DNA from: Akkermansia sp.
GTDB lineage: Bacteria > Verrucomicrobiota > Verrucomicrobiia > Verrucomicrobiales > Akkermansiaceae
DNA: 43,884 nucleotides
Assembly: GCA_022787425.1 (NCBI GenBank)
Contig: JALFWB010000012.1
Coordinates: forward strand, 1-43,884
Direction: 5' to 3'
The notes beneath the pieces are model-generated. The model did no database searches. It worked only from the letters and a program-made list of their open reading frames with translations, and was not told the origin of the DNA. The translations under genes and the position numbers were made by a program. How positions within the stretch are numbered: position 1 is the stretch's first letter; every line of letters begins with the position of its first letter. Below, piece after piece: positions 1-43,884 of the stretch.

Positions 1-629
1 ACATAGCCCGGGGTGAGCTCTGCAAATCCGGGGATATTCAGCGACGGGGAATTATTCATGCTTGGCATGGAGTAATTATATCATAATGGCAATTTTTGTC
101 GAGACTTAATTATAAAGGACGACTTATTGGAAGTCCCCATACTTCATTGTTGACAGTCTGAAGATGCTCCATGCAAACTGCCTCCAACTATGACGGAAGG
201 ACCACGAGAACGAGTTAGAGTTGCACGATCTACCCTCATAATCTCCGGAGTGAAACCCGGACGAGTATCTGAATAATGACCTGAAAGCAGCCCGCAAGTG
301 GGGTACGCCCGCACGGGACAGCAGCAAGCTGAAGGAGCAGGTTGGTGCGCATATGGGAAAAAGAAGCAAGGAGCCGACAACGGTGGCCAAACTATTCCAA
401 CATCTGAAGGTGGCGTATGCCGCTGACGTCAATCATTCCTTGCCGGAGTAATATTTCAGATTATCGCCCTTCCACGGAAGGATCAATAATCGCCTCTGAG
501 GGAGGGCAATGTTTGCTCAAAACGACACTGCGAACGATAGATGCCACATTCTCCCCCTTATCGTCAAGCCAAAAAAGGTAGAGGGGCTGTTTTCTGTAGA
601 AGAGAGGTGCGTGTGGGAGGCTTGACAGG
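1..629. other. gene-poor stretch at left edge
   Basis: No convincing intact gene is seen. The first 120 bases are A/T-rich with two TAATTATA words (73-80 and about 107-114). A small perfect inverted repeat, CCTTCC-AC-GGAAGG, is at 468-481. Apart from the possible remnant at 154-451 I see nothing else that can be named. Confidence 0.5.
154..451 (+). pseudogene. possible frameshifted gene remnant
   Basis: Two short open stretches follow each other in different frames. The first runs from about 154 to a TAA at 274-276 and contains an ATG at 190. The second runs from 254 to a TAA at 449-451 and has no good start of its own. Read together with a frame change near 262-276 they give one plausible hydrophilic, Arg/Lys-rich product (first part ...RSTLIISGVKPGRVSE, second part EYLNNDLKAARKWG...). 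A TGA at 151-153 closes the first frame upstream. I do not recognise the family. The stretch may be the decayed end of a gene or chance open frame; the coherent overlap at the frame change is the only support. Confidence 0.25.
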
Positions 630-650
630 GTGGGGGGAGGGGGGTATAAT
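622..650 (+). promoter_or_regulatory. consensus sigma-70 promoter, TTGACA-17-TATAAT
   Basis: A perfect -35 box TTGACA (622-627) and perfect -10 box TATAAT (645-650) are separated by 17 bp. The expected transcription start is near 657, only about 3 nt before the ATG at 660, so the transcript of the exported-protein/ABC-transporter operon would be close to leaderless. Confidence 0.85.
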
Positions 651-659
651 GGGGTGGGT

Positions 660-1085
660 ATGACACCGAAGAAGTCCATGATGGTGGCGGCCGCGGCGGT
701 TATAGGGGCCGGTGCGGCTTTGGTAGCGTTGACGCATATGCCGGCGGGGCGTGCGGAGGTGGTTGCGGTGCCGGTTGAGGGAGAGGAGGGGGTGCTCGTG
801 GATGCGGAGGTGAGGTTCAGCGGGAAGCCGGTGCGGCTTGTTATTCGCCAGCGGGGGAGGGTGTTGGCTGAGTTGGCGGAGGGGGCGGTGAGCCCGTGGT
901 GCACGACACTGCGCTTGCGTCAGCCGGCGGAAGTAGAGGTGGAGGCCGAGTGGCCCGAGGCCAAGGCTCCGCAGGCGGTGGAGTTACTGGTGCTGCCCCC
1001 CGGTAAGCCCGAGGTAAGTACCACCCGTTGGAGTGATGCCGAAGCCCCCGGAACCCTTCACGATATCTACAGCCTGCCATGGTAA
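660..1085 (+). CDS. small exported protein of unknown function, first gene of ABC transporter operon
   Basis: This encodes 141 aa starting at ATG 660. An in-frame GTG at 630 is excluded because it lies upstream of the -10 box. Residues 1-30 form a basic start followed by an Ala/Val-rich hydrophobic segment ending near AGRAE, consistent with a signal peptide or membrane anchor. The rest is rich in Val/Glu/Arg and looks like a beta-rich domain (VLVDAEVRFSGKPVRLVIR). Its stop TAA (1083-1085) overlaps the ATG of the ABC ATPase (1079), implying translational coupling. No His-rich loop or other sign of a ZnuA-type binding protein is seen, and it is far too short to be one. It may be an accessory periplasmic protein of the transporter. 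Family not recognised. Confidence 0.7.
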   Translation: MTPKKSMMVAAAAVIGAGAALVALTHMPAGRAEVVAVPVEGEEGVLVDAEVRFSGKPVRLVIRQRGRVLAELAEGAVSPWCTTLRLRQPAEVEVEAEWPEAKAPQAVELLVLPPGKPEVSTTRWSDAEAPGTLHDIYSLPW

Positions 1086-1843
1086 ATCCGGATCATATTT
1101 GTTGGGGAGGCGAGCACCGTCACACCTGTTCCCACGTCCTCGAAGTGCGGGATTTGGATGCCGCCTACGGCAAGACCGATGCCCTGCGTGGCGTCTCCTT
1201 TCGCATTCACTGCGGGCACACCCTGGCCCTGATCGGCCCGAACGGAGCAGGTAAATCAACCCTCATTAACGTCTTGGCCGGACTTATCCGCCCCGATCGC
1301 GGGCAGGTACTGTGGAACGGCTCCTCCCCGGACACCTGCCGCCGCGAGTTCGCCTTCCTCCCGCAGCGCACGGAAATCGATATGAGCTTCCCCCTGACTG
1401 TGCGGGCTTTGGTGAGCATGGGGCGCTATCCGATGCTCGGCCCTTGGCGCAGCCCCGGCCCGCATGATGTTGCCATCGTCGACCGCGCCTTGGAGGCCCT
1501 CGACCTTGTCCCCTTGCAGCAGCGGCAGATCGGCCGGCTTTCCGGGGGGCAGCTGCAGCGCGCTCTGCTGGCCCGAGCCGTTGCCCAAGAGGCGCATATC
1601 CTGCTGCTGGATGAGCCCTTCACCGGACTGGACGAACCCGGCACGGCATCCTTGGCTGAGCTCCTGCGCAGCTTGGCTGCAGAAGGCCGTCTGATCATCG
1701 CCTCCCACCACAACCTGCAGAATGCCGCCGACATTTTTGACCGTACCCTGCTGCTCCACCGCGAGACGATTGCCTACGGCCCGACCACTGATGTCCTCAC
1801 CCCGCATAACATCCAACGAGCCTTTGCTCACACTGCCCGATGA
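1079..1843 (+). CDS. metal-type ABC transporter ATP-binding protein
   Basis: This 254-aa protein is the ATPase subunit that powers uptake through the neighbouring permease at the cytoplasmic membrane. Walker A is GPNGAGKST, the ABC signature LSGGQ, Walker B ILLLDEPFTGLD, and the H-loop sits in IIASHH. It resembles ZnuC/MntB-type ATPases of the zinc/manganese/iron family; the paired permease supports that assignment. Metal specificity cannot be read from the sequence. The first 20 residues before the usual beta-strand start carry two Cys and four His (H6, C8, H13, H15, C17, H19), unusual for such ATPases and possibly a metal-binding tail. The ATG overlaps the upstream stop and the TGA overlaps the permease ATG at 1840. 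Confidence 0.9.
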   Translation: MVNPDHICWGGEHRHTCSHVLEVRDLDAAYGKTDALRGVSFRIHCGHTLALIGPNGAGKSTLINVLAGLIRPDRGQVLWNGSSPDTCRREFAFLPQRTEIDMSFPLTVRALVSMGRYPMLGPWRSPGPHDVAIVDRALEALDLVPLQQRQIGRLSGGQLQRALLARAVAQEAHILLLDEPFTGLDEPGTASLAELLRSLAAEGRLIIASHHNLQNAADIFDRTLLLHRETIAYGPTTDVLTPHNIQRAFAHTAR

Positions 1844-2676
1844 ACGAATTTTTGCAATTTCTCACCGAACCGCTGGCCTTGCGCAGCCTTTGGGCCTGTG
1901 CTGTTATCGGGTTTTCTAACGGATTCGTGAGTGCTACCGTCCTTCTGCGTCGCTCCTCGTTGCAAATCGGCACCCTCTCCTGCGCTCTGCTGCCGGGTAT
2001 AGCGTTGGCCATCCTCCTCTTCGGTCTGGTGCCGCTTATCATCCTCCCCGGCGCGATTCTGGCCGGACTTCTGGTGGGGCTCGGCTCACTCTTTGTTTCC
2101 CGCACCTCGCGCCTTGATCACGACACCTCTCTGTCCATCCTGCACACAACGGCTTTTGCTCTGGGGTATATCATCCTCATTCGTATTGGCCTACAACAAA
2201 AGGTGGATGACTGGTTGTTCGGCAACATCACCGGTATGGGTAACAGCGATCTGTGGGTGGCCTACATCACCGGTTCCGTTGCCGTGCTCGGCCTCACCGT
2301 CCTGCAGCGTCCGCTGCTCATCTACCTTTTCGACCCCCGGGGAGCCGCTTCAATCGGGATCCCCGTTCGAGCCTTCAGCTATGGTCTGTTCGCGCTCATC
2401 ATCTTGGTGCTCGTTTCCTCCCTGCAGGCCGTCGGAGCCTTCCTCACCCTGGGGCTGATGGTAGCACCTGCCGCGACCGTCTATCTGTTGACGGACCGCG
2501 CCGAGTGGCTCTTCTGGGGCGGAGGGTTGATCGGTGCCGGCGGCAGCGTGCTGGCCTTCTGCCTGTCCTACCCGCTCGGCTGGCATCCCGGAGCGACCAT
2601 TATCGTTGTCCTCGGGGTGCTTTTTCTGCTGGCGTATCTCTTTTCGCCCAAATACGGACTCTTCCGCCGCAGATAG
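1840..2676 (+). CDS. metal-type ABC transporter permease (ABC-3 family)
   Basis: This 278-aa, very hydrophobic protein has about eight membrane segments and looks like the ABC-3 family of zinc/manganese/iron permeases (ZnuB, MntC). A typical family stretch is SLQAVGAFLTLGLMVAPAAT near residues 190-215. It forms the channel for the ATPase encoded just upstream, with which it shares an ATGA overlap. No solute-binding protein gene follows; the next gene is a pseudopilin with its own promoter. The binding protein must therefore be elsewhere, or the small exported protein at 660 substitutes in part. Confidence 0.88.
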   Translation: MNEFLQFLTEPLALRSLWACAVIGFSNGFVSATVLLRRSSLQIGTLSCALLPGIALAILLFGLVPLIILPGAILAGLLVGLGSLFVSRTSRLDHDTSLSILHTTAFALGYIILIRIGLQQKVDDWLFGNITGMGNSDLWVAYITGSVAVLGLTVLQRPLLIYLFDPRGAASIGIPVRAFSYGLFALIILVLVSSLQAVGAFLTLGLMVAPAATVYLLTDRAEWLFWGGGLIGAGGSVLAFCLSYPLGWHPGATIIVVLGVLFLLAYLFSPKYGLFRRR

Positions 2677-2699
2677 TTGCCGCATTTCCAATTTTACGC

Positions 2700-2728
2700 T
2701 TGCAGCCCTCCCTTGCCTGTGGTAGAAT
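2700..2728 (+). promoter_or_regulatory. promoter of pseudopilin-lptD operon, TTGCAG-17-TAGAAT
   Basis: TTGCAG (2700-2705) and TAGAAT (2723-2728) are 17 bp apart. The predicted start of transcription falls at or within a base or two of the ATG at 2735, so the mRNA is probably leaderless. The malQ promoter has almost the same boxes and the same short distance to ATG. Confidence 0.7.
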
Positions 2729-2734
2729 GAGCGC

Positions 2735-3442
2735 ATGAAACAAGATCAATCTTTTCGACGTCGCCGTGGGTTTACGCTCATTGAGCTCATCGTCGTCATG
2801 GCAATTCTGGCTACTTTGGCGGTGCTGAGCGTGGCAGGTTTGGGTATGTACATGGACAAAGCGCGCGCAACTGCTGCTAACAAAGCGGCCAAGGACCTCG
2901 TTCAAGCCATCGCCAACTTTGTTGATGATCACAACGGCATGTTCCCCTTTGACACCGAGGCCACAGAGCCCGATGCCAAGGGCATGTACACCCTCATCAC
3001 AGCGGACGGCAAGGATTTCGGCATGATGGCCAACCTCACCAACCGCAACGGCGAGCGGAACAACAAAGGCACGGACTACATGGACAGCGACCTGAAGGAG
3101 GAAGCCAAGGACGGCCTGTACGAAAAGGACGGCAACTTGGGCTTTTATGACCCCTGGGGCAAGCCCTACCGCGTCATCATCGGCGCCGGCGAGCGCGAGG
3201 GAAGCATTGACCCCTTCACCGGCAAGGAGCTGCGCGCCAAGTACTTGGTATACAGCTTGGGTGCTGACGGCGAGGGTGACCCCGTGGGCGCGGATACCGC
3301 CGGCAAGAGCGGCAAGAGTGCCAAGAACGTGAAGAAGCCCAAGGGCAAGGCCGCCAAGAGGAAGGCTGCTGAAGCTGCCAAGGCTGCTGCTGAGGAGGCG
3401 AAGGAGGCCCAGGAAGACAACGTCTACTCGTGGAAGAAATGA
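2735..3442 (+). CDS. major pseudopilin, GspG-like
   Basis: This 235-aa protein has a classic type IV pilin/pseudopilin start: a basic leader, then the prepilin peptidase site G12/FTLIELIVVM with Glu at mature position 5, and a hydrophobic helix. The middle carries GspG features (DPWGKPYRV and YSLGADGEGD). The C-terminus ends in DNVYSWKK, the expected final strand of GspG, but about 39 residues of Lys/Ala/Glu-rich low-complexity sequence (about 189-227) are inserted just before it. It would be processed at the inner membrane and assembled into a type II secretion pseudopilus or related fibre. No other gsp gene is adjacent; the secretin locus is about 10 kb away. The gene overlaps the DAHP synthase gene by an ATGA. 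Confidence 0.85.
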   Translation: MKQDQSFRRRRGFTLIELIVVMAILATLAVLSVAGLGMYMDKARATAANKAAKDLVQAIANFVDDHNGMFPFDTEATEPDAKGMYTLITADGKDFGMMANLTNRNGERNNKGTDYMDSDLKEEAKDGLYEKDGNLGFYDPWGKPYRVIIGAGEREGSIDPFTGKELRAKYLVYSLGADGEGDPVGADTAGKSGKSAKNVKKPKGKAAKRKAAEAAKAAAEEAKEAQEDNVYSWKK

Positions 3443-4515
3443 CCTCTCTCAGCACCTTCATCACTGATGACGTCCGCATCGAAGGCATCCGCCCGCTGAT
3501 TTCCCCCGCGATCCTCATGGAGGACATCCCGGCGGATGCAGCGGCCTCCCAAGTGGTGTACCACGCCCGCGAGGAGTTCCGGCGCATCCTGAAGCACGAG
3601 GATGACCGCTTGGCCGTGATTGTGGGCCCTTGCTCCATCCACGATATGAAGGCCGCGCTCGACTACGGGCAGCGGTTGGCCGAGGCGCGGCAACGCTATG
3701 CGGAGGACTTGCTGCTCATCATGCGTGTCTATTTTGAGAAGCCGCGCACCACGATCGGCTGGAAAGGGCTCATCAACGACCCGGACATAGACGGCAGCTA
3801 CAACATCAACAAGGGCCTGCGCATGGCGCGCACGCTGCTACTGGAGCTGGCTCAGATGCAGGTTCCCTCCGCCACGGAGTTTTTGGACGTGATTACCCCG
3901 CAGTACATCAGCGACCTGATTGCCTGGGGAGCCATCGGCGCCCGCACGACGGAGAGCCAGATTCACCGCGAGCTGGCCAGCGGGCTTTCCATGCCCATCG
4001 GCTTCAAGAACGGCACCTCCGGCAGCATTCAGATTGCGGTGGACGGTGTCATCTCTGCGGAGCATCAGCACTGCTTCCTGTCTGTTACCAAGCAGGGTGT
4101 TTCCGCCATCGTCTCCACGAGCGGCAACGACTGCTGCCACCTGATTCTGCGCGGCTCGAGCCAAGGGCCGAACTACAGCGCGGAGCATGTGCAGCGCGCA
4201 TGGCAGACCCAGCAGAAGGCCCACATCGCCAATCGCATCATGATTGACTGCTCCCACGGCAACAGCCACAAGAAGTGGCAGGAGCAGCACTTGGTGGCGG
4301 AGGACGTGGCCGCCCAGTTGGCAGCCGGCAGCGAGCTCATCGGTGCCGTGATGATCGAGAGTAACATCAAGTCCGGCAACCAGAAGTGCTGCTGCCCGCT
4401 GGAGTACGGCGTGAGCATAACGGATGCCTGCGTGGACTGGGAGGGAACCCTAGCCATGCTGGATACGCTGGCTGCGGGCGTTCGAGCCCGTCGCGCCGCT
4501 AAACAACAAGCCTGA
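3439..4515 (+). CDS. 3-deoxy-7-phosphoheptulonate (DAHP) synthase, class I
   Basis: This condenses phosphoenolpyruvate and erythrose 4-phosphate, the first step of the shikimate pathway. At 358 aa it matches the class I AroF/G/H family in length. Visible motifs are GPCSIHD, the substrate-loop sequence GFKNGTSGSIQIAVDG and DCSHGNSHKKW. I chose ATG 3439, which overlaps the upstream TGA (3440-3442); an in-frame GTG at 3430 would add three residues. The F, G and H isozymes cannot be told apart here, so feedback specificity is unknown. Its place between a pseudopilin and a lipid acyltransferase is metabolically odd and probably reflects operon packing. Confidence 0.93.
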   Translation: MTSLSTFITDDVRIEGIRPLISPAILMEDIPADAAASQVVYHAREEFRRILKHEDDRLAVIVGPCSIHDMKAALDYGQRLAEARQRYAEDLLLIMRVYFEKPRTTIGWKGLINDPDIDGSYNINKGLRMARTLLLELAQMQVPSATEFLDVITPQYISDLIAWGAIGARTTESQIHRELASGLSMPIGFKNGTSGSIQIAVDGVISAEHQHCFLSVTKQGVSAIVSTSGNDCCHLILRGSSQGPNYSAEHVQRAWQTQQKAHIANRIMIDCSHGNSHKKWQEQHLVAEDVAAQLAAGSELIGAVMIESNIKSGNQKCCCPLEYGVSITDACVDWEGTLAMLDTLAAGVRARRAAKQQA

Positions 4516-4524
4516 TTTTTCTGC

Positions 4525-6363
4525 ATGCAAGAGGACACACCGGTCGAGACATCCCCCACCCCTCCGCAGGGTGCACCGGAGGGTGTGCCCTCCGAGCAGG
4601 AAAAAATCATGGACATCGAGAAGCTGGCCCCCATCACCCGCCGCTTCCCGCGCTTTCTGCGCAACGGTATCGAGAACTGGCTGGGGCTCTCCTACTTTAA
4701 CCGCGCTCACGATGCCATTGTGGCGGATTGGGCAGCGGGGTCGCAGGAGAACTTCTTTCGGTTGGCCTGTAAGCACCTGACGCTTAACTACGAGCTCGAC
4801 GGCGTGGAAAACATCCCGACGGAGGGTCCTTGTGTGGTGGTGAGCAACCACCCGCACGGTATGTCCGATGGCCTGATGATGGGGGATGCCGTCATGCGCG
4901 TGCGCAAAGATGTGCGCTTTGTGGTCAACAAGTTCCTGTGGTGCGTGCGCGGCATGCGCCCCTACGAAATTGTGGTGGACGTGTACGGAGGGGCGGAGGC
5001 TGCTCGGGAGAATCTGGTGGGCCTCAAAGCCATGCTCAACTGGCTGAAAAAGGGTGGGTGTGTGCTGGTATTTCCCAGCGGATCCGCTGCTTCGTATTCC
5101 GCGCAGGATGGGCGCGTGATCGATGACCCATGGAGCAAGACGATCGCCGCCATTGCCCGCAAGGCGAAGGCAAAGATTGTGCCCATGCACATCTCCGGCA
5201 GCACGGGGCGTCTCTTTCAGTGGGTCACTCGCCTGCACAAGCCCGCCCGCGTGCCGCTGCTGCCGCGCGAGATCAAGCGCGATGGTCGCACCCTGCACCG
5301 TCTGCGCATCGGAAAGCCCATTCCTCAGGAGGCCCTCAGTCTGCTGCCGGATGACGAGGCTGTGACCGATTTCATGCGCCTGTGCAGCATGTTGCTGAGT
5401 TACCCGAACATCGAGCTGCCTCAGGTGGGCAATGCAGGCACACCATTGCGCCCCATTGCCGGGCAGGAAGCCCCCGGGGATATTGAGCGGGAGCTGCAGG
5501 TCCTGCCGCCGGAGGCTCTCTGCTATGAGCACGACAACGGCGCGCTGAAGGTTTACGCCGCCCGGGCCGAGCAGATTCCGCATACCATGCGAGAGATTGC
5601 CATTCTCCGCGAACAGACCTTCCGAGAGGTGGGCGAGGGCACGGGTAACGAGCTGGACACCGATGTGTATGATGCCTATTACCTTCACCTTGTCATGTGG
5701 GATGACAAAGCCAAGGCCATCGCAGGTGCTTACCGCATGGGGCCCACGGACGAGATTGTGCCGACCAAGGGGCCGGAGGGTGTCTACAACTTCAACTACT
5801 TCCGCATTGATCCGCGCTTGGTGGAGCATCTGCGCTGCGGAGGGCTGGAGATGGGCCGCGCCATCATTACCAAACAGTATCAACGCCTTCCTGCCTCGCT
5901 GGACACCCTCTGGATGGGCATCGGGCGCTTCCTGAATACGCATCCGCAGTATCAAATGCTGTACGGTACAGTGAGTATCTCCGGCAGCTACAGCACGGCG
6001 GCTCGCTCACTTATTCACAGTTATCTGCTGCAATTCAGCTCGGATGCGGAGCTCGCCCGATGGATTGCTCCCAAGGAACCGGCAGATCGCGAGCGCCTTC
6101 GCAGCGAGGACGAGCGGTTGTTGGAAAAGGCACTGCGCGGGGATGTGCGTCTGCTCTCCCTGCTTGTCAGTTGGTTGGAAGCAGACGGTAAGGGCATCCC
6201 CGTGCTGCTTAAACAATACCTGCGCTTGGGCGGCAAGATGCTCGCCTTCAACGTTGACTACGGCTTCGGCAGCACCTTGGATTGCTTTGTAGTGGTGCAC
6301 CTCAAGGACACCCCCAAACGCATCCTGAAACGCTACCAGGGCAAAGATTCGGAAACAGCATAA
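4525..6363 (+). CDS. bifunctional acyltransferase: PlsC-type domain fused to OlsB/hemolysin-type N-acyltransferase
   Basis: This 612-aa protein has two domains. Residues about 60-310 form a PlsC-like acyltransferase with NHPHGMSDG (N108, H109, D115) and a VFPSGSA block. Residues about 345-590 form a GNAT-like domain of the ornithine-lipid/hemolysin type (EIAILREQTFREVGEG and LEMGRAIITKQYQ). The architecture matches OlsF-like enzymes, which make aminolipids by N- then O-acylation of an amino acid; ornithine or another amino-acid lipid is a reasonable but unproven product. It acts at the cytoplasmic face of the inner membrane. The first 28 residues are Pro/Glu-rich; an internal ATG at 4609 preceded by an AGGA is an alternative start. 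It lies 9 nt after the DAHP synthase gene and 11 nt before lptD. Confidence 0.85.
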   Translation: MQEDTPVETSPTPPQGAPEGVPSEQEKIMDIEKLAPITRRFPRFLRNGIENWLGLSYFNRAHDAIVADWAAGSQENFFRLACKHLTLNYELDGVENIPTEGPCVVVSNHPHGMSDGLMMGDAVMRVRKDVRFVVNKFLWCVRGMRPYEIVVDVYGGAEAARENLVGLKAMLNWLKKGGCVLVFPSGSAASYSAQDGRVIDDPWSKTIAAIARKAKAKIVPMHISGSTGRLFQWVTRLHKPARVPLLPREIKRDGRTLHRLRIGKPIPQEALSLLPDDEAVTDFMRLCSMLLSYPNIELPQVGNAGTPLRPIAGQEAPGDIERELQVLPPEALCYEHDNGALKVYAARAEQIPHTMREIAILREQTFREVGEGTGNELDTDVYDAYYLHLVMWDDKAKAIAGAYRMGPTDEIVPTKGPEGVYNFNYFRIDPRLVEHLRCGGLEMGRAIITKQYQRLPASLDTLWMGIGRFLNTHPQYQMLYGTVSISGSYSTAARSLIHSYLLQFSSDAELARWIAPKEPADRERLRSEDERLLEKALRGDVRLLSLLVSWLEADGKGIPVLLKQYLRLGGKMLAFNVDYGFGSTLDCFVVVHLKDTPKRILKRYQGKDSETA

Positions 6364-6374
6364 TCGGCACGATC

Positions 6375-8837
6375 GTGAATCACTCATCCCATCATCATTT
6401 TGCAGGAACGGGCAGCGCGAGGGTACTTATTCTCCTTGCGCTGAGCTTGGGCGGTGTGCTCGCCGCTGCACAACCGGAGCTCGTTCCGCTGCCCGATCGT
6501 ATCTTCGGCGGCAAGGGTTCCCCGGAACCCTCGACCAACCCGGTCATTGATCTTGCCGAGCGTTTGGTTAATTATGAAGCAACCCCCATTGCCCCCGCCA
6601 TTCCGGATAAAATGAGCTTGAGCGGTGAGGGGGCATCGCTGGAATATCAGGCGGAGACAAACACCCTGATTTACAGCACGCCGGAGGGTAAGCCCATGCA
6701 CTTGGTAACAAGCGAGGGTTTAGATCTGCGGGCTCGTCGCATTTCCCTGAACATGCAGGAGAAGGTCGCTGCTTTGGATGGTCCCTTGGTGCTCTACCAG
6801 GACGAATGCCTCGTCAAGTCCCCGGAGGGGGCCTCCTACAATTGGGAGAAGGAGGAGACGAAGCTGGGTGCCATGCGCGCCAAGGTGAACGGCATGATCC
6901 TGCGCGGCTCTTCCGCCGTCTACGGCAAAGATGAGAAGGGAAATTATCTTACGATTTATAACGCCTACATCTCTACGGAAGATGCAGCGGAACCCACTAC
7001 TTGGGTAGGTGCCGGTACCCTCACCGTGCGCCCGGGGCAGACGGGGACTGTTTCGCGACTCAGCTTGGCGGGCAAGGGCTTCGATGTTCCGGTGCCGATC
7101 CTCGGCTGGTTCCCCATCACCCACTCGCTCAACCCCAAGGAAGGGTATATGCCCGGCTTCGGTACTAAGTCCAACTGGGGTATGTTCCTCAAAAACAGCT
7201 ACGGCGTTCTTTTCGGTAACAAACGAACCGAGAAGGGCCGACCCACAGCGGATTATTTGGCTACCGTGCATGCAGACTATCGTGCGCGCCGTGGTTTTGC
7301 ACTCGGTTTGGATTTGGAGGACACGACCATGGCTCGTGAGTACCCGGAGATGCAGGGCATCAATACCTACCTCTTGGATGACATCGGCCACGACATCAAC
7401 CCCACCAATGCACCGCGCGACAATACCAAGCGTCGGCGTTATCGTATCTCGATGCAGGCACTCTACGACCTCAGTAAGCATCTGGAGCAGGATCATGCGG
7501 ACTGGTCCGTTGTTGCCAATTTGAACAAGTTTTCCGACCGGCATGTGTTATCGGATATGTTCGAGGAAGAGAGTATTCTGGAGGACAAGCCGGACAACAC
7601 TATACGGGCGGAGCGGCGCACCAAGCAGGATCAGCTGATGCTCTATGGGCGTTTTTCCCCAAACAAGTTCTACATGTCGGACTCGCGTGCCGAGGTTTCC
7701 TATTACCGCACTCGCGATGAACTGTGGAACACCGGCATCACCTACGAGGGTCGCACCGTGGCTTCTGTGATTCGTCAACATGTTACAGAGACTCAGCGTA
7801 TCGACTTTGAGAATCAGTTGGCTCAGGTCAGGGACAAAGAAACGCGGGAGTACTACACCCGCATGCTCAACAGCAAGGCCTATACACGCTTTAACACGAC
7901 ACATGAGCTTGCTGCAACGCTGAAGGTGGCACGCTTCCTGAACCTCACCCCCAAGGTTGGCGGTGCTTACACCGGCTATTACAGTGTGGACGGTGAGGGC
8001 GCGGATAATCGCTTTGTCGGTTATGTTGCCTGTGACTTGGATATCAAGCTGCACCGCACCTATGAGAACTTCTCCGTGCCGTCTTGGGGACTGCGCAGTC
8101 TCACTCATGTGCTGCACCCATACTCCACCATCACCTGCACGTCAATTTCTTCCTCCAATCAAAACGTTCCGCAGGTGGACAGTCTGTCGCACAGCCTCGG
8201 CACCAGCACGACTTCACCTGTTCCCATGGATCTGATGGGGATGAACGGTATCGACTCTTGGGGCAAGTGGTCCATGGTGCGCTTCGGTCTGAAGAATGAG
8301 TTTACCAGCGAATTGGACGGGGAGCAGCACAAGCTGCTCCACACGGACATGTTCGTTGACTACAACTTGGATAGCCCGTATTCCGATAACAGGTTCGGTA
8401 ATTTCTTCTTCCGTGCCACCCTGAACCCGACGGACCGTTTCTCGCTTTACTTCGACTCCAGCTCCCCTGTGTTCGGAGAGGGGGACAAGTACAGCCAGTA
8501 CAACGCCGGCTTCACCTACCAGCCCTTCTCTTGGTTGGAGACGCGCCTCGGGTATCGTTCGCTCAAGAATCACCCCATCCTGACCAGCACTGAGCAGCTG
8601 TATGCGTATGCTAATATCCGTATCAACGAGCGCTACTCCTTCGGTGGACAGTGGCACTGGGACTTTGAGAATAAACGTATGCCGATTCAGCAGTACACCA
8701 TCTTCCGCCACAGCGGGCCTTGGTACATAGGAGCTACGCTCTATATGCGTGATAACGGTGGTAAGAAGGAGACCGGTTTCGGCCTCTCCTTCACGCTGGA
8801 AGAAACCGGCTTCTCGCTGCCGGTTAAGTTCTTCTGA
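6375..8837 (+). CDS. lptD: LptD-like outer-membrane LPS assembly protein
   Basis: Starting at GTG 6375 gives 820 aa with a signal peptide (basic/His-rich start, then VLILLALSLGGVLAAA). An N-terminal OstA/LptA-like region (about 75-230) with short beta repeats is followed by a long beta-barrel region of alternating aromatic and polar strands, ending in a terminal phenylalanine (LPVKFF), typical for outer-membrane barrels. LptD with LptE inserts lipopolysaccharide into the outer leaflet. The start choice avoids overlap with the acyltransferase gene and places the signal peptide at the N-terminus. No clear ribosome-binding site is seen. Similarity is by architecture and not residue by residue, so a different OstA-family barrel is possible. 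Confidence 0.75.
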   Translation: MNHSSHHHFAGTGSARVLILLALSLGGVLAAAQPELVPLPDRIFGGKGSPEPSTNPVIDLAERLVNYEATPIAPAIPDKMSLSGEGASLEYQAETNTLIYSTPEGKPMHLVTSEGLDLRARRISLNMQEKVAALDGPLVLYQDECLVKSPEGASYNWEKEETKLGAMRAKVNGMILRGSSAVYGKDEKGNYLTIYNAYISTEDAAEPTTWVGAGTLTVRPGQTGTVSRLSLAGKGFDVPVPILGWFPITHSLNPKEGYMPGFGTKSNWGMFLKNSYGVLFGNKRTEKGRPTADYLATVHADYRARRGFALGLDLEDTTMAREYPEMQGINTYLLDDIGHDINPTNAPRDNTKRRRYRISMQALYDLSKHLEQDHADWSVVANLNKFSDRHVLSDMFEEESILEDKPDNTIRAERRTKQDQLMLYGRFSPNKFYMSDSRAEVSYYRTRDELWNTGITYEGRTVASVIRQHVTETQRIDFENQLAQVRDKETREYYTRMLNSKAYTRFNTTHELAATLKVARFLNLTPKVGGAYTGYYSVDGEGADNRFVGYVACDLDIKLHRTYENFSVPSWGLRSLTHVLHPYSTITCTSISSSNQNVPQVDSLSHSLGTSTTSPVPMDLMGMNGIDSWGKWSMVRFGLKNEFTSELDGEQHKLLHTDMFVDYNLDSPYSDNRFGNFFFRATLNPTDRFSLYFDSSSPVFGEGDKYSQYNAGFTYQPFSWLETRLGYRSLKNHPILTSTEQLYAYANIRINERYSFGGQWHWDFENKRMPIQQYTIFRHSGPWYIGATLYMRDNGGKKETGFGLSFTLEETGFSLPVKFF

Positions 8838-8849
8838 TCTCTGCGCGGC

Positions 8850-10433
8850 ATGAACGACATCGACTGCATCACGCGCTTATCGGCCTTGGCCGGTGACAGC
8901 TTGGAGTTGCGTGTCCTCTCCGGGCTCTCCCGCGTGTTGGTCGGTCAGCGAGAAGTGACAGACCTCTTGGGGCATATTCTCACGGTGCTTCAGGATAATC
9001 TGGGGTTTTATCAGGGCGCGCTTTGCCTGTTGCAGGGGGACGTGTTGGTCATTGAGGCCTCCCACGGACTTTCTGCGGAGGAGAAGGCTCGTGGTACCTA
9101 CCACTTGGGGGAGGGTATTACCGGTACGGTGGGTAAAACGGGGGAGCCTGCGGTTATTCGTGAGACGGCGCGCAGTCCGCGTTTCCTGAACCGAACCGGA
9201 GTCCTTCGCGGTGGGGATAACGAGTCTTTCCTCTGTGTCCCCATTCGTCATTCCTCACAAATTATCGGTACGCTCTCTCTCAGCTTCCCTGTTCTTCCCG
9301 GGGATACGCTCGACAAGCTGGCGAGCCTTCTGGGTGTGGTAACGAACATTGCCGCCGATGCCGTAGCGGGTGTCCGTCAGCAGGTCGAGGAACGCCAGCG
9401 TTTGGAGCGGGAAAACGACCGCATGCGTTATGAGTTGGGCGAGAACGAGGGTTTTCGAAACATTGTTGGACACTCCTCGGCCATGCGTGCCGTATATCTC
9501 GAGATGACGAAGGTGGCTCGTTCAGAGGCTACCGTGCTGCTGATGGGGGAGTCCGGAACCGGCAAGGAGCTGCTCGCCCAAGCCATTCACTATGCTTCCG
9601 ACCGCCGGGATGGGCCTTTCGTGGCCGTCAACTGTGCTGCCCTGCCGGAGGGGCTCATCGAGTCCGAGCTCTTCGGGCACGAGAAAGGGGCCTTCACCGG
9701 GGCCATCAAGCAGCGCATCGGCCGCTTTGAGGAGGCGAGCACGGGCACGCTCTTTCTGGATGAAATCGGCGATCTCCCTCTGCAAACGCAGGTCAAGCTG
9801 CTCCGCGTGTTGCAGGAGAAGGTCTTTGAGCGAGTTGGCTCGCAGCAACCCATTCGCACGGGGGCCCGCATTGTTGCCGCCACGTCGCGTGATTTGGTAG
9901 AAATGAAGAGCACGGGCAAGTTCCGAGAGGATCTCTACTACCGCCTCGCTGTGCTGCCCATCGCCGTACCGCCGTTGCGCAGCCGCAAGGTTGATATCAT
10001 TTCTTTGGCGGATTTCTTCTTGACAAAATACAATAAGCAATACCACAAAAACGTTCTGCGTCTTTCTACTCCGGCCATTGATATGCTCATGAGCTACCAC
10101 TGGCCCGGCAATGTTCGAGAGCTGGAGAATATGATCGAGCGCGCTGTGATTATGTCTAACAGTAGCGTCATCAATGCCGTGGATCTTCCGCCCTCGCTCC
10201 AAACGGCTGCTGCAACCGGCACCCAGACCACGGCACCGGGACTTCCCATTGTACCCGGTTCTTCCGCCAGTCTTCAGGAGCTCACCGATGCCTTCGAGAA
10301 GGAGGTCATCACCGAGGCCCTCAAGCGCACCAAGGGCAATGCGTCCGCCGCTGCTCTTGCCCTCGGCACCACCCTCCGCAAGCTCAACTACCGCATCCGT
10401 CGTCTCAAGCTTTCCCCCCACCAATTCCGCTGA
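8850..10433 (+). CDS. NifA-like sigma-54-dependent transcriptional activator (GAF-AAA+-Fis)
   Basis: This 527-aa regulator has an N-terminal GAF sensor domain (about 20-185), a central AAA+ domain with Walker A GESGTGKE, the sigma-54 contact loop GAFTGA and Walker B LFLDEIGD, and a C-terminal Fis-type helix-turn-helix ([20 protein letters not shown]). The layout is that of NifA/NorR-type activators that remodel RNA polymerase holding sigma-54. The signal is unknown, and no nitrogen-fixation gene is near. It is the last gene of the operon starting at 2735, 12 nt after lptD, so it may regulate envelope or pilus genes. I found no clear -24/-12 sigma-54 promoter in this window. Confidence 0.92.
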
Positions 10434-10455
10434 CCCGTGCTTGCGCAGAATGATC

Positions 10456-10485
10456 TTGCAGAATGGGGGTAGAGTGTGGTATAGT
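10456..10485 (+). promoter_or_regulatory. promoter of HAD phosphatase gene, TTGCAG-18-TATAGT
   Basis: TTGCAG (10456-10461) and TATAGT (10480-10485) are separated by 18 bp, and the ATG follows at 10512, giving a leader of about 20 nt. Confidence 0.6.
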
Positions 10486-10511
10486 GACTTTGGGAAAGCC
10501 CCTGAACAGGT

Positions 10512-11177
10512 ATGCTGAAACTGGTGATTTTTGATATGGATGGTACGCTCGGAGATACGCTCGGGCTGTGCATCGAGGCCTTTCGTGAGTGTGTGGAGGA
10601 AGTAAGCGGACGCCGTCCCTCTGCCGCAGAGGTTGAGGGGTATTTCGGGGTGAGTGACAGGGGCGTGCTGGGGCATTTACTGGGGCTGGACCCGGAGTCA
10701 CCGGAGCTGCCTGTGGCCCGCTTGGTGGAGATTTACAAGCGACTGCATCCCCGCTTGGCTCCGGCGCCCTTTCCCGGGGCCGGGGAACTGCTGTTGCGCC
10801 TGCGTACCGAGGGGCTTGGTACGGCTCTCATTACCGGCAAGGAGGCCTACACGGCGGAGCCGACTCTGGAGGCCTTCGGCATGGTCGGCCTCTTTGACCA
10901 CATCGGCTACGGTGTGCCGACCCACAACTGCAAGGATGAGTGCATGCGCCGCCTCCTGAGGGAGTTTGCCCTGCTGCCCGAGGAAGTCATTTACATCGGC
11001 GATGCGCCCTCAGACATCGAGCATGCACACCGCGTCGGTATCCCCGTTATTTCCGCAGCTTGGGCTTCCACGGCAGCATCTGTTGCCTACGCCTGTGAGT
11101 CTCTCCGCCCGGAATACCGCCTGACAAACTTCGATGACCTCCTCCCCCTTCTCCTTCGCCTGCACAAGGGGGAATAG
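10512..11177 (+). CDS. HAD-family phosphatase (phosphoglycolate phosphatase/PpaX type)
   Basis: This 221-aa haloacid-dehalogenase-like hydrolase has motif I DMDGTLGDT with the nucleophile Asp, motif II LITGK, and motif IV IYIGDAPSD, with a helical cap between motifs I and II. Length and cap type fit phosphoglycolate phosphatase, PpaX or beta-phosphoglucomutase-like enzymes; the substrate cannot be decided. It has its own promoter and converges on galE across a shared hairpin. Confidence 0.85.
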   Translation: MLKLVIFDMDGTLGDTLGLCIEAFRECVEEVSGRRPSAAEVEGYFGVSDRGVLGHLLGLDPESPELPVARLVEIYKRLHPRLAPAPFPGAGELLLRLRTEGLGTALITGKEAYTAEPTLEAFGMVGLFDHIGYGVPTHNCKDECMRRLLREFALLPEEVIYIGDAPSDIEHAHRVGIPVISAAWASTAASVAYACESLRPEYRLTNFDDLLPLLLRLHKGE

Positions 11178-11203
11178 TGCCTTTTTCTCCGGGATATAAA
11201 AAG

Positions 11204-11236
11204 CCCTCGGCAGGGGCCGGGCCGGTCTGCCGAGGG
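11204..11236 (-). terminator. rho-independent terminator of galE
   Basis: CCCTCGGCAG (11204-11213) pairs with CTGCCGAGGG (11227-11236), a 10-bp stem. On the minus strand it is followed by CTTTTT, so it works as an intrinsic terminator for galE; in the other direction it may also help end the HAD transcript. Confidence 0.85.
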
Positions 11237-11261
11237 GAAAAATGGGATGAAGTAGAACGGC

Positions 11262-12278
11262 TCAGGCGTCGTACCCCTTGGGGTTGTTCTTCTGCCAGTT
11301 CCAGCTGTCGCGGCACATGTCCTCGATACCGTGCTTTGCCTCCCAGCCGAGCTCGGCCTTCGCCTTGGCGGGGTTGCAGTAGCAGGTAGCGATGTCCCCG
11401 GGGCGGCGCGGCTTGATGACGTAGGGAACGTCTACCCCGTTCACCTTGATGAAGGCCTTGACCACGTCCAGCACGCTGTAGCCGTGGCCGGTGCCGAGGT
11501 TGTAGATGGCCAGACCGCAGTTGCGGTTGATGGCACTGAGGGCCGCCACGTGACCGGCTGCCAAGTCGCAGACGTGGATGTAGTCGCGTACACCCGTACC
11601 ATCCGGGGTGTCGTAGTCATCGCCGAAGACACCGAGCTCCTTGCGGATGCCTACGGCCGTCTGGGTGATGTAGGGCATCAGGTTGTTCGGGATGCCGTTG
11701 GGGTTCTCACCCATGGTGCCGGACTCGTGTGCGCCGATCGGGTTGAAGTAGCGCAGCAACACGATGTTCCAAGCCGGGTCTGCCTTCTGTACGTCCATCA
11801 GCACCTCCTCCAGCATGGACTTGGTCTGGCCGTAGGGGTTCGTGCAGTGACCCTTGGGGCACTCCTCGGTGATGGGGATGATGGCCGGGTTGCCGTACAC
11901 CGTGGCGGAGGAGGAGAAGATGAGGTTCTTGCAGCCGTGGCTGCGCATCACCTCCAGCAACACGAAGGTTGCGTTCATGTTGTTCTCGTAGTACTCCAGC
12001 GGCTTTGCAACGGACTCGCCCACCGCCTTGAGACCCGCAAAGTGGATGACGGCATCGATCTTGTTCTCGTTGAAGATGGCCTCCATCGCCGCACGGTCGC
12101 GCACGTCCGCCTTCACAAAGGGAACCTCCTTGCCGATGATCTTTGCCACGCGGCGCAGCGCCTCCGGGTTTGAATTTACCAAGTTGTCCACAACCACAAC
12201 ATCGTGCCCGGCTTTGTCGAGTTCGATGATGGTGTGGGAGCCGATGTAGCCGGCTCCGCCTGTAAGTAGTATCGTCAT
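11262..12278 (-). CDS. galE: UDP-glucose 4-epimerase
   Basis: This 338-aa short-chain dehydrogenase interconverts UDP-glucose and UDP-galactose with bound NAD, supplying galactose for surface glycans and allowing galactose use. The NAD-binding motif GGAGYIGS is at residues 7-14, the catalytic Ser lies in SSSATVYG and the YxxxK pair in NPYGQTK. Length is the same as E. coli GalE. It has its own strong promoter and ends in an intrinsic terminator, so it is a single-gene unit. GalE with wider substrate range (UDP-GlcNAc) is possible. Confidence 0.95.
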   Translation of the reverse strand: MTILLTGGAGYIGSHTIIELDKAGHDVVVVDNLVNSNPEALRRVAKIIGKEVPFVKADVRDRAAMEAIFNENKIDAVIHFAGLKAVGESVAKPLEYYENNMNATFVLLEVMRSHGCKNLIFSSSATVYGNPAIIPITEECPKGHCTNPYGQTKSMLEEVLMDVQKADPAWNIVLLRYFNPIGAHESGTMGENPNGIPNNLMPYITQTAVGIRKELGVFGDDYDTPDGTGVRDYIHVCDLAAGHVAALSAINRNCGLAIYNLGTGHGYSVLDVVKAFIKVNGVDVPYVIKPRRPGDIATCYCNPAKAKAELGWEAKHGIEDMCRDSWNWQKNNPKGYDA

Positions 12279-12299
12279 AATCGTCTGTCGCTCTGTTGC

Positions 12300-12324
12300 A
12301 GCGGGAAAATGCGTTTCTCCCGCT
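12300..12324 (-). promoter_or_regulatory. hairpin in galE leader
   Basis: AGCGGGA (12300-12306) and TCCCGCT (12318-12324) form a 7-bp stem with an 11-nt loop inside the predicted 5' leader of galE, about 22 nt before the ATG. Function unknown; it could affect translation or stability. Confidence 0.4.
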
Positions 12325-12337
12325 TTCTTGCACCCTG

Positions 12338-12366
12338 ATTTTAGTCCTATGGCGCCCCCTTGTCAA
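12338..12366 (-). promoter_or_regulatory. galE promoter, TTGACA-17-TAAAAT
   Basis: On the minus strand TTGACA (12366-12361) is followed after 17 bp by TAAAAT (12343-12338). The leader to the galE ATG at 12278 would be about 53 nt and contains a hairpin. Confidence 0.8.
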
Positions 12367-12495
12367 TACTTTTTTCCTCGGCGGGCCTCATCCTTTCAAC
12401 TCGTTTCCCGGTCCGTTTGATGTGAGGTAGTGGGTGAGGGCACCGGAATGGATGGTTAGGCAGGTGGCGAAGGTCGGGTAGGGGGCATAGACAGT

Positions 12496-12527
12496 GCACC
12501 CCGCTCTGCAGGGGCAGGGCGGGGTGC
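12496..12527 (-). terminator. hairpin downstream of secretin gene
   Basis: GCACCCCGC (12496-12504) pairs with GCGGGGTGC (12519-12527) with a 14-nt loop, about 25 nt after the secretin stop. There is no clear T-run on the minus strand, so it may be a weak terminator or an RNA-protecting hairpin at the end of the pilus-like operon. Confidence 0.5.
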
Positions 12528-12550
12528 TGTACCAATGAACCGGTCGAGAA

Positions 12551-15352
12551 TTACGGACGAGCCAGACCGTCATCCGGGAAGAGACCCGGAGCGGGATTCG
12601 TCGCAGCACCATCGCCGGCACCGGAGGTGGCGCGGCCGCGGACGGGCTGTCCGGTGGGACTGATCTTCTCAGCCGTCACGAAGATCATGAGGTTCTTACG
12701 GGTGTGGCTTTCTGCCTCACTGCGGAAGAGACGACCAACGAGCGGAAGATCACCGAAGACCGGCACCTTATCCTCCACCTTCTGAACCTGATCCTCAATC
12801 ATACCACCGATAGCGATGGTGTGACCATCGAAGATGCAGGGGTTCGTGTTCACGTAGCGGCGGCTGAAGACCGGCATATCGATGCGGTTCTCCGTCAGCT
12901 GGGTGGGATCGGGAGCCACATAGCCCACAGGCGGGTTTTCCGGCGTAGCGGCCGGGGCCACGATGGGGGAGCCGAAGTTCACGAAGCCCTCGAAGTCCAC
13001 CACACGCACCTCGAAACGCTGGAAGCGGATGACATCGTCATTCATCTCCGGATCGATCTTGAAGCGCATCATCACGCCGACTTCCTCGGCAGCCCAGTCG
13101 CTCGGCGTAGCACCGGCAGCCACGGCGGAGCCATCACGCACGTCATCCGGGATCTGCGGTGCATCGTAGGCGGTGGGGTAGATAAAGCGGCGAACCACCT
13201 CGATCTTGGCGGCACCTTCATCTTCCGTCTGGTTCTGCACCATCTCATCCTGCGGGGAGGAGTACTCGAGACCATCCTCTGTGGGGCGAACCACCAAGCT
13301 GGGAGCGGACATCACATCCACGCCCTTCTTCTGGGAGAGACCACGCATGATGGCTTGGAAGGAACCCTTGTTGTAGATGCCGGAGACCGAGAGAATGCCC
13401 GGTGCAGCCTCCTGAGCCACGGAATTGGCGGCAGAACCGGCGGCAATGAGCTGCTTGAGCGAGTTGCCCGTGATGGCACCCGTGCCCGTGCGGAGACCAC
13501 CCGTGGCCAGACCGGAAATCTGGTCGCTGGTAGCACCGGAGGTGGAGGTGTAGGTGGGCCACTGACCCATGTTCTTGTGATAATTGGAGTAGGCGGAACC
13601 CGGGCTGGTGACGAAATCCGTCAGTCCGCGTGTGGTCGAGGCACCGGCGTTGGTGCCGCCGCCGACATAGGCGGTGCCGGAGTTGTTGACGGAGAAGGGA
13701 TTGACGATCCAGTCAAAGCTCAATTCCTCCGTATTCTCCTGGGTAACTTCCACAAACTTGGTGCTCACTTTCACCATGTTGTACTGCTTGCTGTTGCCGT
13801 ATTCGGTCAGTGCGCAGTCAACGATGTCCAAGTCATCCTGGGTGCTGTAGACAGTCAGGGTGCGGGTGCTGCGGGAGTACTGGGCAAAGGAGCCCTTGGG
13901 GAAGGAGAGACCCTGCTCGCGCAGAGAGGCCTTCGCATCAATGCGTGCGGACTTCTTGGTGCCGCCGCCGTCGCCGTAACCCTCATCATCATCTTCCTCT
14001 TCATCATCACCGCCGGCGGAGGTGAAGAAATCACTGGAGACGTTGTTCCACTGGCGGCGGATGAGCTTCTCATTGCCACCAACGGCGGGGTACACTTCCA
14101 CGGCGTTCTCCTCCACGCGGAACTTGCAACCGGCTTGGTCGCACATACGCTCCAGCAACTCGCGAGCGGTAATGTTGTCCAAGCGCAAGGCGCGGATAAC
14201 GGCGGGCGGTGCCTGCTCGACAACGGTGCGGGGACCGGAAGAAGCGGGCTCCTCCTCTTCCTCCTCACCCTCCTCTCCATCCTCTTCCTCACCGTCCTCC
14301 TCCTCATCGCTGCTCGCGGCGGGAGCTGCAGCGGGGGCGGGGGCTGTAGCGGGCTTGCTGAAAATGAAGTTCACCTGAGAACCGTTCTTACGGGTCTCGT
14401 TGCGCAGGAAGTCCAAGGCGTCCTCCATAGCCGTGTCTTCAAAGTTGACACTGGCGATGCGGATGCGATTGAGGGCGTCCTCAATGCGCATCTGACCGGG
14501 GGTGGTAGCGGGCTCGCTGGAGCCGGTCGGGCCGAGATCCACGTCCGGCAGATCCGTAGCGTTGCTCTCCTCCCACATGGCATCCACAGCCTTGAGCATG
14601 GAGGCACGGGCAGAGCGGCGGGCATCCCCGTAGTACTGCATCTGGCGCTTGCTGATGCGCTCTTGCATCTGGCGGGCAGCGCGGTTGTAGGGGTCAATCT
14701 TCAGGACTCGGTCGCACTCGGCGTAGGCGTCCTCCCACTTCCCTAAATCAAAGTTGCCCTGGGCGAGTGTCAGCAGGCGCTGTACCTCGTTGACGTCGCG
14801 TACATGTTGCGGGGTGAGGGCCGGATTGTTGCGGATCGGGTCGCGCAGTTGCTCCAGAGTCTTCTTGGCCAGCTTGTTGCCGGGTGTACGGGCAATCACA
14901 TGCAGCAGAAGCTGCTCGGCGTCATCGTAGCGACCGACTTTGCTGTACTCTACGGAAACCGCAATGGCTGCCGTATCCAAGCAATCGATGATATGCTGCT
15001 GCAGCTTCTTGGTCGCCGGGGCCTTGGGAATCACTTTCCAAGCTGCTTCAAACTTCTCGTAAGCCTCCTTGTATTTCTTGGCTTCGTAGAGGGTGCGACC
15101 CTCTTGCAGATACTGGAGAGCTTGCTGGCGGTCTGCCTCGCGGCGGGCGGCTTCGCGTTGCTCGATCGAGGAAGTCGAGGCAGATGTCTCAGAAGCATAG
15201 CGGGCCTCCGGTCCGACAACGCTGGTACCCGATGCGGTGGATGTGCTTACGAACCCCGGAGTGCCCGCGCCTGCCGCAATCGATGTGCAGGTGAAGGCTA
15301 CACCCATAAGGATCATAGCACTCTTTGAGTTGATGAGAGGTGAACGGTTCAT
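12551..15352 (-). CDS. secretin, Amuc_1098-like (PilQ/GspD type)
   Basis: This 933-aa outer-membrane channel protein starts with a signal peptide (to about residue 28), followed by TPR-like helices (about 75-235, e.g. GNFDLGKWEDAYAECDRVL), then N-domain modules and the secretin domain. The C-terminal part has KKGVDVMSAPSLVV, IAIGGMIEDQ and VPVFGDLPLVGRLF, hallmark secretin sequences. Two acidic runs are striking: Glu/Asp-rich at 349-368, in what looks like the short N-domain, and another shortly before residue 470. It would let a fibre or substrate cross the outer membrane. As last gene of the five-gene block it corresponds in position to Amuc_1098. A long open frame on the opposite strand is a shadow. 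Confidence 0.92.
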   Translation of the reverse strand: MNRSPLINSKSAMILMGVAFTCTSIAAGAGTPGFVSTSTASGTSVVGPEARYASETSASTSSIEQREAARREADRQQALQYLQEGRTLYEAKKYKEAYEKFEAAWKVIPKAPATKKLQQHIIDCLDTAAIAVSVEYSKVGRYDDAEQLLLHVIARTPGNKLAKKTLEQLRDPIRNNPALTPQHVRDVNEVQRLLTLAQGNFDLGKWEDAYAECDRVLKIDPYNRAARQMQERISKRQMQYYGDARRSARASMLKAVDAMWEESNATDLPDVDLGPTGSSEPATTPGQMRIEDALNRIRIASVNFEDTAMEDALDFLRNETRKNGSQVNFIFSKPATAPAPAAAPAASSDEEEDGEEEDGEEGEEEEEEPASSGPRTVVEQAPPAVIRALRLDNITARELLERMCDQAGCKFRVEENAVEVYPAVGGNEKLIRRQWNNVSSDFFTSAGGDDEEEDDDEGYGDGGGTKKSARIDAKASLREQGLSFPKGSFAQYSRSTRTLTVYSTQDDLDIVDCALTEYGNSKQYNMVKVSTKFVEVTQENTEELSFDWIVNPFSVNNSGTAYVGGGTNAGASTTRGLTDFVTSPGSAYSNYHKNMGQWPTYTSTSGATSDQISGLATGGLRTGTGAITGNSLKQLIAAGSAANSVAQEAAPGILSVSGIYNKGSFQAIMRGLSQKKGVDVMSAPSLVVRPTEDGLEYSSPQDEMVQNQTEDEGAAKIEVVRRFIYPTAYDAPQIPDDVRDGSAVAAGATPSDWAAEEVGVMMRFKIDPEMNDDVIRFQRFEVRVVDFEGFVNFGSPIVAPAATPENPPVGYVAPDPTQLTENRIDMPVFSRRYVNTNPCIFDGHTIAIGGMIEDQVQKVEDKVPVFGDLPLVGRLFRSEAESHTRKNLMIFVTAEKISPTGQPVRGRATSGAGDGAATNPAPGLFPDDGLARP

Positions 15353-15362
15353 GGTAATGCTC

Positions 15363-15400
15363 TATTTATGGCAGATTTCTCTTGATTTGTAAAGTCTACA
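15363..15400 (-). promoter_or_regulatory. possible internal promoter before secretin gene
   Basis: In the A/T-rich 80-bp gap, the minus strand has TTTACA followed after 17 bp by CATAAA, about 15-20 nt before the secretin ATG. Match to consensus is moderate. It would let the secretin be expressed separately from the upstream genes. Confidence 0.35.
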
Positions 15401-15432
15401 GTTCGTATTTTCGCAAAAAAACAGGATTTTTT

Positions 15433-16551
15433 TTAATTTTGAGGGGCTTTTGAGACCTGAATCGGGGTATCTGCCCCCTCTCGGAGGATGGAAACGGTAC
15501 TTCCTTTGCCGACGGATTGGAAGTTGCACTTAATGGTCGAGCCGGGAACGGTGAAGGAATCTCCCTTCCGGACGGTGAGGGTCTTACCGACCTCAGAACC
15601 GGCGGTGACACGCAGGGTGGCCGTGGTAATCTTGTACTGCAAGCCCTTGACGTTCGCCGCGTCTTTCTCATTGGCCTTGGGCTTGCCGGCGCGGATCTTG
15701 TACGGCGTGCTTCCGGGGAAGGTGTTGTCCTGTACTACGACCACGTTCTCCTCATGTTTGCCCATGGAGTCAGTGAACTCCGCCTTCTCGAAGCCAACGA
15801 GGGTGAAGCGGCTCTTTTCCTTGTCATCGGCAGAGAGGGCAAAGGTGTCTCCCGGCTTGAGCGTGAGCTTGTTGATGGGGGTGAGGTCCGCCGCGTTCTT
15901 GAAGACCTTGACGGCCACCTGGGCCGGTGTCGGTTCCGTGGCGAACATGGTATCTACAATGATGGCTGCCTCGCTCGTCTGCGTGCGCACTACCTCCAGC
16001 TTGGCACCCTGCGGGGTCACCAAATCCGGGTAGCTCGCCTTGTCGTTCGGCTTGGTCTTGGCTTGGAATTCCTCCAAGTTGGAGAAGCCGTCACCATCCG
16101 AATCCTTCTTCAGGGCGTCGGATTGGGTGAACTCTTTGGCCAAGCCGTTGTCGAGGAACCAGAGGTTGGGAACGGCTGTGTTCTCCTCGCCGAAGCGGTG
16201 GATGTCGACACTGTTCTTGCCCAGGATGTCAACGACAGCCGTGCGAACCTGACCGCCGGCGTCCTTGTCTGCCAGCTGCCACAGTGGGAGGGAGAAGAAG
16301 GGGCGGGAGGTGCGCGTCTTGTCCTCGGAGAAAGCCGGGTCCTTCAGCGTTGGAATGGCTGCGGCCTCCTGTGCGCTTTGCACGGCAGCTTGCGTGTCCT
16401 TCACGATTTTGCCGGCGTTGGCACTCACAGAGCCATCGGGGGCCTGCGGTGCCTCTTTGGGGGCCCATACAAAGGACATACCCGCCGCTGCTATGCCCAG
16501 CAGGGCACCGACGGTTACGATGGTTGCGGAATTCTTTGATTGTGCATCCAT
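15433..16551 (-). CDS. Amuc_1099-like pilus-locus protein, PilP position
   Basis: This 372-aa protein has one N-terminal membrane segment (about 10-30) and an exported remainder. Around residue 150 it carries a calcium-binding thrombospondin-3-like motif, DSDGDGFSNLEEF. The C-terminal half holds two similar beta-rich modules (LKPGDTFALSADDKEKSRFTLVGFE and VRKGDSFTVPGSTIKCNFQSVG), the kind of small beta fold found in PilP-type linkers. Its place between the Amuc_1100-like gene and the secretin supports a role connecting the inner-membrane platform to the secretin. The family name rests on gene order and recollection of the A. muciniphila locus. Confidence 0.75.
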   Translation of the reverse strand: MDAQSKNSATIVTVGALLGIAAAGMSFVWAPKEAPQAPDGSVSANAGKIVKDTQAAVQSAQEAAAIPTLKDPAFSEDKTRTSRPFFSLPLWQLADKDAGGQVRTAVVDILGKNSVDIHRFGEENTAVPNLWFLDNGLAKEFTQSDALKKDSDGDGFSNLEEFQAKTKPNDKASYPDLVTPQGAKLEVVRTQTSEAAIIVDTMFATEPTPAQVAVKVFKNAADLTPINKLTLKPGDTFALSADDKEKSRFTLVGFEKAEFTDSMGKHEENVVVVQDNTFPGSTPYKIRAGKPKANEKDAANVKGLQYKITTATLRVTAGSEVGKTLTVRKGDSFTVPGSTIKCNFQSVGKGSTVSILREGADTPIQVSKAPQN

Positions 16552-16563
16552 AGTATCAGAAAG

Positions 16564-17493
16564 CTATTTTTTAGAGGTTTTGGCGGGTTCCGGTACAAAG
16601 TAGAGAGCGCGGACGGTGAGGTGTACGCGTGCCTGCTCGCCGTCCAGACCTGCAATTTGCTTGGCCACGGGTACGGCCGGTTGCGCGGCCTGACCACCGG
16701 CGGCTTCTGCACTCTGGGTGGTGGGAATAGCATCCGGCTGCTTGCCGAGTGCGTCGTCCATGGGCTGCAGTGCTGTGTCATTCTTGATGGCCAAGCCGGT
16801 GATGATGTAGAAGACCTGCTTGTCATTCATGATGCTGTTGAGAGCGGTCGTGAGGGTGCCGCTCTTGGCCGTGAAGGCCAGCTCCATGTCCACCGGGAAG
16901 TATTTGCGTCCCAAGATGTCCAGTTTCTTGGCTGCTTTGGCTGCTTCCTTGGGATCCGGCAACGGGGCGCAGAATACCTTGTCCAGACGAGCGGCACCTG
17001 CCGCAACAACGTGGTTCTCCAGTCCGTTGATGGCCTCCAGCTGGAAGGTGAGCAGGGGTACCATATCCGCCTGCGGGGTGTCTCGCAGCAGGGTGCTCAT
17101 GCCCAAATCCCGCGCAGCTGCGGCAATCTCACAGCCTTTCTCTTTGGCGGCGGCTGTAAGTTTCTCGTTCAGGGTGCGGAGACGAGCCTGGAATTCCGGC
17201 GAGGTGAGCGGTTTGGCGTCACACAGGGCGGGGTAGGAGGCGAATTGCGCCTTCATAGCCTCCTTTTGTGCAGCCAAGGTTTTATTTGCTGCCGTCAATT
17301 CCTTCTGAATTGCCTGGGAGGGGGCGTATTCGGCATCCGCCATCGCACTGATGTTGTCGGAGAGGTCGTTTAATTTTTTGGTGGCTTCCTCACAGGCGCT
17401 GTGCTGTGAGAAGCCGACGTAGCCCAGCCCTGCAAAGGCCGCCAAGAAGGCGGCAGAGATGCCCAGCACGCGCTTGTTTTCACTGATGCTCAT
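16564..17493 (-). CDS. Amuc_1100-like membrane protein, PilO position
   Basis: This 309-aa protein has a single N-terminal membrane helix (about 10-28), a coiled coil (about 30-75) and a periplasmic domain. Compared from memory with A. muciniphila Amuc_1100, several blocks line up: LLTFQLEAINGLENHVV, PVDMELAFTAKSGTL and the following FYIITGLAIKND. The C-terminus has the same Ala/Pro-rich linker before the last strand (ARVHLTVRALYFV). Amuc_1100 is the protein reported to act on host TLR2, and its fold resembles PilO/GspM. Here it follows the PilM-PilN-like gene by 26 nt, as PilO follows PilN elsewhere. Overall identity appears low, so immune activity must not be assumed. Confidence 0.85.
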   Translation of the reverse strand: MSISENKRVLGISAAFLAAFAGLGYVGFSQHSACEEATKKLNDLSDNISAMADAEYAPSQAIQKELTAANKTLAAQKEAMKAQFASYPALCDAKPLTSPEFQARLRTLNEKLTAAAKEKGCEIAAAARDLGMSTLLRDTPQADMVPLLTFQLEAINGLENHVVAAGAARLDKVFCAPLPDPKEAAKAAKKLDILGRKYFPVDMELAFTAKSGTLTTALNSIMNDKQVFYIITGLAIKNDTALQPMDDALGKQPDAIPTTQSAEAAGGQAAQPAVPVAKQIAGLDGEQARVHLTVRALYFVPEPAKTSKK

Positions 17494-17519
17494 GTTATTA
17501 ACCTGTTTAAGTGTTGTTG

Positions 17520-19385
17520 TCAGTCGGCGAGTTCGGGAATGGCGATGCCGGTACCCAAGGGAAGCAGCAGGCGGAAGGGTTCCGCATACTCCGTCTTTTT
17601 ATCATCCTTGCCGGCATTGCCGCCGAAGCGGATGAAGTTACCCAAGTGCGCCTTGGAGAAATCTGTTTTGATGCTGACCAAACTACCGGGGAAGGGGGTG
17701 GTGACCAAGGCCTGCAACGGGGCTTGGTTTACCTCGAATTTCCCGTTCCCTGCGTTGTACTTCTTGAAGCTGAAGCCGGTGATGTATACAGCCGTTACCT
17801 GCGGGGCGACTTTCTTGGAGCCCTTCTGTTCCGTGTCGACCGTGTTGCGTGCACTGCCCGGACCATTGGAGATGCTGCGCTTCATGTCGATGAGGCGTTT
17901 GCTGGTCTGCGTGTCCGGTTCTTTGTCCGTCAGTTCGGTGTTCTCGGGGGTGTAGTTGATCATGGGCGAGAACTCGGTGAGCCAGTAGGCCGTGGAAGAC
18001 GTGCTGTCCATGACCTCCTGCAGCAGGCGCGGGTAGATGGTGCGGGCCTGCAGAAGATTGCCGACAGCCTTCATGGACTCGCGCTGCTTTTTGAACTCTG
18101 AGGAGGCCCGCTCAACGTTGTCGTTGATCCTGCCGAGCCGGGCTTCTGTCTTCTGGGCTTGCTCCAACTGCTGCTGAGCCGCTGTAGCTTGGGCGGAGGT
18201 GCTGTAAGCTAAATACCCGGCACCGGCCACCGCCAGCACTCCGGCCAGCAGAACCTTGGGGATGAGTTTCTTTTCCGCACGATCCTTACCTACGCTGGTG
18301 GGCACCAAGTCGATGTTAAACTCGCCCGCAGCTGCTCCGGTGACGGCTGCACCCGCGATAGCACCCAAGCACAGGGCGTCCATCTCGATGCTTTCCTCGT
18401 CTACCTCGCGGCCCAAGCTGAAGCCCGCGATGGGATTCAGGAACTCTACGGGAATGTTGAGCGTGCTGTTCAGGAATTCCTGCATGTAGGGCAGCTTGGC
18501 ACCGCCGCCGCAGATGTAGGCCTTGGTCGGTGGGTTGCCTTTGTACTGAGCACGGAAGTGGTTGATGGTTCGCTGCACCTCGGAGCTCAGTCGCGACATG
18601 GCACTGCGGATGGTGGTGGCCAAGGTGGCATCCTGCTCGTTCATGCTGTCCGTATGACCATTGCCCAAGGAGATGATTCCGTTCTCCACCTTGAGTTTTT
18701 CGGCATCGCTGAAACTGATATTGAACTCGCGTGCAATATTGGTGGTGATGAAGGAGCCGGCCGCTGTGACGGAGCGCGTGAAGAAACGACCGGAATCCGC
18801 GAAGATGATGTCCGTGGTCTTGGCACCGATGTCCAAAATCATGACAGATTCCTCCGCGTCCTCCGGATAGCTGAGACGGAAGGCGTTGTAGAGGGATGTT
18901 ATGGCGCAATCCACCCCGGCAGTGTGCAGCTTGTTCCCTTCCACATGGCTGTTGAGTTCATCGAGAACGTCTTTCTTGATCGCAACCAACAGAACCTCGC
19001 GTTCGCCGGGCTCGCGCTCCGGCAGCTCTTGGTAGGAGTAGATGATGTCCTCCGGGGCAAAGGGTATGTGCTGCTGGGCTTCCATCCCCACCTGCTCGGC
19101 CAAGTCCATGTCATCCAAGGCCGGCAGCTTCAGGAAGCGCATCAGTACCTGTTGGCCGGAGACCACGCAGCGTACGTCACTGCCGCGCAGGTTCAGTTCT
19201 TCAACCAGCTCCCCGATGGCGTGGTTCACATAGTCCAAGCGTGTGCCCTCTTCCACGGGGTCCAGTACAATGTCGCGCCGGGCATAGCGCGTCAGCTCAA
19301 AGCTTTCGCCGGCCGGGGTAAAGACGCCCATCGTCACGCTTTGGGCGCCTATCTCCAAGGCCACTGTTTTCTTGTAGTCAGCCAT
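17520..19385 (-). CDS. PilM-PilN-like fusion, Amuc_1101-like
   Basis: This 621-aa protein starts with a PilM/FtsA-type actin-like ATPase domain (1-350): phosphate-binding segment VALEIGAQSVTMGV, LDIGAKTTD at 185-193 and adenosine-loop ICGGGAKLPYM at 291-301. At 357-362 comes NIDLVP, resembling the NLLP start of PilN, then one membrane helix (about 376-395), a coiled coil (400-440) and a periplasmic domain to the end. I read this as PilM joined to PilN, so that the cytoplasmic ring and the membrane platform are one polypeptide. It is followed by the PilO-position gene and preceded by 21 nt after the Amuc_1102-like gene. Confidence 0.9.
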   Translation of the reverse strand: MADYKKTVALEIGAQSVTMGVFTPAGESFELTRYARRDIVLDPVEEGTRLDYVNHAIGELVEELNLRGSDVRCVVSGQQVLMRFLKLPALDDMDLAEQVGMEAQQHIPFAPEDIIYSYQELPEREPGEREVLLVAIKKDVLDELNSHVEGNKLHTAGVDCAITSLYNAFRLSYPEDAEESVMILDIGAKTTDIIFADSGRFFTRSVTAAGSFITTNIAREFNISFSDAEKLKVENGIISLGNGHTDSMNEQDATLATTIRSAMSRLSSEVQRTINHFRAQYKGNPPTKAYICGGGAKLPYMQEFLNSTLNIPVEFLNPIAGFSLGREVDEESIEMDALCLGAIAGAAVTGAAAGEFNIDLVPTSVGKDRAEKKLIPKVLLAGVLAVAGAGYLAYSTSAQATAAQQQLEQAQKTEARLGRINDNVERASSEFKKQRESMKAVGNLLQARTIYPRLLQEVMDSTSSTAYWLTEFSPMINYTPENTELTDKEPDTQTSKRLIDMKRSISNGPGSARNTVDTEQKGSKKVAPQVTAVYITGFSFKKYNAGNGKFEVNQAPLQALVTTPFPGSLVSIKTDFSKAHLGNFIRFGGNAGKDDKKTEYAEPFRLLLPLGTGIAIPELAD

Positions 19386-19406
19386 AGAATATCTGAGATT
19401 AGGGGG

Positions 19407-20273
19407 TTAGCTCTCCGTAGCAGTGCTGTCACCGGTGTCGCTCGTGCTGTCGCCGGGGGTGTAGGAGCTGTCGCTACCGGTGCTGCCGGTGGCTGCTGCC
19501 TCACCATACAGGGGCTTGGTGGGCGGGAAGTACAGGCCGTAGTACGGCGCATACGGTGTCTCTGCAATGGAGCGGGCATGCACGCCCTCGACTTTCGTCA
19601 TCTTCTTGGTCCACCACTTCTCCTTTAGACCGGACTTGATGTTGTTTTTGACGACAACGCTGCAATCCTTGTTGCCTTTGACATCGTACACGTCCTTGCC
19701 ATGGTGGGTCACCTCCACTGCAAAGGCTGCAACGGCATGAGAAAGATCTCCGTTGTTGGCAATTGTGTCGCTCTTGCTCGTCTTGCCTTCCTTTTTGTTC
19801 AGGGCATCAATAATTTTCTTGGCGTCGTAGGGGGAGAAGAAGACGGCTGCATTCATGGTGGTGGTGGCTTTGCTAGCCGTGGCGTTCTCCGGCTTTACCG
19901 GGATCTCCACATACTTCACCACGCCATCCACCATCACCAGGGAGTCACTCTGGTTGCCTTGGAAGAGGACGTACACGTGCAAATCCAGCTCGTCCACAAA
20001 GTTCGGTACCCGCTCCTCATTCTTGCAGCGCGGCTTCAGGTCCAGCTTGAAGGTCAGCATCTGCCACGGCTCTGACGCCTTGGGTTTCTTGGAGAAGAGC
20101 TTCTGAGCGTCACTCCCCACACCGGGCGAAAGCTGCGGAAGCGTCTCAATCCGGTAGTCTGAGGAGGTTTTGGAAATCAGCTGCACGCGCACGAAATCGG
20201 CGTTATTCGCCGTCGCAACGGATGCGAGCCCGCAAAGGGCCGCCATGGACCATGAAAGAAGCGTTTTTTTCAT
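19407..20273 (-). CDS. secreted protein, Amuc_1102-like
   Basis: This 288-aa protein is the first gene of the pilus-like operon. It has a clear signal peptide (MKKTLLSWSMAALCGLASVATA) and a beta-rich mature part, ending in a Ser/Thr/Asp/Gly-rich tail (about 255-288) that looks disordered. Homology to Amuc_1102 is inferred from position, size and export signal; Amuc_1102 is described as a pilus-locus protein of unusual beta fold. It may be a fibre subunit or adhesin. No processed pilin-type N-terminus is present. Confidence 0.7.
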   Translation of the reverse strand: MKKTLLSWSMAALCGLASVATANNADFVRVQLISKTSSDYRIETLPQLSPGVGSDAQKLFSKKPKASEPWQMLTFKLDLKPRCKNEERVPNFVDELDLHVYVLFQGNQSDSLVMVDGVVKYVEIPVKPENATASKATTTMNAAVFFSPYDAKKIIDALNKKEGKTSKSDTIANNGDLSHAVAAFAVEVTHHGKDVYDVKGNKDCSVVVKNNIKSGLKEKWWTKKMTKVEGVHARSIAETPYAPYYGLYFPPTKPLYGEAAATGSTGSDSSYTPGDSTSDTGDSTATES

Positions 20274-20299
20274 AATGCTGGGAAAAAATCTGTGATTCC

Positions 20300-20329
20300 C
20301 TTATACACCAATCCTCGCCGTTTGGCGAG
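20300..20329 (-). promoter_or_regulatory. putative promoter and operator of the pilus-like operon
   Basis: On the minus strand a -10-like TATAAG (20305-20300) lies about 27 nt before the ATG at 20273. The position expected for the -35 box is occupied by a perfect inverted repeat, CTCGCC-GTTT-GGCGAG (20314-20329), and no good -35 is seen. A regulator bound to the repeat could replace the -35 function (activation) or block the promoter. Confidence 0.45.
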
Positions 20330-20434
20330 AAGAAACTTCACGAAACCCGCATTTTTTTGCTCAAAAGGGACGTTTTTGACTCTTTCCGGCCCATATGCCG
20401 CAATTTGGGACTGTTCATTTTCCCCCTCCTGTGG

Positions 20435-20440
20435 TATAAA
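20435..20440 (+). promoter_or_regulatory. -10 box of lgt promoter
   Basis: TATAAA at 20435-20440 is preceded at 17 bp by a weak -35-like TGTTCA (20412-20417). The ATG of lgt is at 20454, so the leader is only about 7 nt. Confidence 0.5.
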
Positions 20441-20453
20441 GCGCGGCGGTCAT

Positions 20454-21446
20454 ATGAACAGTCTCCTCCCCCATCTCGCAACCTACGTCCACCACTTGGA
20501 TCCCGTTATCTTCGATATTCCCGGCACACCCTTGGCCCTGCGCTGGTATGGGCTGGCCTATGTTGCCGGCTTCGTACTGGGCTACTTGGTGCTGCTCCGT
20601 CTTTCCCGCCGACAGCTTTATTGTGTTGCTCCGGAGAAGCTGGGTGATTTCATCACTTGGGTGTGCATGCTGGGTGTGCTGGGTGGTGCGCGCCTGGGCG
20701 AGTTCTTTTTCTATTGGCTGCCGGAGAAGGGCTGGAGTGGCTTCTGTGCGGATCCCTTCTGGGTGTTCCGTGTGTGGGAGGGCGGCATGGCATCGCATGG
20801 TGGCATCATTGCGGTGCTGCTGGTATCTATCGTGTACGCACGCCGGAATGCTCTCAGCATCGCAGCGGTGTGTGACGGCTTGGCCATTGTCTGCCCCATC
20901 GGGCTTTTCTTCGGTCGCGTGGCGAATTTCATCAACGGCGAGCTCTACGGGCGCGTGGCAGATGCCGCGAATCCCATCGCCATGAAGTTCCCGCTGGAGA
21001 TCATGGAGCTGCCTCCCTCTCAGATGCACGAGTGCTTCATCAGAGCGCAGATGGCCTTCGGGGCTCCCATTGCAAGCCTGCAGCAATGCGTGGAGCTTTG
21101 CCGCACCAATGAGGCGGTGCGCAGTGCCGTGGAGCCTTTCCTCACGCCTCGTTATCCCTCCCAGCTCTTTGAGGCGGCAGGGGAGGGGCTGCTCATCTTC
21201 CTTGTCCTGTTCATCCTGCGCCTGCGCTGGAAGACCGCCCCGGCCGGCACCTTCGCCTGCCTCTTCTGCTTCCTCTATGCTGCCGCTCGCATTATCACGG
21301 AGTGCTACCGCGAGCCGGAAACCGCCAATCTCTTCGGCGTCATCACCCGCGGCCAGTACCTCTCCTTCGGTGTTATCCTCCTCGGCGTCATCTTCTTCTT
21401 CATCGCCCGCCATCACGCAAAATTGCAGAAAAATCAAAAAATATGA
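20454..21446 (+). CDS. lgt: prolipoprotein diacylglyceryl transferase
   Basis: Lgt moves diacylglycerol from phosphatidylglycerol to the lipobox Cys of prelipoproteins in the inner membrane, the first step of lipoprotein maturation. The 330-aa product has about seven membrane helices, EGGMASHGG with the essential His region and the Lgt signature GRVANFINGELYGR. An upstream in-frame ATG at 20292 lies before the promoter-like -10 box and would add 54 residues with no membrane-protein character, so ATG 20454 is preferred. The segment between the signature and the C-terminal helices is longer than in many Lgt proteins. Confidence 0.95.
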   Translation: MNSLLPHLATYVHHLDPVIFDIPGTPLALRWYGLAYVAGFVLGYLVLLRLSRRQLYCVAPEKLGDFITWVCMLGVLGGARLGEFFFYWLPEKGWSGFCADPFWVFRVWEGGMASHGGIIAVLLVSIVYARRNALSIAAVCDGLAIVCPIGLFFGRVANFINGELYGRVADAANPIAMKFPLEIMELPPSQMHECFIRAQMAFGAPIASLQQCVELCRTNEAVRSAVEPFLTPRYPSQLFEAAGEGLLIFLVLFILRLRWKTAPAGTFACLFCFLYAAARIITECYREPETANLFGVITRGQYLSFGVILLGVIFFFIARHHAKLQKNQKI

Positions 21447-21455
21447 AAAAAAGGC

Positions 21456-21484
21456 TTGCGTTCCGCGAAATGAACGTGTATAAT
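21456..21484 (+). promoter_or_regulatory. promoter of tRNA-Tyr/tRNA-Val, TTGCGT-17-TATAAT
   Basis: TTGCGT (21456-21461) and a perfect TATAAT (21479-21484) are 17 bp apart, just after lgt. The tRNA-Tyr begins at 21527. A GC-rich stretch directly after the -10 box resembles the discriminator of stable-RNA promoters. Confidence 0.8.
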
Positions 21485-21526
21485 GTCCCCGCACGCTGCT
21501 GAACGCAGCCTGCAATACCAAAGAGA

Positions 21527-21609
21527 GGGTAGGTTCCCGAGCGGTCAAAGGGGGCAGACTGTAAATCTGCTAGCGTTTGCTTTCGATGGTTCGAATCCAT
21601 CCCTGCCCA
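21527..21609 (+). tRNA. tRNA-Tyr (GTA)
   Basis: Acceptor arms GGGTAGG (21527-21533) and CCTGCCC (21602-21608) pair with one G-U, the anticodon GTA is at 21561-21563, a long variable arm is present as expected for bacterial tRNA-Tyr, and the T-arm GGTTCGAATCC follows. The discriminator is A (21609). CCA is not encoded. Confidence 0.95.
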
Positions 21610-21618
21610 TTCTCTCAT

Positions 21619-21691
21619 GCGGAGGTAGCTCAGTTGGTAGAGCAACACCTTGACATGGTGGAGGTCGTAGGTTCAAGTCCTATCCCCCGTA
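21619..21691 (+). tRNA. tRNA-Val (GAC)
   Basis: Cloverleaf with D-arm GCTCAGTTGGTAGAGC, anticodon GAC at 21652-21654 and T-arm GTAGGTTCAAGTCCTAT. The acceptor stem GCGGAGG/CCCCCGT has a terminal G-U and one A-C mismatch at pair 5. CCA is not encoded. It follows tRNA-Tyr by 9 nt. Confidence 0.9.
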
Positions 21692-21708
21692 CTCAAAATA
21701 ACACTTGC

Positions 21709-21740
21709 GCCCCACGGATTAAACCCCGTGGGGCCTTTAG
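21709..21740 (+). terminator. terminator of tRNA-Tyr/Val operon, repeated hairpin copy 1
   Basis: GCCCCACGG (21709-21717) pairs with CCGTGGGGC (21726-21734), followed by CTTTAGTTT. Nearly the same hairpin ends both tRNA-Ser genes in this window. Confidence 0.85.
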
Positions 21741-21789
21741 TTTCAAGGGATTTGGCTTGCGAGGTTCTGCGTATTATGGTATGGTCAGA

Positions 21790-21830
21790 GTGTACGTTTT
21801 CAGTGTACACGCGGCGGGCCGTCGGTGTAC
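21790..21830. repeat. left GTGTAC triplet module
   Basis: GTGTAC occurs three times, at 21790, 21803 and 21825 (steps of 13 and 22 bp), just inside the terminator hairpin. A mirrored module at 29845-29884 has GTGTAC at 29845, 29866 and 29879 (steps of 21 and 13). Both have GTTTT in the 7-nt gap of the closer pair when read inward. Confidence 0.55.
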
Positions 21831-21875
21831 ATAACCGAAAGCAAAAAAACGACAAATAATTCGTTGCTGCCGACG

Positions 21876-21921
21876 CCTTCTCTTTTCTATTACCCCGTTT
21901 TTCGTTGGTGTGAAGAGAAGG
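21876..21921. repeat. inverted repeat after the dynamin operon
   Basis: CCTTCTCTT (21876-21884) is the reverse complement of AAGAGAAGG (21913-21921), with a 28-nt spacer. It lies about 33 nt beyond the stop of the last gene of the dynamin operon (minus strand) and could help end or protect its mRNA. There is no clear T-run after it. Confidence 0.45.
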
Positions 21922-21953
21922 TGAGACAGTGGCCGAATAAGGCTGAGAAATGA

Positions 21954-22190
21954 CTACTTGTCCCCCAGACTGCGGTTAATGAGCGCTACCAGCTTATCTT
22001 CTAATAGGGTAGGCAATTCTTTCTCCAGCCGCTGTACCCTCTTTCTCAGATCGGCGTTCTCGGCTTCTAATTTTGCCAGCCGCTCGGAGGCTTGCTCCAA
22101 GTTGATGATGCGCCGCCATACGCCCCATTCCGGGTTATTCAGTTTCTCCCAAATTTGGCTGATTTGACCCTCTAGCTCCTGATGGTTCAT
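21954..22190 (-). CDS. small coiled-coil protein, partner of GTPase
   Basis: This 78-aa protein has no enzyme motif. Residues 27-60 form a heptad-rich coiled coil (LEQASERLAKLEAENADLRK, then RVQRLEKEL), suggesting an oligomerising or tethering role. Its ATG (22190) overlaps the stop of the 210-aa GTPase gene in an ATGA, so the two are very likely made together and may form a complex. It is the last gene of the island. Family not recognised; the pairing of a small helical protein with a dynamin-like protein recalls CrfC (YjdA)-YjcZ of E. coli only in general layout. Confidence 0.75.
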   Translation of the reverse strand: MNHQELEGQISQIWEKLNNPEWGVWRRIINLEQASERLAKLEAENADLRKRVQRLEKELPTLLEDKLVALINRSLGDK

Positions 22191-22819
22191 CGTATTTGCG
22201 TGTTCGTTAATGCGTGAATTACCTGTTGCGTGATCCTCATCATACTGCAGATGAGGGTCAACGGTGAAGGTACGCGGAAAGGGTGTATGCCCAGCAGGTA
22301 TTGCAAGCGACGGATACCAACGTAGTCGTCCTCATCTTGCCTTCCCTTCTCCCAACGTCGGGCGTTGAAACAGGGTATTTCGTTTCCGAAAAGAATGGGA
22401 TGGAAACCTCGTCGATGCATCTTTGCAATGCTGATGTCCTGAATGGCCCGATTGTTGCGGTCCCGGTCGTTGATTAGAGGAATAATCGGGCGGCGCCCTT
22501 TGCTCCCCATTTTCATGCAGCGTTGCACCTCATCGAGGAGGTTATCCGTTGCTTGTACCTGAGAGAGAAGAAGAATAAACGCATCGGCATCCTGAACCCC
22601 ACTGTATGTCGACGGACAGTCCCCTACACGGGGGGCATTAAAGCCGGGTGTGTCCAGCAAAATGCAGTCTGTTCCGGGGAGTGGGTATTCTTCAACCCTG
22701 GAGGTGGTCGCCGTCCCCCAGCCCGTTTCGGCCCGGAATTGCCCCGAAAGGGCGTTGATCAAGGTGGATTTCCCATCCTGAAAGTCTCCGATGATGGCGA
22801 CCTTAATTTTCATGGACAA
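22187..22819 (-). CDS. stand-alone dynamin-type GTPase domain protein
   Basis: This 210-aa protein is almost only a GTPase domain. The P-loop GDFQDGKST is at 11-19, a Thr-rich switch I follows (TATTS, 37-40), and G3 is DTPGF at 56-60. The expected N/TKxD G4 motif is replaced by NDRDRN near 117-122, so guanine specificity is uncertain. It lacks the helical stalk of the other three GTPases and instead is coupled to the 78-aa coiled-coil gene, as if stalk and head were split. Start is ATG 22819, with an alternative Met two codons later. A 154-bp gap separates it from the 814-aa gene, so a separate promoter is possible. Confidence 0.8.
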   Translation of the reverse strand: MSMKIKVAIIGDFQDGKSTLINALSGQFRAETGWGTATTSRVEEYPLPGTDCILLDTPGFNAPRVGDCPSTYSGVQDADAFILLLSQVQATDNLLDEVQRCMKMGSKGRRPIIPLINDRDRNNRAIQDISIAKMHRRGFHPILFGNEIPCFNARRWEKGRQDEDDYVGIRRLQYLLGIHPFRVPSPLTLICSMMRITQQVIHALTNTQIR

Positions 22820-22973
22820 GGGGCGGTTTATGTTCGAAGCAAAATAGAGTTGCTGGACATCCCGATTCTGCCCCTGAGATGTATACCACCGCAGCTCATT
22901 GATTAGCCCCCATCGTTAGGAAGTAAATGACCAAGCAGCGGCGTATACATTCTCGCGGGCAGAATTCCGCAGT
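22820..22973. other. 154-bp gap inside the GTPase island
   Basis: This gap separates the 814-aa GTPase gene from the 210-aa GTPase gene. It contains two GTATAC words, at about 22884 and 22949, and possible -10-like TATACA. I see no convincing -35/-10 pair, hairpin terminator or small gene. Confidence 0.4.
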
Positions 22974-25418
22974 TTATGAGTGAGAGCTCTCGATCAATTC
23001 GGAAATCCTTTCTTCCAAGAGAGAAGTGGCCTCATGACACTTCTTGATTTGTCTCAAGGACTCCCGTATATGATAGAGCTTATCGTGAGCCTCCGGGGTA
23101 TTTACCATCTTGAGAGCATCCTCAGCAATGCCTATTTGCTTATTGCATTGTTCCAGACCCGCCTCGCATGCTTTTTTGAACTCTGCACCTTTTGTTCTGA
23201 TGATGTCGAAAGGTCCCCCTTTTTCCGACAAAGCTGATTTCAGTGCTCTTTTGTACACCTTGCGAAAGCGTGCATCGTGTTCCGCAATAAAAGCATCAGC
23301 ATATTTGCGATTGTTGGTAAATAGGCGATTAACGCCGAACGTCAGGATTTCCCAGATTACACCCCAGAAATCGTTGGATCCTTCTGTAAGAGCATCCATA
23401 ATAGTTCTTTCGTTTGGTAGCATGTTGTTTATAGCTTCCTCGAATTTGACTCCGGACAGGTGAACTTCTATTTCTGCCATGGCAGAGAGTTCTCCCAGCT
23501 GGGAAAACTCATCCGTCATGGATCTGCGCTCTCTATCGAAGGCTTGAGAGATTTTCTGGAATTCAGGCAATGTTGGCAGTGTTGCATTGATGTTTTCGCG
23601 CAGCGCTTTAAAGCAATCCGTGCAGATTCTAATAAATGCGTCTTCGAATTCCAAGGCAAGCTTTCTCTTATTTCGAAAGATCGCAGTTAGAAAGAAATCG
23701 GGTTTCAGGGAAAGGAAAGTTTCCTGAATTCTGGGTACTGCCTCATTGTCATACAACTTGTCCAGCTCTTTATCGTAATACCTTAATATTTCATTGCAGC
23801 CTGTTTCTATTCTCAGATCCACGTGGTTGCACGATTCCTCCTTCTTATCCTTCAGCTTCTTCAGGTTCTCTCGAACTCTTGTCAGTGCCTTCTTTTTTTT
23901 CTCGATATCCCCTGATATACTCTTGTGGTACGCTGACAAATAGCCTTCCATCGTCTTCAAATCACGGGATACCTTTTGACAGCCCTGATTGAGGAGAATG
24001 CTCTCGAATTTATGTTTTGTAACAAAATCACTTGCACAACGAACAAACCTCGGTACAGCACTGAGTTCGTCTAAAGCCCCGGTAGGCGCGATGGATCCAT
24101 TCTCATCACAAAAGTCTTCCAATTCTTGCTCATCGTCCGTCAATCTCTCGATAAAACGCTTCAGCTGCTTCTTTTGGAGATACCATGTGATATTTTCATC
24201 TGTTGTCTCCCTACCGAGATCATTGAGTTCAATGGATATAGCCCGGCGTGAAGGCTCGGATAGCGATCCATACTGATGTAGGATGGCCTCATAAGCACGA
24301 AGCGCGAGGCCGGCGTGGAGCGCATGAATCTCGGGATCCTCAAAACCGTTTGCACGAAGAATGGGAGCTACAGCCTCTGTCTCGACACGTTTCCACTGTC
24401 TGGAGGGAATTTTCAGGTTGGCCCCGAATATCAGTTTATGCTTTCCGCCCAACGTAACGCACGCTTGCAGAGCCTCAAGATCAGACTGGGTCAGAGCTTT
24501 ATCGCCTCCGAACATATAGAGAACGGCATCCGCCTCTCGGATGCACGTTTTAGCGATTTCTGTGTCCCATGCTGAAATAAACAAACCGGGGCAGTCACAT
24601 ATCGAACAACCGAGTATTCTCAGATTCGCACTGTCAAGGTGGAAATCCAACCCTCCACAGAAAGCGAAAGTGACCTCTTGCGGGCTGAATGCCTCCCTGA
24701 CCTGTTCCGGACTCTTGACACGCTCCCATCGACTCTCCCAATCTTGGGGGTATGATGAGATGACGACGGCATCATCCACCTTCCATTCCTCAGTTCTCTT
24801 GTTGATTCGTTCTGCAAAATCGGGATAGAACGCACAAACAAGGAGGGCAAAACGCATGAGCTCGGTTTTGCTGCTATGGCTGAAATCCGCAGTAGTATCG
24901 TGCATTTCCTCCCACGCGTGTCCGGCAAGTTTCTCGCGATGATCTTTATCGTCCAAATTGACAAGACCCTCCGTGAGGTAGCTGACGTTGGCGGATTCTC
25001 TGTCACATATGTCATAATACACACGAAGCGAGGAGCCAAGAGAGCGAAGAAGTTCTCCTTTTGTTCGCCATGTTACTTCCGCATACTCTCTGCCTCCTTC
25101 CACTTGAGGATGCGCGCTGACGCGACACCCGGAGGTACGGATGCCGCCACCGCCCGGTCCTACCGGGCTGAGTTCACGCCCATCGCACAGATAATTGAAC
25201 AGGGTGGATTTACCACTTTGGAAGGCTCCGATGAGGACGATGGAAAAAACCTCTCTGCGCAGCTTCTCCCTTGTATCTGCCAAGGTATCTTCCCGGGGGC
25301 GCCCCAATGCCTTGGCAGCCTGTTCTACAGGTACCTCTGCCTGATTGATGAGTTCAATGATTTCCCGGAGGAATGTTCTGTATTGTTCGCTCTGTTGGGT
25401 ACTGAAATCCGGAGTCAT
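22974..25418 (-). CDS. large dynamin-like GTPase (814 aa)
   Basis: The P-loop is GAFQSGKSTLFN (64-75) and a G3-like DCPGLF is at 275-280, separated by about 200 residues, much more than the usual 50-80, so the switch I region carries a large insertion. The region after about 420 is mostly helical with strongly charged coiled coils (DIEKKKKALTRVRENLKKLK near 520). Near 700 a hydrophobic helix pair (DFWGVIWEILTFGVNRLF) could act as the membrane-binding paddle. This is the head-stalk-paddle order of bacterial dynamin-like proteins, which bind and remodel membranes in a GTP-dependent way. It starts 15 nt after the 617-aa gene. The G3 Cys in place of Thr is unusual. Confidence 0.82.
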   Translation of the reverse strand: MTPDFSTQQSEQYRTFLREIIELINQAEVPVEQAAKALGRPREDTLADTREKLRREVFSIVLIGAFQSGKSTLFNYLCDGRELSPVGPGGGGIRTSGCRVSAHPQVEGGREYAEVTWRTKGELLRSLGSSLRVYYDICDRESANVSYLTEGLVNLDDKDHREKLAGHAWEEMHDTTADFSHSSKTELMRFALLVCAFYPDFAERINKRTEEWKVDDAVVISSYPQDWESRWERVKSPEQVREAFSPQEVTFAFCGGLDFHLDSANLRILGCSICDCPGLFISAWDTEIAKTCIREADAVLYMFGGDKALTQSDLEALQACVTLGGKHKLIFGANLKIPSRQWKRVETEAVAPILRANGFEDPEIHALHAGLALRAYEAILHQYGSLSEPSRRAISIELNDLGRETTDENITWYLQKKQLKRFIERLTDDEQELEDFCDENGSIAPTGALDELSAVPRFVRCASDFVTKHKFESILLNQGCQKVSRDLKTMEGYLSAYHKSISGDIEKKKKALTRVRENLKKLKDKKEESCNHVDLRIETGCNEILRYYDKELDKLYDNEAVPRIQETFLSLKPDFFLTAIFRNKRKLALEFEDAFIRICTDCFKALRENINATLPTLPEFQKISQAFDRERRSMTDEFSQLGELSAMAEIEVHLSGVKFEEAINNMLPNERTIMDALTEGSNDFWGVIWEILTFGVNRLFTNNRKYADAFIAEHDARFRKVYKRALKSALSEKGGPFDIIRTKGAEFKKACEAGLEQCNKQIGIAEDALKMVNTPEAHDKLYHIRESLRQIKKCHEATSLLEERISELIESSHS

Positions 25419-25433
25419 ATGGGGCGGGTTTGG

Positions 25434-27287
25434 TTAGAACATATTATCAAGTTCCTTGACGATGTCCGACAGAGAACGCTCGTCCTCGGGGCTCAATCGG
25501 TTCTTCTCCGCATTTTCCAATTCAAGTTCTATGTCGGAGAAAAAGGTTGAAGCAGTCAGACGGGAACGCAGGTCATCATTCAAGCGTTTCATTTCTTCCT
25601 CCACGTTTGTTGCAAGGTCTGTTTTTATCTGGCGGGCAGACTCATCCAAGTGCTTTACAGCGATGTTTTTGGCCAACGCTGCCACCAAGTTAGCAGGCAT
25701 CAACGGGAAGGAGCCGAACAGGTAACGTAAAGGTAAATCGATAAAAAACGGTAGAGGTGACAGAAATTCAGTCAGCGCGTAATCCCCGACGATAATGGCC
25801 CACGAAGGGATCTTGGATAGGAAGCCGGCATGGAATTCAATGGAATTCTGAGCCATGTCTCGGATAGAAAGATCTAAGTCCTCTCCGAAACGCCGCGTAG
25901 CTTCGTGGATATCCCGCCCTAAATCGATTTTAAGCAGTTGCACCGTATTACCGAGTTCGCCGGGCAGGCTCTCGTTCCATGCTTTGAGCGTGTCAATGAC
26001 CTGTTGGCTGGAGGTCAGCAGATTCAACTCACTCTTTTTTGTTCGGATAACATTGTCGATCTCAGCCGCAAGTTTGCGTTGAAAATTGATCTGGATGGCG
26101 TGGATATGGTCCATCATGATTTCTGACTTGCGGTGGAATTCGAACCGTAACGTTCGGAGTTGTTTCTGCAATGCCTCCACCTGTTCTGCATTGGAGTGGC
26201 TGACGTCCAACCTTGCCTGTGCACGCATTCGAAGTTGCTCGCTCAGGGGCCTGAGATCCCGAAGTATCTTGGCTGCGTGACCGGTTGCAACATGGTCGCG
26301 GAAGAATGTGCTCAATTCCATGCCGAGGTCATCGCCGTCCGTAGTTTCCGGTGATGCTGTCTCCTTCTTCTCCGTCTTGGGAGTTGGATCGAACCACCCC
26401 TCCACGCCGAGGCCTCCGACTTCTTTAGCTTTCGTTGGTGATGTCTCCTTCTTTCTTGTTTTGGGAGTTGTGTCGAACCACCCCACGAAACCATCGGATT
26501 TGTCGGGAGTGACGGAGACGGGGGAATCATCAATGGATACCGCAGATGAGGAGTTGCGAATATCGTAAGGGGAACAGGAGGCTGTAATTCCTGCCTGAGC
26601 CAGTGCTGCACGTATCTCCCGACATATATTCTTCAGTTGAGCGGGGCTTTGCGTGTCATCGTGAGTTACGACAACAAAAACGGGAATCTTCTCGAGTTGC
26701 ATACCGCACATAGATGCCAGCAACTCTACCTCACGGCGGGCAAGAGTCTTTCCTCGTACAACATACAACAGCAAATCGGCATCCCGAGCCTCAGCCATGG
26801 TACCGACGAGGATTTCCTGATTCGGCGTATTCATTCCCGGAGTGTCCACCAGACAGATGTTATCCGCCAGAATGCCGGGCAGTGTCAACACAGCGCGGCT
26901 GTATTTCTTGGCCTTCTCGGCACGGGCTGAAGCTGTTCCGGCCGTGATCAGAGAAGCAAGAGTACATTCATCGAATGTCTCTGTCTCCTGAACCAGCGTT
27001 TCACGGCCGGTGGATGGGTTGCGCTTCCAGAGTTGCAGCCGGCGGGGGCCGTTTGCAAGTTGGGTGGGGACTGCAGTGCATTCACTGTAGTCTACAGGCA
27101 GGAGAGGTTCCTTCAAAAACAACTGATTCAGAATCGTGGATTTGCCGGCCTTGAAGTCGCCCAGTACGGTCACCTTCATCAGGCTTTTCTGAGACCTCAT
27201 CTGTAGTTCCCGGAGGGCTGCCTCCTGCTCGGGGGCGCAGAGGCGGGCGATGCTGATGTGTTTGCTGATAAGCTCGTTAATGTCCAT
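25434..27287 (-). CDS. dynamin-like GTPase (617 aa) with internal duplicated motif
   Basis: Starting at ATG 27287, the P-loop is GDFKAGKST (43-51), switch I Thr in SECTAVPTQ, G3 VDTPGMN (147-153) and G4-like VVTHDD (206-211). Between the GTPase head and the helical stalk lies a disordered linker with two copies of a 28-residue unit beginning GWFDTTPKTRKKE (269) and GWFDPTPKTEKKE (297). The C-terminal half has coiled coils and a hydrophobic stretch (WAIIVGDYALTEFLSPLPFF and the following residues) suited to membrane insertion. An upstream in-frame start at 27407 lies inside the previous gene and gives a non-conserved-looking extension. It follows the 760-aa gene by 37 nt. Confidence 0.82.
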   Translation of the reverse strand: MDINELISKHISIARLCAPEQEAALRELQMRSQKSLMKVTVLGDFKAGKSTILNQLFLKEPLLPVDYSECTAVPTQLANGPRRLQLWKRNPSTGRETLVQETETFDECTLASLITAGTASARAEKAKKYSRAVLTLPGILADNICLVDTPGMNTPNQEILVGTMAEARDADLLLYVVRGKTLARREVELLASMCGMQLEKIPVFVVVTHDDTQSPAQLKNICREIRAALAQAGITASCSPYDIRNSSSAVSIDDSPVSVTPDKSDGFVGWFDTTPKTRKKETSPTKAKEVGGLGVEGWFDPTPKTEKKETASPETTDGDDLGMELSTFFRDHVATGHAAKILRDLRPLSEQLRMRAQARLDVSHSNAEQVEALQKQLRTLRFEFHRKSEIMMDHIHAIQINFQRKLAAEIDNVIRTKKSELNLLTSSQQVIDTLKAWNESLPGELGNTVQLLKIDLGRDIHEATRRFGEDLDLSIRDMAQNSIEFHAGFLSKIPSWAIIVGDYALTEFLSPLPFFIDLPLRYLFGSFPLMPANLVAALAKNIAVKHLDESARQIKTDLATNVEEEMKRLNDDLRSRLTASTFFSDIELELENAEKNRLSPEDERSLSDIVKELDNMF

Positions 27288-27324
27288 GGTATGGAGATAG
27301 GGGTAAAATGGGAAATAATGGTAA

Positions 27325-29607
27325 TCAGTTGAGTGAGTTCGCGAGGATTGTGAGTAGGTTACGGAAATCCTCTGCCTCCTTTGCTGCGGACAGCAGGCTT
27401 GCTGCATCCTGCGCCAAGATGGTACTCTTATAGAGTGCCAAACCTCTCTTCCATCCTTTTTCGCAGTGTGCCTGCGTAGCCAACGTCTGGCTGGCTTGGG
27501 ACAGGAAGTCGTCGACCATCATCTGTAGCTGGGATGCGTGTGCTCCGAGGACGCAGTGAAGAAGTTGAAGAGAAGTTCCCGTGACAAATCGGAGGAATTG
27601 GGCTTGCTCCTCCGCCGTATCCCCGAAACTGGGGAACCTAGCCCTTCCCAACCATGCGGAGGCCTGGGTTCCCTGCTCCGTGCTATCGAGCAAGGATTTG
27701 CAGCGTTTAACCATCTGCTGGCGACGTGCAGCACTCCAGCGGAGGTGATCCAAGAGGTTCAGGCAGGGACGCATTTCATAACGCATCACGTAGCCCATGG
27801 CGGCATTCAGTGTCGCAAATTCCTTGAGACCCTCCGCAATTTTTCTCACGGAATCATCAGAGTCTCGCTGGTTGTCAGCCGATTCCGCAAGTTTGGCTTG
27901 CAGAGCGTTCAACCGATCGCGGTCGGATGTGCCGGGAAGAAGTGCTGAGGCCGTCTCAGCCCCCATTGCATCGATAATGACCTGAAGTACCTGTGTTTGG
28001 ATAGCCGGACTCAGTGTCTCCACGGTTTGAGTCAGTTTTGTTATCCTGTCCGTCATTTCTTTAGCCAGTTTGGGCATTATCTCTTTAACCGGATCCTTAC
28101 CTTGTCGGCTGTACTGCTCACATATCTCCTCGTCGGCATTCTCCTTGATCCAACCTAGCATTTCTTCATTCGTAACTTGCAAAATGTTCTGGATCTGATC
28201 GTGGACAGCAGACAGCTCCGGTAAATTGAAACTCTCTGCCAACCTGCCCAATCCATCGACCAGCTTGCGGAAGAATGTATCTTGGAACCAGTCTTCGTAC
28301 TTATTGTTCATCTGTTGCTCGATGGCCGACGGAAGGGGGGGCGATTGTCGAGATAAATCATCAAAGATGTTCAAGCGTACGCGACTTTGCAGGGACTTGA
28401 ATTCCTGTTCAAGAGACGAAATAAGGTTATCGTCCTGCTCCGGAAGATGAGTGGCGATGAATCCGTTGAGCTCCTTGAGGAAATCTGCAACGGCTCCTTC
28501 TTTCATAACATCACAGGGACCGTAGATCCTGCGGAAGATGTTGTATTTACTCATCTTCTCGATATGGATATCGGCGGCAGAATGATCCGGATCGGAGCCT
28601 TTGTTCCAATTGACGAAGTATACAGTCCTTTCTCGAAGGGGGGCGTCCCGGTCCGCTTTTTTCAGATCACTGATGAAGCGTGCCAACGATACAGTTGGAT
28701 CCGGGCGGTTATCAGGGCGGTGCGCCACAACGAGAATATCGGCCTCCTCCATGATTGTTCGATAGGTCAAATGACGGGCGTTCCGATTCGGGTCATCTAC
28801 GCCCGGCGTATCGCACAAGCGCAGAGCCGCGCAGCCGTTTTCGAATTTAGAGTGTATGGTTACTTTCCTGATCAGGCACTGCTCCTCGCTGACATTGCCC
28901 GATGTTTTCGTCTTGTGACTGATGAAGTGGTGCAGTTCGCTGAGAGGTTTCCTGTCATCTCTCCTCCCGAGTTTATCCCCGGAACTGTAGAGGCATGTCT
29001 GGATGGCTCGAAGCTGAACCAAGGCCGATTCATACGAGAGAATGGATTGGGGATCCAAGGCATCCCTGTTCGGAATCCTGCTGCTCAGGAACGCTTCCAG
29101 GTCGGCCGGAGTGTCCTCGGTCAGGGATAATTTGTTGCCCTGCCACGCATCAGCCGGAGCATCATGCAGGTATCCCCACAGACTTGCCATGACGTTGTAC
29201 AGCTCCTCTTTGCTGTAATACTCAACATCAAACCAGCCGTGCTCGGCTTCTGTGTACAGAATATCACTGCTGACGGATGTGCATCGCTCCTGCGCTGTGG
29301 GCAAGTCAATGCCTGTCAGCTGCTTGAGCATAGTGGATTTGCCGGATTTCTCCATGCCGGCAATACATATCGTCACCATCCCGTTTTCGAAAAGACGACG
29401 CTTGCGGTTGACTCGCTCTGCAAACAGTCGCAGGTCTGTCATCAAGGCCCCCAGCTCCTTCGGCTTGGTGAAGTTGAGAGGGGAAGAAGCCACTGCTGCC
29501 ATAGCATCGCTCATGGCCTTAATTTTCTCGGAAAGCCTAGCGAGGCCCTCAGCACGTTGCTGTCGCTTTTCAATAATTCCTGTTTGAAGCATGGATTCGG
29601 TTTGCAT
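27325..29607 (-). CDS. dynamin-like GTPase (760 aa), first gene of the operon
   Basis: Starting at ATG 29607, the P-loop is GMEKSGKST (84-92), G3 CDTPGVDD (265-272) and G4 NKGSD (335-339). As in the 814-aa protein, the P-loop and G3 are far apart (about 175 residues). The rest is helical, without an obvious transmembrane helix but with amphipathic helices. An in-frame ATG at 29646 is rejected because it lies upstream of the predicted -10 box (29617-29622). The ATG is 9 nt after the -10 box, so the mRNA would be nearly leaderless. Transcription appears to depend on the invertible element at 29617-29783. LeoA/BDLP-type proteins are the closest known class by architecture. Confidence 0.82.
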   Translation of the reverse strand: MQTESMLQTGIIEKRQQRAEGLARLSEKIKAMSDAMAAVASSPLNFTKPKELGALMTDLRLFAERVNRKRRLFENGMVTICIAGMEKSGKSTMLKQLTGIDLPTAQERCTSVSSDILYTEAEHGWFDVEYYSKEELYNVMASLWGYLHDAPADAWQGNKLSLTEDTPADLEAFLSSRIPNRDALDPQSILSYESALVQLRAIQTCLYSSGDKLGRRDDRKPLSELHHFISHKTKTSGNVSEEQCLIRKVTIHSKFENGCAALRLCDTPGVDDPNRNARHLTYRTIMEEADILVVAHRPDNRPDPTVSLARFISDLKKADRDAPLRERTVYFVNWNKGSDPDHSAADIHIEKMSKYNIFRRIYGPCDVMKEGAVADFLKELNGFIATHLPEQDDNLISSLEQEFKSLQSRVRLNIFDDLSRQSPPLPSAIEQQMNNKYEDWFQDTFFRKLVDGLGRLAESFNLPELSAVHDQIQNILQVTNEEMLGWIKENADEEICEQYSRQGKDPVKEIMPKLAKEMTDRITKLTQTVETLSPAIQTQVLQVIIDAMGAETASALLPGTSDRDRLNALQAKLAESADNQRDSDDSVRKIAEGLKEFATLNAAMGYVMRYEMRPCLNLLDHLRWSAARRQQMVKRCKSLLDSTEQGTQASAWLGRARFPSFGDTAEEQAQFLRFVTGTSLQLLHCVLGAHASQLQMMVDDFLSQASQTLATQAHCEKGWKRGLALYKSTILAQDAASLLSAAKEAEDFRNLLTILANSLN

Positions 29608-29616
29608 CGTGAGGAC

Positions 29617-29622
29617 ACTATA
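29617..29622 (-). promoter_or_regulatory. -10 half of the split dynamin-operon promoter
   Basis: On the minus strand TATAGT (29622-29617) lies 2 bp downstream of the near 13-bp site and 9 nt before the ATG at 29607. In the orientation written, the 6 bases 17-18 bp upstream are G-rich and match no -35 consensus, so the promoter appears inactive. Confidence 0.7.
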
Positions 29623-29624
29623 CA

Positions 29625-29783
29625 GCATTTTGAATGCACACCCCACCTTACCCCTTGATTATCAACGTGTTGGGAAAAGAAGGTCAGCGAGAAGAAATTT
29701 TATCGCTCCTTTGTCAAGACAAAGAGGCCCGAGAAAAAACAAGAAAAAAACGTTTTCCGGCTTGACTACAGCATTCAAAATGC
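29625..29783. repeat. putative invertible promoter element (copy D), OFF orientation
   Basis: Two 13-bp sites, GCATTTTGAATGC (29625-29637) and GCATTCAAAATGC (29771-29783), are exact reverse complements. Each is itself a palindrome with arms GCATT/AATGC and a 3-nt core. Inside, next to the far site, TTGACT (29762-29767) points away from the operon. Inversion would place TTGACT 18 bp from TATAGT. A third palindrome, TTGATTATCAA (29655-29665), lies 17 bp from the near site, exactly as in the second copy. Confidence 0.75.
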
Positions 29784-29844
29784 AGAGGGTACGAGGTAGT
29801 TGTGCCCTGCACTCAGAAACATTCGTTGGGGGGTGTTTGGCTTT

Positions 29845-29884
29845 GTGTACTCGCCTCCCCGTTTTGTGTACCTAAAACGTGTAC
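29845..29884. repeat. right GTGTAC triplet module
   Basis: GTGTAC at 29845, 29866 and 29879 mirrors the left module at 21790-21830 in order and spacing. The two modules and their neighbouring hairpins thus form imperfect inverted repeats around the dynamin island. Confidence 0.55.
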
Positions 29885-29903
29885 CGATGTATGCAGGGCC
29901 GGG

Positions 29904-29937
29904 CAAAACGAAGACCCCACGGGGATAATCCGTGGGG
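29904..29937 (-). terminator. terminator of tRNA-Ser(GCT), repeated hairpin copy 2
   Basis: CCCCACGG (29915-29922) pairs with CCGTGGGG (29930-29937). On the minus strand it is followed by TCTTCGTTTT. It lies just after the 3' end of tRNA-Ser(GCT). Confidence 0.8.
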
Positions 29938-29954
29938 CACAAGCATTAATCTGA

Positions 29955-30045
29955 CGGAGCGGGGGGGATTCGAACCCCCGGTACGGGTTTATGCCCGTAC
30001 GACCATTTAGCAAACGGTTGCTTTCAGCCTCTCAGCCACCGCTCC
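29955..30045 (-). tRNA. tRNA-Ser (GCT)
   Basis: Read on the minus strand: acceptor GGAGCGG/CCGCTCC, anticodon GCT in the loop TTGCTAA, long variable arm with a perfect stem (GTACGGG/CCCGTAC), T-arm GGGGGTTCGAATCCCCC and discriminator G. CCA is not encoded. Confidence 0.95.
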
Positions 30046-30071
30046 ATGGGCACCATGAGGTGTGTGGGGAG

Positions 30072-30100
30072 AGTTTAGCACGACGGGTCAGGGGAGTCAA
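30072..30100 (-). promoter_or_regulatory. tRNA-Ser(GCT) promoter, TTGACT-17-TAAACT
   Basis: On the minus strand TTGACT (30100-30095) and TAAACT (30077-30072) are 17 bp apart, about 27 bp before the mature tRNA. The same -10 word is used by the second tRNA-Ser. Confidence 0.75.
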
Positions 30101-30170
30101 GCCCAAAAAATGAGAAAATCAGAAAAAAGAGATTTTTTCTGCGGAAGGGGGCCTGAAGCGCATTTTAGTG

Positions 30171-30198
30171 TTGACTAATCGGGCGCGTGTGCGATAAT
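30171..30198 (+). promoter_or_regulatory. mdh promoter, TTGACT-16-GATAAT
   Basis: TTGACT (30171-30176) and GATAAT (30193-30198) are 16 bp apart. The ATG follows at 30208, so the leader is only about 3 nt. Confidence 0.7.
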
Positions 30199-30207
30199 GA
30201 GAGCGTT

Positions 30208-31197
<990 letters not shown>

Positions 31198-31245
31198 CCC
31201 TGCTTTCTTCACACGGCTCCGGCTTACTACCGCCCGAGCTTTCCG

Positions 31246-31290
31246 AACCGGCACCCCCACTCTCTCCCCGGGGTGCCGGTTCTTTTCTCT
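31246..31290 (+). terminator. mdh terminator
   Basis: AACCGGCACCCC (31246-31257) pairs with GGGGTGCCGGTT (31270-31281), a 12-bp stem followed by a T-rich run (TTCTTTTCTCTT). It lies about 50 nt after the mdh stop. Confidence 0.92.
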
Positions 31291-31470
31291 TGTTGGGGGG
31301 GGGATGCGGGTGAAACAGATTGCACCGGGAAGTTGCCATATGATGAATTCCTAGGGTGAGCTTGTCTCTTTGAAACATACCCTGCGCGATGCATTTTCGT
31401 ACACAGAAAGCGTAGGCGAGGGGGGCTACCCTGAGCACGCTCTCGTAGGCAAATCTCCCCAAATACTAAA
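31282..31470. other. intergenic stretch between mdh and tRNA-Ser(GGA)
   Basis: No gene is seen. The stretch contains GTACACAGAAAGCG and then TAGGCGAG (about 31409-31430), which resemble part of the right GTGTAC module near the dynamin island, so it may be a relic of the same tRNA-linked repeat family. Confidence 0.35.
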
Positions 31471-31497
31471 GGCCCCACGGGGATAAGCCGTGGGGCC
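31464..31497 (-). terminator. terminator of tRNA-Ser(GGA), repeated hairpin copy 3
   Basis: GGCCCCACGG (31471-31480) pairs with CCGTGGGGCC (31488-31497), a 10-bp stem. On the minus strand it is followed by TTTAGTATTT. It is almost identical to the hairpin after tRNA-Val. Confidence 0.85.
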
Positions 31498-31514
31498 ATA
31501 TGGTTAATTTGGAG

Positions 31515-31602
31515 CGGACAGGGAGGGATTCGAACCCTCGGTACGCTTTTGACGTACACACGATTTCCAATCGTGCTCATTCGACCACTCTGACACCTGC
31601 CC
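31515..31602 (-). tRNA. tRNA-Ser (GGA)
   Basis: Read on the minus strand: acceptor GGGCAGG/CCTGTCC, anticodon GGA, long variable arm (GTACG/CGTAC stem), T-arm GAGGGTTCGAATCCCTC and discriminator G. CCA is not encoded. Confidence 0.95.
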
Positions 31603-31644
31603 ATGAGGGACGCTGCGCCGGGAAGGGCGACAGTGCGCGGGGGG

Positions 31645-31673
31645 AGTTTAGCGCATTTTTCCGGAGAATGCAA
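31645..31673 (-). promoter_or_regulatory. tRNA-Ser(GGA) promoter, TTGCAT-17-TAAACT
   Basis: On the minus strand TTGCAT (31673-31668) and TAAACT (31650-31645) are 17 bp apart, upstream of the mature 5' end at 31602. Confidence 0.65.
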
Positions 31674-31745
31674 GCATAATCCGCCGAAAAGGGTAAAAAA
31701 AGTGCATCGAACGGAAAAAAACGGGTATGAGGGCAGGAATACGGC

Positions 31746-31774
31746 TTGATTTTTCGGGTAAGGGGGCGTAAAAT
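31746..31774 (+). promoter_or_regulatory. corA operon promoter, TTGATT-17-TAAAAT
   Basis: TTGATT (31746-31751) and TAAAAT (31769-31774) are 17 bp apart, giving a leader of about 40 nt to the ATG at 31821. Confidence 0.65.
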
Positions 31775-31820
31775 GACAGGGACGCGTCGCGGCAACGAAA
31801 CATAACCCCCTCTCGGCATT

Positions 31821-32816
31821 ATGATACGACTCTACACGCAGACAGAGAACGGCATTTCACGAATAGAGGAGCCGAAGGACCATGATTACGAACGGAGCGG
31901 CGTTTTCTGGATTGATCTTTTGCAACCGACCGCAGAGGAGCTCCGGACAGTGGAGCGGCAGTATGCCATCGAGATGCCCACCAAGGACGAGATGCGTGAA
32001 ATTGAGGCGACCTCGCGCCTCTACTGCGAGGACGGCGGTCGTTTCATGACGGCCTGCGTCCTGAGCCGAGTGGAGACGGACGAACCGGAGATTGCTGAAA
32101 TTACCTTCATCCTCAAGGGGAAGCAGCTCATCACCATTCGCCACACGGATACCTCCACCTTCCACACCTTCCCGACCTCCCTGATGCGTTCTCCCTCCCC
32201 CTTCAACCGCGATTTGGTATTCGTCGGTCTGCTGGAGGCATTGGTTGACCGACAAGCCGATGTCCTGGAGCGCTTCGGTACGGATTTGGACGCGATTTCC
32301 AAAAAGATATTTCGTGCGCACCATCGCCGCACGGCGAAGAACGAGGAAGACCCCGACACCGATGACCTGCGTGAGGCCTTGGAGGAGCTGGGACGCGTGG
32401 GTGACCTGATCGGACGCCAGCGAGATGCACTCGTCACGCTGCTGCGCCTCATCTCCTACGGCGGCTGCGAGACGAAGTGTACCGACCCGCACGAGACGCT
32501 CTACAAGGCCCTGCATCCGGCGACCAGGGACGTTCAATCTCTGTCGGAGTATGCGTCTTTCCTCTCGAACAAAATTAACTTCATGCTGGATGCCGTTCTG
32601 GGGCTCATCAACATTGAGCAGAACGAGATCTTCAAGATCTTCACCATCCTGTCGCTTGTCTTTCTGCCGCCCACCCTCATAGCGAGTATTTTCGGTATGA
32701 ATTTTGCCAGCATGCCGCTGCTGCAGAGTGGGTGGGGATTCTGGATTTCCATCGCGCTGATGGTATGCGCGGCCGTGTTGCCGCTGGTCATTTTCAAAAT
32801 CAAACGCTACATCTGA
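31821..32816 (+). CDS. corA: CorA-type magnesium transporter
   Basis: This 331-aa protein has a large acidic and helical cytoplasmic N-terminal domain and two C-terminal membrane helices. The first helix ends in the ion-selectivity motif GMNF (in IFGMNFASMP), and the last helix closes with a basic tail (FKIKRYI). CorA forms a pentameric channel for Mg2+ and sometimes Co2+ or Ni2+. The usual MPEL-type loop after GMNF reads ASMPLL, a mild variation. It is the first gene of a four-gene operon, 4 nt before argB. Confidence 0.93.
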   Translation: MIRLYTQTENGISRIEEPKDHDYERSGVFWIDLLQPTAEELRTVERQYAIEMPTKDEMREIEATSRLYCEDGGRFMTACVLSRVETDEPEIAEITFILKGKQLITIRHTDTSTFHTFPTSLMRSPSPFNRDLVFVGLLEALVDRQADVLERFGTDLDAISKKIFRAHHRRTAKNEEDPDTDDLREALEELGRVGDLIGRQRDALVTLLRLISYGGCETKCTDPHETLYKALHPATRDVQSLSEYASFLSNKINFMLDAVLGLINIEQNEIFKIFTILSLVFLPPTLIASIFGMNFASMPLLQSGWGFWISIALMVCAAVLPLVIFKIKRYI

Positions 32817-32820
32817 AACC

Positions 32821-33729
32821 ATGATTTCCACACGTAACATTGAACACCTGGACCGAGAGATCTCCAAGGCCGAGATCCTGGTGGAGGCTCTGCCCTATAT
32901 GCAGGCGTATCGCGACAAAACCGTGCTGATTAAGTTCGGCGGCTCGGCGATGGATGACCCCAAGCTGGTGAAGTCGTTAATGCATGATATCGTCGTCATG
33001 GAGTCCATGGGGCTCAACCCCGTGGTGGTGCACGGCGGCGGCAAGGCGATCTCCAAGGCGATGAAGGATAGCGGGCTTGAGGCGCGTTTTGTGAACGGCC
33101 TGCGCGTGACCCCGCCGGAGGCCATCGAGATTGTGGAGCGGACGCTGAGCGGCACGATTAACCCCGGACTGGTGGAGCTGGTGCGCGAGGCCGGCGGCAA
33201 GGCGGTGGGCATTCCGGGCACCAACGTCTTTGTGGGTGAGAAGCTGATGGAAAAGGACGCGGAGGGCCGCCCGGTGGACATCGGGATGGTAGGGCGCGTG
33301 ATCGGTTGCCTGTTGCCGCGCATTGAGGAGGCACTGCAGCTGCAGCTCACCCCGGTGATTTCCCCCTTGGCTCGGGAGCTGGGTACCAATCAGGCGCTGA
33401 ATGTGAACGCCGATCTGGCGGCCGCTGCCTTGGCCCGGGAGCTCAAGCCCGTCAAGCTCATCTATATCTCCGATGTCCCCGGCCTGATGCGCGACCCCTC
33501 GGACCCCACTACGCTCATCCGCAGTATCAACCGCAAGGAGGCCTTCGAGCTCATCGAGCAGGGGGTTATTTCCGGCGGCATGATCCCCAAGGTGAAGAGT
33601 GCGGTGGACGCGCTGAACGCGGGCGTGCGCAAGGTGCACTTTATCGATGGACGCCTGCCGCATACCCTTCTGCTGGAAATCTTTACCCAGGACGGTATCG
33701 GCACGGAAATCGTGCGCGAGCAACGCTGA
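32821..33729 (+). CDS. argB: acetylglutamate kinase
   Basis: ArgB phosphorylates N-acetylglutamate, the second step of arginine (ornithine) synthesis. The 302-aa product shows KFGGSAMDD near residue 39, the glycine-rich VVVHGGGKAISKAM and the late block VISGGMIPKVKSA. An N-terminal helix extension of about 30 residues is of the kind seen in arginine-inhibited hexameric ArgB proteins, so feedback inhibition is likely. It lies between corA and nadK with short gaps. Confidence 0.96.
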   Translation: MISTRNIEHLDREISKAEILVEALPYMQAYRDKTVLIKFGGSAMDDPKLVKSLMHDIVVMESMGLNPVVVHGGGKAISKAMKDSGLEARFVNGLRVTPPEAIEIVERTLSGTINPGLVELVREAGGKAVGIPGTNVFVGEKLMEKDAEGRPVDIGMVGRVIGCLLPRIEEALQLQLTPVISPLARELGTNQALNVNADLAAAALARELKPVKLIYISDVPGLMRDPSDPTTLIRSINRKEAFELIEQGVISGGMIPKVKSAVDALNAGVRKVHFIDGRLPHTLLLEIFTQDGIGTEIVREQR

Positions 33730-33744
33730 TCCCCTTTCCCCGCC

Positions 33745-34587
33745 ATGGATCGCCCCCTTCAGCGTATCGGTATCCTTGCTCCGTCCCGTACCCCGGCGGT
33801 GCTTAGGGTAATTGATACCCTGTATGATGGTCTGGGTAGTGCCGGGATCTCTTGTTTTGAGCTGGGGCCCACGCTCCGCTCTCCGGGGCAAGGCGACCCG
33901 GACCTGCTGCTCTGCTTAGGGGGAGACGGCACGATGCTCTCCGCTGCGGCAGAGGCGGCGCAGCGCGGCCTGATCTTGGGCGGGGTGAATATGGGGCATC
34001 TGGGCTTTCTTTCGGCCTGCGGTGTCGACGACCTGCGCCAGCTCATCGATGCCTTGGCCGGGGGCAGCTATGGGGTGGAGGAGCGCACTCTGTTGCAGGT
34101 GCTTCGCCACAGCCCCGGGGAGGAGGGCTGCGATACGGGATTGGCAGTCAACGAGCTCTCTCTTATGCGCGCCCAGACCGGCAAGATGATCGATGTGGAT
34201 GTGGAGCTGGATGGGCACTTGCTGAACCGCTACCATGCGGACGGCGTGCTGGTGGCCACGCCCACGGGCTCCACCGCCTATTCCCTCTCGGCAGGCGGTC
34301 CCCTGCTGTGGCCGAATGCGGGCGTATACTGCATCACCCCCATTTGCCCGCACAGCCTCACGAATCGCTCCATCGTCGTGCCGGATTCCGTCACGATCAC
34401 CCTGCGCCCGCGTGAGCGCCGCGGACGTGCGGGGGAGAACCTCATTTATTCCCTTGATGGGCGGACTGCCACCCCCATCGCGCTCAATGATACCCTCGTC
34501 ATCTCCAAGGCTCCGCGTCCCCTGCGCCTTTTGCAAATGCCGGGGGCGGACTATGCGGCGCGCCTGCGGGCCAAGCTGCGGTGGTAA
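33745..34587 (+). CDS. nadK: NAD kinase
   Basis: NadK makes NADP from NAD with ATP or polyphosphate. The 280-aa protein has the GGDGTML motif (about 52-58), NMGHLGFLS and the conserved TPTGSTAYSLSAGGP block. Length is normal. It begins 15 nt after argB and its end overlaps or adjoins the next gene. Confidence 0.95.
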   Translation: MDRPLQRIGILAPSRTPAVLRVIDTLYDGLGSAGISCFELGPTLRSPGQGDPDLLLCLGGDGTMLSAAAEAAQRGLILGGVNMGHLGFLSACGVDDLRQLIDALAGGSYGVEERTLLQVLRHSPGEEGCDTGLAVNELSLMRAQTGKMIDVDVELDGHLLNRYHADGVLVATPTGSTAYSLSAGGPLLWPNAGVYCITPICPHSLTNRSIVVPDSVTITLRPRERRGRAGENLIYSLDGRTATPIALNDTLVISKAPRPLRLLQMPGADYAARLRAKLRW

Positions 34588-34598
34588 CCCCTCTGCCT

Positions 34599-35348
34599 AT
34601 GTGGTACACTCGCGCAATATTCCCGCTTCTTCTTCTGCCGACCCTTTCACCGGCGGCTGAGTCCGGCGGTAAGGTGGGAGAGATCTGCGCTGGGCTGGCG
34701 GAGCACGCTAAACAAATAGATCACCTGTTGCGCACTGTCAGCAACCGCGAGACCGCCGACCGTGCCGCCGTGGATTTTCGCGCCCATGCCGAGGCCATCA
34801 ATGCCCTGCTCGTGCAGATGGAGCAACTCTCCGCCACAGAACGCGGCGCGGATTCCGGCTTGGCAGAGGGCATGCTGCAGGTCACCCGCATCTTTCAGGG
34901 CTTCCTGCCCGTGCTGGCCCGCATTCACGAGGTGAACGCCTACGGCTCCGCAGCCTTGGAGGAGGCCACGCGCTCCCTCATCACTGAGCCCCGCTCCCAT
35001 GATGCTCTTCACGAGTCTCTTCCTCGTGCCCAGGTTTACAGCGAGATGATCGATGCGTTGGATGGCATTGTCTTTGAGCTCCGCCTCATTCGCAACCGAG
35101 AGGAGGCCGAGGCCGCAGCCCCGCGCCTCGACTCCGGGCTCGCCCAGCTTCTCGAGCAACGAGAAGCTCTCGCGAGCCTCCCCCAACCCGGCGCCGAGGA
35201 GGCCTTGGAGACCCTCCGCCCCCTCATCAAACAATGGGGCGAGCTGCTCAACCAAGCCAACACCGAGAAGGCTCGCCTCCTCCGCGAGGACTACTTCAGT
35301 TCCCCCTCTCTCCGGCGCATCATGCTCCAACTTCCCATCGATAACTGA
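34599..35348 (+). CDS. exported helical protein of unknown function
   Basis: Starting at ATG 34599 gives 249 aa with a short signal peptide (MWYTRAIFPLLLLPTLSPAA). The mature part is almost entirely helical and charged, with many Ala/Leu/Glu repeats and no Cys pair or enzyme motif. An in-frame start at 34581 would overlap nadK by 7 bp but puts charged-neutral residues before the signal peptide. It may be a periplasmic helical-bundle protein. It is the last gene of the corA operon. Family not recognised. Confidence 0.7.
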   Translation: MWYTRAIFPLLLLPTLSPAAESGGKVGEICAGLAEHAKQIDHLLRTVSNRETADRAAVDFRAHAEAINALLVQMEQLSATERGADSGLAEGMLQVTRIFQGFLPVLARIHEVNAYGSAALEEATRSLITEPRSHDALHESLPRAQVYSEMIDALDGIVFELRLIRNREEAEAAAPRLDSGLAQLLEQREALASLPQPGAEEALETLRPLIKQWGELLNQANTEKARLLREDYFSSPSLRRIMLQLPIDN

Positions 35349-35564
35349 CTGCCGCTGCGACTTGCTGACAGAGAGAAAGTGAACGCAGAAGTCGGTGGAG
35401 ACTCCATACCTCCATAACAACGGTAAGCAAGAGTTGGGGGAGGTGCGGCTTTTTGTAAGAATTGAAAAAAGGAAGCCTTACGCACTTCTGTACCACGTCC
35501 TGCGTGCCCTTCCACCGAATCCGTGTAAATCTGTGGACTTCCTTCTCGATAGATGCGGCAAGGT

Positions 35565-36365
35565 TCAGTCCGTCAGGGAGCGCTCGATGCAGGCGTAGGC
35601 GTTGTGGTTGTGGATGGACTCAAAATTCTCGGCCTCCACGCGATACCAGGAGAAAGCAGTGTGGTTCTCTGTGGCCACGGCGACGTTGCGGACTAGGTCT
35701 TCGACAAAGACAGGATGCTCGTAGGCGTGATCCGTGACGAATTTTTCGTCCGGACGTTTGAGAATGCTGTAGAGAGAGCAACTGGCGCACTCCTCAATCA
35801 TGTCGATGAGGTCCTCAATCCAAATAGGTGGTCCAACAAAGCGGACGGAGTAGGTAACGATGCCGCGCTGGTTGTGGGCCCCGTGGGTGCTCATGGCTTT
35901 GGAGCAGGGGCAGAGGGTGGTGACGGGCACCTTGATGGTGAGGGTGAATTGGCTCTTGCCGCCGCGTTCAGCATCGATGACGAAGCGGACGTCATAATCC
36001 ATCATGCCCTCCATGCCGGAGACGGGGGCTTTTTTGAGCCGGAAGAAGGGGAAGGCAATCTCCACATGCGCGCGCTGGGCTGATAACTTCTCCAACAGGC
36101 GATTGGGGAGGCGCAGGGCAGTGTGGATGTTCAGGCGGCGGGGTCCCTCCCCCTCGTCGTGTAGGGCCTCCACAAAGCGGCTCATGTGAGTACCCTTGTA
36201 TTCCTGCGGTAGGTCGACCATGAGTGCCACGGTTGCTACCGTGTTTTGGGTTCGGTTAGCCTTATCGCTCACCACGATGGGGAAGCGCACCCCCCTGACA
36301 CCGACGCGGTCGATGGAAATGCAGCGCGTGTCGCGCTCGTTCTGCATGTCTTTCAGGTTTTTCAT
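35565..36365 (-). CDS. folE2: GTP cyclohydrolase IB (FolE2)
   Basis: FolE2 turns GTP into dihydroneopterin triphosphate for folate, and in some bacteria queuosine, synthesis. The 266-aa product carries the family's metal-site Cys region CPCSKAMSTHGAHNQRG and an N-terminal RVGVRGVRFPI. ATG 36365 is preferred over 36419, which would add 18 residues not typical for the family and would overlap a hairpin. FolE2 can work with metals other than zinc, so it is often useful under zinc limitation; no Zur-type site is recognised here. Confidence 0.93.
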   Translation of the reverse strand: MKNLKDMQNERDTRCISIDRVGVRGVRFPIVVSDKANRTQNTVATVALMVDLPQEYKGTHMSRFVEALHDEGEGPRRLNIHTALRLPNRLLEKLSAQRAHVEIAFPFFRLKKAPVSGMEGMMDYDVRFVIDAERGGKSQFTLTIKVPVTTLCPCSKAMSTHGAHNQRGIVTYSVRFVGPPIWIEDLIDMIEECASCSLYSILKRPDEKFVTDHAYEHPVFVEDLVRNVAVATENHTAFSWYRVEAENFESIHNHNAYACIERSLTD

Positions 36366-36391
36366 GCCGTGGAGGGAGGCAGGAAATGAGG

Positions 36392-36427
36392 GAGGGAGCT
36401 TGGCGACAGCAGCGCACAAGCTCCCTC
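36392..36427 (-). terminator. hairpin between rpsR and folE2
   Basis: GAGGGAGCTTG (36392-36402) pairs with CAAGCTCCCTC (36417-36427), an 11-bp stem with a 14-nt loop. On the minus strand it follows rpsR by about 50 nt and precedes folE2 by about 25 nt. It lacks a good T-run but is the best candidate for ending the ribosomal-protein transcript. Confidence 0.55.
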
Positions 36428-36455
36428 AACATCAACGACATCTCTTGCCGTCGAG

Positions 36456-36473
36456 ATGCTCCTGCGGGAGCAT
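36456..36473 (-). terminator. small hairpin directly after rpsR
   Basis: ATGCTCC (36456-36462) pairs with GGAGCAT (36467-36473) around a TGCG loop, only 5 nt after the rpsR stop. It may be a 3'-end protecting hairpin. Confidence 0.4.
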
Positions 36474-36477
36474 AGAG

Positions 36478-36723
36478 TTAGGGAAGAAGATTGACAGCAC
36501 GAGCCCGGCGGATCTCGCGGGTGATCTTGCGGTGCATCTTGGCGGACACTCCGGTGACGCGGCGGGGAAGGATCTTGCCGGACTCGGAGGTGAACTTGGC
36601 GAGGAACTCGGGGTTGCACATATCGACTGCACCGGCGGGGATGTCGATGCGGCGACGCGGCATGGACTTGTTGCAGGTGCGGAAGCGGATACGACGCTCA
36701 ACGCTGTGGAATTCAGTAATCAT
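36478..36723 (-). CDS. rpsR: 30S ribosomal protein S18
   Basis: The 81-aa basic protein has the S18 core GKILPRRVTGVSAKMHRKIT followed by REIRRARAVNLLP, binding the 30S platform with S6. Its neighbour upstream is rpmG (24 nt apart), an arrangement different from the usual rpsF-ssb-rpsR group. Cys residues at 17 and 35 fall in the N-terminal part. Confidence 0.95.
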   Translation of the reverse strand: MITEFHSVERRIRFRTCNKSMPRRRIDIPAGAVDMCNPEFLAKFTSESGKILPRRVTGVSAKMHRKITREIRRARAVNLLP

Positions 36724-36747
36724 AGTGTAAAAGAGGGGGCAAAGAGC

Positions 36748-36921
36748 TTAGCGGATCTCGCGGTGAACGGTACGACGCTTGAGGAAAGGGTTGAACTTCA
36801 CCTTCTCAAGGCGGCCCGGGGTGCGGGGGCTCTTCTTATTGCGGGTGGTCACGTAGCGGGAGGCCTGCTTGCCTTCTGCCTTGGCCTCAGTGCATTCCAG
36901 GATGATGATGTCTCTTGGCAT
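36748..36921 (-). CDS. rpmG: 50S ribosomal protein L33
   Basis: This 57-aa product starts [20 protein letters not shown] and contains [20 protein letters not shown], then [14 protein letters not shown], the L33 pattern. Only one Cys is present instead of the four-Cys zinc ribbon of the zinc-binding L33 type, so it is a zinc-independent form. It has its own promoter and is probably co-transcribed with rpsR. Confidence 0.95.
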
Positions 36922-36949
36922 ATTTGAATGTGTTGACTTGCGGGCACAA

Positions 36950-36977
36950 AGTATACACTATTCTTCGCTTTCGTCAA
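36950..36977 (-). promoter_or_regulatory. rpmG-rpsR promoter, TTGACG-16-TATACT
   Basis: On the minus strand TTGACG (36977-36972) and TATACT (36955-36950) are 16 bp apart. The -35 box lies inside the last codons of the DksA/TraR-like gene. Confidence 0.7.
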
Positions 36978-37596
36978 GCGAAATCGCATTTTCTATGTCA
37001 TTTTCCAGCCCTGCATAGCCCACAGAGTCCGATTTTTTGCTCCTGTAGGACGCATTCGGGCCGAATTTGCGCTCATATTCCTCCTGGCACTGAACGGTGA
37101 GGCGGCAGAAGGGGCGCACGCGGAGACGGCCCTTGGGGATGGGTTCCAGACTCATCTCGCAGATGCCGTAGGTGCCGCGTTTGATGCGCTGGAGGGCGGC
37201 ATCGATCTCGAAAAGCTGCTCCCGGTCCTTATCGAGCAGGCGGATGGTGAGGTCACGCACCTCGGCCTCGCTGCCGGCATCGCCGATGTGCTGTCCGGAG
37301 GATGAGGAAACATTGGAGGCACCGCTGCGCAGGTGGTCGCGCGTGGTGTTTTGAACGCTCGGGGCAAGGTGGTCGCGCAGGGCCTTGAGGGCGGCCTCCT
37401 GCTCCTCCAGGAAGGTGCCCCACTCCGGGTCTTCCTTCAGCTTGGCCATGGTAGCGCGCAGTTTCTTGGCGCGCTCGCGTTCGGCGGGGGTCATGCCGTC
37501 CTTGCCGACTTTTTCCGCCTTGGCAGAAGTCTTCTTAGTGGACTTGGACGCCTTGGCTGAGGCGTCGGAAGATGATTTCTTGGGGGATGCAGCCAT
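36958..37596 (-). CDS. DksA/TraR-family zinc-finger-like protein
   Basis: This 212-aa protein has a Lys/Ser/Ala-rich, histone-tail-like N-terminus (1-35), a helical middle and a C-terminal TraR/DksA domain (LLDKDREQLFEIDAALQRIK, then GTYGICEMSLEPIPKGRL). Of the four zinc ligands of E. coli DksA only part remain: the first pair reads C-E-M-S and the second region PFCRLTVQCQ has Cys at shifted positions. Such degenerate fingers are common outside the gammaproteobacteria. DksA proteins bind RNA polymerase in the stringent response; this one may instead be a general transcription-associated protein. It lies upstream of rpmG. Confidence 0.85.
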   Translation of the reverse strand: MAASPKKSSSDASAKASKSTKKTSAKAEKVGKDGMTPAERERAKKLRATMAKLKEDPEWGTFLEEQEAALKALRDHLAPSVQNTTRDHLRSGASNVSSSSGQHIGDAGSEAEVRDLTIRLLDKDREQLFEIDAALQRIKRGTYGICEMSLEPIPKGRLRVRPFCRLTVQCQEEYERKFGPNASYRSKKSDSVGYAGLENDIENAISLDESEE

Positions 37597-37763
37597 ATTT
37601 GGGAAAGAAGTGAGTATGATGAATGTGAGCCCGGTGAACGGAGTGCCGCTGCCGGTGCATGCTTGCTACTACCACATTTCGGCACAGAATGCAAGCAAAA
37701 AATAGTGCTTTATGAGTTTTTCTGCAAAAAACGCAAAAAGGGGCGGCGCAGGTTAGAAAGATA

Positions 37764-37793
37764 TTGCAGGGAGGGGGCGGAATATGGTAGAAT
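37764..37793 (+). promoter_or_regulatory. malQ promoter, TTGCAG-18-TAGAAT
   Basis: TTGCAG (37764-37769) and TAGAAT (37788-37793) are 18 bp apart and the ATG at 37803 follows about 9 nt after the -10 box, so the leader is nearly absent. The boxes and following GGGCGC/GAGCGC are much like those of the pseudopilin promoter at 2700-2728. Confidence 0.7.
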
Positions 37794-37802
37794 GGGCGCA
37801 GC

Positions 37803-39527
37803 ATGCTGTTGGAACGTAAAACCGGGATATTGATGCCGCTTTTTTCATTGCGGCGGGATGGCGATGGAGGAATAGGTGACCTGAAGGCCCTGCGGGAGTG
37901 GATCGATTGGGCGGCGGAGCATGGGGTAGGTTTTCTGCAGTTACTGCCCGTTAATGCCGTGGGGGAGGACGATGCCCCCTCGCCGTACTCCGCCATCAGC
38001 AGCGTGGCTCTGGAGCCGCTCTACCTCACCCTTGAGGAGATTCCCGGTATGCCGGCGGAGCTGCCGCCCTATCCGGTAAACGCGCTGCCGCTGCAGCTGC
38101 CGGGCGGGCCGGACTTAGTGGACTACGCGCGCGTGCGCGAACATAAGAGAAGGCTCTTCCGGGTGGCATGGGAGCATTTCTCGGGGGAGGAGGCTTTTGC
38201 CGACCTGCGCGGGGAGTTCCGCGACTGGGTGCAAGCGGAGGGCGCGTGGCTGGAGGATTTTACGGTGTTCCGTGTGGCATCGTTGGCCATGGGGGGCACA
38301 GACTGGTGGCGCTGGCCGCAGCAGGACCCCGAGTACATCCGCCGCAGGGTGAATGGGGACCCGGAGCTGCGTGGGCAGAAGGAGTACCATGCCTGGCTGC
38401 AGTGGCTCTGCGCCCGCCAGTGGGCGGTGGTGCGCCACGCGGCGGATGCTGCAGGGGTGCTGCTGATGGGGGATGTGCCCATCGGTATTTCCGTGGCCAG
38501 CGCGGATGTGTTCTTCGAGCGTCACCTCTTCGATATGAATTGGAGCGGCGGCGCGCCGGCGGAGGGTAACTTTGCGGAGGATCCCTTTACGGCCAAGTGG
38601 GGGCAGAACTGGGGCATCCCGCTCTACCGCTGGGAGGTGATGGAGGCGGATGGTTTTGCGTGGTGGAACCGCCGCATCCGCAAAATGGCGGAGGTGTTCC
38701 GCATGTACCGCATTGATCATGTTCTGGGCTTTTACCGTATCTATGCCTTCCCTTGGATGCCGGACCGCAACCCGGAGTTCCTTCCGCTGACGGAGGATGA
38801 GGCGGCTGCGCGCTGCGGGGGACGCCGTCCGGGCTTCCGTCCGCGGCCGGATTGGCAGGCGGAAGATCGCCGACAGAATCTGATGCAGGGGGACCGCCTG
38901 CTTCGCCGCCTGTTGCAGGCTGCCCCGGGCCTGCGCGTGGTGGGGGAGGACTTGGGCTGTGTGCCGGATTATGTGCGCCCGAACCTTAGCCAGCTGCGCA
39001 TTGCCGGGTTCAAGATCCCGCATTGGGAGATCGATGATCGTCAGCACATTATCCCGGGGGATGCCTACAATCCCTGCTCCTTTGCCACCTACGCTACCCA
39101 CGATTTCCCGCCGCTGCGCTGTGATTGGGATGTGTGGTACAATGCCGTGCAAGAGGCTCGCCGCGCGGCGGCTGACCTGTCGCGCACGCCGGAGGAGATA
39201 CGCCAAACCCTCCTCAACGGGCAAGGCTGCGCGCGCGTGCTGGCTTGGTTGGGTGCCTGGTGCGGCGTACAGCGCGAGCATGATGCCCTCGTCCCCTGGA
39301 GCCCGGAGGTGAAAGACCGCCTCTTCCGCGCACTCTTTGCCTGCCGCTCCGCTTACGCCTGCATGATGTGGACGGATCTTTTCGATATACCCGTGCGCCT
39401 CAACCTCCCCGGCACCGAGGGCGGCACCAACTGGCGGCCTCGCATGCCTTTCTCTGCCGCCCAAGCCGCCCGACTCCCCCAGAGCGCTTGGATCCGCTCC
39501 GTCAGCATCGCCTCTGACCGCGCGTAA
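37803..39527 (+). CDS. malQ: 4-alpha-glucanotransferase (GH77)
   Basis: MalQ moves alpha-1,4-glucan segments between chains in glycogen or maltodextrin metabolism. The 574-aa protein begins with the family pattern GILMPLFSLRRDGDGGIGDL and has catalytic-region sequences LLMGDVPIGISVASADV, YRIDHVLGFYRIY and RVVGEDLGCVP. It is of the compact bacterial type without the N-terminal extension of E. coli MalQ. It stands alone and converges with fabI across a shared hairpin. Confidence 0.94.
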   Translation: MLLERKTGILMPLFSLRRDGDGGIGDLKALREWIDWAAEHGVGFLQLLPVNAVGEDDAPSPYSAISSVALEPLYLTLEEIPGMPAELPPYPVNALPLQLPGGPDLVDYARVREHKRRLFRVAWEHFSGEEAFADLRGEFRDWVQAEGAWLEDFTVFRVASLAMGGTDWWRWPQQDPEYIRRRVNGDPELRGQKEYHAWLQWLCARQWAVVRHAADAAGVLLMGDVPIGISVASADVFFERHLFDMNWSGGAPAEGNFAEDPFTAKWGQNWGIPLYRWEVMEADGFAWWNRRIRKMAEVFRMYRIDHVLGFYRIYAFPWMPDRNPEFLPLTEDEAAARCGGRRPGFRPRPDWQAEDRRQNLMQGDRLLRRLLQAAPGLRVVGEDLGCVPDYVRPNLSQLRIAGFKIPHWEIDDRQHIIPGDAYNPCSFATYATHDFPPLRCDWDVWYNAVQEARRAAADLSRTPEEIRQTLLNGQGCARVLAWLGAWCGVQREHDALVPWSPEVKDRLFRALFACRSAYACMMWTDLFDIPVRLNLPGTEGGTNWRPRMPFSAAQAARLPQSAWIRSVSIASDRA

Positions 39528-39567
39528 AACCTTCCGTCTCGGTCGTCATCTGTCCCGACTGTGAAAA

Positions 39568-39600
39568 ACCGCCGTATGGCAGCGAGGCGCATACGGCGGT
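39568..39600 (-). terminator. terminator of fabI
   Basis: ACCGCCGTATG (39568-39578) pairs with CATACGGCGGT (39590-39600), an 11-bp stem. On the minus strand the stem is followed by TTTTTCAC, so it is an intrinsic terminator for fabI; malQ may use the same hairpin. Confidence 0.88.
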
Positions 39601-39622
39601 GGGAAGGTGTGGTGGAGGTGGG

Positions 39623-40417
39623 TTACATGCCCATGATCTCGTAGCCTCCGTCCACGTAGAGAACCTGGCCGGTGACGGAAGCTGCGCCGTCGGAGGCGAG
39701 GAAGGTGGCGGTAGCACCGAGTTCGTCGAGGGTGCAGGAGCGCTGCAGGGGGCTCTTGTCCTCGTAGACCTTGAACATGCCGGTGAAGCCGGAGACGCCG
39801 CGGGCGGCGAGAGTCTGGACGGGGCCGGCGGAGATGCAGTTGACGCGGATGGGGGCCTCTCTGCGGCCGAGGTCGAAGGCGAGGTACTTGCAGCAGGTCT
39901 CGAGGGCGGCCTTGGAGACGGCCATCAGGTTGTAGTTCGGCACCACTTTCTGGCTGGCGTAGTAAGTGAGGGCGGTGATGGAGCCGCCGTTGACCATCAG
40001 CGGAGCCATGGCGCGGGAGAGCGCAATGAGCGAGTAGGCAGAAATCTGCAGGGAGGTGCAGAACGCCTCGCGCGGGATGTCCGAGAAGTGGCCCTCCAGG
40101 CAGCCCGGCTCCTTCGGGGCGTAGGCAATGGCGTGCAGCACCATGTCCACGTGGTTCGTGTGCTGCCCCACAAAGGCCGCGAAGTCTGCGATGGAGGCAT
40201 CATCCGCCACATCGAGGGCGCAGACGGGTGTATCCTCGCCGAAGTGCTCGCGGACCAGCTTGATGACGCCGTCCTTGAGACGCTCGCCCTGGTAATTGAA
40301 GATGAGCTTAGCGCCGGCGGCATGCCAGGCTTTGGCGATACCGAAGGCAATGCTGCGCTTATTGGCGACGCCGGTGACGACACCGACCTTTCCTTCCAAT
40401 GGTTTTTCGATAGACAT
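39623..40417 (-). CDS. fabI: enoyl-[acyl-carrier-protein] reductase (NADH)
   Basis: FabI performs the last reduction of each fatty-acid elongation cycle. The 264-aa protein has the NAD-binding GVANKRSIAFGIA near residue 16 and the catalytic Tyr-(6 residues)-Lys motif in YNLMAVSKAALE, with the additional YYASQKVVP Tyr. It is the target class of triclosan. It follows the small YbjN-like gene by 21 nt and is probably transcribed with it. Confidence 0.96.
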   Translation of the reverse strand: MSIEKPLEGKVGVVTGVANKRSIAFGIAKAWHAAGAKLIFNYQGERLKDGVIKLVREHFGEDTPVCALDVADDASIADFAAFVGQHTNHVDMVLHAIAYAPKEPGCLEGHFSDIPREAFCTSLQISAYSLIALSRAMAPLMVNGGSITALTYYASQKVVPNYNLMAVSKAALETCCKYLAFDLGRREAPIRVNCISAGPVQTLAARGVSGFTGMFKVYEDKSPLQRSCTLDELGATATFLASDGAASVTGQVLYVDGGYEIMGM

Positions 40418-40438
40418 AAATGTGATGAAGTAAAAAGT

Positions 40439-40894
40439 TTATTGTTCCGGGAACTCTGCGGCGATGATGCGGGCGTAGGTATTGGCCATGCTGAGCCCCA
40501 CGGCCTCCATGTGCGCGATGCGCGCAAGGATCTCCTCCTCCGTCGGGGCGGGGGTGCCGAGTACGAATTTGAGGCGGTAGTAGACGAGCCCGGTGGGGGC
40601 ATCCAGCAGCAGTTGCCCCTCCGACAGGTTGGCGTTGAGGGTGAGGAAGAGCATGCTGAGCTCCGCTTGGTCTGCCGGGGCGATACGGTGTGCGAAGTGG
40701 GCATCGAAGACGAGGCTGGCGGGTTCCCTTAGCTCGGTGAACATGAAGGTGCAGGGGATGGGCGTGGCCTGTGCGGGCAGATAGGCCAAGCCGATCTTTT
40801 CTCCCTCCGGGCCCATGGTCACCCAGCGGTAATCTTCTCCGCGCCCCATGAGGTGGCTGCGGACGCATGCTAAGAGGTTCGGTTGCTTCGTCAT
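40439..40894 (-). CDS. YbjN-like small cytosolic protein
   Basis: Starting at ATG 40894 gives 151 aa, about the size of YbjN or type III secretion chaperone-like folds: alternating strands and helices (YRWVTMGPEGEKIGLAYLP, LSEGQLLLDAPTGLVYYRLK, and a C-terminal helix AVGLSMANTYARIIAAEF). No catalytic motif is seen. It has a strong promoter and a GGAGG ribosome-binding site and precedes fabI. Longer in-frame readings from 41152 lie inside uvrB and are not used. The family call is by overall appearance only. Confidence 0.6.
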   Translation of the reverse strand: MTKQPNLLACVRSHLMGRGEDYRWVTMGPEGEKIGLAYLPAQATPIPCTFMFTELREPASLVFDAHFAHRIAPADQAELSMLFLTLNANLSEGQLLLDAPTGLVYYRLKFVLGTPAPTEEEILARIAHMEAVGLSMANTYARIIAAEFPEQ

Positions 40895-40910
40895 ACTCAA
40901 CTCCGCCTCC

Positions 40911-40939
40911 AGTATACGCCGGGGCATGGGGGGTGTCAA
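40911..40939 (-). promoter_or_regulatory. promoter of YbjN-like gene and fabI, TTGACA-17-TATACT
   Basis: On the minus strand TTGACA (40939-40934) and TATACT (40916-40911) are 17 bp apart. The GGAGG just after the -10 box serves as ribosome-binding site for the ATG at 40894. Confidence 0.8.
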
Positions 40940-40982
40940 GCCGAAAAGCGGGAGAGTTGACATAAAAGCGCGCGGCGGGGGC

Positions 40983-43157
40983 TCATCCGCGCAGTTGCTT
41001 GATGCGGTCGCGGAGTACGGCGGCGGTCTCGAAGTCCAGCTTGGCGGCGGCGGCGCGCATTTCCTTCTCCAACTGCGCAATGCGCTCCTCCGGTCCGGTC
41101 GGTTCGGTGTCGGACTCCGCTGCATCGAGCACATCTTCCTCCAACTCCTCATCCGGGGTGTAGAGGCGCAGGGTGCTCTGGTCTGCGCGGGCCACGGAGT
41201 GCGGCACGATGCCGTGGGCGGCGTTGTAGGCCAGCTGTACGGCGCGTCGGCGGTCGCTTTCCTCCACTAAGCGGCGGATGGAGTCGGTGATCACATCGCA
41301 GAAGAGCACGCATTCGCCGTGCACATGGCGTGCGGCGCGGCCCGCTGTCTGCACCAGGCTGGTCTCGTTGCGTAAGAATCCTTCCTTGTCCGCATCGAGA
41401 ATGCACACCAGCGAGACCTCCGGCAGGTCCAGGCCCTCTCGCAGCAGGTTGATGCCTACCAGGATGTCCACCTTGCCGGAGCGCAGTTTGCGCAGAATCT
41501 CCACGCGTTCGATGGCGTCTACATCGGCATGGATGTATTCTACATTCAGCCCCGTGCTGCACAGGTAGTCCCGCAGGTCCTCCGCCGTGCGCTTGGTGAG
41601 GGTGGTGATGAGCACGCGCTCTCGCGCGCTGACGCGCCGGCGGCAGAGCTCGATGGTTTTGTCGATCTGCCCCTCCAGCGGCAGCAGGGTAATGCGCGGC
41701 TCCGGCAGACCGGTGGGGCGGATGAGCTGCTCCACGATGAGCGGCTGCCCCAGGCGGGTCGGGTCGAAGTCCTCCACCGGGGCATCGCTGGGATGCGGTG
41801 CGACCCGGAGCTCGGATAGATTGTGGAAGAAGACCCCCTTGAAACCCTCCGGGGCGTGGGTGATGGCCCGGCTGGCCTCTGCGCTGCGGCTGTGGGTATT
41901 GCCCCGCCGTGCCTTGAGAATGGGCGTGTAGCCTTTCTTGCCCGGCACGCAGTTCACATATTCAAAAGCCCCGGGGGTGGCACTCACGTAGACCAGCTGG
42001 GCTTGGCGCGCCATGAACTCATCGAAGCGCAGGGGGCGGTTATCCAGCGCGCTGGGCAGGCGGAAGCCGTGGTCGATGAGTACCTGCTTGCGCGAGCGGT
42101 CGCCTTCATACATGCCGCCGATCTGCGGGATGGTAGCGTGCGATTCATCGATGATGGTCAGGTGGTCCGCCGGGAAGTAGTCCTGCAGGGTGGACGGCGT
42201 GGAACCCGGCGCACGGCCCGCCAGGTGGCGGCTGTAGTTTTCAATGCCCTTGCAGAAGCCGATCTCGTTGATGAGCTCCAGGTCGTATTCCGTGCGCATC
42301 TTGAGCCGCTGGGCCTCGATGAGCTTGTTCTGCGACTCCAGCCAAGCGATGCGCTCCGCCAGCTCCCGCCGGATGGAGCGGATGGCGCTCTCCCGTTTCT
42401 CCGGGGCAGAGACGTACTGCTTGACGGGGAAGAAGAGGTAGCTCGCCATGCGCTCGCGTACGCGTCCCGTGCCCGCATCCACCAGGGAGATGGCGTCGAT
42501 TTCGTCGCCGAAGAACTCGATGCGCACCACCTCGCCGTCGCTCTGTGCCGGGTAGACATCTACCACATCGCCGCGCACACGGAACCTGCCGCGTTGGAAG
42601 TCGTAGTCGTTCCGCTCGAAGAGCAGCTCGGTGAGCCGGGCGAGCATTTCATCGCGCTCCAGCTCCTGCCCCACGCTCACGCTCAGGGTCAGTTGGCGGT
42701 AATCCTCCGGCGCGCCCAAGCCGTAGATGCAGGAGACGGAGGCCACCACGATGACATCGCGCCGCAGCAGCAGGGAGCGCATGGCGTTCAGGCACAGGCG
42801 GTCGATTTCGTCGTTGATGGCGCTGTCTTTTTCGATGTAGGTATCCGTGCTGGCAATGTAGGCCTCCGGCTGGTAGTAATCGAAATACGAGACGAAGTAC
42901 TCCACGGCATTGTGCGGGAAGAACGACTTGAGCTCCGAGTAGAGTTGGGCGGCTAGGGTCTTGTTGTGCGAGAGGACGAGCACGGGGCGGTCTTGCGCCG
43001 CGATGATGTTCGCCATGGTGAATGTTTTGCCGCTGCCCGTGACACCCAGCAGGCATTGGTGCTTATTGCCGGCCCGCAGGGATTTGAGGAGCTTGCCGAT
43101 GGCCTGTTCCTGGTCGCCCGAGGGCGTGTAGCGCGATTCGAGTTGAAAAATGCCCAT
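40983..43157 (-). CDS. uvrB: excinuclease ABC subunit B
   Basis: UvrB verifies DNA damage handed over by UvrA and recruits UvrC in nucleotide excision repair. The 724-aa protein has Walker A GVTGSGKT, the beta-hairpin region with YFVSYFDYYQPEAY, Walker B region DESHATIPQ, motif YVSATPG, helicase motifs TTLTKRTAEDL and GINLLREGLDLPEVSLV, and a C-terminal UVR domain (LEKEMRAAAAKLDFETAAVL). ATG 43157 (MGIFQLESRYTPSGDQ) matches the usual N-terminus; an in-frame ATG at 43178 would add seven residues. Upstream lies a divergent small membrane-protein gene with 49 bp between. Confidence 0.97.
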   Translation of the reverse strand: MGIFQLESRYTPSGDQEQAIGKLLKSLRAGNKHQCLLGVTGSGKTFTMANIIAAQDRPVLVLSHNKTLAAQLYSELKSFFPHNAVEYFVSYFDYYQPEAYIASTDTYIEKDSAINDEIDRLCLNAMRSLLLRRDVIVVASVSCIYGLGAPEDYRQLTLSVSVGQELERDEMLARLTELLFERNDYDFQRGRFRVRGDVVDVYPAQSDGEVVRIEFFGDEIDAISLVDAGTGRVRERMASYLFFPVKQYVSAPEKRESAIRSIRRELAERIAWLESQNKLIEAQRLKMRTEYDLELINEIGFCKGIENYSRHLAGRAPGSTPSTLQDYFPADHLTIIDESHATIPQIGGMYEGDRSRKQVLIDHGFRLPSALDNRPLRFDEFMARQAQLVYVSATPGAFEYVNCVPGKKGYTPILKARRGNTHSRSAEASRAITHAPEGFKGVFFHNLSELRVAPHPSDAPVEDFDPTRLGQPLIVEQLIRPTGLPEPRITLLPLEGQIDKTIELCRRRVSARERVLITTLTKRTAEDLRDYLCSTGLNVEYIHADVDAIERVEILRKLRSGKVDILVGINLLREGLDLPEVSLVCILDADKEGFLRNETSLVQTAGRAARHVHGECVLFCDVITDSIRRLVEESDRRRAVQLAYNAAHGIVPHSVARADQSTLRLYTPDEELEEDVLDAAESDTEPTGPEERIAQLEKEMRAAAAKLDFETAAVLRDRIKQLRG

Positions 43158-43171
43158 AGCACAATGCGGTA

Positions 43172-43200
43172 TTGACACGCGGGGCGTTTTGGTGCATCAT
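43172..43200 (+). promoter_or_regulatory. promoter of small membrane protein, TTGACA-17-CATCAT
   Basis: A perfect TTGACA (43172-43177) is followed after 17 bp by CATCAT (43195-43200), a 4/6 match to the -10 consensus. The ATG is at 43207, again nearly leaderless. Confidence 0.5.
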
Positions 43201-43206
43201 GCAGCC

Positions 43207-43572
43207 ATGTACATCCCCACGCAAGAAGAAAGATACAGCAAAGTGGCCAAAATTACGCTCTTTCTTTGTGTCATGCTTCCTTCTTCCGTTGTGTGCCTGG
43301 CCGGCGGGGAGCGTGGGCTCATGAATGTGCTGGCGGCATTCCTCTTCCCCCCCGGGCTGATTTTCCAGTCCATCCTCGGGGTGTCCCTGTCCGCCGCCAT
43401 CTGTATCTCCGCCGCCCTGCAAGGAGCCGCCTTCTGGTGGCTTTCCCGCTTCTGCCGCCGCAGCCCCAAGGCCAAGATCACCATCGCGATTACCTGGGGA
43501 ATGAGCCTAGCCCTCCTCCTCCGCCTTCAGATTGCGTACCTTACATGGGCCGCCTACGCGCCCCGCTCCTGA
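43207..43572 (+). CDS. small integral membrane protein of unknown function
   Basis: Starting at ATG 43207 gives 121 aa with about three or four hydrophobic segments (KVAKITLFLCVMLPSSVVCL; LMNVLAAFLFPPGLIFQSIL; then AAICISAALQGAAFWWL and ITWGMSLALLLRLQIAYL). A short basic loop (RFCRRSPKAK) lies between the last two. No family motif is recognised. The start is chosen from promoter position. It is divergent from uvrB. Confidence 0.65.
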   Translation: MYIPTQEERYSKVAKITLFLCVMLPSSVVCLAGGERGLMNVLAAFLFPPGLIFQSILGVSLSAAICISAALQGAAFWWLSRFCRRSPKAKITIAITWGMSLALLLRLQIAYLTWAAYAPRS

Positions 43573-43590
43573 CTCCCCGGCGTGAGGGGT

Positions 43591-43749
43591 GCATTCTTAA
43601 TGCTGTGTCAAGCAGGAAAGTTGTATTTTCTTAAAAAAATCTCATTCTTTTAATGTGATCCTACCTGACACTTTCAACCTCTCTGTACCCTGAATCCGTC
43701 GTAAATCATTGATTGTCAATAACTTACATAGGGTGTGCATTAAGAATGC
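43591..43749. repeat. putative invertible promoter element (copy E), OFF orientation
   Basis: Two 13-bp sites, GCATTCTTAATGC (43591-43603) and GCATTAAGAATGC (43737-43749), are exact reverse complements, again with GCATT/AATGC arms, and start 146 bp apart as in copy D. TTGACA lies inside next to the far site on the minus strand (43611-43606), pointing away from the downstream gene. TTGATTGTCAA (43709-43719) lies 17 bp from the near site. Confidence 0.75.
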
Positions 43750-43751
43750 TG

Positions 43752-43757
43752 TATGCT
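43752..43757 (+). promoter_or_regulatory. -10 half of the split promoter of the right-edge gene
   Basis: TATGCT (43752-43757) lies 2 bp outside the near 13-bp site. As written, no -35 box is 17 bp upstream (TAGGGT). After inversion TTGACA would lie exactly 17 bp upstream. The leader to ATG 43834 would be about 70 nt. Confidence 0.55.
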
Positions 43758-43833
43758 GATGTTGTCGGGAGTGGCTAACTGCATGCTGCGGAGAAACTCT
43801 TGACGCGTCATCAACACACATTCACACAGCATT

Positions 43834-43884
43834 ATGAAACGAACATTGTTCAACACCATGATGGGCTGCCTTGCGGCCCTGTCC
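43834..43884 (+). CDS. start of a secreted-protein gene, cut by window edge
   Basis: Only 17 codons are visible: MKRTLFNTMMGCLAALS, the basic start and hydrophobic core of a signal peptide. The product is unknown. It is the first gene downstream of the invertible element at 43591-43749, so its expression may be phase variable. Confidence 0.6.
   Translation, partial: MKRTLFNTMMGCLAALS

Follow-up and report, generated by a model that had tools for sequence, protein, structure and literature searches.

The window, by which we mean the entire stretch of 43,884 nucleotides from Akkermansia sp. analysed here, raises the question of how its operon of dynamin-like genes could be transcribed. The hexamer TATAGT stands 9 nt before the ATG of the first gene (29605-29607), where it would serve as a -10 box, and the best hexamer located 16-18 bp from it has four mismatches to the -35 consensus TTGACA. 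The initial annotation had proposed that the missing half is supplied by inversion: two exact inverted 13-bp sites would enclose a segment with TTGACT beside the far site and directed outward from the operon, TATAGT would lie just outside the near site, and the site itself would become the spacer of the joined promoter. All coordinates of the two sites proved right base for base, and both hexamers were found where they had been placed, at gaps of 3 bp and 2 bp from their sites (Table 1). The absence of a suitably spaced -35 box in the assembled orientation was borne out as well. When the segment was flipped in silico, the minus strand read TTGACT, 18 bp, TATAGT, with the ATG at the predicted distance and a single mismatch of the -35 hexamer to TTGACA.

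Table 1. Predicted promoter switches and neighbouring genes in the window.
Feature	Position	Strand	Remarks
Small GTPase, probable last operon gene	22187..22819	-	
Third dynamin-like gene	22974..25418	-	LeoA/LeoBC-like
Second dynamin-like gene	25434..27407	-	LeoA/LeoBC-like
Dynamin-like GTPase, first gene of predicted controlled operon	27325..29607	-	760 aa; Dynamin_N 45.7 bits
-10 hexamer TATAGT, in chromosome	29617..29622	-	2 bp outside left site
Left putative recombination site GCATTTTGAATGC	29625..29637	+	arms GCAT/ATGC, core TTTGA
Predicted invertible body	29638..29770		133 bp between sites
Conserved palindrome TTGATTATCAA	29655..29665		17 bp inside segment end opposite -35
-35 hexamer TTGACT, within segment	29762..29767	+	3 bp from right site; as assembled points away from operon (OFF)
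Right putative recombination site	29771..29783	-	exact reverse complement of left site
Second predicted switch, same build	43591..43749		sites 43591-43603 and 43737-43749; OFF as assembled
-35 hexamer TTGACA of second switch	43606-43611	-	
Palindrome of second switch	43709-43719		
-10 hexamer TATGCT of second switch	43752-43757	+	
Start of gene predicted under second switch	43834..43884	+	cut by contig end

The 159-bp element at 29625-29783 is thus a short segment between exact inverted repeats that adjoins a gene, as expected of an inverton. We consider it highly probable that it is an invertible half-promoter whose flip by a tyrosine recombinase would bring the two hexamers together and likely activate the dynamin operon. 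In the proposed mechanism, the assembled form is the OFF state, which would have no -35 box; strands would be exchanged within a core of 3-5 bp, a single inversion would create the ON state TTGACT-18-TATAGT, and the ON transcript would start a few nucleotides before the ATG. A sigma-70 match of 9/12 also lies inside the body in its assembled orientation (29687-29658, minus strand) and could allow some transcription in the OFF state. A terminator-like stem (29938-29914) lies between the switch and a tRNA-Ser gene (29953-30046); one such stem is expected there by chance.

The site pattern GCATTNNNAATGC occurs four times in the window, compared with 0.09 expected occurrences, and none of 100 shuffled windows reached four. 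The two occurrences away from the dynamin operon belong to the second switch near the contig end; by eye, the first residues of the truncated gene beside it resemble an open reading frame next to locus L051. Each 13-mer is itself almost palindromic (5-3-5), so the inverted sense of a pair rests on its core.

Of 75 other genomes of the genus, 10 encode homologues of the first operon gene (25-39% identity), three of which match part of the protein only. Among the LeoA/LeoBC profiles of the defence library, matches were obtained for the later three genes of the operon, the first gene being unmatched. Within the stretch examined upstream of the dynamin homologues in those 10 genomes, no such site pair was found, indicating that conservation of the dynamin operon does not extend to the switch. 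Here the switch would probably serve to phase-vary a Leo-like dynamin system.

The 2.5-Mb genome to which the window belongs (G000) contains 68 matches to GCATTNNNAATGC and none to the reversed pattern. They form 27 close pairs with members 142-189 bp apart, 24 of which are exact inverses, and 14 single sites that were outside the analysis. The 3-bp core agrees between partners in 24 of the 27 close pairs; when partners were shuffled 10,000 times, agreement averaged 2.9 pairs and never exceeded 10. Fourteen different cores, counted without regard to strand, are distributed over the 27 pairs. Widening the pattern to GCATN5ATGC recovered, among the matches listed, 10 further exact pairs with other 5-bp cores, from which we take the arms to be GCAT/ATGC and the core to extend up to 5 bp. 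The total of exact pairs is at least 34 (24 plus 10), and 28 of these 34 combine a -35 hexamer (TTGAC, or at most one mismatch) inside one end with an outer TANNNT. At least 34 segments of this genome therefore lie between exact inverted 13-bp sites, and most appear from their sequence to divide a predicted promoter into one half inside and one half outside the segment. Bodies more than 90% identical were seen in 2 of 23 comparisons of pairs with the same core and in 1 of 253 with different cores, numbers too small for a conclusion.

The pairs whose cores disagree (three in G000 and three in its sister species G073) were excluded from the promoter counts. The outer -10 is kept in all three of G073. 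It is absent from two of the three in G000, so relics of such switches may exist. This bears on the possibility that the mechanism is right and the window copy is now locked in the OFF state, a reading compatible with the preferred one and drawing on the fact that the orientation at this locus is known from a single assembly. A search of 38 relatives returned no DNA match to 29560-29960 (E <= 0.001), so no second strain is comparable at the locus, and neither the flipped junction of the window locus nor the general ON junction pattern had a match in viral_contigs. We nevertheless regard a locked copy as unlikely: the sites of the window pair correspond at all 13 bp, the -35, -10 and palindrome are all kept, and four open reading frames of the genome encode recombinases of the candidate family.

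To locate the promoter elements without choosing an end, every offset was scanned at both ends of the 24 exact pairs. TANNNT occurs 2 bp outside the site at 29 of 48 ends, and at one end or both in all 24 pairs, the two of the window included; each other offset from 0 to 24 has it at 0-3 of 48 ends (0-2 of 30 in G073). On the inner side, 20 of the 24 pairs (20 of 48 ends) have a TTGACN hexamer set 2-3 bp in from one end, and no other gap up to 29 yielded TTGAC; the four remaining pairs have TTGCTA (three) or TTGCAT (one). In the sister species, the outer -10 stands at offset 2 in 15 of 15 exact pairs and TTGAC is present at 12 of 30 ends. The 10 pairs with other cores, read afterwards as a fair test, have a -35 (at most one mismatch) in eight and an outer -10 in eight. 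The notion of a site acting as spacer of a split promoter, put forward for the window alone, is supported by all three of these sets. The site plus 4-5 bp gives a promoter spacer of 17-18 bp. With the segments in the ON orientation, a -35 with at most one mismatch faces 25 of 29 -10-bearing ends in G000 and 14 of 17 in G073, always at a spacing of 17 or 18; in the OFF orientation the counts are 0 of 29 and 0 of 17 (locus L027 being oriented by the -35 rule in the G000 counts). As read from these sequences, orientation would decide whether a promoter faces the gene.

These data also bear on a more conventional arrangement, in which the segment carries the whole promoter and the hexamers at its edges have no part in it. 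The accessible part of PMC11892184 speaks of inverton-embedded promoters, A. muciniphila included, and the 9/12 match within the window body would fit such a design. However, the best internal TTGACA-16..18-TATAAT in the 24 bodies has a mean of 3.9 mismatches, no better than the 3.6 of shuffled bodies, while the composite promoter across the site is better, with a mean of 2.6, and the edge hexamers keep fixed offsets. We therefore set this arrangement aside as very unlikely. Because the edge offsets are fixed and whole promoters in the bodies are no better than in shuffled sequence, we place the -35 in the segment, the -10 in the chromosome and the site between them as spacer. The recurrence of this layout in G000, in G073 and in the pairs with other cores argues that the split promoter is a genome-wide design and no one-off. 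Flipping would likely join the promoter halves across the site and turn on the neighbouring gene. Since the site is also the promoter spacer, it would be contested by RNA polymerase and recombinase.

Two further features accompany this layout. A start codon followed by at least 60 open codons lies 4-14 nt past the -10 at 6 of the 29 -10-bearing ends of G000 and at 9 of the 17 of G073; by the same measure, ends without a -10 gave 0 of 19 and 1 of 13. Such start codons close to the -10 are suggestive of very short leaders. In addition, the end remote from the -35 holds a palindrome, TTGANNNTCAA (at most one mismatch, first 50 nt), in 38 of the 39 exact pairs from G000 and G073, and the -35 end holds it in 0 of 39, counts obtained after re-orienting L027 (37 of 39 and 1 of 39 with the orientation given by the -35 rule). 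It lies 17-18 or 25-28 bp from the site, two positions about one helix turn apart; as a guess, a shift by one turn would fit a protein that needs to face the site.

As assembled, 15 of the 24 exact switches in G000 are OFF, that of the dynamin operon included, four are ON and five carry a -10 at both ends, with L027 oriented by its palindrome (14 OFF, 5 ON and 5 both by the -35 rule). Three of the double-ended switches are flanked on either side by genes of one Pfam family, encoding PEP-CTERM proteins (C4:187776), polysaccharide pyruvyl transferases (C20:20904) or DUF6056 proteins (C44:15387), and these three are predicted from their sequence to be either-or selectors between the two genes. 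Other predicted targets include an SNF2 helicase, a pyruvyl transferase, an FRG protein, acyltransferases, a glycosyltransferase and PEP-CTERM proteins. Pfam matches were obtained for 17 of 24 open reading frames scanned at -10 ends. At ends without a -10 they were obtained for 5 of 15, or 7 of 17 when the malate dehydrogenase and UvrB genes of the window are counted, so those ends, too, often face genes.

Do these segments invert? Comparisons of related copies suggest that they do. The bodies of two segments at the ends of contig C9 (C9:191 and C9:15942) are 97% identical, and one flank is common to both, with 97.9% identity over 190 bp to the contig ends; the -35 end points toward the common flank in one and away from it in the other, and their cores and other flanks differ. 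In one MAG (SIG73), the bodies of loci L080 and L081 lie on opposite strands with 89% identity over 164 bp, and a like recombinase start region adjoins them. Between the two species, C14:63671 of G000 and C18:7670 of G073 share a flank at 95% identity over 1500 bp and have the -35 at opposite ends, with differing body, core and far flank. Two further loci common to G000 and G073 have the same orientation, again with different bodies and cores.

A search of the genome for serine recombinases of family PF00239 found no match (E <= 0.001). Tyrosine recombinase matches were found in eight frames, comprising two Xer-like proteins, a frame of 427 aa with a short relative, and a group of four related proteins, each about 340 aa long. 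The last four are weakly similar to XerD of solved structures and have an aspartate at the position of a XerD histidine that we take to belong to the HxxR motif; they are predicted to be XerD-like tyrosine recombinases. Fifteen genes of the ~340-aa family adjoin an exact inverted site pair: those at 13 of 36 loci (L075-L110) and the C13 and C46 genes of G000, a count that pools two scans, L090 and L083 each coming from one of them. The -10 of the C13 pair is on the flank that does not hold the recombinase gene. The site arms follow the recombinase clade without conflict, being GCAT in Akkermansia-like genomes, GGAT at two A. muciniphila-type loci and GTAT at five Opitutales loci. No exact inverted site pair adjoins the C33 and C42 recombinase genes of G000. 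The ~340-aa family is the candidate family for flipping the window segment; its C33 and C42 members, the Xer-like proteins and the other tyrosine recombinases may also include the acting enzyme.

A further reading, which we set aside as very unlikely, is that the 13-bp palindromes are paired operators of a transcription factor, such as a looping repressor, with no inversion: each site does have the 5-3-5 symmetry of dimer-bound operators and would lie between the -35 and -10 in the ON form, but operators need no inverted core that agrees within pairs and differs between them (24 of 27 against 2.9 for shuffled partners), related segments are found in opposite orientations, and the arms follow the recombinase clade. 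Returning to inversion of half-promoters, a broader picture seems to us evenly balanced between true and false. It would be a switchboard, in which a single family of recombinases inverts over 30 half-promoters, the site doubles as spacer and sets polymerase against recombinase, the 3-5 bp core gives each pair a private address, and copies with a double -10 choose between divergent related genes.

Invertons of A. muciniphila were reportedly described by Jiang et al. in 2019. Promoter inversion also gives ON and OFF states in the fimS and Hin systems, as proposed here, but there the promoter lies whole and undivided inside the segment. The same is true of Bacteroides fragilis, where the serine recombinase Mpi controls many promoter switches over the chromosome; one class of recombinase for many chromosomal promoter switches is the likeness to the present case, and the class is the difference, a tyrosine recombinase being predicted here. 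In Mycoplasma penetrans, many mpl genes each have their own small invertible promoter, as here, and Xer1-like recombinases are suspected (accessible part of PMC2268961). The minicircle junction of IS2 (IS3 family) resembles the present design in that recombination assembles a promoter from two halves, its -35 and -10 coming from two DNA ends with a mandatory 17 bp spacer, and differs in using a transposase and circle formation in place of reversible inversion (accessible part of PMC3219604).

The closest comparison is A. muciniphila, whose invertons with the motif CGGATT..AATCCG flip according to reads and PCR digest (accessible parts of PMC11892184 and PMC13343947). Systems named there include inverton group 138 (PMC11892184) and the cps1 inverton (PMC13343947), and PEP-CTERM genes are enriched near the invertons (PMC11892184), as they occur near the switches here. 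In A. muciniphila CSUN-56, 26 exact pairs closer than 450 bp among the matches listed have 13-bp sites whose arm and 3-bp core match within the pair, and 22 of the 26 have TTGACN 2-3 bp inside one end; the tyrosine recombinases are related as well. From this site layout and the kinship of the recombinases, we infer that the A. muciniphila invertons are homologous to the segments described here. The arms differ (GGATT..AATCC compared with GCATT..AATGC here) and the spacing is longer, at 148-408 bp. The outer -10, strong here, is weak there: TANNNT at offset 2 is present at 7 of 52 ends, with at most three at other offsets, and by distance to TATAAT offset 2 is within two mismatches in 5 of 26 pairs and other offsets in up to 6. 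In A. glycaniphila, five exact pairs were read, of at least six. Where the accessible part of PMC11892184 refers to the A. muciniphila promoter, it describes it as inverton-embedded, with no split. Within the accessible parts of the literature on inversion-split promoters and Akkermansia invertons (including PMC13343947, PMC8278651 and PMC11892184), we found no site-split promoter with a chromosomal -10 at tens of loci; the promoter motif of Jiang 2019 is outside this comparison. Invertible promoters are thus already known, also in Akkermansia, and the apparently new element, which we did not find in print, is a promoter divided by the site at tens of loci, where the chromosome retains the -10.

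If this reading is true, the bare sequence would suffice to predict whether each switch is ON or OFF and where its transcription starts, and candidate recombinases are named together with their arm preference. It would also hint at how many similar switches within one genome avoid cross-reaction, and promoters of the split kind may escape searches that look for a whole promoter within an invertible segment. The predicted targets, namely PEP-CTERM and lipoprotein-like surface proteins, glycan enzymes, an SNF2 helicase, an FRG protein and the Leo-like dynamins, suggest bet-hedging at the cell surface and possibly in phage defence.

The 29625-29783 switch has a counterpart of like build near the end of the window, the gene downstream of which is truncated by the contig end. 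Nearly all segments share a further element, a conserved palindrome, TTGANNNTCAA; it lies within the segment towards the end that does not carry the -35 box, and its spacing from that end is almost constant.

Coordinates of switches, site pairs and palindrome copies
Feature	Locus	Position	Remark
Second split-promoter switch	window	43591-43749	built like 29625-29783; OFF as assembled
Palindrome TTGANNNTCAA	window	29655-29665	
Palindrome TTGANNNTCAA	window	43709-43719	
Exact inverted site pair	L069	793-976	adjoins candidate recombinase gene C13
Exact inverted site pair	L068	805-976	adjoins candidate recombinase gene C46
Site pair, non-matching cores	L041	1501	
Site pair, non-matching cores	L048	1501	
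Site pair, non-matching cores	L050	1501	

At L036, L043 and L047, both switch ends carry a -10 box and the genes at the two ends belong to the same Pfam family; these switches are predicted to act as selectors that choose between two divergent genes. The three pairs with unlike cores may be dead switches, and two of them (L041 and L050) are missing the outer -10. Among the matches listed for genome G023, two regions (C26:40632-50047, ~9 kb, and C41:9714-15282, ~6 kb) each hold five sites with one common core in mixed orientation, possibly forming multi-site shufflons.

The site pairs adjoining C13 and C46, recombinase genes of this genome itself (G000) that they might control, have no outer -10 at offset 2 on the gene side. 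Outside Akkermansia, GTATTNNNAATAC pairs adjoin Opitutales recombinases of the same family as the G000 candidates (L105, L107, L108, L109 and L110); GTATTNNNAATAC is a third arm type. The HxxR motif of tyrosine recombinases usually begins with His, which is replaced by Asp in all four paralogues (L069, L068, L071 and L066).

Downstream of the main switch, window 22187-29607 encodes a tandem row of three dynamin-like genes and one small GTPase, three of the four being Leo-like, and this row could constitute a membrane or phage-defence system.
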